DNA from: Pantoea sp. RIT-PI-b
Lineage (GTDB): Bacteria > Pseudomonadota > Gammaproteobacteria > Enterobacterales > Enterobacteriaceae
Length of the DNA: 64,000 nt
NCBI RefSeq assembly: GCF_001187905.1
Contig: NZ_LGIS01000025.1
Span: 62,001-126,000 of the forward strand
Direction: 5' to 3'
How positions within the stretch are numbered: position 1 is the stretch's first letter; every line of letters begins with the position of its first letter. The notes beneath the pieces were generated by a model. It saw only the letters and a program-made list of their open reading frames with translations. It ran no database searches and was not told where the DNA came from. The position numbers were made by a program, and so were the translations under genes. Below are positions 1 through 64,000 of this stretch, one piece after another.

Positions 1-603
1 GCCGCCAGCCACTTGTCGCCGGCCGACTTTAACGACGATTACTTTGGCAACGCGCGCCACCTGCATCTGAGCGGCGTTGCTGCAGCGATCTCTGACAGCT
101 CGCTGCAGCTGGCAAAGCACGCGGCGAAAGAGATGCGCGCGCGTGGCAAAACCATCTCCTTTGATCCCAATCTGCGCCCAGTGCTGTGGCGCAGCGAAGA
201 GGAGATGCGTAAACAGCTGAATCATTTAGCGGAATATGCCGACTGGGTGCTGCCTGGTGAGAAAGAGGGTTTGATTCTCACCGGCTATCGTCAGCCAGAA
301 GCGATTGCCGATTTCTACCTCGATAAGGGGGTGAAAGCGGTGGTGATTAAAACCGGCGGCGATGGCGCCTGGTACAAAACCGCCGACGGTGAGCAGGGCC
401 AGGTGGCGCCGATTCATGTGGCAAACGTGGTCGATACCGTTGGTGCGGGCGATGGCTTTGCCGTTGGTCTTATCAGCGCCCTGCTGGAAGGAAAAACGCT
501 GACGCAGGCGATTCTGCGCGGCAACAAAATCGGTTCGCTGGCGATTCAGGTTGCCGGCGACAGCGAAGGACTGCCTACGCGCGCGGCGCTGGGCGATTAC
601 TAA
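1..603 (+). CDS. PfkB-family sugar kinase, 5'-truncated (KguK/KdgK type)
   Basis: This is the C-terminal ~200 residues of a ribokinase/PfkB-fold kinase. The frame is open from base 1, so the N-terminal third lies outside the window. The C-terminal PfkB signature is clear: DTVGAGDGF near residue 145 of the fragment supplies the catalytic Asp and the anion-hole glycines. FDPNLRP earlier is typical of 2-keto-3-deoxygluconate and 2-ketogluconate kinases. The next genes encode an MFS carrier and a GhrB-type 2-ketoacid reductase, the same set as the kguK-kguT-kguD pathway of Pseudomonas, where 2-ketogluconate is imported, phosphorylated and reduced to 6-phosphogluconate. Kinase family is certain. 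The exact substrate (2-ketogluconate or 2-keto-3-deoxygluconate) is inferred from neighbours. Confidence 0.85.
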   Translation, partial: AASHLSPADFNDDYFGNARHLHLSGVAAAISDSSLQLAKHAAKEMRARGKTISFDPNLRPVLWRSEEEMRKQLNHLAEYADWVLPGEKEGLILTGYRQPEAIADFYLDKGVKAVVIKTGGDGAWYKTADGEQGQVAPIHVANVVDTVGAGDGFAVGLISALLEGKTLTQAILRGNKIGSLAIQVAGDSEGLPTRAALGDY

Positions 604-627
604 GCACGATTCCGTACTCAAAACCCT

Positions 628-737
628 GGTCGCCATAAATGGCGACCCTACGAGGTCGGTGCGGTTTTGTAGGGTCGCCATTTATGGCGACCACCCGACG
701 TCAGTGCGGTTTTGTAGGGTCGTCATTTATGGCGACC
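628..737. repeat. Triple palindromic repeat cluster (GTCGCC-ATTTAT-GGCGAC family)
   Basis: Three near-identical palindromes lie at 628-647, 673-692 and 718-737. Each has a GGTCGCC/GGCGACC stem around AT-rich ATAAAT or ATTTAT and is flanked by GTAGGG or its complement. The second and third form a 45-bp direct repeat that includes the GTGCGGTTTTGTAGGG lead-in. The third carries a C-to-T change in one arm. The cluster fills the gap between the kinase stop and the MFS start. It behaves like an enterobacterial REP-type intergenic element, and related copies occur elsewhere in this window. A short reading frame running through it is an artefact of the repeats. Confidence 0.85.
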
Positions 738-830
738 TCCTGACAAAGATTCAAAAATAGCTGTACCTACAACAACGATATTGCGAGGCGCATCCACAGA
801 ATGCGCCCACCTCAACCAGAGGAGTCACCC

Positions 831-2114
831 ATGAAATCGCAGACAATCGCGCCAAAACGCTGGTGGTTTATCATGCCCATCGTGTTTATCACCTACAGTC
901 TGGCGTATCTGGACCGGGCGAACTTCAGTTTCGCCTCTGCCGCAGGGATTAACGAAGATCTGGGTATCACCAAAGGCATGTCATCGCTGCTGGGCGCCCT
1001 GTTCTTCCTCGGCTACTTCTTCTTCCAGATCCCCGGCGCGCTGTATGCCGAGCGTCGTAGCGTTAAGAAGTTAATTTTCTGGTGCCTGATTTTATGGGGC
1101 GGCTGCGCCTCGCTGACCGGCGTGGTGAGTAACATCCCAATGCTGGCGGCGATTCGCTTTGTACTTGGCGTGGTGGAAGCGGCGGTGATGCCAGCGATGC
1201 TGATTTATATCAGTAACTGGTTTACCAAATCGGAGCGTTCGCGCGCCAATACTTTCCTAATCCTCGGTAATCCGGTCACGGTGCTGTGGATGTCGGTGGT
1301 TTCCGGCTATCTGATTGAATCCTTTGGCTGGCGCGAGATGTTTATCATTGAAGGCATCCCAGCAGTCATCTGGGCGGTGGCCTGGTGGTTCCTGGTGCAG
1401 GACAAACCTGCGCAGGCCAAATGGATGAGCGAAAGCGAGAAAGCGGCGCTGCAAGCGCAGCTGCAAAAAGAGCAGGAAGGCATCAAAGCGGTACGTAACT
1501 ACGGTGAAGCGTTCCGTAATCGCAACGTCATCCTGCTGTGCCTGCAATATTTTGCCTGGAGCATCGGCGTGTACGGCTTTGTGCTGTGGTTGCCGTCCAT
1601 TCTGCGCAACGGTTCGCAGATGGGCATGGTGGAAGCGGGCTGGCTGTCAGCGGTGCCGTATCTGGTGGCGACCATCGCAATGATCGTGGTGTCGTGGGCG
1701 TCCGATAAGACCCAGAACCGTAAACTGTTTGTCTGGCCGCTGCTGCTGATTGGCGCGCTGGCATTCCTCGGTTCGTATCTGGTCGGTTCCAGCAATTTCT
1801 GGCTGTCGTATACGCTGCTGGTGATTGCCGGTGGTGCGATGTATGCGCCGTACGGCCCGTTCTTCGCCATCATTCCTGAGATGTTGCCGCGCAACGTCGC
1901 CGGGGGTGCGATGGCACTGATTAACAGCATGGGCGCACTCGGATCCTTCATCGGATCGTGGATTGTAGGCTATCTTAATGGCGCGACCGGTTCGCCTGCC
2001 GCCTCCTACATTTTCATGGGTGCTGCGCTGCTGGCCTCGGTTTGGCTGACGTTGATTGTCAAACCGGCGCAGAACAAAACGCCGCCGCCCGTGCACGGGG
2101 CGAAGCACGCCTGA
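831..2114 (+). CDS. MFS transporter, anion:cation symporter type (KguT-like 2-ketogluconate carrier)
   Basis: This 427-residue inner-membrane protein has the 12-helix MFS pattern. YLDRANFSFA follows helix 1, as in the anion:cation symporter family (hexuronate, galactonate and 2-ketogluconate carriers). The ATG at 831 is chosen because AGAGGAG sits 6 bases before it; an upstream in-frame ATG at 801 lacks such a site. It lies between a PfkB kinase and ghrB on the same strand, so it most likely imports the sugar acid that these enzymes use, probably 2-ketogluconate. A lysine/glutamine-rich central loop (near residues 190-230) is normal for MFS proteins. Family is certain; substrate is inferred from context. 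Confidence 0.85.
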   Translation: MKSQTIAPKRWWFIMPIVFITYSLAYLDRANFSFASAAGINEDLGITKGMSSLLGALFFLGYFFFQIPGALYAERRSVKKLIFWCLILWGGCASLTGVVSNIPMLAAIRFVLGVVEAAVMPAMLIYISNWFTKSERSRANTFLILGNPVTVLWMSVVSGYLIESFGWREMFIIEGIPAVIWAVAWWFLVQDKPAQAKWMSESEKAALQAQLQKEQEGIKAVRNYGEAFRNRNVILLCLQYFAWSIGVYGFVLWLPSILRNGSQMGMVEAGWLSAVPYLVATIAMIVVSWASDKTQNRKLFVWPLLLIGALAFLGSYLVGSSNFWLSYTLLVIAGGAMYAPYGPFFAIIPEMLPRNVAGGAMALINSMGALGSFIGSWIVGYLNGATGSPAASYIFMGAALLASVWLTLIVKPAQNKTPPPVHGAKHA

Positions 2115-2136
2115 AAGCGTAAAAGATGAATTTTCG

Positions 2137-2154
2137 GGGCGACTGCGGTCGCCC
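2137..2154 (+). other. Small intergenic hairpin before ghrB
   Basis: GGGCGAC and GTCGCCC flank a 4-base loop in the 66-bp gap between the MFS gene and ghrB. There is no following T-tract, so it is not a convincing terminator. It may stabilise or process the transcript. The stem sequence resembles the GTCGCC palindromes found elsewhere in the window. Confidence 0.4.
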
Positions 2155-2180
2155 ACAACTCGTTCTACAGGGAGCAAAAG

Positions 2181-3155
2181 ATGAAACCTGCTGTGATTCT
2201 GTATAAGAGCCTGCCAGATGACCTGCGCACCAAGCTGGATGCCCATTTTACCGTCACTGAAGTCAATGATATTTCTGCGGAAACTATCCAGCAGCACAAG
2301 ACCCAATTCGAACAGGCGCAAGGTTTGCTTGGCTCAGGCGGCAAAGTGAATGGCGATCTGCTGGCAAAAATGCCCGCGCTGCGCGCCTGCTCCACCGTTT
2401 CGGTGGGTTACGATAACTTCGATGTCGAGGCACTGAATCAACGTAAGGTGTTGCTGATGCATACGCCAACCGTGCTGACCGAAACCGTTGCCGACACCAT
2501 GATGGCGCTGGTGCTGAGTACCGCGCGGCGCGTAACCGAGCTGGATAAGTGGGTGAAAGCCGGCGAGTGGCAAGCGAGTATCGGCCCGGATCATTTCGGC
2601 ATTGATGTGCACCACAAAACTCTCGGTATTCTCGGCATGGGCCGCATCGGTCTGGCGCTGGCGCAACGTGCGCATTTCGGCTTCGGCATGAACATTCTCT
2701 ATAACGCACGTCGTCAGCATGAAGAGGCGGAAACCCGCTTCGGCGCGCGCGCCTGCGATCTCGAAACCCTGCTGAAAGAGAGTGATTTTGTCTGCATCAG
2801 CCTGCCGCTGACCGAACAGACGCACCATATGATTGGCGCAGCGCAGCTCAAGCTGATGAAGCCAAGCGCGATTCTGATTAACGCGGGCCGCGGTCCGGTT
2901 GTTGATGAGCAGGCGCTGACGGCCGCACTGAAAGACGGCACCATCCACGCCGCAGGGCTTGATGTATTCGAAGTTGAGCCGGTTCCCGCCGATGCCGAGA
3001 TTTTGACGCTGCCAAACGTGGTGGCTCTGCCGCATATCGGTTCTGCCACGCATGAAACCCGTTATGGCATGGCGCGCGACGCGGTGGATAACCTGATCGC
3101 GGCGCTGAACGGCAACGTCGAGAAAAACTGCGTCAACCCGCAAATCCAGGGTTAA
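2181..3155 (+). CDS. ghrB: 2-ketoacid/2-ketogluconate reductase GhrB
   Basis: This 324-residue cytosolic NAD(P)H-dependent D-2-hydroxyacid dehydrogenase has the same length as E. coli GhrB and closely matches it from the N-terminus ([15 protein letters not shown]) to the C-terminus (VEKNCVNP). GMGRIG at residues 152-157 is the nucleotide-binding loop. Catalytic Arg237 (NAGRGP), Glu266 (VFEVEP) and His285 (PHIGSAT) are present. GhrB reduces glyoxylate, hydroxypyruvate and 2-keto sugar acids. Placement after a sugar-acid carrier and a PfkB kinase suggests it acts on 2-ketogluconate or its 6-phosphate, as KguD does in Pseudomonas. AGGGAGC precedes the ATG. Which substrate matters in vivo cannot be read from sequence. 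Confidence 0.92.
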
Positions 3156-3237
3156 GCTTGCTGTTTTAGCCATTGCGCCTGCCAGCGGCGGGCGCTATGG
3201 TGGTTCCCCATTCGATTTCACAACGTTTTAACTTCCT

Positions 3238-4485
3238 ATGTCCTTTTCTCAGTTCGGCGACAAATTTACTCAAAATTCCGGCATCTCACGTCTGATGGAA
3301 GACATGGGTGAAGGCCTGCGCACGCCTGGCACCATCATGCTGGGTGGCGGCAATCCGGCGCAAATCCCGGCAATGAACGACTATTTCCACCAGCTGCTGC
3401 TGCAGATGCATCAGGATGGAAAACTCAGCGAAGCGCTGTGCAATTACGACGGTCCGCGCGGCAAGGCGCTGCTGCTGGATGCACTGGCAAAGATGCTGCG
3501 TGAGGAACTTGGCTGGCCATTGACCGCACAAAACATCGCGCTGACTAACGGCAGCCAGAGCGCGTTTTTCTATCTGTTCAACCTGTTTGCTGGACGTCGC
3601 GCCGATGGCAGCAAAAAGCGCGTGCTGTTCCCGCTGGCGCCAGAATATCTTGGCTACGCGGATGCCGGACTGGAAGAAGATCTGTTTGTCTCCGCGAAGC
3701 CCAACATTGAGCTGCTGCCTGAAGGCCAGTTCAAATATCACGTCGATTTCGATCATCTGCCGCTGAATGATGATATCGGCCTGATCTGCGTGTCGCGCCC
3801 CACCAACCCGACCGGTAACGTGATCACCGATGACGAACTGCTGCAGCTCGATGCGCTGGCACAGCAGCACGGCGTACCTCTGCTGATCGATAACGCTTAC
3901 GGTGTCCCTTTCCCGGGCATTATCTTTAGCGAAGCGCGACCGCTGTGGAACCCGAATACCATTCTGTGTATGAGCCTGTCGAAACTCGGTTTGCCTGGCG
4001 CACGTTGCGGCATTATCGTCGCCGATGAGAGCACAATTACGGCTATTGGCAACATGAATGGCATCATCAGCCTTGCGCCAGGCAGCATTGGCCCGGCGAT
4101 GGCCAATGAGATGATCGGGCGCGGCGATTTATTGCGTTTGTCAGAAGAGGTGATTAAGCCGTTTTATCAGGCTAAAGTCAGCGAGACGATTGCGATTCTT
4201 CGCCGCTATTTATCGGAAGATCGCTGCCTGATTCACAAACCCGAAGGGGCGATTTTCCTCTGGCTGTGGTTCCGCGATCTGCCGATCAGCACCGAAACGC
4301 TTTATCAGCGCCTGAAAGCGCGCGGCGTGTTAATGGTGCCAGGCCACTTCTTCTTCCCCGGCCTGGAACATGAATGGCCGCACACCCATCAATGCATGCG
4401 CATGAACTACGTGCCGGATGCCGAAAAAATTGAGCGCGCGGTGCAGATTCTGGCAGAAGAACTGGAAGGCGCGTTTACGAATTAA
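3238..4485 (+). CDS. avtA: Valine-pyruvate aminotransferase AvtA
   Basis: This 415-residue PLP enzyme of the class I/II aminotransferase fold is near-identical in layout to E. coli AvtA (417 aa). It transfers an amino group between valine and pyruvate (alanine) in branched-chain and alanine metabolism. The PLP lysine is Lys249 in SLSKLGLPGARCG. SRPTNPTGN near residue 187 and DNAYG near 219 are the PLP-contact motifs. The start ATG at 3238 gives the family N-terminus MSFSQFGDKF; the ribosome-binding site before it is weak. It has its own 82-bp upstream gap after ghrB and converges on a MocR regulator gene across a palindromic repeat. Confidence 0.95.
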   Translation: MSFSQFGDKFTQNSGISRLMEDMGEGLRTPGTIMLGGGNPAQIPAMNDYFHQLLLQMHQDGKLSEALCNYDGPRGKALLLDALAKMLREELGWPLTAQNIALTNGSQSAFFYLFNLFAGRRADGSKKRVLFPLAPEYLGYADAGLEEDLFVSAKPNIELLPEGQFKYHVDFDHLPLNDDIGLICVSRPTNPTGNVITDDELLQLDALAQQHGVPLLIDNAYGVPFPGIIFSEARPLWNPNTILCMSLSKLGLPGARCGIIVADESTITAIGNMNGIISLAPGSIGPAMANEMIGRGDLLRLSEEVIKPFYQAKVSETIAILRRYLSEDRCLIHKPEGAIFLWLWFRDLPISTETLYQRLKARGVLMVPGHFFFPGLEHEWPHTHQCMRMNYVPDAEKIERAVQILAEELEGAFTN

Positions 4486-4486
4486 C

Positions 4487-4545
4487 CAGGGTGCCATGAA
4501 TGGCACCCCTACGGTTGTTTAGTAGGGGCGCCATTTATGGCGACC
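4487..4545. repeat. Paired palindromic repeats between avtA and the MocR gene
   Basis: Two palindromes lie between convergent genes: GGGTGCCATGAATGGCACCC at 4489-4508 and a GGCGCC-ATTTAT-GGCGACC unit at 4526-4545, joined by CTACGGTTGTTTAGTAG. The arrangement (stem, CTAC, spacer, GTAG, stem) is the inverted-pair form of the family seen at 628-737. It may also stop transcription from both sides. Confidence 0.75.
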
Positions 4546-4551
4546 GCTGCA

Positions 4552-5985
4552 TTACGTCGCTGGCAGCGACAGCTGGCACCACTGCGCCAGCTGCTGAATC
4601 GCCTGATCCACTTCAGCATTCCAGCCAAAACCGGCATTCAGTCGGAAACAGTGATCGTAACGGTGATCGGTGGCGAAGATGTGTCCCGGCGCGATACCGA
4701 TGCCGGCGTTGCGCGCTTTGAGAAACAGCGCGCGTACATTCAACGCGCCCAATGGCATTTCCACCCATAACACATATCCCCCTTCGGGATCGGACACGCG
4801 CGTGCCCGGCGGGAAGTAGCGCAGCACCGCCTGGCGCATATGCTGGATTTGATTCTTCAGCTCGCGCCGCAGCTTGCGCAAATGGGCGTCGTAGCCGCCG
4901 CTGCGCAGCAGTTCGGCTATTGCCGCCTGCGATAGCACGGACGTCCCCATGCTGGTGGTGTATTTCAGCGAGGCGATTTTGCGCATGTAGTTGCTGCTGT
5001 GCACCCAGCCGATACGTATGCCGGGCGCGACCGTTTTTGAGAAGCCGCTGCACAAAATGGCATTGGGGCTAAAGGCGCGCATCGGGAACGGGCGGCGCTC
5101 GCCAAACGCAGTATCGCCGAAGATATCATCCTCGATGATCACCACATCATTCTCATCGGCCTGGCGCGCGATATAGGCTTTCTGTTCGTTGGGAATGCTT
5201 TTGCCAAGCGGGTTGTTGATGTTGTTGATGGTCAGATAGGCCTGCACCGCTTTGCGCTGAAACAGCGCCGTCAGCTTCTCCACATTGACGTAGCCCGCCG
5301 GGCCCGCCTCCACTTCAATCACCCGCAGATTGAGGTTATGCAGCATCTGCAGCAGCACAAAATAGCAGGGTGATTCCACCGCCACGATGTCGCCGGGCCG
5401 CGTGGTCGCACGCAGCGCCAGCGAAATCGCCTCGATGCAGCCGTTGGTGATCAGGATGTCATCGGCATTGATATTGCAGCCATAATCCACCGCCCGGCGG
5501 GCAATTTCCGTTTTCAGCGGCATATAGCCGGTGCCTTTAACGGTGTTGCCCAGCAGCGCCGGTTTGCTATAGCCCATCTGGCGCATCAGCAAGCCGATCT
5601 TCTTCACCGGATAAAGCGAAATATCACCGTTGGCCAGATCGAGCCTGACGCGGCAATCCGAACCAAGCATCGCCAGATGCAGCTCAGTTTGCTCGTCGAG
5701 CGGCGCGACTTCGCGCGCTTGCTCAGCGATCGCCACGGGAAAAACGTTATCCGCCTTACGCGGCGCGACAAAAAAGCCGGACTTGGGGCGCGCCACCGCG
5801 TAGTGCTCATCCTCAAGCGTGCGTAATGTTTTGAGCGCGGTGGTCATGCTGACGCTGTACTGCGTCGCCAGCGTGCGCACCGAAGGTAGACGACTGTCGG
5901 GCGGCAGCGAACCGCTGTGAATGGCTTGTTTTATCTGCTCTGCGATTTGACGGTAACGACTGCCCTGTTCCGTTTCACCCGCCAT
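4552..5985 (-). CDS. MocR-type regulator (GntR HTH fused to aminotransferase fold)
   Basis: A GntR-type winged helix-turn-helix (about residues 10-75, SRLPSVRTLATQYSVS) is followed by a fold-type I aminotransferase domain. The predicted PLP lysine is Lys317 in SGFSKTVAPGIRIGW, with NNPLG and IIEDDIF as PLP-contact motifs. MocR proteins bind PLP or PLP-amino-acid adducts to control transcription. The ATG at 5985 is chosen because AGGGTGG lies 5 bases upstream; a GTG at 6024 would add 13 residues. It is divergent from the six-gene operon starting at 6199, so it is the obvious candidate regulator. That fits an amino-acid-derived product or precursor as signal. Target and ligand are inferred. Confidence 0.88.
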   Translation of the reverse strand: MAGETEQGSRYRQIAEQIKQAIHSGSLPPDSRLPSVRTLATQYSVSMTTALKTLRTLEDEHYAVARPKSGFFVAPRKADNVFPVAIAEQAREVAPLDEQTELHLAMLGSDCRVRLDLANGDISLYPVKKIGLLMRQMGYSKPALLGNTVKGTGYMPLKTEIARRAVDYGCNINADDILITNGCIEAISLALRATTRPGDIVAVESPCYFVLLQMLHNLNLRVIEVEAGPAGYVNVEKLTALFQRKAVQAYLTINNINNPLGKSIPNEQKAYIARQADENDVVIIEDDIFGDTAFGERRPFPMRAFSPNAILCSGFSKTVAPGIRIGWVHSSNYMRKIASLKYTTSMGTSVLSQAAIAELLRSGGYDAHLRKLRRELKNQIQHMRQAVLRYFPPGTRVSDPEGGYVLWVEMPLGALNVRALFLKARNAGIGIAPGHIFATDHRYDHCFRLNAGFGWNAEVDQAIQQLAQWCQLSLPAT

Positions 5986-6198
5986 CTGTTCCACCCTATT
6001 TCGTGCTGATCTGTGCGTTTTCACCAGATTACATTCAAAGTACTTTAGGCTGCATCAGTTAATTGTTAGCTCAGCGCAGGCGTTGCCGTTGCGCTTCCCA
6101 GTGAAAAATTCATTCCGTAGCACCTTCGTGGCCCATTTCCCGACTGTTACCGTCAGCACGGCAATAGCGATTTTATTAGCCAAAGGATGAAGTGAAAA
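5986..6198. promoter_or_regulatory. Divergent control region between the MocR gene and the biosynthetic operon
   Basis: This 213-bp non-coding stretch separates the divergent regulator and operon starts. AAAGGATGAAGTG before 6199 supplies the ribosome-binding site of the first operon gene. AT-rich segments near 6030-6070 and 6160-6180 could hold promoters facing each way, but I could not assign -35/-10 boxes with confidence. MocR operators are usually direct or inverted short repeats in such regions; none is certain here. Confidence 0.5.
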
Positions 6199-7665
6199 AT
6201 GAATAATCTTTCCACCATGATGAGAGACATTGAAGGATATCTCACCCCCACGATTATCGATTCAGCTCAGCACTGCGCACGCCGTTTACTTGCCGCCCTC
6301 CCCGATGCCGCACAGCCGGAAAATAACCGCGTGCTGCTGGCCTACGGCGGCGGCAAAGACAGCAGCTACATGGTGGCATATGTCCGCTACATTCAGGGAC
6401 TGATCTGGCAACAGCACGGCAGCACCTTTCAACTGCGCATCAGCACTAACCGCCATGCGGCGATGAACGACAGCGTGATGGAGAATATCGATCGCGTGTA
6501 TCGCGCATTGCATATCTTTGAAGATGATTTCACCGAATGTCTGGTGACCGATGGCCTGCAAATCCGCCACTTCGATCGCCATCTACCCATGCCGGACAGC
6601 GTGCGCCAGCAGAATCGCAACGATGTGCTGATGAATGGCCACCGCTTCCGCGCCGATGCCCGCTCCACCTTTTGTAATGCCTGTAACCTCAGCATGGTGA
6701 ACTCGTTTGGCCTGGCGGCGCATTACGACGGCGGCGTTGATGTGATCATCACCGGCGATTCGCCGCAGGAACAAACCGCTTATCTCGCCTGGGCGCGCCA
6801 TCTTTCGCGTCTGTTTGCCGCGCCGGTGGCGGATAAATCGCGCGGCTTTAGCGGCTTTTTGCAGACGCTGGATGGCGTGGCCGAGCGCTACTTCGCCGAT
6901 ATTTACGGCGCCGATCAGGTGACGCCCGCGCACCGCATTACCTGGCAACTGGCACGCGATCCACTGTTCTTCAACATCTATCAGGACACCGCCTATGAAG
7001 CCGGTGCGCACTGGGCGCTGCTGACTGAATTTATGCATTTCCGCTTTGATGAACTGATGTTCAGCTTTTCCGAATCGGACTGCGGTAACCCAACGTTAAT
7101 GGCACATATTCGCGGTCTGCGTGCGGAGACGCTGCTGCAGCGTAACTACGCCGAAGGCATTCGCGAATATGTGCGCTTTGCGCTTGGGCTGATGGTGAAA
7201 AAGGATTTCCCGCCGCAGCTGATCGATGAGATGGCGGCACGTTATCAGGACGATGAGGCGATTAAGCGCGCCCGCCAGCGCGCGGCGCACTTCGCCGAGC
7301 AGGCATTTGGTCTGAATGAAACCCAGCTGATTTGCATGATCTATTCGCCGTTTATCGCCGAAGGACAGCAGCTGAAAAACTGGCTTCAGCAGTTGGTCGA
7401 TGGGCCGGATGAAGCTGCGGTGCGCGCGCTGTTGCGCGGTGAAAGCGACGATCGGTTACTGGCACAGCAGCTTGAGCAACTTTCTGGTTTGACCGTCGCG
7501 CAGATGCGCCACTGCTGGCGCAGCGCACAGGTGAGTTCACTGCTGGACGATCGGCGCGGCGATGCACTCTCACGCGTGCTGCGTTTTGATCCGCACAAAG
7601 CAGTGATTCAGGTGAATAACGGCGTGATGCACGACGTCGTCACTGAAGTGATCTCCGGGCGTTAA
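6199..7665 (+). CDS. PP-loop (N-type) ATP pyrophosphatase, biosynthetic operon gene 1
   Basis: This 488-residue protein carries a PP-loop, YGGGKDSS, at residues 49-56. That is the ATP-pyrophosphatase motif of asparagine synthetase, GMP synthetase, TtcA and TilS. A CNAC pair (Cys159, Cys162) followed by TGDSPQE near 185-191 resembles the Cys-x-x-Cys and TGH.xD.xE positions of the TtcA/Ctu1 branch. Such enzymes adenylate a carboxyl, carbonyl or nucleobase oxygen so that N or S can attack. The ~230-residue helical C-terminal part matches nothing I recognise. It opens a tight plus-strand operon (17 bp to the next gene). A class II glutaminase two genes later could feed it ammonia, as in asparagine synthetase B. 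Its substrate is unknown. Confidence 0.75.
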   Translation: MNNLSTMMRDIEGYLTPTIIDSAQHCARRLLAALPDAAQPENNRVLLAYGGGKDSSYMVAYVRYIQGLIWQQHGSTFQLRISTNRHAAMNDSVMENIDRVYRALHIFEDDFTECLVTDGLQIRHFDRHLPMPDSVRQQNRNDVLMNGHRFRADARSTFCNACNLSMVNSFGLAAHYDGGVDVIITGDSPQEQTAYLAWARHLSRLFAAPVADKSRGFSGFLQTLDGVAERYFADIYGADQVTPAHRITWQLARDPLFFNIYQDTAYEAGAHWALLTEFMHFRFDELMFSFSESDCGNPTLMAHIRGLRAETLLQRNYAEGIREYVRFALGLMVKKDFPPQLIDEMAARYQDDEAIKRARQRAAHFAEQAFGLNETQLICMIYSPFIAEGQQLKNWLQQLVDGPDEAAVRALLRGESDDRLLAQQLEQLSGLTVAQMRHCWRSAQVSSLLDDRRGDALSRVLRFDPHKAVIQVNNGVMHDVVTEVISGR

Positions 7666-7682
7666 CCCGGTAAGGCAACGCG

Positions 7683-8960
7683 ATGAGAAAGATTTTCCTG
7701 CAGATCGGCGCCACTCGCGACGGACAAAATCCGTACTGTGCGGTGGCCAAACGCGACGGCTATTTTACCGTGCTGGCGGAAATGGGCGATTTCGTCGATT
7801 ACCAATCGCTAAGCATTGCGTTGCCGTTCGATCTGATTGTGCGGCTCGATCGCCCGGAAAATCCGTGGGATGTGCTGCAAGCCTGTTTGCATGCCGGGCT
7901 GATGGAACATCCTCATGTGGTGCTGGCGGGTTTTGAAGCTTACAACGCCAGCGCCGGTCGCGTGCGCGAGCTGCTGGCGGGACCCGATGCCGGGGCGAGC
8001 TTTATTCCACCGGATAAGTACGCACAGCGCATGGCGTTGCGCAAAGCCTGGCAACGCTTCCCACAGCCGGAGTTTCGTTTCTTCGCTTCGCCGCTCAGCA
8101 TCCGCGACGCGCGTGATGCCTTGCTTTATCCCTGCGTGATCAAGCCGGTTGACGGCGGTGGCGGTCTGGGTATCTGGCTGGTCAAAGAAGCCCGCCAGCT
8201 GGATGCGGTGATTGGCAAGCTGGTCGATACCATGAACTACGGCGGGCGCGGCTTCAGCGGCTTTATCGTCGAGAGTTGGCTGGCCGGCGATGAGTATTCG
8301 CTGCAAGGCGTGGCGGCGGACGGCCATGCGCTGGCGCTGACCTGCTGCCAAAAGGTGATCGAACATCACACCGATGCCGACGGCTGCGTCAGTTTTTACG
8401 AGTCCGGCCATGTGGCGGTCGCGGCGCAGCAGCTGCCTGCCAGCTTCTCCAGCCTGATGAGTTTCTGCTGCGAAACCTTTGGCTATCGTCAGGGCGCATT
8501 TCACATCGACTTTATTGTAGTGAATGGCGAACCGCACTTTCTCGAAATGGGCTTCCGCCTTTCGGGCATGGGCGTGGTGAATCTGGTGCAGGAAGTGACC
8601 GGCATCAACTGGGCTGAAGTGGCGTTTCACATCGAAGCCGGTCACGGCATGCCGCCGCTGCATTTCCCGCCGCAGCCGCTCGCGGTGGGCCGGGTACGCC
8701 TGCGCCAGCGCCAGCAGTATGACGCGGCAGAACGCTGGATCGCGCAGCATCAGCGCGGTCAGCTGTTGCCGCCGCTCAATCTGCCCACGCTGGCCGTTTC
8801 ACCGCGCTCTTCTCTCTATGCAGATTTAACCCGTCACGCCGGAATTCTGGCGACCTTACGCCTTGCGGCCGCGAACCGCGACGAGATTCTGGCGGTATTT
8901 CATCAGATTCTTGAGGTCTCATCGCTCACCACCAAGAGGGATTTACTATGTGCAGAATGA
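7683..8960 (+). CDS. ATP-grasp carboxylate-amine ligase, biosynthetic operon gene 2
   Basis: This 425-residue protein has an ATP-grasp core. CVIKPVDGGGGLGIW near residues 151-165 holds the ATP-binding lysine and glycine-rich loop. GDEYS near 202-206, FHIDF near 273-277 and FLEMGFRLSG near 287-296 supply the Mg/ATP acidic residues; the usual E-x-N is E-x-G here. ATP-grasp ligases activate a carboxylate as acyl-phosphate and join it to an amine, as in bacilysin-type dipeptide synthesis, so it probably makes an amide or peptide bond in the pathway product. TAAGG precedes the ATG. The 3' end overlaps the next gene by 13 bases, which implies translational coupling. Confidence 0.8.
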   Translation: MRKIFLQIGATRDGQNPYCAVAKRDGYFTVLAEMGDFVDYQSLSIALPFDLIVRLDRPENPWDVLQACLHAGLMEHPHVVLAGFEAYNASAGRVRELLAGPDAGASFIPPDKYAQRMALRKAWQRFPQPEFRFFASPLSIRDARDALLYPCVIKPVDGGGGLGIWLVKEARQLDAVIGKLVDTMNYGGRGFSGFIVESWLAGDEYSLQGVAADGHALALTCCQKVIEHHTDADGCVSFYESGHVAVAAQQLPASFSSLMSFCCETFGYRQGAFHIDFIVVNGEPHFLEMGFRLSGMGVVNLVQEVTGINWAEVAFHIEAGHGMPPLHFPPQPLAVGRVRLRQRQQYDAAERWIAQHQRGQLLPPLNLPTLAVSPRSSLYADLTRHAGILATLRLAAANRDEILAVFHQILEVSSLTTKRDLLCAE

Positions 8961-9655
8961 TTGTGGCGCACGGCCAATTTGACGCCGCCGCAGTGCTGGA
9001 TGCAGCCCGCGCCATGAGCTGTGGAGAAACCGCCACCCATGAAGGGCCGATCAAACAGCATCCCAACGGCTGGGGTTGTTTATGGCTGGAGCAAGGACAC
9101 ATTCGCACGCTGCACGGCACCGGCACCTTCGCCGATGCGCTGCCGACCATCGATGTTGACCGCCTGCGCGGTCGTTTTCTGGCGGTGCATGTGCGCCACG
9201 CTACGCTGAGCAAAAATCACGGTATCGAATTTTCCCACCCGCTGTGGCGCACCAGCGGCGCAACCCAGTGGTACATGATGCATAACGGGTTTTTGCCCAC
9301 CGTCTACCAGCAGCTGGGCATGGCGGAGTCGCACTTTGATTCTGCCGAATACCTCGAATACATGGTAGATCGCGCCACGCCCGCGGATTTTACCCGCGAT
9401 TATCTGCGCAACAAGATGGCGCAGGTGGCGCCGGGCGGCAGCTCTGCCAACGCGATTTTTGTCACCCGCGATAAAGCCTGGGCATGGCAATGGCATCCCG
9501 ACGATACGCCCTATCCCACCTATTTCACGCTGCACCGTTTCCAGAATGACAACACGACGTTTATCTCTTCTGAACCCATTTCAACACTAGGCACGGCGTC
9601 TGAATGGCGTCGCATGAGCAACCATGAACTTCATGAATTTCCTTTAGGGGAGTGA
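8948..9655 (+). CDS. Class II glutamine amidotransferase, biosynthetic operon gene 3
   Basis: This 235-residue stand-alone N-terminal-nucleophile amidotransferase domain begins Met-Cys, so Cys2 becomes the nucleophile once Met is removed. NGWG (near 38), VRHAT (near 79) and HNGF (near 113) are the glutamine-binding and oxyanion motifs of the YafJ/EgtC-type class II group. AAGAGGG before the ATG and the 13-base overlap with the ATP-grasp gene support the start. Such proteins hydrolyse glutamine for ammonia or cleave gamma-glutamyl amides, as EgtC does. With a PP-loop ATPase in the same operon it could be the glutaminase half of a split AsnB-like amidating enzyme. Hydrolase of a gamma-glutamyl-protected intermediate is the main alternative. 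Confidence 0.82.
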   Translation: MCRMIVAHGQFDAAAVLDAARAMSCGETATHEGPIKQHPNGWGCLWLEQGHIRTLHGTGTFADALPTIDVDRLRGRFLAVHVRHATLSKNHGIEFSHPLWRTSGATQWYMMHNGFLPTVYQQLGMAESHFDSAEYLEYMVDRATPADFTRDYLRNKMAQVAPGGSSANAIFVTRDKAWAWQWHPDDTPYPTYFTLHRFQNDNTTFISSEPISTLGTASEWRRMSNHELHEFPLGE

Positions 9656-9660
9656 TCAAC

Positions 9661-10461
9661 ATGGCTATTTTCAATCAGATACGCATTATCAATCCTGACA
9701 TGTTTGTGGAAAGCACCTGGCTGGATGACATCGTGACGGCGCGCGTGCCGCTGCTGGTTTTACGCAACTTTCTGACGCCACAGGTGCGGGAAGCCGTGGT
9801 CGACGATTTGCAGCAGTGCCGCGAACAGGTCCGCGTATCGCACTATCCAAACGGTGCGTTGACCACGCTCGGCCCCTATCTGGCAAAGCATACTGCCGCC
9901 CCCGAAAACTACTTCACCGAACTGCGCGATATTCAGTCGGCGCTGCCGCCGTCGCTGCACTGCCTGCGCGATCAAATCTATAACTGGGTGAAGCACGCGC
10001 TGCGCCTGGAGAGTCTGCAAACCGCCAGCGAACCCGATCTGGGCGATTACGCCGGTTCGATTGTGCGCTTCCACGCCAACGGGGTCGCCAATCCCCTGCA
10101 TAACGACAACATCGTGCGCGATGCCGCCGGCAGCGGATTGACGGTGACTAACATCTTGCATCAGCTGAGCTGCGTAGTGTGTTTGCAGGAGTGCAATGCA
10201 GGTGGCGAGCTGCGCATCTTCAATAAGCAGTGGCAGCCGGTAGATGAACGTTTCAAAACGCCGGGCGAACTGGGTTATCAAAGCGGCGTCATCGCGCACA
10301 GCGAGGTGTGTGAGTTCTCACCGCGCAGTGGCGATATCTATCTGTTTAACCCGGCTTTTTATCACGAAATTGATCGCGTGGAAGGCGACACGCGCATCAC
10401 CATGGGCTTCTTCTTTGGCCTGACCGACAAAAAAATGAAACACGCCATCGCCTGGAGCTAA
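9661..10461 (+). CDS. Fe(II)/2-oxoglutarate-dependent oxygenase, biosynthetic operon gene 4
   Basis: This 266-residue protein has a full 2-oxoglutarate oxygenase metal triad: His147 and Asp149 in PLHNDN, His235 in FYHEIDR, with Arg245 in TRITMGF as the likely 2-oxoglutarate carboxylate clamp. The layout (GSIVRFHANG before HxD; SGDIYLFNP before the distal His) is that of prolyl-4-hydroxylase-like enzymes, which hydroxylate, desaturate or epoxidise amino acids. The ATG at 9661 is chosen because AGGGGAG lies 8 bases upstream; a GTG at 9652 overlapping the previous stop is possible. Within this operon it probably oxidises an amino-acid building block or the ligated product. Confidence 0.85.
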   Translation: MAIFNQIRIINPDMFVESTWLDDIVTARVPLLVLRNFLTPQVREAVVDDLQQCREQVRVSHYPNGALTTLGPYLAKHTAAPENYFTELRDIQSALPPSLHCLRDQIYNWVKHALRLESLQTASEPDLGDYAGSIVRFHANGVANPLHNDNIVRDAAGSGLTVTNILHQLSCVVCLQECNAGGELRIFNKQWQPVDERFKTPGELGYQSGVIAHSEVCEFSPRSGDIYLFNPAFYHEIDRVEGDTRITMGFFFGLTDKKMKHAIAWS

Positions 10462-10489
10462 CGCCAGGTTTTTAGACGAGGAGACGAGC

Positions 10490-10990
10490 ATGAATACCTA
10501 CGAAAAAATTACTGCGCTGCTGGATCAGCATCAGGCGCGCTATCGCGTGGTGGAACATGAAGCTATCGGCCAAACCGACCTGATCAGCGAAATTCGCGGC
10601 AACGATCTCAATCAGGCGGCCAAGGCGATGGTGCTGGAAGTGACGATGCCGGATGGTGCCGATGCGCGTTACCTGCTGGCGATTGTGCCAGGCGACTGCA
10701 AGATCAACTTCAAAAGCGCCGCGCGCGCTATTGGCGGCAAGAAGTCGAGCTTTGCACCGCCCGAGAAAGCGCAGGAGTTAACGCAGTGCGTGATGGGGGC
10801 GGTGCCGCCGTTTAGTTTTGATGATCGGCTGGCGCTGCGTGTCGATACGCGGCTGCGCGATGTCGGCACGCTGTGGTTCAACGCCGGCGCCTTAGATCGC
10901 TCCGTTGCGTTGCAGGTGGATGATTTTTTTCAGGTTGTCGGTGATGAATGTTGTGCCGAGATCGCGACACCGGTGACGGCAACCGCCTGA
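10490..10990 (+). CDS. YbaK/ProX-type aminoacyl-tRNA deacylase domain protein, operon gene 5
   Basis: This 166-residue single-domain protein belongs to the YbaK/INS trans-editing family. The conserved lysine is near residue 45 (AAKAMVLEV), and GAVPPFS near 103-109 is the family glycine-proline signature. GGKKSSFAPPEKA fits the substrate loop. Relatives hydrolyse mischarged aminoacyl-tRNAs (Cys-, Ala- or Ser-tRNA). GGAGACGAGC precedes the ATG, and only 28 bp separate it from the oxygenase gene. Position inside a biosynthetic operon suggests protection against misincorporation of an amino-acid analogue made by the pathway; that role is inference. It differs from housekeeping ybaK in sequence and context. 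Confidence 0.8.
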   Translation: MNTYEKITALLDQHQARYRVVEHEAIGQTDLISEIRGNDLNQAAKAMVLEVTMPDGADARYLLAIVPGDCKINFKSAARAIGGKKSSFAPPEKAQELTQCVMGAVPPFSFDDRLALRVDTRLRDVGTLWFNAGALDRSVALQVDDFFQVVGDECCAEIATPVTATA

Positions 10991-11011
10991 TCGCGGCAGT
11001 AAGGAATCTGT

Positions 11012-11917
11012 ATGTCAGTCAAAGATATGTTGTTAGCCCTGCTGGTTGTGGTGGCGTGGGGCGTGAATTTCGTGGTGATCAAGCTGGGTTTGCAGGACAT
11101 GCCGCCTTTCTTGCTGGCGGGGCTGCGTTTTAGCCTAGTGGCGTTTCCGGCGATCTTGTTTGTTAAACGTCCGGCAATTCCGCTGCGCTGGCTGGTGGTC
11201 TACGGCATGACCATCAGCTTCGGGCAGTTCGCCTTTCTGTTCCTTGCCATCAAACTCGGCATGCCGGCGGGACTGGCGTCGCTGGTGCTGCAGGCGCAGG
11301 CATTTTTCACCCTGCTGCTTGGCGCGCTGTTCCTGGCGGAGAAGCTGCGCTGGAATCACATCGTCGGCATTTTAGTGGCGACGCTCGGCATGTTTATGCT
11401 GGCGACCGCCGGCATGGAAGGGCAAACCACGGCGGGCATAACGCTGACCACCATGATGCTGACGCTGGCCGCGGCGCTGTCGTGGGGGCTTGGCAACATC
11501 ACCAATAAAATCATTTTGCGTAACCGCAAGGTGCCGGTGATGTCGCTGGTAGTGTGGAGTGCGCTGGTGCCGGTAGTGCCGTTCTTTGCCTGCTCATGGC
11601 TATTTGATGGCGAAGCATCGATTATTACCAGCCTGCTGAACATCTCGCTGCAAACGGTGCTGGCGCTGATCTATCTCGCCTTTATCGCCACCATTGTGGG
11701 CTACGCGATCTGGGGCAATTTGCTCAGTCGCTACGAAACCTGGCGCGTGGCACCGCTGTCGCTGCTTGTACCGGTGGTGGGCATCCTCAGCGCAGCGTTG
11801 ATTCTCGGCGAGACCTTGTCGATCCAGCAGATGATCGGTGTGGCGGTGATCATTCTGGGTCTGCTGGTGAATGTGTTTGGTGGCATGGTCAGTCAGCGCT
11901 TATTGGTGCGAACCTGA
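11012..11917 (+). CDS. EamA/DMT-family exporter, operon gene 6
   Basis: This 301-residue inner-membrane protein has ten predicted helices in two EamA repeats. The first starts at LALLVVVAWGVNFVVIKLG; the second covers about 150-290, with SWGLGNITNKI at its start. DMT carriers of this kind commonly export amino acids and related metabolites (RhtA, EamA, YdcZ types). TAAGGA lies before the ATG, and 21 bp separate it from the deacylase gene. It is last in the operon and followed by a strong shared terminator at 11934-11962. It is the likely efflux and self-resistance component for the pathway product; the substrate is unknown. Confidence 0.85.
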   Translation: MSVKDMLLALLVVVAWGVNFVVIKLGLQDMPPFLLAGLRFSLVAFPAILFVKRPAIPLRWLVVYGMTISFGQFAFLFLAIKLGMPAGLASLVLQAQAFFTLLLGALFLAEKLRWNHIVGILVATLGMFMLATAGMEGQTTAGITLTTMMLTLAAALSWGLGNITNKIILRNRKVPVMSLVVWSALVPVVPFFACSWLFDGEASIITSLLNISLQTVLALIYLAFIATIVGYAIWGNLLSRYETWRVAPLSLLVPVVGILSAALILGETLSIQQMIGVAVIILGLLVNVFGGMVSQRLLVRT

Positions 11918-11933
11918 CGTTTATCACACACAT

Positions 11934-11962
11934 AAAAAAACGCCGCGTTATGCGGCGTTTTT
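11934..11962. terminator. Bidirectional terminator between the exporter gene and ibpA
   Basis: The stem ACGCCGC/GCGGCGT has a TTAT loop, with a run of A on the left and T on the right. It therefore works as an intrinsic terminator for both convergent transcripts. Confidence 0.9.
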
Positions 11963-11981
11963 CGTCAACTCAGCAGCCTGA

Positions 11982-12395
11982 TTACAGGATTTCGATACGG
12001 CGCGGTTTCGCCTCTTCCGGGACGATGCGTACCAGATCGATGCTCAGCAGACCATTTTCCAGACGCGCATCGCGCACGGTGATGTGATCGGCCAGCTGGA
12101 ATTTACGCTCAAAGTTGCGCTCGGCAATGCCCTGATACAGATACTTGCGCTCCGGCTGCTCTTCCGGGTGCGCACCACGTACCACCAGCACGTTATCGTG
12201 TGAGGTGATATCTAATTCGCTCTGGGCAAAGCCCGCGACGGCAATCGTGATGCGGTAGAAGTTCTCATCCACCAGCTCAACGTTATAGGGAGGATAGCCC
12301 CCATTAGCCTGGTTCTGATTGGTCTCAAGCAGGTTAATCAAGCGATCAAAACCGATGGCAGAACGATAAAGTGGAGAGAGATCAAAATTACGCAT
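11982..12395 (-). CDS. ibpA: Small heat-shock protein IbpA
   Basis: This 137-residue Hsp20 chaperone matches E. coli IbpA throughout ([31 protein letters not shown]-terminal RRIEIL containing the I-x-I dimer-linking motif). It binds unfolding proteins in the cytoplasm and passes them to DnaK and ClpB. The ATG at 12395 has AGGAG 7 bases upstream and gives the family N-terminus; a longer frame to 12527 runs through the 5' leader and the promoter. No ibpB follows: the terminator lies 20 bp after the stop. Erwinia-type bacteria are known for a single IbpA, which fits. A sigma-32 promoter and an RNA-thermometer leader precede it. Confidence 0.97.
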
Positions 12396-12494
12396 AATAA
12401 GACTCCTGATAATCAGCAAGTTTAGGCAACCTTCCACCATGGACAGGTTGTTCAGCCCGCTGCTGTCCCTTCCGGCAACAGCAGCGTGACCGTT
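12396..12494 (-). promoter_or_regulatory. ROSE-like RNA thermometer in the ibpA 5' leader
   Basis: The ~100-base leader has TTGCTG about 10 bases before AGGAGTC. The short U(U/C)GCU element placed to pair with the Shine-Dalgarno is the hallmark of ROSE thermometers known from ibpA in E. coli. Upstream stem-forming segments (GCTGCTGTTGCCGG with GGACAGCAGC, about 12450-12490) would give the preceding hairpins. Length and arrangement match the E. coli ibpA leader. Folding was judged by eye only. Confidence 0.7.
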
Positions 12495-12500
12495 CCTTAA

Positions 12501-12528
12501 AAGTGGGTGCAGCCTGGTCGCTTTCAAG
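12501..12528 (-). promoter_or_regulatory. Sigma-32 heat-shock promoter of ibpA
   Basis: On the minus strand CTTGAAA (12528-12522) is followed after 14 bases by CCCACTT (12507-12501). This fits the sigma-32 consensus CTTGAAA-N13-15-CCCCATNT well and sits about 100 bases before the ibpA start. Confidence 0.85.
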
Positions 12529-12680
12529 GGCCAATGCGTATTTTTTACAGCAATTCTGACGATATGGCATACACTCAGGGAACCATTCTCCTGAGATCCA
12601 AGACAAGGTCATAGAGCTTTGCGAAACGTCAGGTGACACACTCCAGCCAGGGCCATGCCATGACTGAAGGGATGATGATA

Positions 12681-13040
12681 ATGAAGATGATGAAACGCTT
12701 TCCACTCACAGCTGTGCTGATTTGCAGCGCCTTTGCTTCTTCGGGCTGCTCCAGCGTGATGTCTCATACGGGCGCCAGTCAGGGCTACTATCCCGGTACG
12801 CGCGCCAGTGCAGAGATGCTAACGGATGACAAAACCAGTTGGGCAATTAAGCCGCTGGCCCTGATCGATTTACCCTTTTCAGCGGTGATGGATACCGTGC
12901 TGCTGCCGTGGGACTATTTCCGTTCCGATGACGACAAGAGCAAGGATTCCATCCACGAGCGTGTGATGCAGAGCGAAAAATTGGCCGGCACCCAAGCCAG
13001 CCTGGCGACCGCAGCCTCTACTCCGGTAACATCGCACTGA
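12681..13040 (+). CDS. yidQ: YidQ, YceK-family outer-membrane lipoprotein
   Basis: This small lipoprotein (~119 aa) has a signal peptide (MKRFPLTAVLICSAFASSGC) ending in a lipobox Cys, then SSVMSHTG..YYPGTRAS, a signature shared with E. coli YidQ and YceK. Residue +2 after Cys is Ser, which favours outer-membrane sorting. Its role is not known. Several ATGs crowd the start (12672, 12675, 12681, 12687, 12690). 12681 is chosen because GAAGGG lies about 9 bases upstream and the signal peptide is then normal length. It is divergent from ibpA, and its 3' end overlaps the yidR 3' end by 23 bases, as expected from the E. coli gene order. Confidence 0.88.
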   Translation: MKMMKRFPLTAVLICSAFASSGCSSVMSHTGASQGYYPGTRASAEMLTDDKTSWAIKPLALIDLPFSAVMDTVLLPWDYFRSDDDKSKDSIHERVMQSEKLAGTQASLATAASTPVTSH

Positions 13041-14280
13041 CGCAAAACAGCTGGCGCCAACCGTCAACCTCCCGCATATAAGCGATCTGCTCACCATCCG
13101 GCGACCACACCACCGCATCACTGGATGGCGCGCGATCGCTGCGTGGCGTCAAGCGCGTACAGTGTCCCGTCGTCACTTCACAACGCATCACACTGTTATC
13201 GCAAATAAATGCGATGGCGCTGCCATTCGGCTGCCAGCTAAAAGCAGACTGGATGCTGCTTGCCAGCTGGGTTATCTGACGCGGCTGACCGCCATTGGGT
13301 GAAACCGTCCACAACTGAACGATGCCGTGCTCATCCGCCAGCAAAAAGGCGATGGCGCTGCCATCCGCTGAGGCACGCAGCCAATGGCGCGGCTGCAGCG
13401 CCAGCCCTTTGGTGTGCGTGACGCGCCGCTGCTGCACGCCGGCTGGTGGCGCAGGTAGTTTATCGGGCGTGCCCTGCAATGGTGATGCACCCGCCTTCGC
13501 GTAATCTGCGAGCGCTGCTGGCAGATCCACGACAAACACCTCAGGTACTTTTTCGCCGTTCGCATCGCGCGTATCGCCAATAAAGGCAATAGCCCAGCGC
13601 TGCCAGCTGCCGTCGGCTCTCTGGTAGCCTTGATTACCTATCCAGCACTCTTCATAGGCGCGGTCGATCTGGTCACTGCCCGGCTGCGGATCGCGCTGCG
13701 TCTGGCTGACCAGCACGCAATAGTGGCTGCCCTCATATTCACGCGGATGCTGTTTGGGCGGACACACCGGATGCAGCGGCACCGCCACGCCGACATTGCG
13801 CAGGTCATCACGCGCATCCTTTTCATGCATTACGTGATCGTTATAGGTAAAACTCAGGCGCGAACCATCCGGACTGAAGACGTGCACATGCGATCCCCCG
13901 CGCAGCGCGCCGGGCGTATAAGGCGCGGTGATATCACAGGCGTCGAGATTTTCGGCAATGCCCTGCTGCACAATCACGCCGCGACGATGATGAAAATCGT
14001 AGCGCCAATGCGCGTCCGGATGTTCCGGCCCGTGAATGCAGACGTAACGCGACGGCAGATCCGGGCTAACGGTGACCACGCCAACGTGTGCGCCATCGCG
14101 CGCCTGATACAGCACTTCAACAGCGCCGCTTGTCACGTTAACGCGCTCAATGGTCAGGCTGGTAAAGGAGGCGCCGGATGGCCGCACATCAAACGCCAGC
14201 CATTGGCTATCGCCGGTCCAGACGTTGATATTGGTCAGCTGATGATGGCGCTGGGCAAAGGTGAGTTGTTTTTCTGACAT
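13018..14280 (-). CDS. yidR: YidR, TolB-like beta-propeller protein (DUF3748)
   Basis: This 420-residue protein closely matches E. coli YidR, including TGDSQWLAFDVRPSGASF, YDFHHRRGVIV and TAPYTPGALRGGSHVHVFSPDG. Repeated FSPDG/WSPDG/WQPNG segments are TolB/WD40-like propeller blades. No export signal is seen, so it is probably cytoplasmic. Function is unknown; PD40-type repeats suggest protein or oligosaccharide binding. In E. coli cbrA separates yidR from dgoT; here a palindromic repeat pair occupies that gap and cbrA is absent from this spot. Confidence 0.92.
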   Translation of the reverse strand: MSEKQLTFAQRHHQLTNINVWTGDSQWLAFDVRPSGASFTSLTIERVNVTSGAVEVLYQARDGAHVGVVTVSPDLPSRYVCIHGPEHPDAHWRYDFHHRRGVIVQQGIAENLDACDITAPYTPGALRGGSHVHVFSPDGSRLSFTYNDHVMHEKDARDDLRNVGVAVPLHPVCPPKQHPREYEGSHYCVLVSQTQRDPQPGSDQIDRAYEECWIGNQGYQRADGSWQRWAIAFIGDTRDANGEKVPEVFVVDLPAALADYAKAGASPLQGTPDKLPAPPAGVQQRRVTHTKGLALQPRHWLRASADGSAIAFLLADEHGIVQLWTVSPNGGQPRQITQLASSIQSAFSWQPNGSAIAFICDNSVMRCEVTTGHCTRLTPRSDRAPSSDAVVWSPDGEQIAYMREVDGWRQLFCVSAMLPE

Positions 14281-14377
14281 GAGGCAACCTTACATCTGAC
14301 AGTTGCCGGATAAATTACGTGATTTGCTAGTGGGATGCGAATAAACCCGGTCGTCATTATCGTGCGGTTATTAGCCA

Positions 14378-14435
14378 GGTCGCCATAAATGGCGACCCTA
14401 CAGCAAGGTTTGTAGGGTGCGCATTCATGCGCACC
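14378..14435. repeat. Inverted pair of palindromic repeats between yidR and dgoT
   Basis: GGTCGCCATAAATGGCGACC plus CTAC at 14378-14402, then GTAGG and a TGCGCATTCATGCGCACC unit to 14435. Same stem-CTAC-spacer-GTAG-stem design as at 4487-4545 and 28231-28306, but the second stem has drifted (GCGCAT instead of CGCCAT) with both arms changed together. It ends 8 bases before the dgoT stop codon, so it also forms the 3' end of the dgo transcript. Confidence 0.8.
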
Positions 14436-14443
14436 TGGTTGGA

Positions 14444-15736
14444 TTAACCCACGCGTTTTACATCACCGACCAGCAGGATATACGACAGCGCACCGATCAG
14501 CGCCACCGCCGAGATGTACACCAGCGCAGGGGCAAAGCCGTAATCCTGCGCCAGATAGCCGACGACCAGCGGCACGGTAATGCCGCCCAGGCCACCAACA
14601 AAGTTGAACATGCCGCCGGTCAAACCAATCAGACGCACCGGCGCCAGCGATGACACCAGCGACCAGGTGATCGAGGCGAAACCGTTGCCGAAGAAGGCGA
14701 TGGCCATCAACGTCATGATCCAAATAGGGTCGTTCGTGTAGTTAGCGCCCATGATGCAGGTGGAGATCAGCAAACCACAGATGATCGGCGTTTTACGGGC
14801 AAAGCCAAGCGAACGGCCGCTGCGCACCAGACGATCGGCGACGATGCCCGACAGAATCACGCCCACAAACGCCGCGAGGAATGGCACGGTGGTCATAAAG
14901 CCGGCGGTCAGCGCCGCGATGTGTTTTTCCTGCGTCAGATAGTTCGGGAACCAGGTCAGGAAGAACCATAGCGTGGAGGTCACGGCGAACTGGCCGAGAT
15001 AGACGCCGCACAGCTTGCGATGGAACACCAGTTTCCAGTCGGCGGCGGTGAGTTTGGTGCGGGTTTTCTTCTCGCTCGGCGCATCACCATCGACCATCGC
15101 ACCGCCTTCGCGGATGTAATCCAACTCGGCTTTATTGATGCCTTTGCTCTGGCTCGGTGCCTGATAGAACTTAATCCAGATCAGCGACCAGATGATGCCG
15201 ATACCGCCGGTGATGATGAAGACCCAGTGCCAGCTCAGCAGTTCCTGAATCCAGATCAGCAGCGGCGTCAGGAAAGCCAGGCCGACAAACTGGCCGGAGG
15301 TATAGAAACCAACCGCAGAAGCGCGTTCCTGCTCCGGGAACCAGCTGGTCACCAGGCGGTTGTTGGTGGGGAACGCGGGCGCTTCGAATATACCAGTAAT
15401 GGCACGCAGGCCAATTAAGGATAATAAGCCCGTCGCGAAACCCTGAAATAGCGTTGCGACCGACCAGCCAAAGATGGCAATAAAATAGGTTACGCGAGAA
15501 CCGACGCGATCAAGGAACCAGCCGCCGGGAATCTGACATAACGTATATAGCCAGGCAAAGGCAGAAAATACATAGCCCATTTGCGCTTTAGTAATACCGA
15601 ACTCCTCCTGAATATGGGCAGAAGCGACGGCTAAATTTGCGCGGTCAACATAACAAATCACCACCGTAATAAATATCATCAGCAGCGTGATATAACGACG
15701 GCGCGTCGGTTTGGCTTGCACAGCAGAGAGATCCAT
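14444..15736 (-). CDS. dgoT: D-galactonate transporter DgoT
   Basis: This 430-residue, 12-helix MFS proton symporter matches E. coli DgoT ([30 protein letters not shown] start, [38 protein letters not shown]). It imports D-galactonate. It is the last gene of dgoRKADT, separated from dgoD by 302 bp containing an ERIC element. GGAGAAACACC precedes the ATG. The spacing suggests RNA processing between dgoD and dgoT or a separate level of expression. Confidence 0.95.
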
Positions 15737-15920
15737 GGTGTTTCTCCGTCATCGGGTTTGCCGTAAAGGCGCGACAAAGCACGCCCCGACAAACTCAGGG
15801 TAGTGGTAACAAAGGTAAATCCGCCGAGGCGGTAAATAAGCTGTGCCGGGAAAAAGGCTGAGTGAAGCCCTATGCCCTATTTCACCGGCATATAATCATT
15901 TAGATTTAATTAAATTTAAC

Positions 15921-16036
15921 ACCCTAAATAATTCGAGCTACAGAAAGGCGGCAAGCGAATGAATCCCCGGGAGCTTACACCATGACTGGGGTGAATAAAC
16001 GCAGCCAACGCATCTGTAGCTTGAAGTATGACGGGT
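15921..16036. repeat. ERIC (IRU) repeat between dgoD and dgoT
   Basis: The ~116-bp segment contains the ERIC core GAATCCCCGGGAGCTTACA and TGACTGGGGTGAATAAACG, flanked by terminal inverted arms (ATTCGAGCTACAG and CTGTAGCTTGAAGTATGAC). Full ERIC elements are about 127 bp; the apex TAAGTAA is shortened here. It ends 3 bases before the dgoD stop codon, inside the dgo transcription unit. The rest of this 302-bp gap (15737-15920) is AT-rich with no gene. Confidence 0.92.
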
Positions 16037-16038
16037 AT

Positions 16039-17187
16039 TTACCATTCAGCAACGCTGCCATCTGGAAAACGCCACAGCGGATTGCGCCAGTCAGGTGCAT
16101 TTTTACTACGCTCGATCACCAGCTCTTCATTTATTTCCACGCCGAGGCCCGGTTTATTTAACGGATAGAAATGACCGTCATCCATTTTGAAATCGTCTTT
16201 ATTAATCACGTAATCGAGCAGTTCGGCGCCCTGATTGTAGTGAATGCCCATGCTCTGTTCCTGGAACACCGCGTTGCGTGACACGAAGTCAACGTGCAGG
16301 CAAGCCGCCAATGCGATCGGGCCGAGCGGACAGTGCGGTGCCAGCGCGACATCATAGGATTCAGCCATCGCCGCTATCTTGTAGCACTCGGTGATACCGC
16401 CGGCATGCGACAGATCCGGCTGCAGAATCGCTAAACCGCCCGCTTCCAGCACGCGTTTAAACTCAAAGCGCGAGAACATGCGTTCACCAGCGGCAATCGG
16501 AATGTGGGTTTGCGCGGCCAGGCGCGGATAATATTCCGCTTGCTCCGCCAGCACCGGCTCTTCAATAAACAGCGGGCGATACGGTTCCAGCTCTTTAATC
16601 AGCACTTTCGCCATTGGCGCGCTGACGCGGCCGTGGAAATCAAGGCCAAACTCAATCTCTTTACCGAAGGCTTCGCGAATCTGCGCCACGGTATTCACCG
16701 CATCGTCGACTTTACGGGCGTTATCAATAATGCCCATCTCTTCGCAGCCGTTGAGTTTAAAGGTATCAAAACCGATGGTGCGCAACTTCTTGATGCCATC
16801 AATGACGTCGGCCGGACGATCGCCGCCTACCCAGCTGTAAGCTTTAATGCTGTCGCGCACTAAACCACCCAGCAGTTGATAAACCGGTACGCCCAACGCT
16901 TTGCCTTTAATATCCCACAATGCTTGATCGATACCGGCGATAGCGCTCATCAGAATCGGGCCACCGCGATAGAAGCCACCGCGATACATCACCTGCCATA
17001 AGTCGTTGATGCGCGCCGGATCCTGACCAATCAGATATTCAGACAGCTCATGCACCGCCGCTTCCACGCTGCGGGCGCGGCCTTCAATCACCGGTTCGCC
17101 CCAGCCAACGATGCCTTCGTCGGTTTCGATTTTCAGGAACATCCAGCGCGGCGGCAGGCGGTAAGTGGTCAGTTTGGTAATTTTCAT
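16039..17187 (-). CDS. dgoD: D-galactonate dehydratase DgoD
   Basis: This 382-residue enolase-superfamily enzyme has exactly the E. coli DgoD length. It dehydrates D-galactonate to 2-keto-3-deoxy-D-galactonate. Metal ligands lie in GLDFHGR (Asp near 183), IEEP (Glu near 209) and AGERMFSR (Glu near 235); catalytic His near 285 is in [10 protein letters not shown]. The start overlaps the dgoA stop (ATGA), so translation is coupled. An ERIC element abuts its stop codon. Confidence 0.96.
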
Positions 17188-17801
17188 CGTACAGCATCCT
17201 TATAAGCAGCAATAAATGCGCGAGCCTGTTCCACAGTGCGCGACAGCGGTTGTCCGGCGCGATAGAGATCGCTGCCCAAACCGGCGCCAATGCAACCTGC
17301 GGCCATAAATTCGTGCAGGTTTTCCGGCGTCACGCCGCCCACAGCAAACACCGGCACCTCCGGCGGCAGCACCGCTTTCAATGCTTTGATGTAGCCCGGA
17401 CCAAAGGCCGACGATGGGAAAATTTTCAGCGCCTGCGCGCCGGCCTGTAAGGCGGTGAACGCTTCGGTGGCGGTGGCGCAACCCGCGGCGACGATCATGC
17501 CTTTGGAAACCGCCTGGCGAATCACTGCAGCATCGGTGTTGGGCGTGACGACTAATTTGCTGTTCAGCGTCGCCAGCTCATCGACCTGCGCCGGATTGAG
17601 CACGGTGCCGGCGCCAATCAGTGCTTTATCGCCGAAGGTTTTCACCATCGCGCCAATACTTTTCGCCCATTCCGGCGAGTTAAGCGGGATCTCAATCGCA
17701 TCGAAACCCGCGTCGATCAGTGCTCCAACGTGCGCTTCCGCTTCGTCCGGCGTGATACCGCGCAAAATGGCGATCAGCGGGATTTTAGTTTGCCAGGTCA
17801 T
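17184..17801 (-). CDS. dgoA: 2-dehydro-3-deoxy-6-phosphogalactonate aldolase DgoA
   Basis: This 205-residue class I KDPG/KDPGal-type aldolase cleaves 2-keto-3-deoxy-6-phosphogalactonate to pyruvate and glyceraldehyde-3-phosphate. Glu in IPLNSPEW, the GAGTVL phosphate-binding segment and the Schiff-base lysine in [11 protein letters not shown] are visible. The ATG at 17801 has AAGGAG 8 bases upstream; a TTG two codons earlier is not needed. It overlaps dgoK by 17 bases and dgoD by 4. In this organism, as in E. coli, the dehydratase is a separate gene. Confidence 0.95.
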
Positions 17802-18663
17802 TCGCAATACTCCTTATTCCGTGCTGGAAAGCGCTATCGCCTGCCAGCGTGACTGAATCAAGGCCGATAAAGTGCAGCGCCTGTTGATAACGTTGCGCCA
17901 GCGCGCTACCGGCAATAATGGTGATCGGTTGGCGTGTTACGTCAGCCCGTTGCGTCATCAGCGCCACTTCGTGACCAATCAATAAGCCTGAAAGGAAGTC
18001 GCTGATATGACGGCGATCGCGCGCGCCGAGCACGTGTGAAGCGCGTACTTCAAACAGGCGCGACAGAATCGAGGTATCGTTGCATCCCACCTGCAAACCG
18101 TCATGGAAAGCGGCGGTGTTCTCTTCCTGTTGAGGTAAACCGGCACCAATCAGCGATTGTTTGAGCAGCAGATGATGCAGTTCGCCGGTCATCACGGTGC
18201 GGAAATCCAGCACGCGATCCTGCTCTATCTGCACCCATTTGGCGTGCGTGCCGGGCATCACGTAGAGCGGTGCGGGTTGCAATGCCAGCGCACCAAGCAG
18301 CTGCGTCTCTTCACCGCGCATAACGTTGTAGTTGTCGTCACGTTCGACGCTCAATCCCGGCACAATCCACGCTTTATCCTCAACGCGCGTTAGGCGACCC
18401 GCCAGCTCGCCCAGCGCCACCGGACAGGAAAGATAGGGCACCGACAGCCAGCCCGCATTGCTGCCCACCATGCCCGCCATCACCACCGGCACCTCATTGA
18501 CGGGCCAGCCGTCGGTGACGCTGGCAAACACCTCGGCTGGCGTGCGATCGCCAAGGCGCGTGACACCGGCTTCCGAACGGCGCTCATCTACGCAGGTAGC
18601 GCCCTGATAATGCCAGGCGCGCAGATTGGTTGAGCCCCAATCAATCGCAATATAGCTGGTCAC
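17785..18663 (-). CDS. dgoK: 2-dehydro-3-deoxygalactonokinase DgoK
   Basis: This 292-residue sugar kinase of the actin/ASKHA fold phosphorylates 2-keto-3-deoxygalactonate at C6. IAIDWGSTNLRAW at the N-terminus is the phosphate-1 loop, and PGTHAKWV and GSALAQRYQ are family motifs. It starts with GTG, 5 bases after AAGGAG, and its GTGA overlaps the dgoR stop. The 3' end overlaps dgoA. All of dgoRKAD is therefore translationally chained. Confidence 0.95.
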   Translation of the reverse strand: MTSYIAIDWGSTNLRAWHYQGATCVDERRSEAGVTRLGDRTPAEVFASVTDGWPVNEVPVVMAGMVGSNAGWLSVPYLSCPVALGELAGRLTRVEDKAWIVPGLSVERDDNYNVMRGEETQLLGALALQPAPLYVMPGTHAKWVQIEQDRVLDFRTVMTGELHHLLLKQSLIGAGLPQQEENTAAFHDGLQVGCNDTSILSRLFEVRASHVLGARDRRHISDFLSGLLIGHEVALMTQRADVTRQPITIIAGSALAQRYQQALHFIGLDSVTLAGDSAFQHGIRSIANDLAN

Positions 18664-19358
18664 ATAATCTCCTTGAGTCGCGCCGTTGAGCTGGCAATCA
18701 TCGCTTTGGCGGCCTGTTCAGCCGCATCGCCATCCTGATGACGAATGGCATCGAATAACGCTTTATGTTCGGCTAAGGTGCGCGGCATGTTGCCTTCATC
18801 GGCCATATAGGTTTGCGCGAACACCGCTTTTTGCAGCTGGCTGATCGCCACGTTGAGCTGTTGCAGCACCGGGTTATGCACCGAATCCAGTACCGCTTCG
18901 TGATAGCGGATATCCGCTTCGTTAAAGGCTTCACGATCGAGGTGATTGGCCACCATTTCGTTATAGGCCAACTCAATCGCCGCCAGATCGGTTGAAGTCG
19001 CGCGCTCAGCTGACCAGCGCGCAATCTGCGGCTCCACCAGCACACGCACTTCGTTCATCGCCGCAATCAGACGCGGGTCCTGATCGTGCGCCAGCGCCCA
19101 CTGCAACACATCGCTATCCAAATAGTTCCACTGGTTACGTGGCGTGACGAAGGCACCGCGATAGCGCTTCATCTCCATCAAGCGTTTGGCCATCAGTGAG
19201 CGAAACACTTCACGGATAATGTTGCGTGAGGTGCCAAAGCGTTCGCACAGTTCAGCTTCGGCGGGCAGCGCCGCGCCTGGCACAAACTTGCCGGCCACAA
19301 TCTCTTCACCCAGCGTCAGGATGATGCGCTCTGTTTTGCTTAATTGTTCTTGCGTCAT
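18660..19358 (-). CDS. dgoR: GntR/FadR-type repressor DgoR
   Basis: This 232-residue regulator has an N-terminal winged HTH (LPAEAELCERFGTSRNIIREVF, about 30-50) and a FadR C-terminal (FCD) helical domain with Asp and His metal-ligand positions (NEADIRYHEAV). DgoR represses the dgo operon and is released by galactonate. It is first in the operon and so autoregulated. Two TTGTA-type inverted repeats about 100 bp upstream are its likely operators. Confidence 0.95.
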   Translation of the reverse strand: MTQEQLSKTERIILTLGEEIVAGKFVPGAALPAEAELCERFGTSRNIIREVFRSLMAKRLMEMKRYRGAFVTPRNQWNYLDSDVLQWALAHDQDPRLIAAMNEVRVLVEPQIARWSAERATSTDLAAIELAYNEMVANHLDREAFNEADIRYHEAVLDSVHNPVLQQLNVAISQLQKAVFAQTYMADEGNMPRTLAEHKALFDAIRHQDGDAAEQAAKAMIASSTARLKEIM

Positions 19359-19446
19359 GATGTTCCATTCAGTGAAAGGCGATAACGCATCAGATTACTG
19401 CTTTCGCTCAGTGAAGCCCAACGACCGCCTGAGTCCGTGCCGCAGA

Positions 19447-19478
19447 TTGTAGTACCATTTAGTAAAGTTGTACTACAA
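19447..19478. promoter_or_regulatory. DgoR operator pair upstream of dgoR
   Basis: TTGTAGTACCA (19447-19457) and TTGTACTACAA (19468-19478) match the TTGTA(G/C)TACAA inverted repeat I recall for E. coli DgoR. Their centres are 21 bp apart, two helical turns, so two dimers could bind on one DNA face. They lie 89-111 bp before the dgoR start, where the dgo promoter is expected. The rest of 19359-19574 holds no gene. Confidence 0.8.
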
Positions 19479-19574
19479 TCTGGATCACAAAATAGACAAT
19501 CCATGCACCGAGGTGCGAGGGGGAGAATCAGGGGGAATAGCAGCGGACAGCAGAGCGCTGCCCGCAAAGGAGAT

Positions 19575-20384
19575 TTACAGCACCAGCTCTTCAATAGCGT
19601 GCGCGACGCCATCTTCCATGTTGGTTTTGGTAATGAACTGCGCGATTTTCTTCACCGAATCAATGGCATTTCCCATTGCAACGCCGGTACCGGCGTACTC
19701 AATCATGGCTAAATCATTTTCCTGATCGCCAATCGCCATCACTTCTTCACGCGCCAGACCCAGCTTATCCGCCAGCATTTTTACCCCTTGTCCTTTATTC
19801 ACGCGTGAATCGAGGATTTCGAGGTAATAAGGTGCGCTTTTGAGAATGGTGTAGTTGTCACGCGCCTGTTGCGGCAAGCGCTGAATGGCGGAATCCAGCA
19901 GATCCGGCTTATCGATCATCATCAGCTTAGGGAAGCGCGTGGCGCGATCCATCTCTTCCACAGAACGATAGCGCACCGGAATACCGGTCAGGCTCGCTTC
20001 ATGGATGGTGAATTCACTGAGATCTTTATTCGGCGTGTAGAGGAAGGATTTATCGAAAGCCTGGAAGTGAACGCCAAGGTCGCGCGCCAGCTGTTCGATA
20101 TAACGATAATCGTCGAAACCCAGGGTAATTTCGGCAACACATTCGCCATCGTTAGCACGATGTACCAGCGCACCGTTATAACTGATGCAGTATTGGCCTT
20201 CATCAACCAGATTCAGTTCCATCAGATAGCGCTGAATGCCGACGTACGGACGACCGGTGGTAAGTACCACCATTACGCCTTTTTTATGTGCGCGTTCAAT
20301 CGCCGATTTAACGGCGGGCGTAATCTCGTGCTGCGGATTGAGCAGCGTGCCGTCCATATCGATTGCAACCAGTTTTATTGCCAT
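19575..20384 (-). CDS. yidA: HAD-family sugar phosphatase YidA
   Basis: This 269-residue HAD subclass IIB phosphatase matches E. coli YidA (270 aa). Motif I is DMDGTLL near residue 9, motif II is TTGRP, and motif IV is GDQENDLAMIEYAG near 216-229, with the motif III lysine in NKGQG. It dephosphorylates small sugar phosphates such as erythrose-4-phosphate and glucose-1-phosphate in vitro. In E. coli yidX and yidB flank it; neither is present here, and the space toward gyrB is filled by the redox module at 20537-24637. Confidence 0.95.
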   Translation of the reverse strand: MAIKLVAIDMDGTLLNPQHEITPAVKSAIERAHKKGVMVVLTTGRPYVGIQRYLMELNLVDEGQYCISYNGALVHRANDGECVAEITLGFDDYRYIEQLARDLGVHFQAFDKSFLYTPNKDLSEFTIHEASLTGIPVRYRSVEEMDRATRFPKLMMIDKPDLLDSAIQRLPQQARDNYTILKSAPYYLEILDSRVNKGQGVKMLADKLGLAREEVMAIGDQENDLAMIEYAGTGVAMGNAIDSVKKIAQFITKTNMEDGVAHAIEELVL

Positions 20385-20482
20385 AACATCCTCGTTGAGT
20401 CAGGGTTTTGATCAATGCTAGCGCGATTCAGCTCACATTGACCAGTTTCGCGCCCGACTTCAGATTTTTCCCCACGCAAATA

Positions 20483-20512
20483 AAAAAGGCCATCACTCCT
20501 GTGATGGCCTTG
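20483..20512 (-). terminator. Intrinsic terminator after the Met-rich protein gene
   Basis: On the minus strand AAGGCCATCAC and GTGATGGCCTT form an 11-bp stem with a short loop and run into TTTTTTATT. It closes the cytochrome-oxidoreductase-MXKDX transcript before yidA. Confidence 0.9.
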
Positions 20513-20536
20513 AATACAGGGCGTTAAAGGATGACC

Positions 20537-20815
20537 TTAGTGGCTCATCGCGTCCTTTTTCATGCCCATTTCCTCTTTCTTCATGGCATCTTTCTTCATG
20601 CCCATCGCATCTTTGTGCATGCCATCTTTCTTCATGCCCATTGCGTCTTTGTGCATGCCGTCTTTCTTCATGCCCATTGCATCTTTGTGCATGCTGTCTT
20701 TCTTCATACCCATTTCATCTTTTTTCATCGCATCTTTGCCCATGGTATCCGCAGCATAGGCGGTAGACAGAGTCATCATTGAAGCGATAAAGGTTGCTAC
20801 GATTGCGTTTTTCAT
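20537..20815 (-). CDS. Secreted methionine-rich MXKDX pentapeptide-repeat protein
   Basis: This 92-residue protein has a Sec signal peptide (MKNAIVATFIASMMTLSTAYA) and a 71-residue mature part built from alternating 5-residue (xMxKD) and 7-residue (xMGMKKD) units. It contains 17 Met, many Lys and Asp, and no Cys or aromatic residues. It fits the MXKDX-repeat family, whose function is unknown. The ATG at 20815 has AGGAA upstream and gives a clean signal peptide; the longer frame to 20869 does not. It lies 66 bp downstream of the molybdopterin oxidoreductase gene on the same strand. Met-rich periplasmic proteins paired with MsrP-type enzymes can act as sacrificial oxidant sinks (MrpX of Azospira); that role is inferred here. 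Confidence 0.85.
   Translation of the reverse strand: MKNAIVATFIASMMTLSTAYAADTMGKDAMKKDEMGMKKDSMHKDAMGMKKDGMHKDAMGMKKDGMHKDAMGMKKDAMKKEEMGMKKDAMSH
20555..20734. repeat. 36-bp tandem repeat coding for the MXKDX array
   Basis: Three near-perfect 36-bp units (20591-20626, 20627-20662, 20663-20698) differ at a few bases, with degenerate units on each side. Each unit encodes one 12-residue MGMKKDxMHKDA block. Such an array can gain or lose units by slippage, so array length probably varies between strains. Confidence 0.88.
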
Positions 20816-20881
20816 AGGGTGTTTCCTTATAGTTTTACGAGTATCAATGGTGTTGGCGCAATAAGGCACCGGATCAAGGGA

Positions 20882-21670
20882 TCAGCTTCCGCCGAACCAG
20901 TTGTAGCCTTCGTCTTCCCAGTAACCACCGGAATAACGATTGGTTATTTCAATCACCTGAATATGCTTCGGATTTTTATATCCCAGCTTGGTGGGAATAC
21001 GGATTTTCATCGGATAACCATATTTGGGCGGGAGTATTCGCCCATCCCAGCTCAATGCCATCAGGGTTTGTGGATGCAGCGCCGAGGCCATATCGATGCT
21101 GGTGTAGTAATCGTCCGCACATTTAAAGCTGACATATTTGGCCGACGTATCGGCACCAATCACCCTGAGAAAGTCGCCGAAACGCACGCCCCCCCAGCGG
21201 CCAATTTCACTCCAGCCTTCCACACAGATATGGCGCGTAATCTGATCAACCTGTTGCATGTTGTAGAGCTCAGCTAGCGACCAACTGCGTTTATCACTCA
21301 CTAGCCCGGCAATCTCCAGACGCCACCGATCGCCGTTGACCTGGGGAATATCTTCTTCGCCGTAAAAGGCGTTAAACGGAAATGAGGGCGCGATGCGATC
21401 GGCGCTGTATTCCGGAGAAAGATGGGCAGGATTAAACAGCCAGCTCTGCACGCGATCGTTAAAGCGGGAGAATCTGTTCAGCACGCTATCGATGTCGGGT
21501 TTATCACTGAGATCGCAGCCCGTCAGCATTACTACGCCGCCGAGCGTTAACCCCTGGCGTAAAAATCGGCGGCGTGAGGCGGAATCCAGCTTTCGCGCCA
21601 GTAGCTGCTGCGCTTCTTTAACCAGGGCATCCGCATCACCGGGAGCAATATCGACCTTTAATTTTTTCAT
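20882..21670 (-). CDS. Tat-exported molybdopterin oxidoreductase (sulfite oxidase/MsrP-like) with lipobox
   Basis: This 262-residue protein of the sulfite-oxidase fold has the molybdenum-ligand Cys in RHICVEGWSEIGRWGG, with PPKYGYPMKIRIPTKLGYKNPKHI as the C-terminal cofactor region. The N-terminus has a twin-arginine motif (SRRRFLRQG) and then LTGC, a lipobox, with Asp at +2. This predicts a Tat-exported lipoprotein kept on the outer face of the inner membrane. E. coli MsrP is longer, soluble and has no lipobox, so this is a relative, not MsrP itself. AAGGAG precedes the ATG at 21670. It lies 10 bp after a b-type cytochrome gene, its likely electron donor. Substrate is unknown; oxidised methionine is a reasonable guess. 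Confidence 0.85.
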   Translation of the reverse strand: MKKLKVDIAPGDADALVKEAQQLLARKLDSASRRRFLRQGLTLGGVVMLTGCDLSDKPDIDSVLNRFSRFNDRVQSWLFNPAHLSPEYSADRIAPSFPFNAFYGEEDIPQVNGDRWRLEIAGLVSDKRSWSLAELYNMQQVDQITRHICVEGWSEIGRWGGVRFGDFLRVIGADTSAKYVSFKCADDYYTSIDMASALHPQTLMALSWDGRILPPKYGYPMKIRIPTKLGYKNPKHIQVIEITNRYSGGYWEDEGYNWFGGS

Positions 21671-21680
21671 CTCGCTCTCC

Positions 21681-22298
21681 TTAGCGTCCACGCAACATGG
21701 CAAGCAGGGTTTTTGGCACCAGCGCGACCATCAGCAGATGCACCATGACAAAGCCCACCAGCGCGGCCATCGCGTAAAAGTGGATGTAACGTGCCGCATC
21801 ATAGCCGCCGAGGAGATCGCGTAACACGCCAAACTGCACCGATTTCCACAACACCAGCCCTGACAGCACCAACAGCAGGCAGTCCAGCATCACAAACAGA
21901 TAAGCCGCACGCTGGATGTGGTTGTAGTGACGCAGACCCGCATGCGCCAGCTTGCCTTTCAGCGCGCAGCTGGCATCGTGCAGCAATCCCCGCAGACTTA
22001 GCGGTAGAAATTTCTTCCTGAAGCGTCCAGTAACGACATTCATCGTGAGGTACAGCACGCCATTCCCGGCAAAAATCCACATCGCGGCGAAGTGCCATTG
22101 CAGGGCGCCACCTAGCCAGCCACCGAGGGTAATTTCACCCGGAAAATAAAAGCTAAAAAGTGGCGAGGCGTTATAAATGCGCCATCCGCTCAACGTCATG
22201 ATCACTATGGCCACCGCATTCACCCAGTGACACAACCGCAACCATGCTGGATGAACCACAAGTGAGCGTTCAGGCTTTTCATCCCTCTGCATTTCCAT
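21681..22298 (-). CDS. Di-haem b-type cytochrome (b561/hydrogenase cytochrome family), partner of the Mo-enzyme
   Basis: This 205-residue inner-membrane protein has four predicted helices. Histidines suited to haem ligation lie in VVHPAWLRLCHWVNA (helix 1), LQWHFAAMW (helix 2), HYNHIQRAAYL (helix 3) and YIHFYAMAALVGFVMVHLL (helix 4), as in the bacterial b561/Ni-hydrogenase cytochrome family. It would pass quinol electrons to the periplasmic molybdopterin enzyme encoded 10 bp downstream. It is not MsrQ, which has six helices and another fold. The ATG at 22298 is taken; an ATG two codons later has a slightly better GGATGG site. It is divergent from a two-component system. Confidence 0.82.
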   Translation of the reverse strand: MEMQRDEKPERSLVVHPAWLRLCHWVNAVAIVIMTLSGWRIYNASPLFSFYFPGEITLGGWLGGALQWHFAAMWIFAGNGVLYLTMNVVTGRFRKKFLPLSLRGLLHDASCALKGKLAHAGLRHYNHIQRAAYLFVMLDCLLLVLSGLVLWKSVQFGVLRDLLGGYDAARYIHFYAMAALVGFVMVHLLMVALVPKTLLAMLRGR

Positions 22299-22445
22299 CC
22301 GTTTCTGACCCTGCTGTTTAACGTCTGAATGCTATGGTGCCGAATTGTTGTTCACCGAAGCCTCACGAGGAGTTAAACAAAACGTGAACACTTTGAGGCG
22401 ATTTAAGCGCTAACATTGATTGAAGTGGCGCAACAGGAAGGGATG
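22299..22445. promoter_or_regulatory. Divergent promoter region between the redox operon and its two-component system
   Basis: This 147-bp gap holds both starts. GTTCAC (22350-22355) and GTGAAC (22384-22389) form a spaced inverted repeat, with TCACG/CGTGA partly overlapping it; this is a possible response-regulator site, judged by eye. AGGAAG at about 22435 is the ribosome-binding site for the response regulator and supports its ATG at 22446. Confidence 0.45.
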
Positions 22446-23156
22446 ATGATCGACGCAAAGAGAGTGCTTATTGTTGAAGATGACAGCGGAATAGCCGACG
22501 TTCTGCGCTTAAACTTTCAGGATGAAGGTTATGATGTAACCCATGCGGCTGATGGACACCTCGCCGTCCATTTATTGGGGACCCAGCAATGGGATGCTTT
22601 GATTCTTGATCTGATGTTGCCCGGCATTGATGGTTTAGAGATCTGTCGCCGCGCCCGCGCAATGAAACGCTATACGCCGATCATTATGATCAGTGCACGC
22701 TCCAGTGAAGTGCATCGCGTTTTGGGCCTTGAGTTGGGCGCAGATGATTATCTGCCCAAACCCTTTTCCGTGGTGGAACTCGTCGCCCGGCTTAAGGCAC
22801 TGTTTCGCCGCCAGGAAGCGATGAATTTAAATTCGCGCCTGGAAGCGGGCACGCTGCATCACGATGCATTAATGATCGATCCGGTAGCCCGTGAAGTGTG
22901 GCTGGAGAATAAGCCGATAACCTTAACGCCGCGCGAGTTTGATCTGCTTTACCACTTCGCTAAACATCCTGGAAAAGTATTTTCCCGCCTCAATCTGCTC
23001 AATCAGGTTTGGGGCTATCAGCACGATGGTTATGAACACACGGTTAATACACATATCAACCGCTTACGGTTGAAAATTGAAGATAATCCCGCCGAACCGC
23101 ACTACATCCTGACGGTGTGGGGCAAAGGCTATAAATTTTCGCTGCCGGCGAAGTAG
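22446..23156 (+). CDS. OmpR-family response regulator
   Basis: This 236-residue protein has a receiver domain (acidic pair EDD near 11-13, phospho-acceptor Asp55 in LILDLMLPG, KPFS lysine near 104) and a C-terminal OmpR winged helix (TLTPREFDLLYHF ... VNTHINRLRLKIE ... WGKGYKF). The ATG at 22446 is 5 bases after GGAAGG; longer TTG-started frames are unlikely. Its histidine kinase follows after 5 bp. Divergence from the cytochrome, Mo-enzyme and Met-rich operon suggests it controls that operon, as HprR controls msrPQ in E. coli. Orthology to HprR is not claimed. Confidence 0.92.
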   Translation: MIDAKRVLIVEDDSGIADVLRLNFQDEGYDVTHAADGHLAVHLLGTQQWDALILDLMLPGIDGLEICRRARAMKRYTPIIMISARSSEVHRVLGLELGADDYLPKPFSVVELVARLKALFRRQEAMNLNSRLEAGTLHHDALMIDPVAREVWLENKPITLTPREFDLLYHFAKHPGKVFSRLNLLNQVWGYQHDGYEHTVNTHINRLRLKIEDNPAEPHYILTVWGKGYKFSLPAK

Positions 23157-23161
23157 GTTTA

Positions 23162-24637
23162 ATGATGAAACGCCTGACACTCAGCCAGCGCCTGGCGCTG
23201 GTTTTTGCTTCCTTGCTGTTACTTTGCACACTGCTGTCAGGCTGGATGCAGATTCGCATTAACGCGCAGTACGGTAGCGCCGTGGTGCAACGTTTGTCCG
23301 ACGGACTGGCGCGCAGTATCGCCAGCCTCAACCCCAATATGATTGGCGAGCAGGGCGTGAATCTGCCGCTGATGAAGGCGCTGTTCAGTGATTTGATGGT
23401 GCTCAATCCCAGTGTGGAAGTCTATTTGCTCGATTTACAGGGCTATATTCTGGCTGATGCAGCACCGCCTAATCATGTCAAACGCAGCCGCGTGAGCCTG
23501 GCTCCAATCCATGCGCAGCTTAATGGCACCGCTTCGCCAGTATACGGCGATGACCCACGTAATTTGCTGGAAAATAAAGTGTTTAGCGTTGCACCGCTTG
23601 CCCTGCATGGCCAAACGGTGGGTTATCTGTATGTGATTTTGCAGGGCGAGAACTATCACCAACTGGCGCAGGAAGCGCAGATCGATATTCTGATGCACAC
23701 ATCATTTTGGTCATCTTTGCTGGTGGTGTTATTTGGTCTGACGGCGGGCGCGGTGGCGTTCAGTTTAATCACGCGCCCTATGCGCCAGTTGACGCAACGC
23801 GTTCGTGAACTCAACCGGGAAGACATGACGGCAATCAAGCAGATGGCGGAATTAACGTTGCCACAGCCGCATGAGAAAGATGAGGTCAGTGTATTACAGG
23901 GCGCGTTTGTGGGTATGGCGCGACGCGTCGCCTTTCAGTGGGAGAAGCTGGCTTATCAGGACCAATTGCGGCGTGATTTCGTGGCCAATATTTCACACGA
24001 TTTGCGCACGCCTCTGACGACGTTGCACGGTTATCTGGAAACTTTACTGTATAAATCGGACAGCCTGAAATCGACCGAAAGCCAGCGTTACCTGCACATT
24101 GCGCTCTCGCAAAGCCAAAAAGTCAGCATGCTGGCGCAGCAGCTATTTGAACTGGCGCAGCTGGAATATGGCGTAATAAAGCCCAATCGTGAAATGTTCA
24201 GCCTTTCAGAGCTGACTTACGACGTGGTGCAAAAATTTGAGTTAATGGCCAGCACGCGCAATATCCGCTTTGTGGTGGATATGCCCGAACAGCTGCCGCA
24301 GGTGAATGCCGATGTTTCGATGATCGATCGCGTGCTGACCAATCTCTTTGATAATGCCATCAAATACACGCCGGAGGCGGGAACCATTGAGGTCACGCTG
24401 CGAAGCGCCGAACGCGAGGTTGAAGTAAGTCTGAAAGATTCGGGACCCGGCATTCCTGATGCGTTACGTGCCACACTGTTTGAGCGTCCGTCTGCGTTAA
24501 CGCACGCCAGCACGCGGAAAAACAGCGGTGGTCTGGGATTGATGGTGGTGCGCCGTATTCTGCAGCTGCATGAGCGTGATATTCGTCTGGATGAACAAAC
24601 ATCGGGCGCCTGCTTCCGCTTCTCCATCCCGCGCTAA
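23162..24637 (+). CDS. Membrane sensor histidine kinase
   Basis: This 491-residue kinase has a TM helix near 11-29, a ~150-residue periplasmic sensor region, a second TM near 182-203, a HAMP linker, an H-box with His279 in NISHDLRTPL, an N-box (NLFDNAIKYT) and G-boxes (DSGPGIP, GGLGLMVVRRI). It pairs with the response regulator just upstream. The periplasmic region is larger than a minimal loop and could sense oxidant, metal or envelope signals; no Cys pair stands out in it. A strong terminator follows and is shared with gyrB. An ATG one codon later could also be the start. Confidence 0.92.
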   Translation: MMKRLTLSQRLALVFASLLLLCTLLSGWMQIRINAQYGSAVVQRLSDGLARSIASLNPNMIGEQGVNLPLMKALFSDLMVLNPSVEVYLLDLQGYILADAAPPNHVKRSRVSLAPIHAQLNGTASPVYGDDPRNLLENKVFSVAPLALHGQTVGYLYVILQGENYHQLAQEAQIDILMHTSFWSSLLVVLFGLTAGAVAFSLITRPMRQLTQRVRELNREDMTAIKQMAELTLPQPHEKDEVSVLQGAFVGMARRVAFQWEKLAYQDQLRRDFVANISHDLRTPLTTLHGYLETLLYKSDSLKSTESQRYLHIALSQSQKVSMLAQQLFELAQLEYGVIKPNREMFSLSELTYDVVQKFELMASTRNIRFVVDMPEQLPQVNADVSMIDRVLTNLFDNAIKYTPEAGTIEVTLRSAEREVEVSLKDSGPGIPDALRATLFERPSALTHASTRKNSGGLGLMVVRRILQLHERDIRLDEQTSGACFRFSIPR

Positions 24638-24640
24638 AAA

Positions 24641-24677
24641 CAAAAAACCCTTCCTAAGTGGAAGGGTTTTTTTGTTT
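24641..24677. terminator. Bidirectional terminator between the sensor kinase gene and gyrB
   Basis: AAACCCTTCC and GGAAGGGTTT form a 10-bp stem, preceded by A-runs and followed by TTTTTTTGTTTT. It terminates both convergent transcripts. Confidence 0.92.
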
Positions 24678-24688
24678 TGCCCGCTCGA

Positions 24689-28200
<3,512 letters not shown>

Positions 28201-28230
28201 GAAGTGTTCCGGGATGAAGCTATTCGGGAT

Positions 28231-28306
28231 CTTGTAGGGGAGCCATTAATGGCTCCCAGGATGGTGCGAACATTCGCCAGGTCGGCATAAATGCCGACCT
28301 TACAAG
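28231..28306. repeat. Inverted palindrome pair inserted at the dnaN-recF junction
   Basis: Outer arms CTTGTAGG (28231) and CCTTACAAG (to 28306) enclose two stems, GGGAGCCATTAATGGCTCCC and GGTCGGCATAAATGCCGACC, so the whole unit can fold as a cruciform. The right arm covers the dnaN stop codon and the codon before it. It belongs to the same family as 628-737, 4487-4545 and 14378-14435. Confidence 0.8.
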
Positions 28307-29400
28307 CGCATTGGCATAACGACATACGCTGCGGCTGGACTAGCAACATCTTCAATTTGTACGCTGGAAACAGAGTCAGTTAAAAGCAAACGCACATTTT
28401 CGCACTTCAGCGCATTCAATACATCCAGCACATAGCTGACGTTGAATCCGATCTCCAGATCGGTGCCATTGTAAGAGACATCCAGCATCTCTTCCGCCTC
28501 TTCCTGTTCAGGATTGTTAGCAGTAATTTTCAGCTGATTTTCGGTGATGTAGATGCGAACGCCGCGGAATTTCTCATTCGAGAGAATCGCCGCACGCGCA
28601 AATGCCTGCTTCAGAATATCGCAGCCAGCTTCTAATGCTTTATCCGGATTCTTCGGCAATACGCGGCGATAATCCGGGAAACGACCATCAACCAGCTTCG
28701 AAGTGAAGATAAAGTCACCGACGTGTGCGCGGATGTTGCTGCTGCCAATTTGCACCTGCAGCGGCGTTTCGCCCCCGTCGAGCAAACGCATCAGCTCAAT
28801 CACACCTTTACGCGGCACGATCACCGAATGATTCGGCAGCGCCTGACCAATCGGCATTGAGCACACCGCAAGGCGGTGACCATCGGTAGCGACGGTACGC
28901 AACTCTTCACCTTCGGTTTCGAACAGCATGCCGTTAAGGTAATAGCGCACATCCTGATGCGCCATTGAGAACTGCGTGGCTTCAATCAGGCGTTTTAACG
29001 TCGCCTGCGGCAAGGTGAATTCCACCTCACTCTGCCAGTCATCCAGATTCGGGAAGTCGCTGGCCGGCAACGTAGATAGCGAGAAACGGCTGCGGCCTGA
29101 ACGCACCAGCATTCTGTCGCCTTCCAGCGTCAGGCTGATTTCAGCGCCTTCCGGCAAACCGCGGCAAATATCGAGGAATTTACGCGCCGGTACCGTGGTA
29201 GCGCCCGGTTCGTGGGGCTGCGTCAGCGCCACACGCGCCACCATTTCCATTTCCAGATCGGTGCCGGTCAGCCGCAGCGAACCTTCACTGACCTGCAGCA
29301 GTAAATTTCCAAGAATCGGCAGCGTTGGGCGTCCGCCAAGCGGACCGCTGACCTGTTGCAGGGGCTTCAGTAACTGCTCACGTTCTACAATAAATTTCAT
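28300..29400 (-). CDS. dnaN: DNA polymerase III beta sliding clamp
   Basis: This 366-residue processivity clamp has exactly the E. coli DnaN length. It is a ring-forming dimer that holds polymerase III on DNA. Three clamp domains follow the normal pattern, and the C-terminus VVMPMRL is the conserved peptide-binding-pocket tail. It starts 5 bp after the dnaA stop. Its stop codon sits inside a palindromic repeat that separates it from recF. Confidence 0.98.
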   Translation of the reverse strand: MKFIVEREQLLKPLQQVSGPLGGRPTLPILGNLLLQVSEGSLRLTGTDLEMEMVARVALTQPHEPGATTVPARKFLDICRGLPEGAEISLTLEGDRMLVRSGRSRFSLSTLPASDFPNLDDWQSEVEFTLPQATLKRLIEATQFSMAHQDVRYYLNGMLFETEGEELRTVATDGHRLAVCSMPIGQALPNHSVIVPRKGVIELMRLLDGGETPLQVQIGSSNIRAHVGDFIFTSKLVDGRFPDYRRVLPKNPDKALEAGCDILKQAFARAAILSNEKFRGVRIYITENQLKITANNPEQEEAEEMLDVSYNGTDLEIGFNVSYVLDVLNALKCENVRLLLTDSVSSVQIEDVASPAAAYVVMPMRL

Positions 29401-29405
29401 ATGCG

Positions 29406-30812
29406 TCAGGAAGATAGTGTTCGAATGAGGTTAGAGAAATCTTCTTTGATGTCGTGGCTCTCTTCACGCAGTTGCTCGATTTTACGGCAGGCGTGAAGCA
29501 CGGTGGTATGGTCGCGGCCACCAAACGCATCGCCAATTTCCGGCAAACTGTGGTTGGTGAGCTCTTTCGCCATCGCCATCGCCATCTGGCGCGGACGCGC
29601 TACCGAACGCGAACGGCGTTTCGACAGCAAATCCGCCACTTTAATTTTGTAATACTCGGCCACCGTTTTCTGGATGTTATCAATGGTGACCAGTTTTTCC
29701 TGCAGCGCCAGCAGATCGCGCAGCGCTTCGCGCACGAAATCGATGGTGATGGCGCGACCGGTAAAGTTCGCATTGGCAATCACGCGGTTCAACGCGCCTT
29801 CCAGCTCTCGCACATTGGAACGCAGACGCTTAGCAATAAAGAACGCCACTTCGCCCGGCAGACGGATGTCGTTTTCATCGGCCTTCTTCATCAGGATCGC
29901 GACACGCGTTTCCAGTTCAGGCGGCTCGATCGCCACGGTTAATCCCCAGCCAAAACGCGATTTCAGGCGATCTTCTACGCCGTTGATCTCTTTTGGATAG
30001 CGATCCGAAGTCAGGATGATCTGTTGATTGCCTTCCAGCAGCGCATTAAAGGTGTGGAAAAACTCTTCCTGCGAGCGCTCTTTATTGGCAAAGAATTGGA
30101 TGTCATCGATCAGCAGCGCATCAACCGAACGGTAATAACGCTTAAACTCTTCGATAGCGTTGTTCTGCAGGGCTTTGACCATGTCCTGTACAAAACGCTC
30201 GGAGTGCATGTACACCACTTTGGCATTCGGCTTACGCGCAATAATGCCATTTCCCACCGCGTGCAGTAGGTGAGTTTTACCCAAACCGGTGCCGCCATAA
30301 AGGAACAGCGGGTTATACGCGCCACCAGGATTATCCGCCACCTGACGTGCCGCCGCGCGCGCCAGCTGGTTCGATTTACCTTCAACGAAGTTGTCGAAGT
30401 TATGACGGTTATTCACGTTGGAACGGTAAGTGACATCGGCCGGCGCGGGCACCGAATCCCAGCTTGGACGCAGAATTTGCGTTGGCGCGGGACGATTTTC
30501 AATCGGTGCAGGCGCGCTGTAATTGGAAGTGGCCATCGCCGGTTGGCTGGTTGTCACCTGAGCGGTAGGACGAGTGCCGACTTCAAAACGCAGTAATGGC
30601 ACATTCGCACCGCAGAACTCGTTCAGCAGCCCATTGATACTATTGAGATATTTATCTCTAACCCAGTCGAGTACAAACCGATTTGGTGCATACAAGGTCA
30701 GCGTATTGTCGTTCAATTCAGCCTGCAGCGGACGAATCCACATGCTGAATTCGGTGGCAGGAAGCTCATCCTGCAAACGGGCAAGACACTGTTGCCAAAG
30801 CGTAAGTGACAC
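29406..30812 (-). CDS. dnaA: Chromosomal replication initiator DnaA
   Basis: This 468-residue AAA+ initiator binds DnaA boxes and melts oriC. Domain I ([25 protein letters not shown]) is followed by a Pro/Thr/Ser-rich linker (about 85-130), the AAA+ core (Walker [16 protein letters not shown], Walker [10 protein letters not shown]) and domain IV with [16 protein letters not shown], the DNA-binding signature. The GTG at 30812, 6 bases after TGGAG, is the same start used in E. coli. A GTG 12 bases upstream overlaps that site and is rejected. It is autoregulated through a DnaA box at 31021. Confidence 0.98.
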
Positions 30813-31020
30813 GGCGGACTCCACTCGTACAAAATCGATAAGAATTTTAGGCGCTAATAAATAGAAACGTAATTTTTAGACACAGGCGGTTGGAAAGCGC
30901 CTGCGACCGCTATTCGCGGTAGTCTTCCCCGGCGATCGCAGTAAGGATCGCCAGCGGAAGGGCGGATCATAACGTAAAGCCGCCGAGAGATCTTCCCTTT
31001 CTACACAGTTTTGATCCAAT

Positions 31021-31029
31021 TTATCCACA
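31021..31029 (+). promoter_or_regulatory. DnaA box upstream of dnaA
   Basis: TTATCCACA, a perfect high-affinity DnaA box, lies about 210 bp upstream of the dnaA start. This is the position of the autoregulatory box between the dnaA promoters in E. coli. Confidence 0.85.
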
Positions 31030-31287
31030 GGCACCGGTAGCGAAAATGAGTTTACGCTTTCTGGCAAAAAAGCCAGCGTTAATCTGGCTGAAACCATTAT
31101 TTTTTCTGGCTGGCTCGCATTTCCGCGCAACAAACCTGCAAATTGATCGCAAGAAGATCCTGCGCGATCCTTGCGCTTTAACCCACAGCCCGTATAATTC
31201 CCCACCCGGCATTATTGCGTGAAGCCTTGATGCCCGGAATCAGCGGGCTGTATCTGGGTTTCCAGGTGCCGCGACCAGCGAAGTAAA

Positions 31288-31316
31288 TTGACTCTGGACT
31301 GTACAATTATTACAAT
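31288..31316 (+). promoter_or_regulatory. rpmH-rnpA promoter
   Basis: TTGACT, a 17-bp spacer, then TACAAT: a near-consensus sigma-70 promoter about 100 bases before the rpmH start, as expected for a ribosomal-protein gene. Confidence 0.85.
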
Positions 31317-31402
31317 CCCGCCTCTTTATTAAAGACACATTGAGGCGTTGGTCGATTTACTGGCCCGAAAACGCGTCACCCAGTGAAAATTTTCAAGTTT
31401 AG

Positions 31403-31555
<153 letters not shown>

Positions 31556-31569
31556 TAAAGCTAACCCTC

Positions 31570-31929
31570 GTGGTTAAGCTCGCATTTCCCAGGGAGTTAC
31601 GTTTGTTAACTCCCACTCATTTCACTTTCGTCTTCCAGCAGCCACAAAGAGCCGGTACGCCGCAGATCACCATACTCGGCCGACTTAATTCGCTGGGGCA
31701 TCCCCGCATCGGTCTCACCGTCGCAAAAAAACATGTCAAACGTGCCCATGAACGCAACCGGATCAAGCGATTGACCCGCGAAAGCTTTCGTCTGCGTCAA
31801 CATGAGCTGCCTGCAATGGATTTTGTGATCGTGGCGAAAAAAGGGATTGCTGACCTGGATAACCGTGCGCTGACGGAAGCGTTGGAGAAATTATGGCGTC
31901 GTCACTGTCGCCTGGCTCGCGGCTCCTGA
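31570..31929 (+). CDS. rnpA: Ribonuclease P protein component
   Basis: This 119-residue basic protein partners the RNase P RNA in tRNA 5' processing. It has the same length as E. coli RnpA and nearly the same sequence. The RNR-type motif [15 protein letters not shown] is the RNA-binding signature. It starts with GTG at 31570, the usual start for this gene. Its 3' end overlaps yidD by 37 bases, the normal enterobacterial arrangement. Confidence 0.97.
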
Positions 31930-32150
31930 TTGCCCTGATACGCGTTTATCAACGCGCCATCAGCCCACTGCTGGGACCTCATTGCCGGTTCCATCCCACT
32001 TGCTCGCAGTATGGGATTGAGGCCTTACGCCGTTTTGGTGTTGTAAAAGGCAGTTGGTTGACGATAAAACGCGTATTAAAATGCCACCCTTTGAACCCGG
32101 GTGGTGACGATCCTGTGCCGCCAAAAACCTTTGATACCAGAGAACATTAA
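31893..32150 (+). CDS. yidD: Membrane protein insertion efficiency factor YidD
   Basis: This 85-residue protein has an amphipathic N-terminal helix ([18 protein letters not shown]) and conserved Cys in HPTCSQYG and [15 protein letters not shown]. YidD sits on the inner membrane and helps YidC-dependent insertion. It overlaps rnpA out of frame and is 2 bp before yidC, so the four genes form one unit. Confidence 0.95.
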
Positions 32151-32152
32151 CG

Positions 32153-33799
32153 ATGGATTCGCAACGCAATCTCTTTCTCATCGCTTTTCTGTTCGTGTCT
32201 TTTATGATCTGGCAAGCCTGGCAGACGGACCACGCTCCGCAGCCACAGCAAACTCAGACCACACAAAACACAAGCAGCGCAGCGGGTGATGCCGCCACTT
32301 CCGGCGTGCCGGCTAGCGGACAGGGCAAAACGATCACCGTTAAGACAGATGTCCTGTCACTCAACATCAACACGCGCGGTGGCGATATTGAGCAGGCTCA
32401 GCTGCTGACTTACCCGGACAAACTGGGTTCAGATGCACCGTTCCAGCTGCTTGAGACCACTCCAGCATTCGTTTATCAGGCGCAGAGCGGCTTAACGGGC
32501 CGTAACGGTCCGGATAACCCTAACAATGGCGCACGTCCGCTGTATACCACTTCACAAGATAGCTTCGTGATGGCCGATGGTCAGAGCGAGCTGCGCGTGC
32601 CGTTGACCTGGACCGGTGAAAACGGCGTGGTTTACACCAAGACCTTCGTCTTCAAGCGCGGTGAGTATGCGGTTAACGTTGACTACAACATTAACAACAC
32701 TACCCAGCAGCCGCTGGAAGTGTCGATGTTTGGTCAGCTGAAGCAGACCATCGATGTGCCTAAGCACCGCGATACCGGCAGCAACAACTTTGCTTTGCAC
32801 ACCTTCCGTGGTGCAGCGTACTCAACCAGCGATGCGAAATACGAAAAATATAAATTCGACACCATCGCGGATAACGAGAACCTGAACACCACCACCAGCA
32901 ATGGCTGGGTGGCGATGCTGCAACAGTACTTTGCTACCGCTTGGGTGCCACGCACACAGGGTAACAACACGCTGTACACCAGCAACCTCGGTAATGGCGT
33001 AGCGGCAATTGGCTACAAATCTGCACCGGTTACCGTTGGTGCAGGCGCACAGCAAGATCTTGGCGCAACGCTGTGGGTTGGCCCGGAAATTCAGGACCAG
33101 ATGGCGGCTATCGCGCCTCACCTGGATCTGACCGTAGATTACGGCTGGTTGTGGTTCATCTCTCAGCCGCTGTTTAAGCTGCTGAAGTTCATCCACAGCT
33201 TTATCGGTAACTGGGGCTTCTCCATTATCGTTATCACCTTCATCGTTCGTGGCATTATGTACCCGCTGACCAAAGCGCAGTACACCTCGATGGCGAAGAT
33301 GCGTATGCTGCAGCCGAAAATTCAGGCGATGCGTGAACGTTTGGGTGATGATAAGCAGAAGCAGAGCCAGGAGATGATGGCGCTGTATAAGGCGGAGAAA
33401 GTGAACCCGCTGGGCGGCTGCTTGCCTCTGGTTATCCAGATGCCGATCTTCCTTGCCTTGTACTACATGCTGTCAGGCTCGGTTGAACTGCGTCATGCTC
33501 CGTTTATTCTGTGGATTCATGATTTGTCCGCGCAGGACCCGTACTACATTCTGCCGATCATCATGGGTATCACCATGTTCTTCATTCAGAAGATGTCACC
33601 GACCACCGTGACCGATCCGATGCAGCAGAAGATCATGACCTACATGCCGGTTATCTTTACCGTGTTCTTCCTGTGGTTCCCTTCAGGTCTGGTGCTGTAC
33701 TACATCGTCAGCAACCTGGTAACCATTCTCCAGCAGCAGCTGATTTATCGCGGCCTGGAAAAACGTGGCCTGCATAGCCGCGACAAGAAGAAAGCGTAA
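32153..33799 (+). CDS. yidC: Membrane protein insertase YidC
   Basis: This 548-residue Oxa1-family insertase has the same length as E. coli YidC. It has an N-terminal signal-anchor helix ([17 protein letters not shown]), a large periplasmic beta-sandwich domain (about 60-340), then five C-terminal core helices. The conserved hydrophilic-groove arginine lies in [14 protein letters not shown]. It inserts proteins alone or with SecYEG. A strong terminator follows at 33834-33861. Confidence 0.97.
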
Positions 33800-33833
33800 C
33801 GTCTGACTGCCATCAGCAGCAGCGTATAATCAA

Positions 33834-33861
33834 AGGGCGACATTTATGTCGCCCTATTTTT
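33834..33861 (+). terminator. Terminator after yidC (GCGACATTTATGTCGC stem)
   Basis: AGGGCGACATTTATGTCGCCCT is followed by ATTTTTATTT, a good intrinsic terminator. Its stem core resembles the window's GTCGCC-ATTTAT-GGCGAC repeats, so it may be an adapted copy of that family. Confidence 0.85.
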
Positions 33862-33895
33862 ATTTATTAATACCCTAAAAGTTTAAGGTGGAATC

Positions 33896-35260
33896 ATGAG
33901 CCACAGCGACACCATTGTTGCCCAGGCGACGCCTCCCGGCCGTGGCGGCGTCGGCATTCTGCGTATTTCCGGTGCAAAAGCCGCTGACGTGGCGCAAGCC
34001 GTGTTAGGCAAGCTGCCGAAACCGCGCTACGCCGACTATCTGCCTTTTAGCGATGTCGATGGCAGCGTGCTCGATCAGGGCATTGCGCTGTGGTTTCCTG
34101 GCCCGAACTCCTTTACCGGCGAAGATGTATTGGAGCTGCAAGGCCACGGCGGTCCGGTAATTCTCGACCTGCTGCTCAAACGCATCGTGGCGCTGCCCGG
34201 CTTGCGTATTGCTCAGCCGGGCGAATTCTCGGAACGTGCCTTCCTCAACGACAAACTCGATTTGGCACAGGCCGAAGCGATTGCCGATCTGATCGATGCC
34301 AGCTCAGAGCAAGCAGCCCGTTCCGCAGTAAACTCGCTGCAGGGCGCATTTTCCCTGCGCATCAACGCGCTTGTGGAAGCACTTACTCACCTGCGCATCT
34401 ATGTGGAAGCGGCCATCGACTTCCCGGATGAAGAGATCGATTTCCTTTCCGACGGCAAAATTGAAGCACAGCTCAATGTGGTGATCGGCGATCTCGACGG
34501 CGTGCGTGCCGAAGCGCGTCAGGGCAGCCTGCTGCGCGAAGGGATGAAAGTGGTCATTGCCGGTCGTCCGAATGCCGGTAAATCGAGCCTGCTGAATGCC
34601 TTAGCCGGGCGCGAAGCGGCGATTGTCACCGATATCGCTGGCACCACGCGCGACGTGCTGCGTGAACATATCCATATCGACGGCATGCCGCTGCACATCA
34701 TCGATACCGCCGGTTTGCGCGAAGCCAGCGATGAAGTGGAGCGAATTGGTATCGAACGCGCCTGGCAGGAGATCGAGCAGGCCGACCGCGTGCTGTTTAT
34801 GGTCGACGGCACCACAACGGATGCGACCGAAGCCGCCGCTATTTGGCCCGATTTTGTCGCGCGCTTGCCGGATGCGCTGCCAATTACCGTGGTACGCAAC
34901 AAAGCGGATATGACTGGCGAAGTGCTGGGTCTCACTGAAGTGAATGGTCACTCACTGATTCGTCTCTCGGCGCGTACCGGTGAAGGCGTGGAAGCGCTGC
35001 GCGATCACCTGAAACAGAGCATGGGCTTTGCTGGCAACATGGAAGGCGGCTTCCTCGCCCGTCGCCGTCATCTGCAAGCGCTGGAGTTAGCCGCAACGCA
35101 CTTAGAACAGGGTAAACATCAGCTGTTAGCCGCGTGGGCCGGCGAATTACTGGCGGAAGAGTTACGTTTAGCGCAACAGGCGCTAAGCGAAATCACCGGT
35201 GAATTCACCTCCGATGATCTGCTGGGACGAATCTTCTCCAGTTTCTGTATTGGTAAGTAA
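33896..35260 (+). CDS. mnmE: tRNA uridine-5-carboxymethylaminomethyl modification GTPase MnmE
   Basis: This 454-residue protein has the E. coli length. It works with MnmG (57926-59815) to make cmnm5U34 in tRNA wobble positions. The N-terminal folate-binding domain starts [20 protein letters not shown]. The inserted G domain carries [25 protein letters not shown] and NKAD. The C-terminal FCIGK holds the catalytic Cys. AAGGTGG precedes the ATG. Confidence 0.97.
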
Positions 35261-35278
35261 GACTTCCCTGGCTTTCAA

Positions 35279-35301
35279 CAGGTAGCTCTCTGAGCTACCT
35301 G
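35279..35301 (+). terminator. Hairpin after mnmE
   Basis: CAGGTAGCTC and GAGCTACCTG form a 10-bp perfect stem 19 bp after the mnmE stop. There is no clear T-tract, so termination is likely but not certain. Confidence 0.5.
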
Positions 35302-35459
35302 CAATTCTCCCGCCCAGAACCTTCCATGCGTCTTTGTTATTTGGCTCCCCTTGCGCTTTGCAGTATAACGATCACTGCCCGGCTAACCGGTCCTGCCGGG
35401 TACATTCACTATTCATGCTAAATATTGGGCGCACATTGCCGCCCGAACAGGAGAGAAAC

Positions 35460-36050
35460 ATGAGTACAACGCTCGACAGCGTGGCGCTGAACGCGCTGTT
35501 TAATGAAGCCCGCACCCACAGTTACTGGCAGGACAAACCGATTTCTCAGGAGGTGCTGAAGCAGCTCTATAACCTGACCGCGCTGGGGCCGACTTCTGCT
35601 AACTGCTCGCCGGGTCGTTTTGTATTTGTGACGTCGCAGGAAGGCAAAGAGAAGCTGAAACCGGCGCTCTCGTCTGGCAATGTCGACAAAACCATGGCGG
35701 CGCCGGTGACGGTGATTGTGGCGTGGGATCCGGAATTCTACGAAGCGTTGCCAAAGCTGTTTCCACATGGCGATGCACGCAGCTGGTTCACCAGCAGCCC
35801 AGACCTGGCGAAAGAGACAGCATTCCGTAACAGCAGCTTGCAGGCGGGATATTTGATTCTGGCAGCGCGTTCGCTGGGATTGGATGCGGGCCCGATGTCC
35901 GGTTTCGATCCGTCAAAAGTGAACGAAGCGTTCTTCAGCGAGAGCAAATGGCAGGTGAATTTACTGATTAATCTGGGCTACGGCGAAGCCAGCAAACTGC
36001 ACGCGCGTCTGCCGCGTCTTGGCTTTGATGAAGCCAGCACCTTTGCCTGA
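35460..36050 (+). CDS. rutE: Malonic semialdehyde reductase family protein RutE
   Basis: This 196-residue nitroreductase-fold flavoprotein has the same length as E. coli RutE, with [47 protein letters not shown] and [11 protein letters not shown] conserved. In pyrimidine degradation RutE reduces malonic semialdehyde to 3-hydroxypropionate. The ATG at 35460 follows AGGAGAGAAAC; the longer frame from 35334 covers non-coding DNA. No rutABCD genes are nearby, so here it may be a general nitroreductase-like aldehyde reductase. It converges on a flavin-reductase gene. Confidence 0.9.
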
Positions 36051-36097
36051 GTGAGAAAAGGCGTCGGGCTTAACCCATGACGCCGATTCCTGCGCGG

Positions 36098-36607
36098 TTA
36101 GCCCAGTGAATGGAAACCGCTGTTGAAGTAGATCATCGGCTCTGCCGCTTCACCAGGCAGAGCGATGCCAACAATCCGTGCCAGCAGCACGCTGTGCGTA
36201 TTCCACTCCACCACTTTCTCCAGCTGACAATCAAAGCTCACCAGCGCATCAGCCAGGATCGGCGAGCCGGTATTCAGCGTCTGCCAGGCGCCATTTTGAA
36301 AACGCTCGGACCGGCGAGAAGATTGGCTGAACTGGGCACACAGGTCATCATGCTGTTCACGCAGCACGTTAACGGCAAAATGGCCGGCTTCGATAAAGGC
36401 ATCATGACTGGATGCACTGCTATTAACGCACACCAGCAGACTTGGCGGCTCAGCAGCCAACGAGCTGACTGAAGTAGCAATCAGCCCCAGCTTTTCGCCC
36501 TGAAATTCGGTGGTAACCAGAGAAACGCCCGCCGTTAAGCGACGCATGCCGTGACGAAACTCATCAAGAGAGATCGATTCCTGGCGAGTAATAGCGGTAA
36601 CTGACAT
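36098..36607 (-). CDS. RutF/HpaC-type flavin reductase
   Basis: This 169-residue flavin-reductase-like protein reduces FMN or FAD with NAD(P)H for a partner monooxygenase. FRHGMRRLTAGVSLVTTEFQGEKLGLIATSVSS-type architecture, PPSLLVCVNSSAS and ALVSFDCQLEKVVEWNTHSVLLARI match the RutF/HpaC family. The ATG at 36607 has GGAG upstream; the extension to 36700 is non-coding. No partner oxygenase is nearby. Convergence with rutE is suggestive of a broken-up rut set, but the two are on opposite strands and probably independent. Confidence 0.82.
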   Translation of the reverse strand: MSVTAITRQESISLDEFRHGMRRLTAGVSLVTTEFQGEKLGLIATSVSSLAAEPPSLLVCVNSSASSHDAFIEAGHFAVNVLREQHDDLCAQFSQSSRRSERFQNGAWQTLNTGSPILADALVSFDCQLEKVVEWNTHSVLLARIVGIALPGEAAEPMIYFNSGFHSLG

Positions 36608-36903
36608 AGAAAACTCCGACGTGCATGCTTCTAAGATGCGCACGATTGGCAGATGAATAAATGGGTTAGCGCACTTCAATGTGCCTTTTTTACTGTCCAA
36701 ATCCTACACCACATCAGACCGTTCGGCACCCGTTCAGCGATGAATCTGCAAAAGCGTTCTATGCAAAGTTGCCAAATGGGATTGTCGCTCGGCTTCGTCC
36801 TTATCTGAAATATCGTCGTATCCCTCTTAAGCCGGATGCAAACCCATGAGAAAATTCTTACAATAGCACTGATGATTATTCGACCATTTTCACGGAGCGA
36901 CAG
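36608..36903. other. Intergenic region between the flavin-reductase gene and yieE
   Basis: This 296-bp divergent region has no supported gene. TACAAT at 36859-36864 could be a -10 box for yieE, but no good -35 is seen. ACGGAGCGACAG just before 36904 is the yieE ribosome-binding site. Confidence 0.5.
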
Positions 36904-37650
36904 ATGGCTAGTCATTTTGTTCGTTGGATAGGTAATCCGCCCTTCTCTTCAGAGAACATGCGGGTTCCACAGGATGTGATCAACAGTGCCGACCGCTTCG
37001 CTGATAAGCGGCGCGGACGCTTTTTAGCGGCGCGCGAACTGCTGGCGCAGTTAATGTTGCGCGTCTATGGCATTCATGAACTTCCGCAGCTGATCACCAC
37101 CAGCAGCGGACGTCCCCGTTTTGCTGATCCCACGCTACCGGATTTCAGTATTTCCTACGCCGGCAATACCATTGGCGTGCTGCTGGCGGAAGAAGGCGGA
37201 CGCGCTGGGCTGGATATGGAAATAGTGCGCGCCCACAGCCGTCAAACTCAGGAGATGCTGACGCAGGATCTCTCCTCCGGCGAAAAAGCCTGGATCAACG
37301 CGCAGCAGGATTTCATGGAAGCGCTGACGCAAATCTGGACGCTGCGCCAAAGCATTCTTAAGCTCACCGGCGAATCTGATAGCGGCATTGATTCCCTGCG
37401 TTTGCATCCCGCAGCTGGCCGACTGCGCTCTACCGTGTTTCCCGATATTCAGGCGGTATGTGATGCCGAACCTACACTGGTGTGGTCGTGTGCGCTTTCG
37501 CCAGGCACCGAACGCTTACGCCTGTGGGAGATTGATGGCGCGCAGCAATGGCAATCGCTGCGCGATGTCGAGATGAGCAAACCCAACATGGGGCCGCGCA
37601 CCTTGCGCCTGACCAGCTTGGTCACACCGCATGAGATGGGGCATCCATAG
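36904..37650 (+). CDS. yieE: YieE, 4'-phosphopantetheinyl transferase superfamily protein
   Basis: This 248-residue protein has a Sfp/AcpT-like pseudo-dimer layout. RPRFADPTLPDFSISYAGN is the substrate-binding strand, GLDMEIVRA gives the Mg-binding Asp/Glu, and SSGEKAWI gives the third acidic residue. The canonical W-x-x-K-E-x-x-x-K motif reads WTLRQSILK, so the usual Lys-Glu pair is Arg-Gln. E. coli YieE, as I recall it, deviates at the same place, so the change looks lineage-wide. Activity on acyl carrier proteins is therefore uncertain. Position next to adeP and yieH matches E. coli; chrR is missing between them. Confidence 0.85.
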   Translation: MASHFVRWIGNPPFSSENMRVPQDVINSADRFADKRRGRFLAARELLAQLMLRVYGIHELPQLITTSSGRPRFADPTLPDFSISYAGNTIGVLLAEEGGRAGLDMEIVRAHSRQTQEMLTQDLSSGEKAWINAQQDFMEALTQIWTLRQSILKLTGESDSGIDSLRLHPAAGRLRSTVFPDIQAVCDAEPTLVWSCALSPGTERLRLWEIDGAQQWQSLRDVEMSKPNMGPRTLRLTSLVTPHEMGHP

Positions 37651-37654
37651 TATT

Positions 37655-37677
37655 AAAGGCCGCAGTCGCGGCCTTTA
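37655..37677. terminator. Bidirectional terminator between yieE and adeP
   Basis: AAAGGCCGC-AGTC-GCGGCCTTTA lies between convergent genes, with A-rich left and T-rich right sides of the stem. Confidence 0.85.
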
Positions 37678-37682
37678 TTGGT

Positions 37683-38996
37683 TTAGTGGGCGTCGATAAA
37701 GACGATTTTCAGCACGAACAGCAGAGCAACCACCACCACGCATGGGCTGATTTCACGCCAGCGGCCGGTACCTACTTTCATCACGCAGTAAGAGATAAAG
37801 CCCAGCGCGATGCCTTCGGTGATCGAGAAGCTAAAAGGCATCATCGCGGCAGTGACAAACGCCGGAACCGCTTCGGTGAGGTCGTCCCACTGCACGCGAG
37901 ATAGCGATGCCGTCATCAGCACGCCAACGTAAATCAGCGCACCCGCCGCCGCATAGGATGGCACCATCGCGGCCAGCGGTGACAGGAACATCACCAGCAG
38001 GAAAAGAATCCCGGTAATCACCGCCATCAAGCCAGTACGTCCGCCGATCGCCACGCCGGACGAACTTTCAATATAAGCGGTAACAGAAGAGGTGCCGATC
38101 AGTGAACCGGTGACGGAACTAATGCTATCGACATACAGCGCCTGCTTCATGCGCGGGAAAGTGCCTTTCTCATCGGTTAGTCCGGCTTTATCCGTCACGC
38201 CAATCAACGTGCCGGATGAGTCGAACAAGTTAACCAACATAAAGGAGAAGATCACACCAGCCATACCAATGTTGAACGCGCCTTTGATATCGACCTGGCC
38301 CACTACGGAGGTGATAGCAGGCGGCGGCGCAAACACGCCGCTGAATTTCACATCGCCAATTATCAGGCCTAGCGCGGTGGTCACCACAATCGACACCAGC
38401 ACCGCCGCATGAATGTTACGCGAAGCCAGAATAGCGATGATAAAGAAGCCAAGCGCACCGAGCAGCACGCTGTGCGAGGTCAGATTGCCGACGGCAACGA
38501 TAGTATCGGCGTTCGGCACGATGATGCCGGCATTTTTCAGCCCCATCATGGCGATAAACAGGCCAATACCGGCGGTGATGCCCACGCGCAGGCTCAGCGG
38601 AATATTCGCAATCATCCAGTAACGCACGCGCAGCAGCGTGAGGATCAGTAGACCCAGTGCGCCCCAGAAAATCGCGCCCATGCCAATCTGCCACGAGTAG
38701 CCCATTGCACCGACCACTACAAAGGCGAAGAAGGCATTGAGGCCCATCGCCGGCGCCAATGCCACCGGCAGATTCGCCACCAGCCCCATCAGGATGCTGC
38801 CGAACGCGGCAATTAAGCAGGTAGTCACAAAGACAGCCTGGGTATCCATGCCCGCCACACCAAGAATTTGCGGGTTAACAAAGACGATGTAGACCATCGT
38901 CAGGAAAGTGGTGCACCCGGCGATCACTTCTGTACGCACGGTGGTGCCGTGTTCCTGCAGTTTGAAGATGCGCTGCAAAAGACCCTGATTATTCAT
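37683..38996 (-). CDS. adeP: Adenine permease AdeP
   Basis: This 437-residue inner-membrane purine:proton symporter of the AzgA-like NCS2 group closely matches E. coli AdeP/PurP. Helices run from TTFLTMVYIVFVNPQIL, through PVALAPAMGLNAFFAF (substrate site), DSSGTLIGVTDKAGL and GTSSVTAYIESSSG. The ATG at 38996 gives the conserved start region (LLQRIFKLQEHGTTVRTEVIAG); the longer frame covers upstream DNA. It takes up adenine for salvage. Confidence 0.95.
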   Translation of the reverse strand: MNNQGLLQRIFKLQEHGTTVRTEVIAGCTTFLTMVYIVFVNPQILGVAGMDTQAVFVTTCLIAAFGSILMGLVANLPVALAPAMGLNAFFAFVVVGAMGYSWQIGMGAIFWGALGLLILTLLRVRYWMIANIPLSLRVGITAGIGLFIAMMGLKNAGIIVPNADTIVAVGNLTSHSVLLGALGFFIIAILASRNIHAAVLVSIVVTTALGLIIGDVKFSGVFAPPPAITSVVGQVDIKGAFNIGMAGVIFSFMLVNLFDSSGTLIGVTDKAGLTDEKGTFPRMKQALYVDSISSVTGSLIGTSSVTAYIESSSGVAIGGRTGLMAVITGILFLLVMFLSPLAAMVPSYAAAGALIYVGVLMTASLSRVQWDDLTEAVPAFVTAAMMPFSFSITEGIALGFISYCVMKVGTGRWREISPCVVVVALLFVLKIVFIDAH

Positions 38997-39148
38997 TTCA
39001 CTGTTCCGATGAAAAAATTTATCGCCGCGTATCGTATAGAGTTTGGCGCGGCAAAACACTGATTATTCGCAACCGGTTGCTCAGGGTCGCTTTCTGCGCT
39101 CAGTACGCTAGAGTGTCAGCTTATTGTTTAACAAAAGGATGATGTGCG

Positions 39149-39811
39149 ATGTCGGTTGAATGTATTTTTTTTGATTGCGACGGCACGCTGGTCGACAGCG
39201 AAGTAATCTGTACGCAATCTTACGTCAACACCTTTGCCCGCTACGGTATTGAACTCTCGCTGCAGCAGATGTTTGAGCAATATAAAGGGGTGAAGCTCTA
39301 CGACATCATCCGCGACGTAGCGGCAGAACATCAGGTTGAGTTGCCGCTTGAAGAGGTGGAAACCGCCTATCGCGCCGAAGTGGCGCGACTGTTCGATCTC
39401 GATTTAAAGCCGATTGACGGTGCCAAAGCGCTGGTGGAGCGCGTAAAAGTGCCAATGTGCGTGGTTTCGAACGGCACGGTAAAGAAGATGCAACATTCGC
39501 TGGGATTAACCGGCATGCTGCCGTATCTGGAGGGGAAATTGTACAGCGGTTATGACATTAACCACTGGAAGCCCGATCCGGAGCTGATGTATCACGCGGC
39601 CGAGCAGATGCAGGTGCCGATTGAGCAATGCATTCTGGTAGATGATTCAGAGGCGGGCGCACGTGCGGGAATCGCCGCCGGGATTCCGGTGTTTTACTAC
39701 TGCGCCGATGCGCACAATCCCGAGTTAGATCATCCGCTGGTGACGCGCTTTGATGATATGGCGCAGTTGCCGGATCTGTGGCGCGCACGTGGGTGGGATT
39801 TGGTGGGATAG
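39149..39811 (+). CDS. yieH: HAD phosphatase YieH (6-phosphogluconate phosphatase)
   Basis: This 220-residue HAD subclass IA enzyme has motif I FDCDGTLVDSE, motif II VVSNGT, the motif III lysine in NHWKPDPELMY, and motif IV VDDSEAGARAG. It matches E. coli YieH (221 aa), which dephosphorylates 6-phosphogluconate and 2-deoxyglucose-6-phosphate in vitro. AAAGGATGATG precedes the ATG. It is divergent from adeP across 152 bp and followed by a long inverted repeat. Confidence 0.93.
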   Translation: MSVECIFFDCDGTLVDSEVICTQSYVNTFARYGIELSLQQMFEQYKGVKLYDIIRDVAAEHQVELPLEEVETAYRAEVARLFDLDLKPIDGAKALVERVKVPMCVVSNGTVKKMQHSLGLTGMLPYLEGKLYSGYDINHWKPDPELMYHAAEQMQVPIEQCILVDDSEAGARAGIAAGIPVFYYCADAHNPELDHPLVTRFDDMAQLPDLWRARGWDLVG

Positions 39812-39950
39812 GTGCTGGCTGTCCCCCATCCCGGCCTTCCCCCACGAGTGGGGGAAGGAGACGCTGCCACATGCAACTCCCCAACTACCCTATAGCAGCA
39901 TCATCCTCCCCCACTCGTGGGGGAGGACTGAGGTGGGGGACAGCCAGCAC
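39812..39950. repeat. 139-bp nested inverted repeat (REPIN-like) after yieH
   Basis: Outer 17-bp perfect arms GTGCTGGCTGTCCCCCA (39812-39828) and their complement (39934-39950) enclose two palindromes, CCTTCCCCCAC-GA-GTGGGGGAAGG (39835-39858) and CCTCCCCCAC-TC-GTGGGGGAGG (39905-39926), with a 46-bp spacer. Two related palindromes in inverted orientation match the REP doublet (REPIN) plan. It separates the convergent yieH and MFS genes and probably blocks read-through. It is a different family from the GTCGCC repeats. Confidence 0.85.
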
Positions 39951-39958
39951 AATCCAAA

Positions 39959-41197
39959 TCAGCCAATCGCCCCCAGCGAATCCTCGTTGCTCTGCTTCTT
40001 CGGCAGCAGGAACAGCGTGGCAACGATATCCAGCAGATAAATCAGCGCCAGCAGCGTAATCGCGGCGGTGAAAGAGATGTTGGTGGCCAGCAAACCAATC
40101 ACCAGCGGACCAAAACCACCCACGCCACGCCCAAGATTAAACAACACGTTCTGTGCTGTCGCACGTGCTTGCGGCGGGAAGGTATCTGAAATCAGCGCGC
40201 CGTAGCCGCCAATCATACCGTTCACAAACATCCCCATCAGCGCGCCAGTAAACAGCATCACCGTTGGATCGCGTAGCTGTGCGTACACCACCACCATCAC
40301 CACCGCGCCGAACTGGTACAGCAGGAAGATTTTCCAGCGCGCGAAGCGATCGGCCAGTACGCCAAACAGCCAGATACCGAACGTCATGCCCACCACCGTC
40401 ACCGCGGTCCACAAGCCAGATTTGGTCAGGCTGAAACCGAAGTTGGAGGAGAGATAGCTTGGCATCCAGATCATCAGCCCGTAATAACCAAAGTTTTGCA
40501 CTGAGCAAAGGATGAATATCCCCAGACTGGCTTTGCTGGTCGCGCGATCGGCGAACAGCAATTTAATACGCGCAGCGAAAGAGAGCTGCGGCGTTTTCTC
40601 AACGTGGCGGGTAAAGCCTTCCGGCTCGCCCATGCTGCGACGAATCACAAACGAGACCAGCGCCGGCAGCAACCCGACGAGGAACATGCCGCGCCAGCCA
40701 ATCACGCTCAGCAGCGGCGGCGTGATAAAGGCCGCCAGCAGCACACCAAGCTGCCAGCCAATGCCAACCCATGCCGAGGCGCGGTTGCGCTTCTCTTTCG
40801 GCCAGGCTTCGGCAATCAGCGCCATGCCGATGCCGAACTCGCCGCCCAACCCCACGCCTGCCAACGTACGGTACGCCAGCAAGTCCCAATAACCCTGCGC
40901 CACGGCGCACAGACCGGTGAATACCGAGAACATCAAAATGGTTATGGTGAGAATACGGATGCGGCCATAACGATCGCTCAGATGACCAAATACAATGCCG
41001 CCGATCACCGCACCGATCAGTGTCCAGGTCACCAGGGAACCCGCCTGAGAAGGATCGAGTGCCAGCGAGACGCTGATCGCCGGCAGCATAAAGCCGAGTA
41101 TCAGCAGATCGAATCCGTCCATCGCATAGCCGCTGATGGCAGCCACCATGGCTTTCGCCGGCGTTATGGCTTGTTTTGTAGGAGTTGGGGAGGACAT
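39959..41197 (-). CDS. MFS transporter, aromatic-acid/sialate:H+ symporter type
   Basis: This 412-residue, 12-helix MFS protein has an AAHS/SHS-like signature: YAMDGFDLLILGFMLPAI in helix 1, GHLSDRYGRIRIL in the 2-3 loop and GEFGIGMALIAEAWPKEKRNRASAW in helix 4-5. The family imports aromatic acids, sialic acid or other carboxylates. The gene stands alone, with no catabolic genes beside it, so substrate is open. Bases 41198-41316 upstream hold its promoter and the phoU 3' hairpin. It is not part of the E. coli layout here. Confidence 0.85.
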   Translation of the reverse strand: MSSPTPTKQAITPAKAMVAAISGYAMDGFDLLILGFMLPAISVSLALDPSQAGSLVTWTLIGAVIGGIVFGHLSDRYGRIRILTITILMFSVFTGLCAVAQGYWDLLAYRTLAGVGLGGEFGIGMALIAEAWPKEKRNRASAWVGIGWQLGVLLAAFITPPLLSVIGWRGMFLVGLLPALVSFVIRRSMGEPEGFTRHVEKTPQLSFAARIKLLFADRATSKASLGIFILCSVQNFGYYGLMIWMPSYLSSNFGFSLTKSGLWTAVTVVGMTFGIWLFGVLADRFARWKIFLLYQFGAVVMVVVYAQLRDPTVMLFTGALMGMFVNGMIGGYGALISDTFPPQARATAQNVLFNLGRGVGGFGPLVIGLLATNISFTAAITLLALIYLLDIVATLFLLPKKQSNEDSLGAIG

Positions 41198-41277
41198 GCG
41201 GCAGCACCTTGCAGAAAAAAGTGCGCCAAGTATAAAGAGAGGGAATCATTGAGAACAGGCAGAATTTAAGCAGGCGG

Positions 41278-41301
41278 CCCGTTAGCCACAGTGGCAACGG
41301 G
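41278..41301 (-). terminator. Hairpin downstream of phoU
   Basis: CCCGTT-A-GCCAC-A-GTGGC-AACGGG forms a long near-perfect stem 16 bp after the phoU stop. There is no T-tract on the minus strand, so it may be a stabilising or weak termination structure. Confidence 0.5.
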
Positions 41302-41316
41302 TCGCCAAAGCGATAA

Positions 41317-42051
41317 TCAAGAGGGTTTATTGCTACCGTCGTCACCCGACAGCAGTTCATCCAGCTTGTCGCCGCCCACATGACGGAAATCCTGACCTTT
41401 GACGAAATAGAAAATAATTTCGCAGATGTTCTGGCAGCGATCACCGATACGCTCGATGGCGCGCGCGCAGAACAGCGCGGTCAGCACGCTGGGAATGGTA
41501 CGCGGATCTTCCATCATATAGGTCATCAGCTGACGCACGATGCCTTCATACTCTTTATCTACCTTCTTGTCTTCACGGTAGATTTTGATGGCTTCGTTGA
41601 GATCCATGCGCGCAAACGCATCCAGCACGTCATGCAGCATCTGTACGGTGTGATGACCGAGCGCTTCGAGGCTTACCAGCAGCGGCAGATGCTGCTGGCT
41701 GAATTTCTCCAGCGCGGTGCGGCTGATTTTCTCCGCCACATCGCCAATGCGTTCCAGCTCTGAAATGGTTTTGATGATCGCCATCACCAGGCGCAAGTCG
41801 CTGGCGGTAGGCTGACGTTTGGCGATGATGCGCACGCAGGCTTCATCAATCTCCACTTCCATCATGTTGACCTTCTGGTCGCCGTCGATCACGTGACGCG
41901 CCAGCTCGCCATCCTGGTTATGCATCGCGGTGATGGCATCCATCAGCTGCTTCTCAACCATGCCGCCCATAATCATCACTTGCGTGCGAATGTGCTCCAG
42001 CTCCGCATTAAACTGACCGGAGATGTGTTTGTTCAGATTTAAATTATCCAT
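41317..42051 (-). CDS. phoU: Phosphate-signalling regulator PhoU
   Basis: This 244-residue protein consists of two three-helix bundles with the repeated metal-binding motifs ([39 protein letters not shown]). It links the PstSCAB transporter to PhoR and keeps the Pho regulon off when phosphate is plentiful. It is the last gene of the operon, 14 bp after pstB. GGAGACGCAC precedes the ATG. Confidence 0.97.
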
Positions 42052-42065
42052 GTGCGTCTCCTGAA

Positions 42066-42848
<783 letters not shown>

Positions 42849-42882
42849 TCATAAGCAGCGCCGCCGAAGCCGCGCCGGGAAA

Positions 42883-43770
42883 TTAGTGTTTGCCCTTGGC
42901 GAAAATCACACGCGCCGCAATGTTCAGCAGCAGCACGCACACTGTAATAATCAGCACACCCGCCCACGCCAGGCTTTGCCATTCGGCAAACGGGCTCATG
43001 GCGAATTTAAAGATGGTGACCGGCAGGTTCGCGATCGGCTGCATCATGTCGGTGCTCCAGAACTGGTTCGACAGCGCAGTGAACAGCAGCGGAGCGGTTT
43101 CACCGGCGATACGCGCCACAGCCAACAGCACACCGGTGATGATGCCGGAAACCGAGGCTTTCAGCGTAATGGCTGAAATCATCTTCCACTTCGGCGTACC
43201 CAGCGCATAAGCCGCTTCACGCATGCTGTCTGGCACCAGACGCAGCATGTTCTCGGAGGTACGAATCACAATCGGTATCTGCAACAGCGCCAGCGCCACC
43301 ACGCCGGCCCAGCCGGAAAAGTGCTGCATCTGCGCCACCACGATGGTGTAGACGAACAGACCCACCACAATCGAGGGTGCGGACAGCAAGATATCGTTGA
43401 TGAAGCGAATCACTTCTGCCAGCCAGTGTTTACGGCCATATTCCGCCAGATAAATCCCGGCCATGATGCCGAGCGGCGTTCCGATGATCGTCGACCAGAA
43501 AATCAGTAAGCCACTGCCGACTAAGGCGTTGGCCAAACCACCACCGGCAGTATTGGGTGGCGGAGTCGATTCGGTAAACAGCGACCAGCTCAAACCATCG
43601 ACACCGCGCGTTACGGTAGTGAACAGAATCCACACCAGCCAAAACAGGCCGAAAGCCATGGTCAGCAGCGATAGCGTCAGGGCAATTTTGTTTTTGGTAC
43701 TGCGCCACGCCTGCATTTTGCGGCGCGATGCTTCCAGCTCAGCGCGAGCCTGCACTTCAATAACGGTCAT
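42883..43770 (-). CDS. pstA: Phosphate ABC transporter permease PstA
   Basis: This 295-residue inner-membrane permease has six core helices and the coupling-helix motif [19 protein letters not shown] (EAA loop). It pairs with PstC to form the phosphate channel. Its start overlaps the pstC stop by 4 bases, so translation is coupled. Confidence 0.96.
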
Positions 43771-44729
43771 GAACGGGCTCCTTCACTCTTCGCCAGTCGC
43801 AGGATCATCAGTTTGGAGATCGCCAGCACGATAAAGGTAATCACGAACAGAATCAGACCCAGCTCCATCAGTGCCGCTACGTGCACGCCGGATTCCGCTT
43901 CAGCAAATTCGTTGGCCAGCGCGGAGGTAATACTGTTGCCCGGCATAAACAGCGATGGGCTGTCGAGCTGGTAGGTGTTCCCGATGATGAAGGTTACCGC
44001 CATGGTTTCACCCAAAGCGCGCCCCAGGCCGAGCATAACGCCGCCGATCACACCGTTTTTGGTGAACGGCAGTACGATGCGCCAGATCACTTCCCACGTG
44101 GTGCAGCCGATACCGTAAGCCGACTCTTTCATCATTACCGGCGTCTGCTCAAACACGTCACGCATCACCGAGGCGATGTACGGAATGATCATGATGGCGA
44201 GAATCACGCCCGCCGCCAGGATACCGATACCAAAAGCCGGGCCAGAGAACAGCGTGCCGACAATCGGGATATTCGACATCACATTGCCAACCGGCGTCTG
44301 GAAATATTCGGCGAACAACGGGGCAAAAACAAACAGGCCCCACATGCCGTAAACAATGCTCGGGATCGCTGCCAGCAGCTCAATGGCGGTGCCCAGCGGG
44401 CGACGCAGCCAGCCCGGCGCCAGTTCCGTCAGAAACAGCGCAATGCCGAAGCTCACCGGCACGGCAATGATCAGGGCAATAATCGAGGTGACGAGGGTGC
44501 CGTAAATCGGTACCAGCGCACCAAATTGTTCGTTCGGCGCATCCCAGGTTTTATTCCACAGGAAGGAGAAACCAAATTTTTGGATGCTAGGCCAGGAGGA
44601 GAAAATCAGGGAGACGATAATGCCACCCATCAACAGCAACACGATAAGCGCGGACAGCTTAACCAGCGCGCCGAAAATCATGTCGCCTTGTTTACCGGGG
44701 GCTTTGAACGTCGGCTTAGTGGCAGCCAT
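43767..44729 (-). CDS. pstC: Phosphate ABC transporter permease PstC
   Basis: This 320-residue permease has six helices and the EAA-type loop [20 protein letters not shown]. The ATG at 44729 gives [16 protein letters not shown], the standard N-terminus; the extension to 44792 covers the pstS-pstC gap. It follows pstS by 89 bp, where a partial terminator or processing site usually keeps PstS levels higher than the permeases. Confidence 0.96.
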
Positions 44730-44818
44730 AGAATTCTCTGTTCTCAGGAGGATGTCAGGGCAGCACGCATGCCGCCCATTGGGGTTGGCCAACCGTCTCG
44801 GCTGGCCAGGTAAATCGG

Positions 44819-45862
44819 TTACTGGTACAGCGCTTTACCGGAGCTATCTTTAATGTTGGCTTTCCATGCTGCACGAATCTGGTTAGCGACGCTTTCTGGC
44901 AGCGCTGCGTAATCCAGGTCGGTTGCGGTTTTGCTGCCACCTTTGTAAGCCCAGTCGAAGAACTTCAGCACTTCGCTACCTTTCTCAGCGTTAGCCTGAT
45001 CTTTATAAATCAGGATGAAGGTGGTTGAGGTGATTGGCCATGCATCGTTGCCTTTCTGGAAGGTGAGATCCTGAGCAAAGGTTTTGCTCCAGTCTGCGCC
45101 TTTCGCCGCGTTAGCAAAGCTCTCTTCGCTTGGTGCTACCGCTTTACCGTCGGCATCAACCAGTTTGGTGTAGGTCAGGTTGTTCTGCTTGGCGTAAGCG
45201 TACTCTACGTAGCCAATCGAACCCGGCAGACGCTGTACGAAAGCGGCTACGCCGTCGTTACCCTTGCCGCCCAGACCGGTTGGCCAGTTAACGGTGTTAC
45301 CTTTACCAATTTTGCTGTTCCACTCTTCGTTCACTTTCGCCAGGTAGCTGGTGAAGACGAATGAAGTACCGGAACCGTCAGCGCGGCGGACCACGTTAAT
45401 GTTGGAATCTGGCAGTTTCACGCCTGGGTTCAGTTTAGTGATCGCCGGGTCGTTCCACTTTTTAATGGTGCCGAGGTAGATATCACCCACGGTTTTACCG
45501 TCGAGAGTCAATTCACCTGATTTCACACCTGGGATGTTAACCGCCAGCACCACACCACCGATGACGGTAGGGAACTGGAACAGGCCATTTTTCTGCAGAT
45601 CTTCTTCTTTCATTGGCGCATCTGACGCACCGAAATCGACGGTTTTCGCGATGATTTGCTTCACGCCGCCTGAAGAACCAATACCCTGATAGTTGATTTT
45701 GCTACCGGTGGCTTGCTGATACTCGGCTGCCCACTTGGCATAAACCGGTGCCGGGAATGTCCCGCCTGCGCCCGTCAGATCGGTTGCTGCAAAAGCAGAG
45801 ACCGCGCTTACTGCGAAGGTGGCGGCGAGGATTCGGGCTACGGTGCTACGCATCAGTGTCAT
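44819..45862 (-). CDS. pstS: Periplasmic phosphate-binding protein PstS
   Basis: This 347-residue protein has a Sec signal peptide ([25 protein letters not shown]). Phosphate-binding segments [36 protein letters not shown] and [13 protein letters not shown] are all present. It captures phosphate for PstCAB. It is the first gene of the operon, with two Pho boxes starting 81 bp upstream. Confidence 0.97.
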
Positions 45863-45942
45863 GTTCCCTCCAGGGGATTTAAAAAAATCAGGCTCAATGC
45901 CTTTTTAGTAGGAGTTAGTGATTGCTGCTGGAGGGAAAATAG

Positions 45943-45991
45943 GACAGTTTGATGACAGTGAAATGTACGAAATGTGACAGTTATATGACAG
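45943..45991 (-). promoter_or_regulatory. Two tandem Pho boxes (PhoB sites) of pstS
   Basis: On the minus strand CTGTCATATAACTGTCA (45991-45975) and CTGTCATCAAACTGTC (45958-45943) match the Pho-box pattern of CTGTCA repeats 11 bp apart. The two boxes are 33 bp apart and in phase. PhoB would activate pstSCAB-phoU from here when phosphate is scarce. Confidence 0.92.
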
Positions 45992-46007
45992 CATGCGGAA
46001 ATGAAGC

Positions 46008-46024
46008 GGGCCCGTTGCGGGCCC
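46008..46024 (-). terminator. Terminator after glmS
   Basis: GGGCCCG-CAA-CGGGCCC on the minus strand, 15 bp after the glmS stop, is followed by a short mixed T-rich tail (CTTCATTT). It probably ends glmUS before the pst Pho boxes. Confidence 0.65.
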
Positions 46025-46038
46025 ACTCTGATGACTGA

Positions 46039-47868
46039 TTACTCTACGGTAACCGATTTTGCCAGGTTACGCGGCTGGTCTACATCGGTGCCTTTAATTA
46101 GCGCTACGTGATAGGAAAGCAGCTGTAACGGCACGGTGTAGAAGATCGGTGCAATCACCTCTTCTACGTGTGGCAGTGAGATGATTTTCATGCCCTCGCT
46201 GTCGCTGAAACCGGCATCCTGATCGGCAAACACATACAGCAAACCGCCGCGCGCGCGTACCTCTTCAATGTTGGATTTCAGCTTTTCCAGCAGTTCGTTG
46301 TTTGGCGCCACCACGATTACCGGCATATCCGCATCAATCAACGCCAGCGGGCCATGCTTCAGCTCGCCTGCCGCATAGGCTTCGGCGTGGATATAGGAGA
46401 TCTCTTTTAGCTTCAGCGCACCTTCCATGGCGATGGGATACTGATCGCCACGCCCAAGGAACAGCGCGTGATGTTTATCCGAGAAACCCTCCGCCAGACT
46501 TTCAATCACTTTATCCTGCGCCAGCATCTGCTCGATACGGCTTGGCAATGCCTGCAGCGCATGCACAATTTCGTGCTCGGTTTCGGCTTTCATGCCGTGC
46601 AGACGACCGAGTTTCGCCACCAGCATCAGCAACACCGCCAGCTGCGTGGTGAAGGCTTTGGTCGAAGCAACACCAATTTCGGTGCCGGCTTTGGTCATCA
46701 GCGCCAAATCTGACTCACGCACCAGCGATGAACCAGCCACGTTACAGATCGCCAGCGAACCGAGATAACCCAGCTCTTTCGACAGACGCAGCGCGGCCAG
46801 CGTATCGGCGGTTTCGCCCGATTGTGACAGCGTGATCAGCAGGCTATTTTTGCGTACCGCGGATTTGCGATAGCGGAATTCTGAGGCGATCTCCACATCA
46901 CAAGGCAGGTTGGCCAGCGATTCAAACCAGTAGCGCGACACCATGCCAGAGTTGTATGAGGTGCCGCAGGCAATGATCTGAATGTGTTCGACCTGGCTCA
47001 GCAGCTTCTCGGCATCAGCGCCCAGCTCGCTGAGATCGACTTCACCGTGATTAAAACGTCCGGTTAAGGTGTTTTTAATCGCATTTGGCTGCTCGTAAAT
47101 CTCTTTCTGCATGTAGTGACGATAGATGCCTTTATCACCGGCATCGTACTGTGCGGTCGATTCGATTTCAGCACGCTTAGCGGGCTTGCCTTCACGATCG
47201 ATGATAGTGATTTCGCGGCGGGTGATCTCCGCGATATCGCCCTCTTCCAGATAAACGAAGCGGCGCGTCACCGGCAGTAAGGCCAGTTGATCGGAAGCGA
47301 TAAAGTTTTCACCCACGCCACGGCCAATCACCAGCGGGCTACCGGAACGCGCCGCCACCAGCAGCGATGGATCGCGGCTGTCCATGATCACCATGCCATA
47401 AGCGCCACGCAGTTGCGGGATCACGCGCAATACCACTTCACGCAACGTGCCGCCCTGCTTCTGCTCCCAATGCACCAAATGTGCCACCACTTCAGTGTCA
47501 GTTTCTGAGGCAAAATGATAGCCGCGCTCAAGCAACTGGGCGCGCAGCGGCTCATGGTTCTCAATGATGCCGTTGTGCACGATGATGATGTGCTCAGAAA
47601 CATGCGGATGCGCATTGGCCTCTGACGGCTCACCGTGGGTCGCCCAACGCGTGTGGGCGATGCCGGTGCCACCAATCAGCGGCTGTTGTTCTGCCGCTTC
47701 CGCCAGATTTTGCACTTTGCCCAGACGACGCAGGCGCGTCATGTGCCCCTGTCGATCAACCACTGCCAGACCGGCAGAGTCATAACCGCGATACTCAAGA
47801 CGACGCAAACCTTCCAGCAGAATTTCTGCGATGTCACGCTGCGCTACTGCACCAACAATTCCACACAT
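46039..47868 (-). CDS. glmS: Glucosamine-6-phosphate synthase GlmS
   Basis: This 609-residue enzyme has the E. coli length. An N-terminal class II glutaminase domain (Cys2 in [24 protein letters not shown]) is joined to two SIS isomerase domains ([26 protein letters not shown]-terminal LAKSVTVE). It makes GlcN-6-P from fructose-6-P and glutamine, the first step to UDP-GlcNAc. It follows glmU after a 142-bp leader and in enterobacteria is activated after transcription by the sRNA GlmZ. Confidence 0.97.
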
Positions 47869-48010
47869 AGTAATTTCCTGACTTCATGGCTTTTGGCCAT
47901 TGCGTTGTCATACGACCTGATTTCCGGCGTTGCCGGTTCCCCGAGCCTTGTAGAGAAGGGGATATAGTTATGGCACTGCTAATGGGCCGATCATTGTCGG
48001 CCCTTAAAAT
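47869..48010 (-). promoter_or_regulatory. glmU-glmS intercistronic leader
   Basis: This 142-bp gap precedes glmS and includes a stem GGGCCGA-CAATGA-TCGGCCC just after the glmU stop. In E. coli this region is cut by RNase E and its hairpin masks the glmS ribosome-binding site until GlmZ pairs. Position supports the same scheme; I could not confirm a GlmZ pairing site. Confidence 0.5.
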
Positions 48011-49381
48011 TTATTTTTTCTTTACCGGACGCTGCCAGCCAGACTTCTGATTCTGCTCTTTACGGTTATAGACCAGGTCAGCGGCTGTCACATCTTTCAT
48101 TATGGTGGTGCCGGCGGCAATAGTCGCGCCGCTCGCCACGCTGACAGGTGCCACCAGCTGTGTATCTGAACCGATAAACACGTTGTCGCCGATGATGGTT
48201 TTGGATTTGTTGGCGCCATCGTAATTGCAGGTAATGGTGCCGGCGCCAATATTCACGCCCGCGCCAATTTCCGCATCGCCAAGGTAGGAGAGATGACCGG
48301 CTTTGGAGCCTTTACCCAGCATGGCTTTCTTCATCTCAACGAAGTTGCCGACGTGGGCTGCTTCAGCCAACTCGCTGCCCGGACGCAGACGCGCGAAAGG
48401 TCCAACCGTACAGGCAGCGGCTAAGGTGGCATCTTCGAGTACCGAATAGGGGCTGATTTCACAGTCGTCCGCAATCACGCTGTTTTTGATGATGCAGCCT
48501 GCGCCAATTTTGACGCGGTTGCCAAGCGTGACCTCGCCTTCGATGATCACGTTGGTATCGATCTCAACATCACGCCCATGCTGCAGCGAGCCGCGCAGAT
48601 CGAAACGTGCCGGATCGCGCAGCATCACACCCGCCAGCAGCAGCCTTTCTGCCTGCTCGCTTTGATAAACGCGCTCAAGTGTTGCCAGCTGCAGGCGATT
48701 ATTTACCCCATCGGTTTCACTGATACGCGCCGGGTGCACCGCATTGATCACCCGGCCTTCACGATGCGCCATGGCGATGATATCGGTGATATAGAATTCG
48801 CCCTGCGCATTGTTGTTGTTGAGCTGCGCCAGCCAGCGCTTGAGATCGCCGCCGTTGGCAATCAGGATGCCAGTGTTGATTTCCTGGATTTTTAGCTGTT
48901 CTGCCGATGCATCTTTCTGCTCGATAATGCCAGTCACCGTGCCGTTTTCACGCACGATGCGACCGTAACCGGTGGGGTTATCCAAAACGACGGTGAGTAA
49001 ACCAATGCCACCAGCCGGTTTAGCGTCACGCAGACGTTGCAAGCTGGCCTGCGAGATCAGTGGCACATCGCCGTACAACATCAGGATATCTTCGTCATCA
49101 GCAAAGAAAGGGGCCGCCTGCTGCATCGCATGGCCGGTGCCGAGCTGTTCTGCCTGCAACACCCAATTAAGTGCGTTCTCCGCCAATGTTGATTGCAGTA
49201 AATCACCGCCATGGCCATAAACCAGATGGATCTGCTGTGCGCCCAAACCTGTTGCGGCATCAATCACGTGCTGGACCATCGGTTTTCCTGCAAGGGTGTG
49301 CAGAACTTTAGGCAGGTCGGAATACATTCGGGTGCCTTTGCCAGCGGCCAGGATCACCACACTCATCGCGTTCGTAGACAT
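48011..49381 (-). CDS. glmU: Bifunctional GlcNAc-1-P uridyltransferase / GlcN-1-P acetyltransferase GlmU
   Basis: This 456-residue enzyme has the E. coli length. The N-terminal pyrophosphorylase domain begins [22 protein letters not shown]. The C-terminal left-handed beta-helix has hexapeptide repeats ([35 protein letters not shown]) and acetylates glucosamine-1-P. It makes UDP-GlcNAc for peptidoglycan and LPS. The ATG at 49381 has AGGAT upstream; the longer frame to 49402 is not needed. Confidence 0.97.
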
Positions 49382-49493
49382 AACTATCCTGATTCTCTTC
49401 AACTTTCGAAAGTGTAAGGTTTAACCCTGAGATTACTACATTTTTCTCAGGTCGAAATTAGCGGGTGTCATCGCGCTGCAGCAAACGCCAGGC

Positions 49494-49526
49494 AAAAAAA
49501 ATGCCAGCCCAAAGGGCTGGCATTTC
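49494..49526 (-). terminator. Terminator of the atp operon
   Basis: On the minus strand AATGCCAGCCC-TTT-GGGCTGGCATT is followed by TTTTTT, 19 bp after the atpC stop: a strong intrinsic terminator. Confidence 0.93.
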
Positions 49527-49544
49527 GTGACGCATAAAGCCTGA

Positions 49545-49964
49545 TTACATCGCTTTTTTGGTCAGCTCGATAACACGCAGTTTCGCGATGGCTTTCGCCA
49601 GCTCCGCAGAAGCCTGAGCATAGTCCACGTCGCCGTGGCTGCTGTTCATGTGCTCTTCCGCTTTACGTTTCGCTTCCTGCGCGCGCGCTTCGTCAAGGTC
49701 TTCACCGCGAATCGCGGTGTCAGCCAGAACGGTGGTGCTGCCAGGTTGTACTTCCAGCACGCCGCCAGAGAGGTAGATATACTCCTCTTCGCCGTGCTGT
49801 TTCACGATGTGAATCATACCAGGCTTGATGGCTGTCAGCAGCGGGGCGTGGCCAGGACGAATACCCAGCTCACCTTCGCTACCTGACACCTGGATGCGCT
49901 GAACCAGACCGGAGAACATTTGTTGCTCCGCGCTGACCACGTCCAGATGATAAGTCATAGCCAT
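49545..49964 (-). CDS. atpC: ATP synthase epsilon subunit
   Basis: This 139-residue central-stalk and inhibitory subunit of F1 matches E. coli AtpC from [19 protein letters not shown] to the C-terminal helical [19 protein letters not shown]. It is the last gene of atpIBEFHAGDC, 24 bp after atpD, with a strong terminator behind it. Confidence 0.97.
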
Positions 49965-49988
49965 ACCATTCCTCCTGGGAAACCGAAA

Positions 49989-51449
<1,461 letters not shown>

Positions 51450-52316
51450 TTAAACCGCGGAGGCTCCCGAGACGATCTCGGTAAGTTCCTGGGTGATGCT
51501 GGCCTGACGAGCTTTGTTGTAAACCAACTGCAGCTCTTTGATCAGGTTTCCGCCGTTATCGGTTGCAGCTTTCATCGCAACCATACGTGCGGCCTGCTCA
51601 CTGGCCAGGTTTTCCACCACACCCTGATAAACCTGCGATTCGACATAACGGCGCAGCAGGGTATCCAGCAGCGCTTTCGGATCGGGTTCGTACAGGTAAT
51701 CCCAGGTCTTCGCCTTCATCTCTTCTTCACCTTCCGCTGGCGGTAACGGCAGCAGTTGGGTAATGGTCGGAGTCTGAGACATGGTGTTATTAAACTTGTT
51801 GGCAACGATATACAGCTTGTCGATGCGACCTTCATCATAGGCCTGCAACATCACTTTTACCGGGCCGATCAAATCAGACAGTGCAGGCTTATCGCCCATA
51901 CCGGTGACTTGTGCCACGATGTTGCCACCTACAGAGCCGAAGAATGAATTGCCTTTAGAACCAATAACGGCCAGATCGCTCTGCACACCTTTATCAGCCC
52001 AGCCCTTCATATCTGCCAGCAATTTTTTGAACAGGTTAATGTTCAAACCACCACAAAGCCCGCGGTCAGTCGAAACGACCAGGTAGCCGACGCGCTTAAC
52101 GTCACGCTCATCCAGGTAAGGGTGCTTGTATTCCAGATTACCCAGAGCAAGGTGACCAATCACTTTGCGCATGGTATCTGCATACGGACGGCTGGCCGCC
52201 ATGCGTTCCTGCGTTTTACGCATTTTGGAGGCGGCGACCATTTCCATCGCTTTGGTGATCTTCTGCGTATTTTTTACGCTTCCGATCTTACTACGTATTT
52301 CTTTTGCGCCGGCCAT
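51450..52316 (-). CDS. atpG: ATP synthase gamma subunit
   Basis: This 288-residue rotor shaft has long N- and C-terminal coiled-coil helices ([56 protein letters not shown]) around a Rossmann-like middle with [10 protein letters not shown]. It turns inside the AtpA3D3 ring. Gaps to atpA and atpD are 52 and 63 bp. Confidence 0.97.
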
Positions 52317-52368
52317 TAGCTTCTCCTCAAAGCCTTGCGGCCTGCCTTTTCAGACAAGCCGCCAGACA

Positions 52369-53910
52369 TTACCAGGACTGGGTTGCTTTAAACGTTTCGA
52401 GGAGGCCTTTCAGCTTCTCTTCGATTTCGTTATTGAAGTTACCCGCTTGGTTGATTTCAGCCATCAGCTCAGCGTGATCGCGATCCGCGAACGCCAGCAG
52501 AGCGGCTTCGAAGCTGCCGACTTTCGCCAGGTCAACATCGTTCAGATAGCCGCGCTCAGCAGCAAACAGCACCAGACCCTGCTGCGCGACTGACATCGGC
52601 GCATACTGTTTCTGTTTCAGCAGCTCGGTCACTTTCTGACCGTGGCTCAGCTGTTTACGTGTTGCATCGTCCAGATCGGAAGCGAACTGAGAGAACGCAG
52701 CCAGTTCACGATACTGTGCCAGCGCGGTACGGATACCACCGGACAGTTTCTTGATGATCTTGGTCTGTGCAGCACCACCAACACGGGATACAGAGATACC
52801 CGGGTTAACGGCTGGACGAATACCGGAGTTGAACAGGTTCGATTCCAGGAAGATCTGACCATCGGTAATCGAGATTACGTTGGTCGGAACGAACGCGGAA
52901 ACGTCACCCGCCTGAGTTTCGATGATTGGCAGTGCGGTCAATGAACCGGTCTGGCCTTTCACTTCACCGTTGGTGAAGCGCTCAACGTAGTCAGCGCTAA
53001 CGCGTGATGCACGCTCCAGCAGACGAGAGTGGAGATAGAACACGTCGCCAGGGAAAGCTTCACGACCTGGTGGACGGCGCAGCAGCAGAGAAATCTGACG
53101 GTAAGCAACAGCCTGCTTAGACAGGTCATCGTATACGATCAGTGCATCTTCACCGCGGTCACGGAAGTACTCACCCATCGCACAACCGGCGTACGGTGAC
53201 AGGTACTGCAGTGCTGCAGATTCAGAAGCAGAAGCGACAACGACGATGGTGTTAGCCAGCGCGCCGTGCTCTTCCAGTTTGCGAACGACGTTAGAAATGG
53301 TTGACGCTTTCTGGCCAATCGCAACGTAGACACACTTGATGCCTGAATCACGCTGGTTAATGATGGCGTCGATTGCCATTGCGGTTTTACCGGTCTGACG
53401 GTCACCGATGATCAGCTCACGCTGGCCACGGCCGATTGGAATCATCGCATCGACAGATTTGTAACCGGTCTGAACAGGCTGGTCTACTGACTGACGGTCG
53501 ATAACGCCCGGTGCAATCACTTCAACAGGCGAGAAGCCGTCGTTTTCGATTGCGCCTTTACCGTCGATCGGTGCACCCAGGGTGTTCACCACACGACCCA
53601 GCAGGCCGCGGCCAACTGGAACTTCTAAAATACGACCCGTACATTTAACTTTCATGCCTTCCGCGAGGTCAGCATACGGGCCCATCACTACTGCACCAAC
53701 CGAGTCACGCTCGAGGTTCAGTGCGATAGCGTAACGGTTGCCCGGCAGGGCAATCATCTCACCCTGCATAACATCGGCCAGGCCGTGTACGCGGATGATA
53801 CCGTCACTTACAGAAACAATAGTACCTTCGTTGTGAGCTTCACTCACGACATTGAACTGAGCAATGCGCTGCTTGATCAGTTCGCTGATTTCGGTGGAAT
53901 TCAGTTGCAT
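52369..53910 (-). CDS. atpA: ATP synthase alpha subunit
   Basis: This 513-residue protein has the E. coli length. The N-terminal segment ([19 protein letters not shown]) contacts the delta subunit. P-loop [15 protein letters not shown] and the arginine finger in [13 protein letters not shown] are present. It forms the non-catalytic nucleotide sites of F1 and supplies the finger to AtpD. Confidence 0.98.
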
Positions 53911-53924
53911 ATGCTCCAGTCCCC

Positions 53925-54458
53925 TTAAGACTGCAAGACGTCTGCCAGACGATCAAGACGGCCGCGTACGCTGCCATCAATGACCAGGTCACCCGCACGG
54001 ATAACCACACCTGCCATTACAGACTTATCAATTTTGCAATTCAGCTTAACTTTACGTGACAGACGTTTTTCCATCGCGGCGCTGATTTTAGTCAGCTGAC
54101 TGTCACTCAGCGTGCTGGCAGAAATCACATCAACTTCCGCTGTCGCTTCATGAGCGTCACGCAGTTGAATGTACTGAGCCAGTACCGCTGGAAGCGCTGT
54201 CAAACGTCCGTTTTCGGCCATCACCTTAATCAGGTTCTGGGCGTTTTCATCAAGTTGATCGCCACAAACTGCAATGAAAGAAGCAGATAACGCTTCCGGT
54301 GCAAGCGCACCGGAAAGAAGATCTGCGATCTGTTCGTTGCGAGCCACTTCTGCGGCAAACGCCAGCATTGATTGCCAGCGATCGATGCTTTGATGCTCAA
54401 CAGCAAAGTCAAAAGCTGCTTTGGCGTAGGGGCGAGCTACAGTAATAAGATCAGACAT
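53925..54458 (-). CDS. atpH: ATP synthase delta subunit
   Basis: This 177-residue peripheral-stalk protein joins F1 (AtpA N-termini) to the AtpF dimer. It has an N-terminal helical domain ([18 protein letters not shown]) and the conserved C-terminal segment [25 protein letters not shown]. Same length as E. coli AtpH. It starts 14 bp after atpF. Confidence 0.97.
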
Positions 54459-54472
54459 CAGCCCCTCCCTCC

Positions 54473-54943
54473 TTACAGTTCAGCGACCAGTTTATCAACG
54501 ATGTCGCTGTTAGCAGCTTCATCCACGGAACGTTCGATGATTTTCTCGGCGCCAGCTAATGCCAGCAACGCGACTTGCTTACGCAGCTCTTCACGGGCAC
54601 GCGAACGCTCGGCATCAATTTCTGCCTGCGCCTGTGCCACGATGCGGTTACGTTCAGTCTCAGCTTCAGTTTTGGCTTCGTCCAGAATCTGGGCACGGCG
54701 TTTGTTCGCCTGCTCGATAATGACCTGAGCGTCTTCTTTGGCTTTTTTCAGCTGGTCGGTCGCATTGGCCTGCGCGAGATCTAAATCTTTCTTCGCGCGC
54801 TCAGCAGAAGCAAGGCCTTCAGCAATTTCTTTCTGGCGCTTCTCGATGGCAGCCATAATCGGCGGCCATACGTACTTCATGCAGAACGCGACAAACAGAA
54901 TGAACGCGATGGCCTGGCCGAGGATTGTTGCATTAATGTTCAC
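54473..54943 (-). CDS. atpF: ATP synthase b subunit
   Basis: This 156-residue protein has one N-terminal membrane helix ([21 protein letters not shown]) and a long charged coiled coil (about 30-140, rich in Glu, Lys and Ala) that dimerises as the outer stalk. Same length as E. coli. It anchors F1 to AtpB. Confidence 0.97.
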
Positions 54944-54967
54944 AGCACAATGCCTCTTATTAAGTTA

Positions 54968-55308
<341 letters not shown>

Positions 55309-55339
55309 TCAGTTAAAAGCTTAAGTGTTGAGATAAAAA

Positions 55340-56547
<1,208 letters not shown>

Positions 56548-57260
56548 GACGCTGAACTCTCCTGCCCCGAACGGGGTATGTCGCGTGTCGTATAAGACTG
56601 CCTTTACTCATTTGAGTCAAGCAGCAAAAGCCGTGCAAATTATACGGGCGCCACCTGCGATTTCAATCGGTAAGTAGCGAAAAGGTGAACAATTATTTAA
56701 ATTTCTTTCTGAAGGACTCTTTTTCAAAACATCGACTTCCGACAATGCTTCGCTGAAAGTCTGAAATCGCCCATTCAACTTGCTTTTAAAGCGTGCTTTA
56801 GATCACATAATAAACAAGGAATAACTAAGAAAATTTGTTTATGACAAGAATCATTCGATTCAAAAACGGGTTAAAGCACTTACTTATCATTTGGTTAAAA
56901 TTATTACTTACGTGTTGAATCAGGATTTCCGATAAAAACACTCTATTGACATCATGTGCTGCAATAAAAACGTAAAATTGATATTACGCACGCCAATTTA
57001 TTGCAGAGTTATATTTTCAACAGTGATTATTCGGCCAGGTAAATACACGCAATAAAGTGATCTAAGTGATAATGAAATGTGAATTAATCGTTAAATGTAA
57101 CAGAACTTTTCGGATAATTTCCGGCGAGGATGTTAACTCGCTCACCCTGCCCTGCTAAATAAAACCCATTATCTTAAAGTGTTCAATCGCTGCTTTTTCA
57201 TTCAGCACATTCGCTAAGACAAACGGCATGAACGGGCTTATATCCATACCGTTTTAAAGG
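56548..57260. other. Long AT-rich gap between rsmG and atpI (atp promoter region)
   Basis: These 713 bp have no supported gene on either strand. The part at about 56690-57120 is strongly AT-rich. It should hold the atp operon promoter. GTGCTTTAGATCACA (56793-56807) resembles a half-good CRP site. A similar rsmG-atpI gap exists in E. coli and is known for promoter activity. No hairpin terminator after rsmG was obvious. Confidence 0.6.
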
Positions 57261-57878
57261 CTATTGCCGGGAAATCACCACCAGATGACGTTCACCATCT
57301 AATTCGGGTACCCGTAACGGCTGAATTTTTTCTACCACAAAGCCAGCAGGCAACGCGGAAATCTCATCATCCGGACGCACACCTTTTAAGGCATAAAAGC
57401 GGCCTTCGCGGCCCGGCAAATGATGACACCAGTTCAACATGTCTTCCAGCGAAGCAAATGCACGGCTGATAACGCCGTCAAACGGTGGTTCAGATGGGAA
57501 CTCTTCAACGCGGCTCTGCACCGGCGTGACGTTAGTAAGTCCTAACTCATGCTGTACCTGGCGCAGAAAACGCACGCGTTTGCCAAGGCTATCCAGCAAG
57601 GTGAAATGCGACTGAGGACGCACGATGGCCAGCGGAATACCCGGCAGACCCGGCCCTGTGCCAACATCAATAAAGCGTTCGCCCTGCAGATGCGGCTCAA
57701 CCACCACGCTATCGAGAATATGACGCACCAGCATCTGCTGTGGATCGCGCACCGAAGTCAGGTTGTAGGCTTTATTCCACTTATGCAGCAATTCAACATA
57801 GCCTACCAACTGCTGTTTTTGTTGATCGGTAAGGGAAATGTTTGCCGCTTTCAGCAGCGAGGAGAGTTTGTTGATCAC
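57261..57878 (-). CDS. rsmG: 16S rRNA m7G527 methyltransferase RsmG
   Basis: This 205-residue SAM enzyme has motif [21 protein letters not shown], followed by [15 protein letters not shown], and matches E. coli RsmG (207 aa). It methylates G527 of 16S rRNA; loss gives low-level streptomycin resistance. It lies 47 bp after mnmG and is probably cotranscribed with it. Confidence 0.96.
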
Positions 57879-57925
57879 AACGAGAATTCCATTAACGGGG
57901 GCGAGTTGCCTCGCCCCAAAGTCTA

Positions 57926-59815
57926 TCAGGCGCTTTTACGCAGCAGGCCCTGTTTCTTCAGGTAAATCAGCAGAATTGAAATTGCCGCCGGTGTGATACC
58001 CGAAATACGTGAAGCCTGGCCGATGGAGGTGGGTTTGTGATCGTTAAGCTTAGCGATCACTTCATTCGACAGGCCATTCACCTGACGATAATCGAGCTCC
58101 ACAGGCAACAAGGTATTTTCATTGCGCTGCTGGCGATCAATCTCTTCTTGCTGGCGCGCGATGTAACCTTCGTACTTCACCTGAATCTCCACCTGCTCAG
58201 CGGCTTGCTCATCAAGCAGTGCCGGACCGTAGCTGGCGAGCGACGTCAGCAGTGGGTAAGTCATCTCTGGACGACGCAGCAGATCTTCGCCGCTGGCTTC
58301 TTTGGTCAGCGGGGCGCTGATCACGGCGTTGACTTCAGCCACGTTATCCGATTTCGGATGCACCCACAGATCGCGCAGGCGCTGACGCTCTTGCTCAATC
58401 GCTTCCAGTTTCTGGTTGTAGCGCGCCCAGCGATCATCATCAACCAGGCCGAGTTCACGACCCGCTTCAGTCAGACGCAGATCGGCGTTATCTTCACGCA
58501 GCATCAAGCGGTATTCCGCGCGCGATGTGAACATGCGGTATGGCTCTTTGGTACCTAAGGTACAGAGATCGTCAACCAACACACCGAGATAGGCCTGATC
58601 GCGACGTGGTGCCCAGCCCTCTTTGTCTGCAGAGGAACGTGCTGCATTCAGCCCTGCCAGCAAACCTTGCGCCGCCGCTTCTTCGTAGCCGGTGGTGCCG
58701 TTGATCTGACCGGCAAAGAACAGGCCGTGGATAAATTTGCTTTCCAGCGTCGGCTTCAGATCGCGAGGATCGAAGAAATCATACTCAATAGCATAACCCG
58801 GACGGATGATCTTCGCGTTTTCCAATCCTTTCATGGAACGCACGATCTGCATCTGTACGTCAAACGGCAGGCTGGTGGAGATGCCATTCGGGTAGATCTC
58901 GTTGCTGGTAAGGCCTTCCGGCTCCAGGAAGATCTGATGCGCGTTACGATCGGCAAAGCGCATAACTTTGTCTTCAATCGAAGGACAGTAACGTGGACCA
59001 ATCCCTTCGATGATCCCGGCGTACATCGGACTACGATCGAGGTTGTTACGGATCACGTCATGCGTCTGCTCGTTGGTGTAGGTGATCCAGCACGGCACCT
59101 GTTGCGGATGCTGTGAAGCCTTACCCATGAACGAGAACACCGGCATCGGAGTATCACCGTGCTGCGGAGTCAGTACTGAAAAATCAATCGAGCGAGCATC
59201 GATACGCGGTGGCGTACCGGTTTTCAAGCGATTTACACGCAACGGCAGTGCACGCAGACGCTTCGCCAATGGAATTGATGGCGGATCGCCCGCTCGACCA
59301 CCGCTGTAGTTATCCAGGCCAATATGGATTTTTCCATCAAGGAACGTCCCGACGGTCAGTACCACGGTTTTGGCGCGGAATTTCAAGCCCATCTGCGTCA
59401 CAGCACCGACGACGCGATCGTTTTCCACAATCAGATCGTCAACTGCCTGCTGGAAGATCATCAGGTTGGGCTGGTTCTCCAGCGCAGTGCGTACCGCCTG
59501 GCGATACAGCACGCGGTCAGCCTGAGCACGAGTAGCGCGAACGGCTGGGCCCTTGCTGGCGTTTAGTATCCTAAACTGGATACCCGCCTGGTCAATTGCC
59601 GTGGCCATCAAACCGCCTAAGGCATCCACTTCCTTCACCAGATGTCCTTTCCCGATGCCACCGATCGCCGGGTTACAGGACATTTGTCCAAGCGTATCAA
59701 TGTTATGGGTGAGTAACAGGGTTTGCTGACCCATTCGGGCGGCGGCCATCGCGGCCTCTGTGCCCGCATGACCACCACCGATTACGATGACGTCAAAAGG
59801 ATCTGGATAAAACAT
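57926..59815 (-). CDS. mnmG: tRNA uridine-5-carboxymethylaminomethyl modification enzyme MnmG
   Basis: This 629-residue FAD protein has the E. coli length. The FAD site is [21 protein letters not shown], with [14 protein letters not shown] and the paired catalytic-region Cys ([34 protein letters not shown]). It works with MnmE to modify wobble U34. It borders oriC, so its transcription runs away from the origin. Confidence 0.97.
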
Positions 59816-59900
59816 GAAGTGGTCCTCGTTAGTGTTCGGACAGGGATTGTTGCCCTGGGCGGTGGATTCTACTGAAATTATGTCGGCGGCGAAAGTCGCG

Positions 59901-60178
59901 GGATCCTGAGGTTTTAAATAAAGGATCTTTAGATCTTTTATATGATCTCTCTGTTAGATCTACTATTAGGATCGCACCAGGCTGTTGATAACCCCGAAAA
60001 GCAAAGATTAAACAAGTGATTAGAGAGGATCGTTTGCTGTGAATGATCGGTGATCCTGATCCGTATAAGCTGGGATCAAAATGGCGACTTATGCACAGGC
60101 TAAAAATGAATCAATGGTTGTTCTTTGGATAACTACTGGTTATACGCATGAAACAGGCCATGTTATCCACAAGTGATC
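59901..60178. other. Chromosomal replication origin oriC
   Basis: The segment between mnmG and mioC matches enterobacterial oriC. An AT-rich unwinding part (59901-59975) carries GATCT-type 13-mer repeats and ends TATTAGGATCGCACCAG. The right half contains GTGAATGATCGGTGATCCTG and CCGTATAAGCTGGGATCAAAATG, almost as in E. coli. DnaA boxes: R1 position TGTTGATAA (59983-59991), a TTATGCACA box (60089-60097), R2 TTTGGATAA (60124-60132) and R4 TTATCCACA (60163-60171). GATC sites are dense, for Dam/SeqA control. R1 departs from the perfect TGTGGATAA. This is the start point of bidirectional replication. Confidence 0.95.
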
Positions 60179-60210
60179 GCACGATAAACGCGAAAAAACA
60201 GCGTAATAAA

Positions 60211-60241
60211 CTGGGGATCGTCTCTTTTTCCCGATCCCCAG
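60211..60241. other. Perfect 10-bp hairpin between oriC and the mioC stop
   Basis: CTGGGGATCG and CGATCCCCAG flank an 11-base loop, 15 bp from the mioC stop. On the minus strand it is followed by TTTATTACGC, so it may be a weak terminator limiting mioC transcription into oriC. Confidence 0.6.
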
Positions 60242-60256
60242 CCGGCTAAGATCGTT

Positions 60257-60697
60257 TTAAATCTGTGTTTTCCATGTGGCGACCCACACTTCAGCCGCGT
60301 CTTCCGGGATCTCATGCTCTAAAACGTCGATCTCAAGGCGATCGCCAATGCGTTTGGCACCCAACTGGTTCAACTGCTCTTCTAGCAGCTTAATCGCGCC
60401 GCAGAAAAGATCGTATTCATGGTTGCCGATGCCCACAGCGCCATAACGTAGGCCGGAAAGGTCAGGTTGCGTCTCCTGCAATGCTTCATATAAAGGAAGC
60501 AAGTTGTCAGGCAGTTCGCCAGCGCCGTGCGTAGAGGTAACGATCAGCCAGATACCCTGCTGTGGCAGCTCGTCCAGCTCAGGGCCATGCAGCACCTCGG
60601 TTGAGAAGCCCGCTTCCTGCAGTTTTTCTTCCAGATGTTCAGCAACATATTCGGCGCTGCCAAGGGTACTTCCACTGATTAACGTAATATCGGCCAT
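60257..60697 (-). CDS. mioC: Flavodoxin-like protein MioC
   Basis: This 146-residue FMN-binding protein has phosphate loop SGSTLGSAEYVAEHL near 8-22 and the flavin loops TSTHGAGELPDN and GIGNHEYDLFCGA. It is linked to biotin synthase activity in vitro. The ATG at 60697 gives the standard MADITLISGST; the frame extending to 60712 is ignored. Its transcription is directed toward oriC and is thought to affect initiation in E. coli. Confidence 0.96.
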   Translation of the reverse strand: MADITLISGSTLGSAEYVAEHLEEKLQEAGFSTEVLHGPELDELPQQGIWLIVTSTHGAGELPDNLLPLYEALQETQPDLSGLRYGAVGIGNHEYDLFCGAIKLLEEQLNQLGAKRIGDRLEIDVLEHEIPEDAAEVWVATWKTQI

Positions 60698-60754
60698 GAT
60701 GCTCTCCCGCACTAAAGGCGAGCATTGTACGCTGTGATCAAGCGGTGATCCACC

Positions 60755-60763
60755 TGTGGAAAA
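60755..60763 (-). promoter_or_regulatory. DnaA box in the mioC promoter region
   Basis: TGTGGAAAA on the plus strand (TTTTCCACA on the minus strand) lies about 60 bp upstream of mioC. DnaA represses mioC from such boxes in E. coli. Confidence 0.7.
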
Positions 60764-60851
60764 CAGGGTTAATAGTAGAAAGCATCAGGCGGCAAGTCGC
60801 GCTAGACGCGCGATCTGCCCGGGATAAGGTTGTGCACAGAATAGGGAGGGA

Positions 60852-61313
60852 TTACGGCTTGATGGTGCGCATGATCGGGTTTTGCAGTGAGATCAGGGTT
60901 TCGGTGGACTGAATTTCATCAATAGTCTGGATCTTGTTGATCAACACCTGTTGCAAGGCATCGATCGATCGGCACATCACTTTGATAAAGATGCTGTAAT
61001 GACCGGTGGTATACCAGGCTTCTACCACTTCATCCAGCGCTTCCAGTTTGCTGAGTGCCGCAGGATAGTCACGCGCGCTTTTCAGGATAATGCCGATAAA
61101 ACAGCACACATCGAAGCCGAGTTGACGGGGATCGATCTCCACGCGCGTGCCTAAAATAATGCCCGCCTGCCGCATCTTCTCCACGCGAACATGAATGGTG
61201 CCCGGGCTCACATTGAACTGTTTGGCGAGCTCGGCGTAGGCGGTGCGCGCATTTTGCAGCAGCGCATTCAGAATGCCGCGGTCCAGGTTATCCAGCTGAA
61301 GGTGTTCCGCCAT
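60852..61313 (-). CDS. asnC: Lrp/AsnC-family regulator AsnC
   Basis: This 153-residue protein has an N-terminal HTH (LAKQFNVSPGTIHVRVEKM) and a C-terminal RAM ligand domain (VEAWYTTGHYSIFIKVMCRSIDALQ), near-identical to E. coli AsnC (152 aa). AsnC activates asnA when asparagine is low. The ATG at 61313 follows AGGATGG; the frame to 61400 is not needed. Here asnA is not divergent from it; ovoA lies 106 bp upstream on the same strand instead. Confidence 0.95.
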   Translation of the reverse strand: MAEHLQLDNLDRGILNALLQNARTAYAELAKQFNVSPGTIHVRVEKMRQAGIILGTRVEIDPRQLGFDVCCFIGIILKSARDYPAALSKLEALDEVVEAWYTTGHYSIFIKVMCRSIDALQQVLINKIQTIDEIQSTETLISLQNPIMRTIKP

Positions 61314-61419
61314 TGTCCATCCTCGTTGAGTTCTTCTTCTATGAATAAAGGAGAATGTGCAGCAAATTAGCGGTGCAGGCAAGGTGCAGACAACGGACAT
61401 CCCGTTGTCTGCATGCTTT

Positions 61420-63546
61420 TTAGTGCTTACGCCAGAAGGTCACTTGTGCCTGAGTATGCTGAAACTTGCGTGCCGTCTCGCGTATGACGAACGGCACATC
61501 CTGCGGCGGTGCCACTTCTTCAAATGCGCCACGCAGTTCGCGCTGCAGTGCCTGATAGGTGGTTAACGCTTCGCCATTTTCGCGAATACCGCCCAGCCAG
61601 TTCTCCTTCGGGGTGAAATCTTCCAGCCAGGTATAGGGCGATGACAGCACCAGCAGACCGCCGGAACGAATCATCGGCGTTATATCCTGCAGGAAACGCT
61701 TTGGCTGACGCAAACGGTCAATCAGGTTGGAAGCCAGTACCAGATCGTAACGTTCCGGCTGCGGCTTCAGGTTACAGGCATCGCCCTGAATAAATTGAAT
61801 GCGCTGCGCCTGCTCGGCCTCAAGGCCAAACTCTTTCAGTCGCACCTGGCGATACTCCACCAGCTCGCCTTCTTCAGGTACCACATAGCGGAAATCTTCA
61901 CCGGAGGTCAGCTGCAGCGCCACATCAATAAAGCGCGCCGAGTAATCCATGCCGGTGACCGCATCGAAATAGCGCGCCAGTTCAAAACTGGCGCGTCCGG
62001 TGGCACAGCCGATATCCAGCGCTTCACCGCGCGCACTGCAGTGCGGCAGCAATTTTTCCACCAGCGCAGCAGCGTAATTGGGTACATCGTAGTAGTTCGG
62101 TCCGTACTGGAAATCGAGATACTGCGACACCATGCTGTCCGTTTCATAGGGATTGAGCGCCATGGTTTCTTCATGAGATGAGATCACATAGCGGAAACCG
62201 GCATGCTGGAAGAAGTGACGGCGGAAAGCGTAGCGTGCGGATTTGAGTGCTTCATTGCCGGTGGAAATCCAGCTGCCGCCTTTGATCAGCGCATGTTTGC
62301 CATCAAAGGTCGGCGTGGAGAAATCGTCATACAGCGGGTGCACTTTAAAGCCTTCGAAACCGTTGGTCGGCGTGGTGGTCCACTGCCAGACATTACCGAC
62401 GATGTCGTAAAACTCCCCCTGCGCAAAATGGTCAACCGGGCTGGATGAAGCCCAATATGCCAGATTGATATTGCCTGGCGCCTCCGTCCAATCCGGCTGA
62501 TCGCCGCTTACCTGCTCACGCAGCTGCGCCCACTCAGCTTCGCACGGCAACTGAACGGATTTACCTGTCTCTTCAGCCAGCCAGCGGCAGAACGCGGCGG
62601 CTTCCAGCTGGTTCACCTCCGCAGGCCAATCCCACGGCATCGCGACTTCTTCAGCCAGCAAACGCAGTTTAAGCTGATCGGGCAGCTTTTCATTACCAAC
62701 CCAAAACGTCGGCATCTGCGCGCCGGAAAATTCGCGCCAGCCCCAACCTTCATCATCCCACCAGCGCGGGTCGTTATAACCACCCGCCGCGATAAAGCGA
62801 TAAAACTCGGCATTGCTCACCAGCATTTTGCTGGCCTTAAACGGCTTCAGTTCCGTCTGCTGGCTGCCATATTCGTTATCCCAACCATAAGTGTCGTCAG
62901 TTTTACCCTGCTGCACACGGCCACCGGGCATCGCGATTAGCGAATTGGCTGGCACAGATTGACGATCGTGACGCGCCTGCGGGCAAACTGGCCAGTGCGG
63001 CTGCGCTTTTACCCATTCAATTGGCAACTGGCGCATCAGTACGCTGGAGGTTTCCAGATGAATACGTTCGTGCTCGATCCCCATCAAAACCACCCACGCC
63101 GGGCTTTGCCAATCGATGGGCAGCTCCAGCGGCATGGTGCGAATGAACTCGCTGACCAGGCTTTTTACTTTGCCGCGATAGTCGCGTACTTCATTGATGG
63201 TCGGCCAGTCGTAATGGCTATCGTTGAGATCGTCCCAGCTCATCTCATCCACGCCGATCGCCATCATCGCTTCAATACGATCGTCAACGCGTTGGTCGAG
63301 ATAGCGGCCGGCCATGAGTTTATTGATGTAGAAGGTGGCGGTATGGCCAAAGTAGAAGATCAGCGGATGGCGCAGCGAAATGGCTTTGTTAAACCAGGCG
63401 CGCTCGTCGGCGAGGCAATCAAACAGGCTTTCATACAATTCCCAGGTTTGGGTGAAGTACGTCAGCAGTTCGGCTCTTTTTTGTTCGCTATTTTGGCCGG
63501 AGAGTCGCAGCGTGCGGGTCGGTGCGGGAAGTTGGGCGGTGGTCAC
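61420..63546 (-). CDS. ovoA: 5-histidylcysteine sulfoxide synthase/methyltransferase OvoA
   Basis: This ~708-residue three-part enzyme starts ovothiol A synthesis by joining cysteine to C5 of histidine with O2 (sulfoxide product). A DinB-like domain gives the iron triad: His68 in FYFGH, and His159/His163 in IEHERIHLE. An FGE/EgtB-type domain follows (about 200-460; GGSWISTGNEALKSARYAFRRHF near its end). A C-terminal SAM methyltransferase (LDIGCATGRASFELARYF) N-methylates the imidazole in the last step of the pathway. The GTG at 63546 is chosen because GGAG lies 6 bases upstream; ATG 63558 and GTG 63582 are alternatives. It resembles the characterised Erwinia tasmaniensis enzyme. No OvoB-type PLP lyase gene is beside it. 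Confidence 0.93.
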   Translation of the reverse strand: MTTAQLPAPTRTLRLSGQNSEQKRAELLTYFTQTWELYESLFDCLADERAWFNKAISLRHPLIFYFGHTATFYINKLMAGRYLDQRVDDRIEAMMAIGVDEMSWDDLNDSHYDWPTINEVRDYRGKVKSLVSEFIRTMPLELPIDWQSPAWVVLMGIEHERIHLETSSVLMRQLPIEWVKAQPHWPVCPQARHDRQSVPANSLIAMPGGRVQQGKTDDTYGWDNEYGSQQTELKPFKASKMLVSNAEFYRFIAAGGYNDPRWWDDEGWGWREFSGAQMPTFWVGNEKLPDQLKLRLLAEEVAMPWDWPAEVNQLEAAAFCRWLAEETGKSVQLPCEAEWAQLREQVSGDQPDWTEAPGNINLAYWASSSPVDHFAQGEFYDIVGNVWQWTTTPTNGFEGFKVHPLYDDFSTPTFDGKHALIKGGSWISTGNEALKSARYAFRRHFFQHAGFRYVISSHEETMALNPYETDSMVSQYLDFQYGPNYYDVPNYAAALVEKLLPHCSARGEALDIGCATGRASFELARYFDAVTGMDYSARFIDVALQLTSGEDFRYVVPEEGELVEYRQVRLKEFGLEAEQAQRIQFIQGDACNLKPQPERYDLVLASNLIDRLRQPKRFLQDITPMIRSGGLLVLSSPYTWLEDFTPKENWLGGIRENGEALTTYQALQRELRGAFEEVAPPQDVPFVIRETARKFQHTQAQVTFWRKH

Positions 63547-63612
63547 AAGGTGCTCCATTTGCTTAGTGTGCGAACTTATCACTATAGCAAATTAGCATTT
63601 CTGCCAGATGAC

Positions 63613-64000
63613 TTAGCGCTGCCAGCGGCGCAACAGGCGACTTTTCAACCCGGTATCGAAGCGCCAGATGTGATCAAAGATGCGAAGAATGCCGGGCTTA
63701 CCGTGCAGCGACATGGCTACCGCATGGAAGCGCTGTTGATATTGGCGCTGACGCTGCTTAATGGTGTTGACGATATCGTCGGGTAAACGCTGGGCTATAA
63801 AATCTGACACGATCACCGCATCCGCTTCCTGCCACGCACTGCCTTCCATCCGTTTTACGACTGCCGCAAGACAGGCCGCCAGATCGGTGCCACCGCGAAA
63901 ACGCTGGCTGAGGAAACGTATCGCCTGCTCAATACCGTTATCAGAAGTGAGTTCATAGCCGATGACTTCATGGGCGAACAGCATGATGTAGCAGCGGCGC
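63613..64000 (-). CDS. viaA: ViaA C-terminal part (RavA partner, VWA protein), truncated by the window edge
   Basis: Bases 63613-64000 encode the last ~128 residues of ViaA, ending [32 protein letters not shown], as in E. coli. The frame is open to the window end ([17 protein letters not shown]), so the start lies outside. [16 protein letters not shown] is part of the von Willebrand A metal-binding fold. ViaA works with the MoxR ATPase RavA on respiratory complexes. In E. coli viaA is next to asnA; here ovoA takes that place. Confidence 0.93.

What the first reader, a model, noticed from the sequence alone, without database searches (positions are those of the whole stretch)
4552..11917. Uncharacterised natural-product-like operon under a MocR regulator
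Seen: six plus-strand genes with gaps of 5-28 bp or overlaps (PP-loop ATPase, ATP-grasp ligase, class II glutaminase, HxD...H oxygenase, YbaK-type deacylase, EamA exporter), divergent from a GntR-aminotransferase regulator, and closed by a strong terminator. Known: ATP-grasp and PP-loop enzymes make amide bonds, and 2OG oxygenases tailor amino acids. Inference: a small amino-acid or dipeptide antimetabolite pathway. It does not match the dapdiamide, bacilysin, tabtoxin or formylaminooxyvinylglycine gene sets as I remember them.
Basis: partly seen in the sequence, partly recalled or inferred. Interest (0 to 1): 0.85.

Follow-up and report, generated by a model that had tools for sequence, protein, structure and literature searches.

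The report
Candidate cyano-amino-acid operon in Pantoea
A tightly kept set of six bacterial genes, led by an enzyme from an undescribed family, looks like a recipe for a small toxic amino acid carrying a nitrile group, together with the means to survive and export it; relatives in very distant bacteria point to the same chemistry.

Summary
In detail: six plus-strand genes (6199-11917) with gaps of 5-28 bp or a 13-bp overlap, opposite a MocR-type regulator, closed by a strong hairpin. The first gene is full length in 28 of 36 same-genus genomes. PPl-ATP-grasp-glutaminase-oxygenase (usually with YbaK-like and EamA) recurs in order in Hafnia, Myxococcus, Streptomycetaceae, Micromonospora, Azospirillum and a gamma-proteobacterial MAG. 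My searches found no described pathway with this gene set.

The first enzyme (PPl) is a PP-loop-type ATPase without Pfam, NCBIfam or PDB match. Outside the window's own type, 27 of 34 PPl loci with other gene sets carry an asparagine synthetase (AsnA or AsnB) nearby, often with glutamate mutase. In some actinobacterial and one chloroflexotan relatives PPl sits beside a NIT4-like nitrilase. I therefore propose that PPl turns an asparagine-type amide into a nitrile (beta-cyanoalanine or a derivative), with YbaK as tRNA-editing self-protection and EamA as exporter. No biochemistry or structure was available.

The parts
4552..6024 (-). MocR-type regulator (GntR HTH + aminotransferase-like domain), divergent; start GTG 6024 or ATG 5985
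   Evidence: PF00392 58 bits, PF00155 101 bits; none of the 25 NCBIfam families shown reaches its cut-off
5984..6014 (.). candidate operator: direct repeats ATCTGT at 5984-5989 and 6009-6014, both unchanged in the 33 aligned rows
   Evidence: function is inference, and if MocR starts at 6024 the block is partly coding
6199..7665 (+). PPl: PP-loop-type ATPase of an undescribed family; proposed ATP-dependent nitrile-forming enzyme acting on an asparagine-type side-chain amide
   Evidence: GGGKDS, C159, C162, C295, H271, H303 and C-terminal GR invariant in 56 of 56, stop codon directly after in 55 of 55 loci; profile match to PP-loop families
7683..8960 (+). ATP-grasp ligase, best solved relative L-amino acid ligase BL00235
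   Evidence: PF02655/PF13535; 3vot_A 45 bits; same subfamily (over 400 bits to its profile) in 16 of 16 type A and 5 of 5 type E relatives
8948..9655 (+). stand-alone class II glutaminase-like protein, Cys2 nucleophile; ammonia donor or gamma-glutamyl hydrolase
   Evidence: PF13230; C2, R83, N113, G114, D131 invariant in 15 of 15
9661..10461 (+). 2OG/Fe(II) oxygenase of the WelO5/HilA group with an HxD...H triad, so hydroxylase-type rather than halogenase-type
   Evidence: PF22814 75 bits; H150, D152, H238, R248 (numbered from GTG 9652) invariant in 15 of 15
10490..10990 (+). YbaK/ProX-like aminoacyl-tRNA editing protein; proposed self-protection
   Evidence: PF04073 76 bits; K45 invariant in 14 of 14
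11012..11917 (+). EamA-family exporter related to the O-acetylserine/cysteine exporter
   Evidence: NF008523 396 bits, cut-off 472
11936..11962 (.). terminator hairpin, 11-bp stem with A/T ends, between the convergent ends of EamA and an IbpA-like gene

Best explanation
The operon makes and exports a small non-protein amino acid, or a short peptide of it, whose key group is a nitrile built without free cyanide. PPl (6199-7665) uses ATP to activate the side-chain amide of asparagine and drives off water, giving beta-cyano-L-alanine (inferred). The ATP-grasp enzyme joins this unit, or asparagine before conversion, to another amino acid (inferred). The HxD oxygenase hydroxylates it (motif shown, substrate inferred). 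The class II glutaminase-like protein supplies ammonia or removes a gamma-glutamyl group (inferred). The YbaK-like protein clears tRNAs mischarged with the product, EamA exports it, and the PLP-binding MocR regulator senses an amino acid of the pathway (all inferred). Shown here: the gene set, its conservation and linkage, conserved catalytic residues, and the company PPl keeps in its other cluster types.
For: (1) PPl groups with PP-loop enzymes, which include the known ATP-dependent nitrile synthetases QueC/ToyM and the argininosuccinate- or asparagine-synthetase-like ArtA/NitB and PesC (PMC13060819: abstract, introduction, passages, part of the references). (2) Of the 34 tree loci that are neither type A nor E, 27 carry an asparagine synthetase in the held flank (AsnA 14, AsnB 13); of the 21 A and E loci, 0. 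By PPl clade (the tree uses no neighbours): AsnB in 12 of 12 of clade B; AsnA, MutE and MutS in 9 of 9 of clade D; AsnA and MutE in 5 of 8 and MutS in 4 of 8 of clade C; AsnB in 1 of 5 unclassified. AsnB and MutE were also among the genes by which I named types B and D, so the clade counts are the ones to weigh. AsnA reaches the NCBIfam cut-off in the two copies scanned (L092 324/309, L100 309.1/309). The smallest set, AsnA-MutS-PPl-MutE-EamA with MocR opposite (L100; same order on annotated plasmid NZ_CP091425.1), leaves PPl as the only enzyme without an assigned step. (3) A NIT4-like nitrilase lies near PPl in 8 loci: 3 of 16 type A, and the 5 type E loci that it helps define; on the same strand in L089. 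The L095 copy scores 361 bits to NIT4, 154 to the next nitrilase. In 394 genomes of the family of Streptomyces sp. RPT161 it is present (E up to 1e-60) in 6 of 14 with PPl and 13 of 380 without (Fisher 1.3e-5); 4 of those 6 lie within 15 kb of PPl. (4) tRNA-editing proteins recur: YbaK-like in 15 of 16 type A and 1 of 5 type E, a LeuRS-editing-domain protein in 7 of 12 type B.
Against: No enzyme assay, metabolite or structure; structure prediction was off. Types A and E lack their own asparagine synthetase in the flank (0 of 21), so free Asn must be assumed. No nitrilase of this clade was found in the window's genome (best 31% identity), 13 of 16 type A loci have none nearby, and Myxococcus G062 carries its copy outside the PPl locus. 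NIT4-like genes also occur in 13 genomes without PPl. Two of the 6 genomes with both have them far apart, one with a stop inside the nitrilase (G458). Three of 8 type C and 4 of 5 unclassified loci show no asparagine synthetase in the held flank. The three invariant cysteines would also suit a sulfur-transfer enzyme. If the oxygenase hydroxylated the beta carbon next to the nitrile, the product would be an unstable cyanohydrin. NIT4's beta-cyanoalanine specificity is recalled, not shown here.
Confidence: 0.5

Rival explanations
1. Amide/dipeptide antimetabolite without a nitrile: PPl and the glutaminase together form an amide on the side chain, ATP-grasp joins two amino acids, and the oxygenase tailors the product.
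For: A PP-loop protein beside a class II glutaminase resembles a split asparagine synthetase; the ATP-grasp's best solved relative is an L-amino acid ligase; types A and E have no other asparagine synthetase nearby.
Against: Types B, C and D carry PPl without this glutaminase and mostly with a dedicated asparagine synthetase, so PPl is not needed to make the amide there; the linked NIT4-like nitrilase is left unexplained.
Confidence: 0.17
2. PPl is a sulfur-transfer enzyme that turns the amide into a thioamide, using its three cysteines to hold an iron-sulfur cluster or a persulfide.
For: C159-xx-C162 and C295 are invariant in 56 of 56. Recalled precedents: TtcA/Ctu1 thiolases, YcfA (6-thioguanine), CtaC (closthioamide). 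YbaK and EamA are cysteine-related families.
Against: No sulfur-mobilising partner was recognised among the neighbours I classified (not every neighbour was classified); the linked nitrilase is unexplained; H271 and H303 are equally invariant, as a zinc site would have.
Confidence: 0.1
3. Not an antimetabolite but a house metabolite of the genus (nitrogen store, signal or osmolyte) made by a similar route.
For: Full-length PPl in 28 of 36 same-genus genomes; avtA on the same fetched stretch in 32 of 33 Enterobacterales loci; decay in a stink-bug symbiont (L046) and in Ca. P. persica (L052) fits a free-living role.
Against: Patchy occurrence elsewhere (14 of 394 genomes of a Streptomyces family, 1 of 301 of a chloroflexotan phylum sample, none convincing outside the genus among 394 genomes of the order); the tRNA-editing protein suggests a toxic amino acid.
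Confidence: 0.13

Closest known systems
ATP-dependent nitrile synthetases QueC/ToyM, ArtA/NitB, PesC
   Same: PP-loop-type ATP use; amide as substrate or intermediate in the proposed reaction
   Different: PPl matches neither PF06508 (QueC) nor PF00733 (AsnB) in Pfam scans, has its own invariant CxxC...C...H set and a fixed C-terminal GR, and is linked to free amino-acid pathways
Dapdiamide cluster (DdaF ATP-grasp)
   Same: Pantoea, small amino-acid/dipeptide logic, ATP-grasp ligase (recalled)
   Different: ATP-grasp scores 38 of 840 bits for DdaF; dapdiamide has no PPl, YbaK or glutaminase as I recall it
PNP-1 cluster of P. ananatis BRT175
   Same: divergent GntR-aminotransferase regulator and a terminal transporter (PMC4010436, passages)
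   Different: the passages name a carbamoyltransferase, an aminotransferase and a formyltransferase; I saw none of the six genes here in them, but not the full gene table
beta-ethynylserine (Bes) and fluorothreonine (Fth) pathways of Streptomyces cattleya (recalled)
   Same: toxic amino acid made through ATP-grasp and 2OG oxygenase steps, or protected by a trans-editing tRNA deacylase plus an EamA-type exporter
   Different: no PP-loop enzyme, no nitrile; comparison from memory only
Plant NIT4 nitrilase
   Same: the one PPl-linked nitrilase compared (L095) is far closer to NIT4 than to any other solved nitrilase (361 vs 154 bits)
   Different: not found in the window's operon or genome; activity of the bacterial copies untested
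MetRS-cupin clusters (PMC2922099)
   Same: type C loci look like these clusters; the paper mentions a PP-loop gene among their variable parts (passages)
   Different: that gene is called closely related to asparagine synthetase, which PPl is not by Pfam; whether it is PPl was not checked

Membership tests
PP-loop ATPases (general) | SGGxDS-type loop and profile similarity to known members | tested here: met
   GGGKDS invariant 56/56; hhalign P 1.5e-5 to TilS, probability 80%, controls 0.016 or worse; QueC and AsnB only 12% probability; no structure
QueC (PF06508) | match to the family model | tested here: not met
   no Pfam hit for PPl; PF06508 not among the hits of the 23 members of A1 even at E 10
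Asparagine/beta-lactam synthetases (PF00733) | match to the family model | tested here: not met
ATP-dependent nitrile synthetases | conversion of amide or carboxylate to nitrile with ATP | not testable with these tools
   only genomic context
Dapdiamide synthase DdaF (NF041595) | curated score cut-off 840 | tested here: not met
   38.1 bits
WelO5-type halogenases | HxG facial pair that leaves room for chloride (recalled) | tested here: not met
   HxD invariant in 15 of 15; PF22814 itself is met
YbaK Cys-tRNA deacylase (TIGR00011) | curated cut-off 153 bits | tested here: not met
   59 bits; the broader PF04073 tRNA_edit is met
EgtC gamma-glutamyl hydrolase (TIGR03442) | curated cut-off 219 bits | tested here: not met
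   18.7 bits; GATase_4 met
EamA O-acetylserine/cysteine exporter (NF008523) | curated cut-off 472 bits | tested here: not met
   395.7 bits; related, specificity open
Asparagine synthetase A (NF005054), for the partner gene in type D | curated cut-off 309 bits | tested here: met
   L092 324.0, L100 309.1; other copies not scanned with this model
Nit6803-family nitrilase (TIGR04048), for the linked nitrilase | curated cut-off 503 bits | tested here: not met
   L095 copy 188 bits; NIT4 is nearer

The most novel reading that the evidence does not exclude
PPl is the common enzyme of a large, unrecognised family of ATP-dependent nitrile synthetases that make cyano-amino acids from asparagine-type amides in at least five cluster architectures across Pseudomonadota, Myxococcota, Actinomycetota and Chloroflexota: beta-cyanoalanine in types A and E, 3-methyl-beta-cyanoalanine in types C and D. 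Toxicity is held off by tRNA-editing proteins or a nitrilase. In Pantoea hydroxylation of the nitrile-bearing residue could even give a cyanohydrin, a new way to release cyanide.
Probability: 0.4. Interest if true: 0.9.

Novelty: new variant of a known kind. Interest (0 to 1): 0.8.

Why it matters
Enzymes that install nitriles are few; the preprint I read calls auranthine the only nitrile-containing peptide natural product found before its own (PMC13060819, introduction). A new PP-loop-type family with hundreds of members (446 hits among the 8000 candidates scored) in compact clusters would give a ready source of nitrile-forming enzymes and of cyano-amino-acid natural products. It would explain an operon carried by most genomes of Pantoea for which I found no description. 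It makes a general question testable: whether free-standing tRNA-editing proteins in biosynthetic clusters mark products that threaten translation.

Tried and rejected
Halogenase: rejected, the oxygenase has HxD, not HxG. Dapdiamide synthase: rejected by score; PNP-1: not the same set as far as the passages show. Plasmid or E. coli origin: DNA search of plasmids matched only the EamA end, a protein search of PPl found one Methylobacter plasmid, and no E. coli record matched 6199-9655. 'PqqD family', the name some sources give PPl relatives: no PqqD model among the hits. Sequence search of PDB with PPl, alone and as a profile: only chance-level hits. The consensus promoter scan was at background (5 found, 5.8 expected) and not used. 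Paper searches showed no description of this operon; two returned nothing. From 23, 32, 43, 58 and 75 I saw listings only; from 15, 35 and 36 one paper each was opened (passages of PMC4010436 and PMC2922099; outline, introduction, passages and part of the references of PMC13060819).

Limits of counts: neighbourhood types come from the best 80 of 122 confirmed loci plus 12 regions of the family of G060, five of which repeat earlier loci. Left out of the 56-row tree: L093 and L096 (near-copies of other Pseudomonas loci), L094 (split PPl), L132, the partial match of G268, and the Enterobacterales loci other than L035, L041, L044, L047 and L049. Types were named from neighbour genes: B by HMGL with AsnB, D by MutE, E by NIT4 with the ATP-grasp; so those genes' full counts within a type are partly by construction, and the clade counts and the 27 of 34 are the fairer measure. 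Asparagine synthetases were called by profiles built here (50 bits or more). L057 and L123 are near-identical; L060 has a split oxygenase reading and was not in the 15-row residue check. The 15-kb limit for linkage was set after seeing the distances. The genome search scored at most 5 nitrilase candidates per genome in the rows shown. Fisher p ignores relatedness. In one search the TilS and AsnB profiles rest on 18 and 15 of 30 loci that passed a motif filter. Quick tree only; L056, L072, L089, L091, L095 and L098 have long branches of unsure place.

Full report
THE OBSERVATION. The six plus-strand genes and the divergent regulator are present as described. Spacing is 17 bp, a 13-bp overlap, 5, 28 and 21 bp. 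The oxygenase more likely starts at ATG 9661 than at GTG 9652. An 11-bp hairpin at 11936-11962 closes the operon (z -4.1, 0 of 200 shuffles as stable). The genes have G+C 0.57-0.60 against 0.55 for the window. Upstream lies avtA (valine-pyruvate transaminase), downstream an IbpA-like gene (my naming; not scanned).

DISTRIBUTION. The closest named loci are Pantoea (P. endophytica, Pantoea sp. SOD02, 96% PPl identity). In 60 relatives, 30 of 36 same-genus genomes (own included) have a PPl match: 28 full length, one in three pieces (G003), one 32-residue remnant (G014); 0 of 24 other genomes of the order match. In 394 genomes of the order there are 3 real matches, all in the genus, and one weak match full of stops. 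Single records outside the genus do carry it: Hafnia (L049) and proteins named Yersinia, Serratia, Citrobacter and Salmonella. Of 33 Enterobacterales loci, 32 have avtA on the same fetched stretch (not Hafnia), and 25 hold all seven genes at the length cut-offs used; one is cut by a contig end (L045), two are decayed (L046, a stink-bug symbiont, and L052, Ca. P. persica), five have one or two broken genes. So it is old in the genus and scattered beyond it.

THE SAME MODULE FAR AWAY. PPl, this ATP-grasp subfamily, the glutaminase and the oxygenase occur together, in that order, in 11 loci outside Enterobacterales: two Myxococcus (L053, L064), six of Streptomyces and its family (L054, L055, L057, L060, L123, L125; L057 and L123 near-identical), Micromonospora (L059), Azospirillum (L056) and a gamma-proteobacterial MAG (L072, with one other gene between PPl and the ATP-grasp). 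With five Enterobacterales representatives that makes 16 type A loci: glutaminase 16, oxygenase 16, YbaK-like 15, EamA 13; in the actinobacteria that have it, EamA stands divergent about 1.5 kb upstream. In P. fragi (L094) PPl is split and the ATP-grasp and YbaK genes are not found. Catalytic residues are invariant: oxygenase H150, D152, H238, R248 and glutaminase C2, R83, N113, G114, D131 in 15 of 15; YbaK K45 in 14 of 14.

WHAT PPl IS. No Pfam or NCBIfam family and no solved relative by sequence. Profile comparison puts its AYGGGKDSS segment on the ATP loop of TilS (P 1.5e-5, probability 80%), QueC (0.0023, 12%) and AsnB (0.0025, 12%); seven control families gave 0.016 or worse. For scale, QueC-TilS gave 3e-46, QueC-AsnB 7e-10 and TilS-AsnB 1e-6, so PPl is a remote branch. 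In 56 sequences from all cluster types C159, C162, C295, H271 and H303 never vary and all end in Gly-Arg, directly before the stop codon in 55 of 55 loci.

THE COMPANY PPl KEEPS. A tree of 56 PPl sequences, drawn without the neighbours, groups by neighbourhood: types B, C and D each form one clade (support 100); type A needs four changes on the tree, E two. Clade B (12 loci): HMGL-type aldolase, fumarylacetoacetase-like, adenylation-carrier protein, AsnB-like asparagine synthetase (12 of 12) and thioesterase beside PPl; 7 of 12 also carry a protein whose only Pfam match, in the copy scanned, is the leucyl-tRNA synthetase editing domain. Clade D (9): AsnA-like asparagine synthetase and both subunits of glutamate mutase in 9 of 9. 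Clade C (8): N-monooxygenase in 6 and a MetRS-like protein in 7 (a hydrazine-type pathway, recalled), with AsnA and MutE in 5 and MutS in 4. Unclassified (5): AsnB in 1. Over these 34 loci 27 have an asparagine synthetase in the held flank; over the 21 type A and E loci none has. AsnA reaches the curated cut-off in the two copies scanned. Two operons are very short: Methylobacter L100 (AsnA, MutS, PPl, MutE, EamA, MocR opposite), which begins at a contig end but has the same order on an annotated plasmid where the next gene upstream is unrelated and on the other strand, and Salinisphaera L098 (the same plus PanB, also at a contig end). The simplest reading is Glu to 3-methyl-Asp to 3-methyl-Asn, then PPl acting on that amide.

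THE NITRILASE. In five loci the set shrinks to PPl, ATP-grasp and a nitrilase (type E: L077 with YbaK too, L078, L082, L089, L095), and three type A loci carry the nitrilase beside YbaK (L055, L057, L123). The L095 enzyme matches Arabidopsis NIT4 with 361 bits; the next solved nitrilase has 154. NIT4 acts on beta-cyanoalanine (recalled). As a control I searched the same 394 genomes (family of Streptomyces sp. RPT161) for both genes: nitrilase in 6 of 14 with PPl and 13 of 380 without (Fisher 1.3e-5). In 4 of the 6 both lie within 15 kb on one contig (G060, G086, G098, and G095, a type B genome, 12.5 kb apart); in G187 and G458 they are far apart. Chance gives about 0.4% per genome. Three of the four are close relatives, so this is not a count of independent events.

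HOW IT PROBABLY WORKS. A PP-loop enzyme beside asparagine synthetases and a nitrile-hydrolysing enzyme fits ATP-driven dehydration of an Asn-type amide. The chemistry has precedent in QueC/ToyM, ArtA/NitB and PesC (PMC13060819, introduction, passages and first part of the references read). In types A and E the substrate would be Asn itself and the product beta-cyano-L-alanine or a peptide of it. The YbaK-like protein then makes sense as protection against mischarged tRNA, and EamA as export. The glutaminase-like protein is open: ammonia donor, or gamma-glutamyl hydrolase in a protect-and-release scheme with the ATP-grasp. The oxygenase's target is open. Everything after 'PPl is a PP-loop-type enzyme' is inference from context.

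AGAINST THE READING. No assay or structure; the nitrilase was not found in the window's own genome (best 31% identity) and is absent near 13 of 16 type A loci; 7 of 34 loci of the other types lack an asparagine synthetase in the held flank; the cysteine pattern leaves a sulfur-transfer role possible. I put the full explanation at 0.5.

LITERATURE. Ten searches showed no description of the operon; the library lacks most subscription journals and MIBiG was not available. [quoted passage not shown] PPl has no asparagine synthetase match in Pfam, but I did not check whether any gene in that paper is a PPl.

Noticed in passing
window 4492-4542, also 631-734, 14381-14401, 28234-28254: REP-like palindromic element (GTAGGGGCGCCATTTATGGCG); 7 copies in the window with up to 3 mismatches (0 expected) and 149 in the genome with at most 1 mismatch of a slightly shorter pattern, against 0 for the reversed control.
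   Followed up: partly
L058-L100, L130, L133: At least four further PPl-centred cluster types (B, C, D, E), each with its own partner enzymes; type B often has a separate protein with a leucyl-tRNA synthetase editing domain.
   Followed up: partly
L224 (NZ_CP091425.1 41599-55065): A type D operon lies on a Methylobacter plasmid beside an ISAs1 transposase and a group II intron, a likely vehicle of spread.
   Followed up: no
L022, L025: Records titled Enterobacter ludwigii EnVs2 and E. cancerogenus M004 carry the full Pantoea-type locus (95 and 91% PPl identity, same neighbours) and may be misnamed.
   Followed up: no
L046, L052; G003, G014: The operon is broken in L046 (stink-bug symbiont) and L052 (Ca. 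P. persica), and PPl is in pieces or a remnant in two same-genus genomes.
   Followed up: partly
L051; L029, L031: Extra DNA of about 5 kb between avtA and the regulator (L051), and of about 2 and 4.5 kb between EamA and the IbpA-like gene (L029, L031), in otherwise fixed loci.
   Followed up: no
window 6199-7665 and relatives: The PPl proteins compared end in Gly-Arg (56 of 56 sequences), directly before the stop in 55 of 55 loci, hinting that the C-terminus itself is part of the active site.
   Followed up: partly
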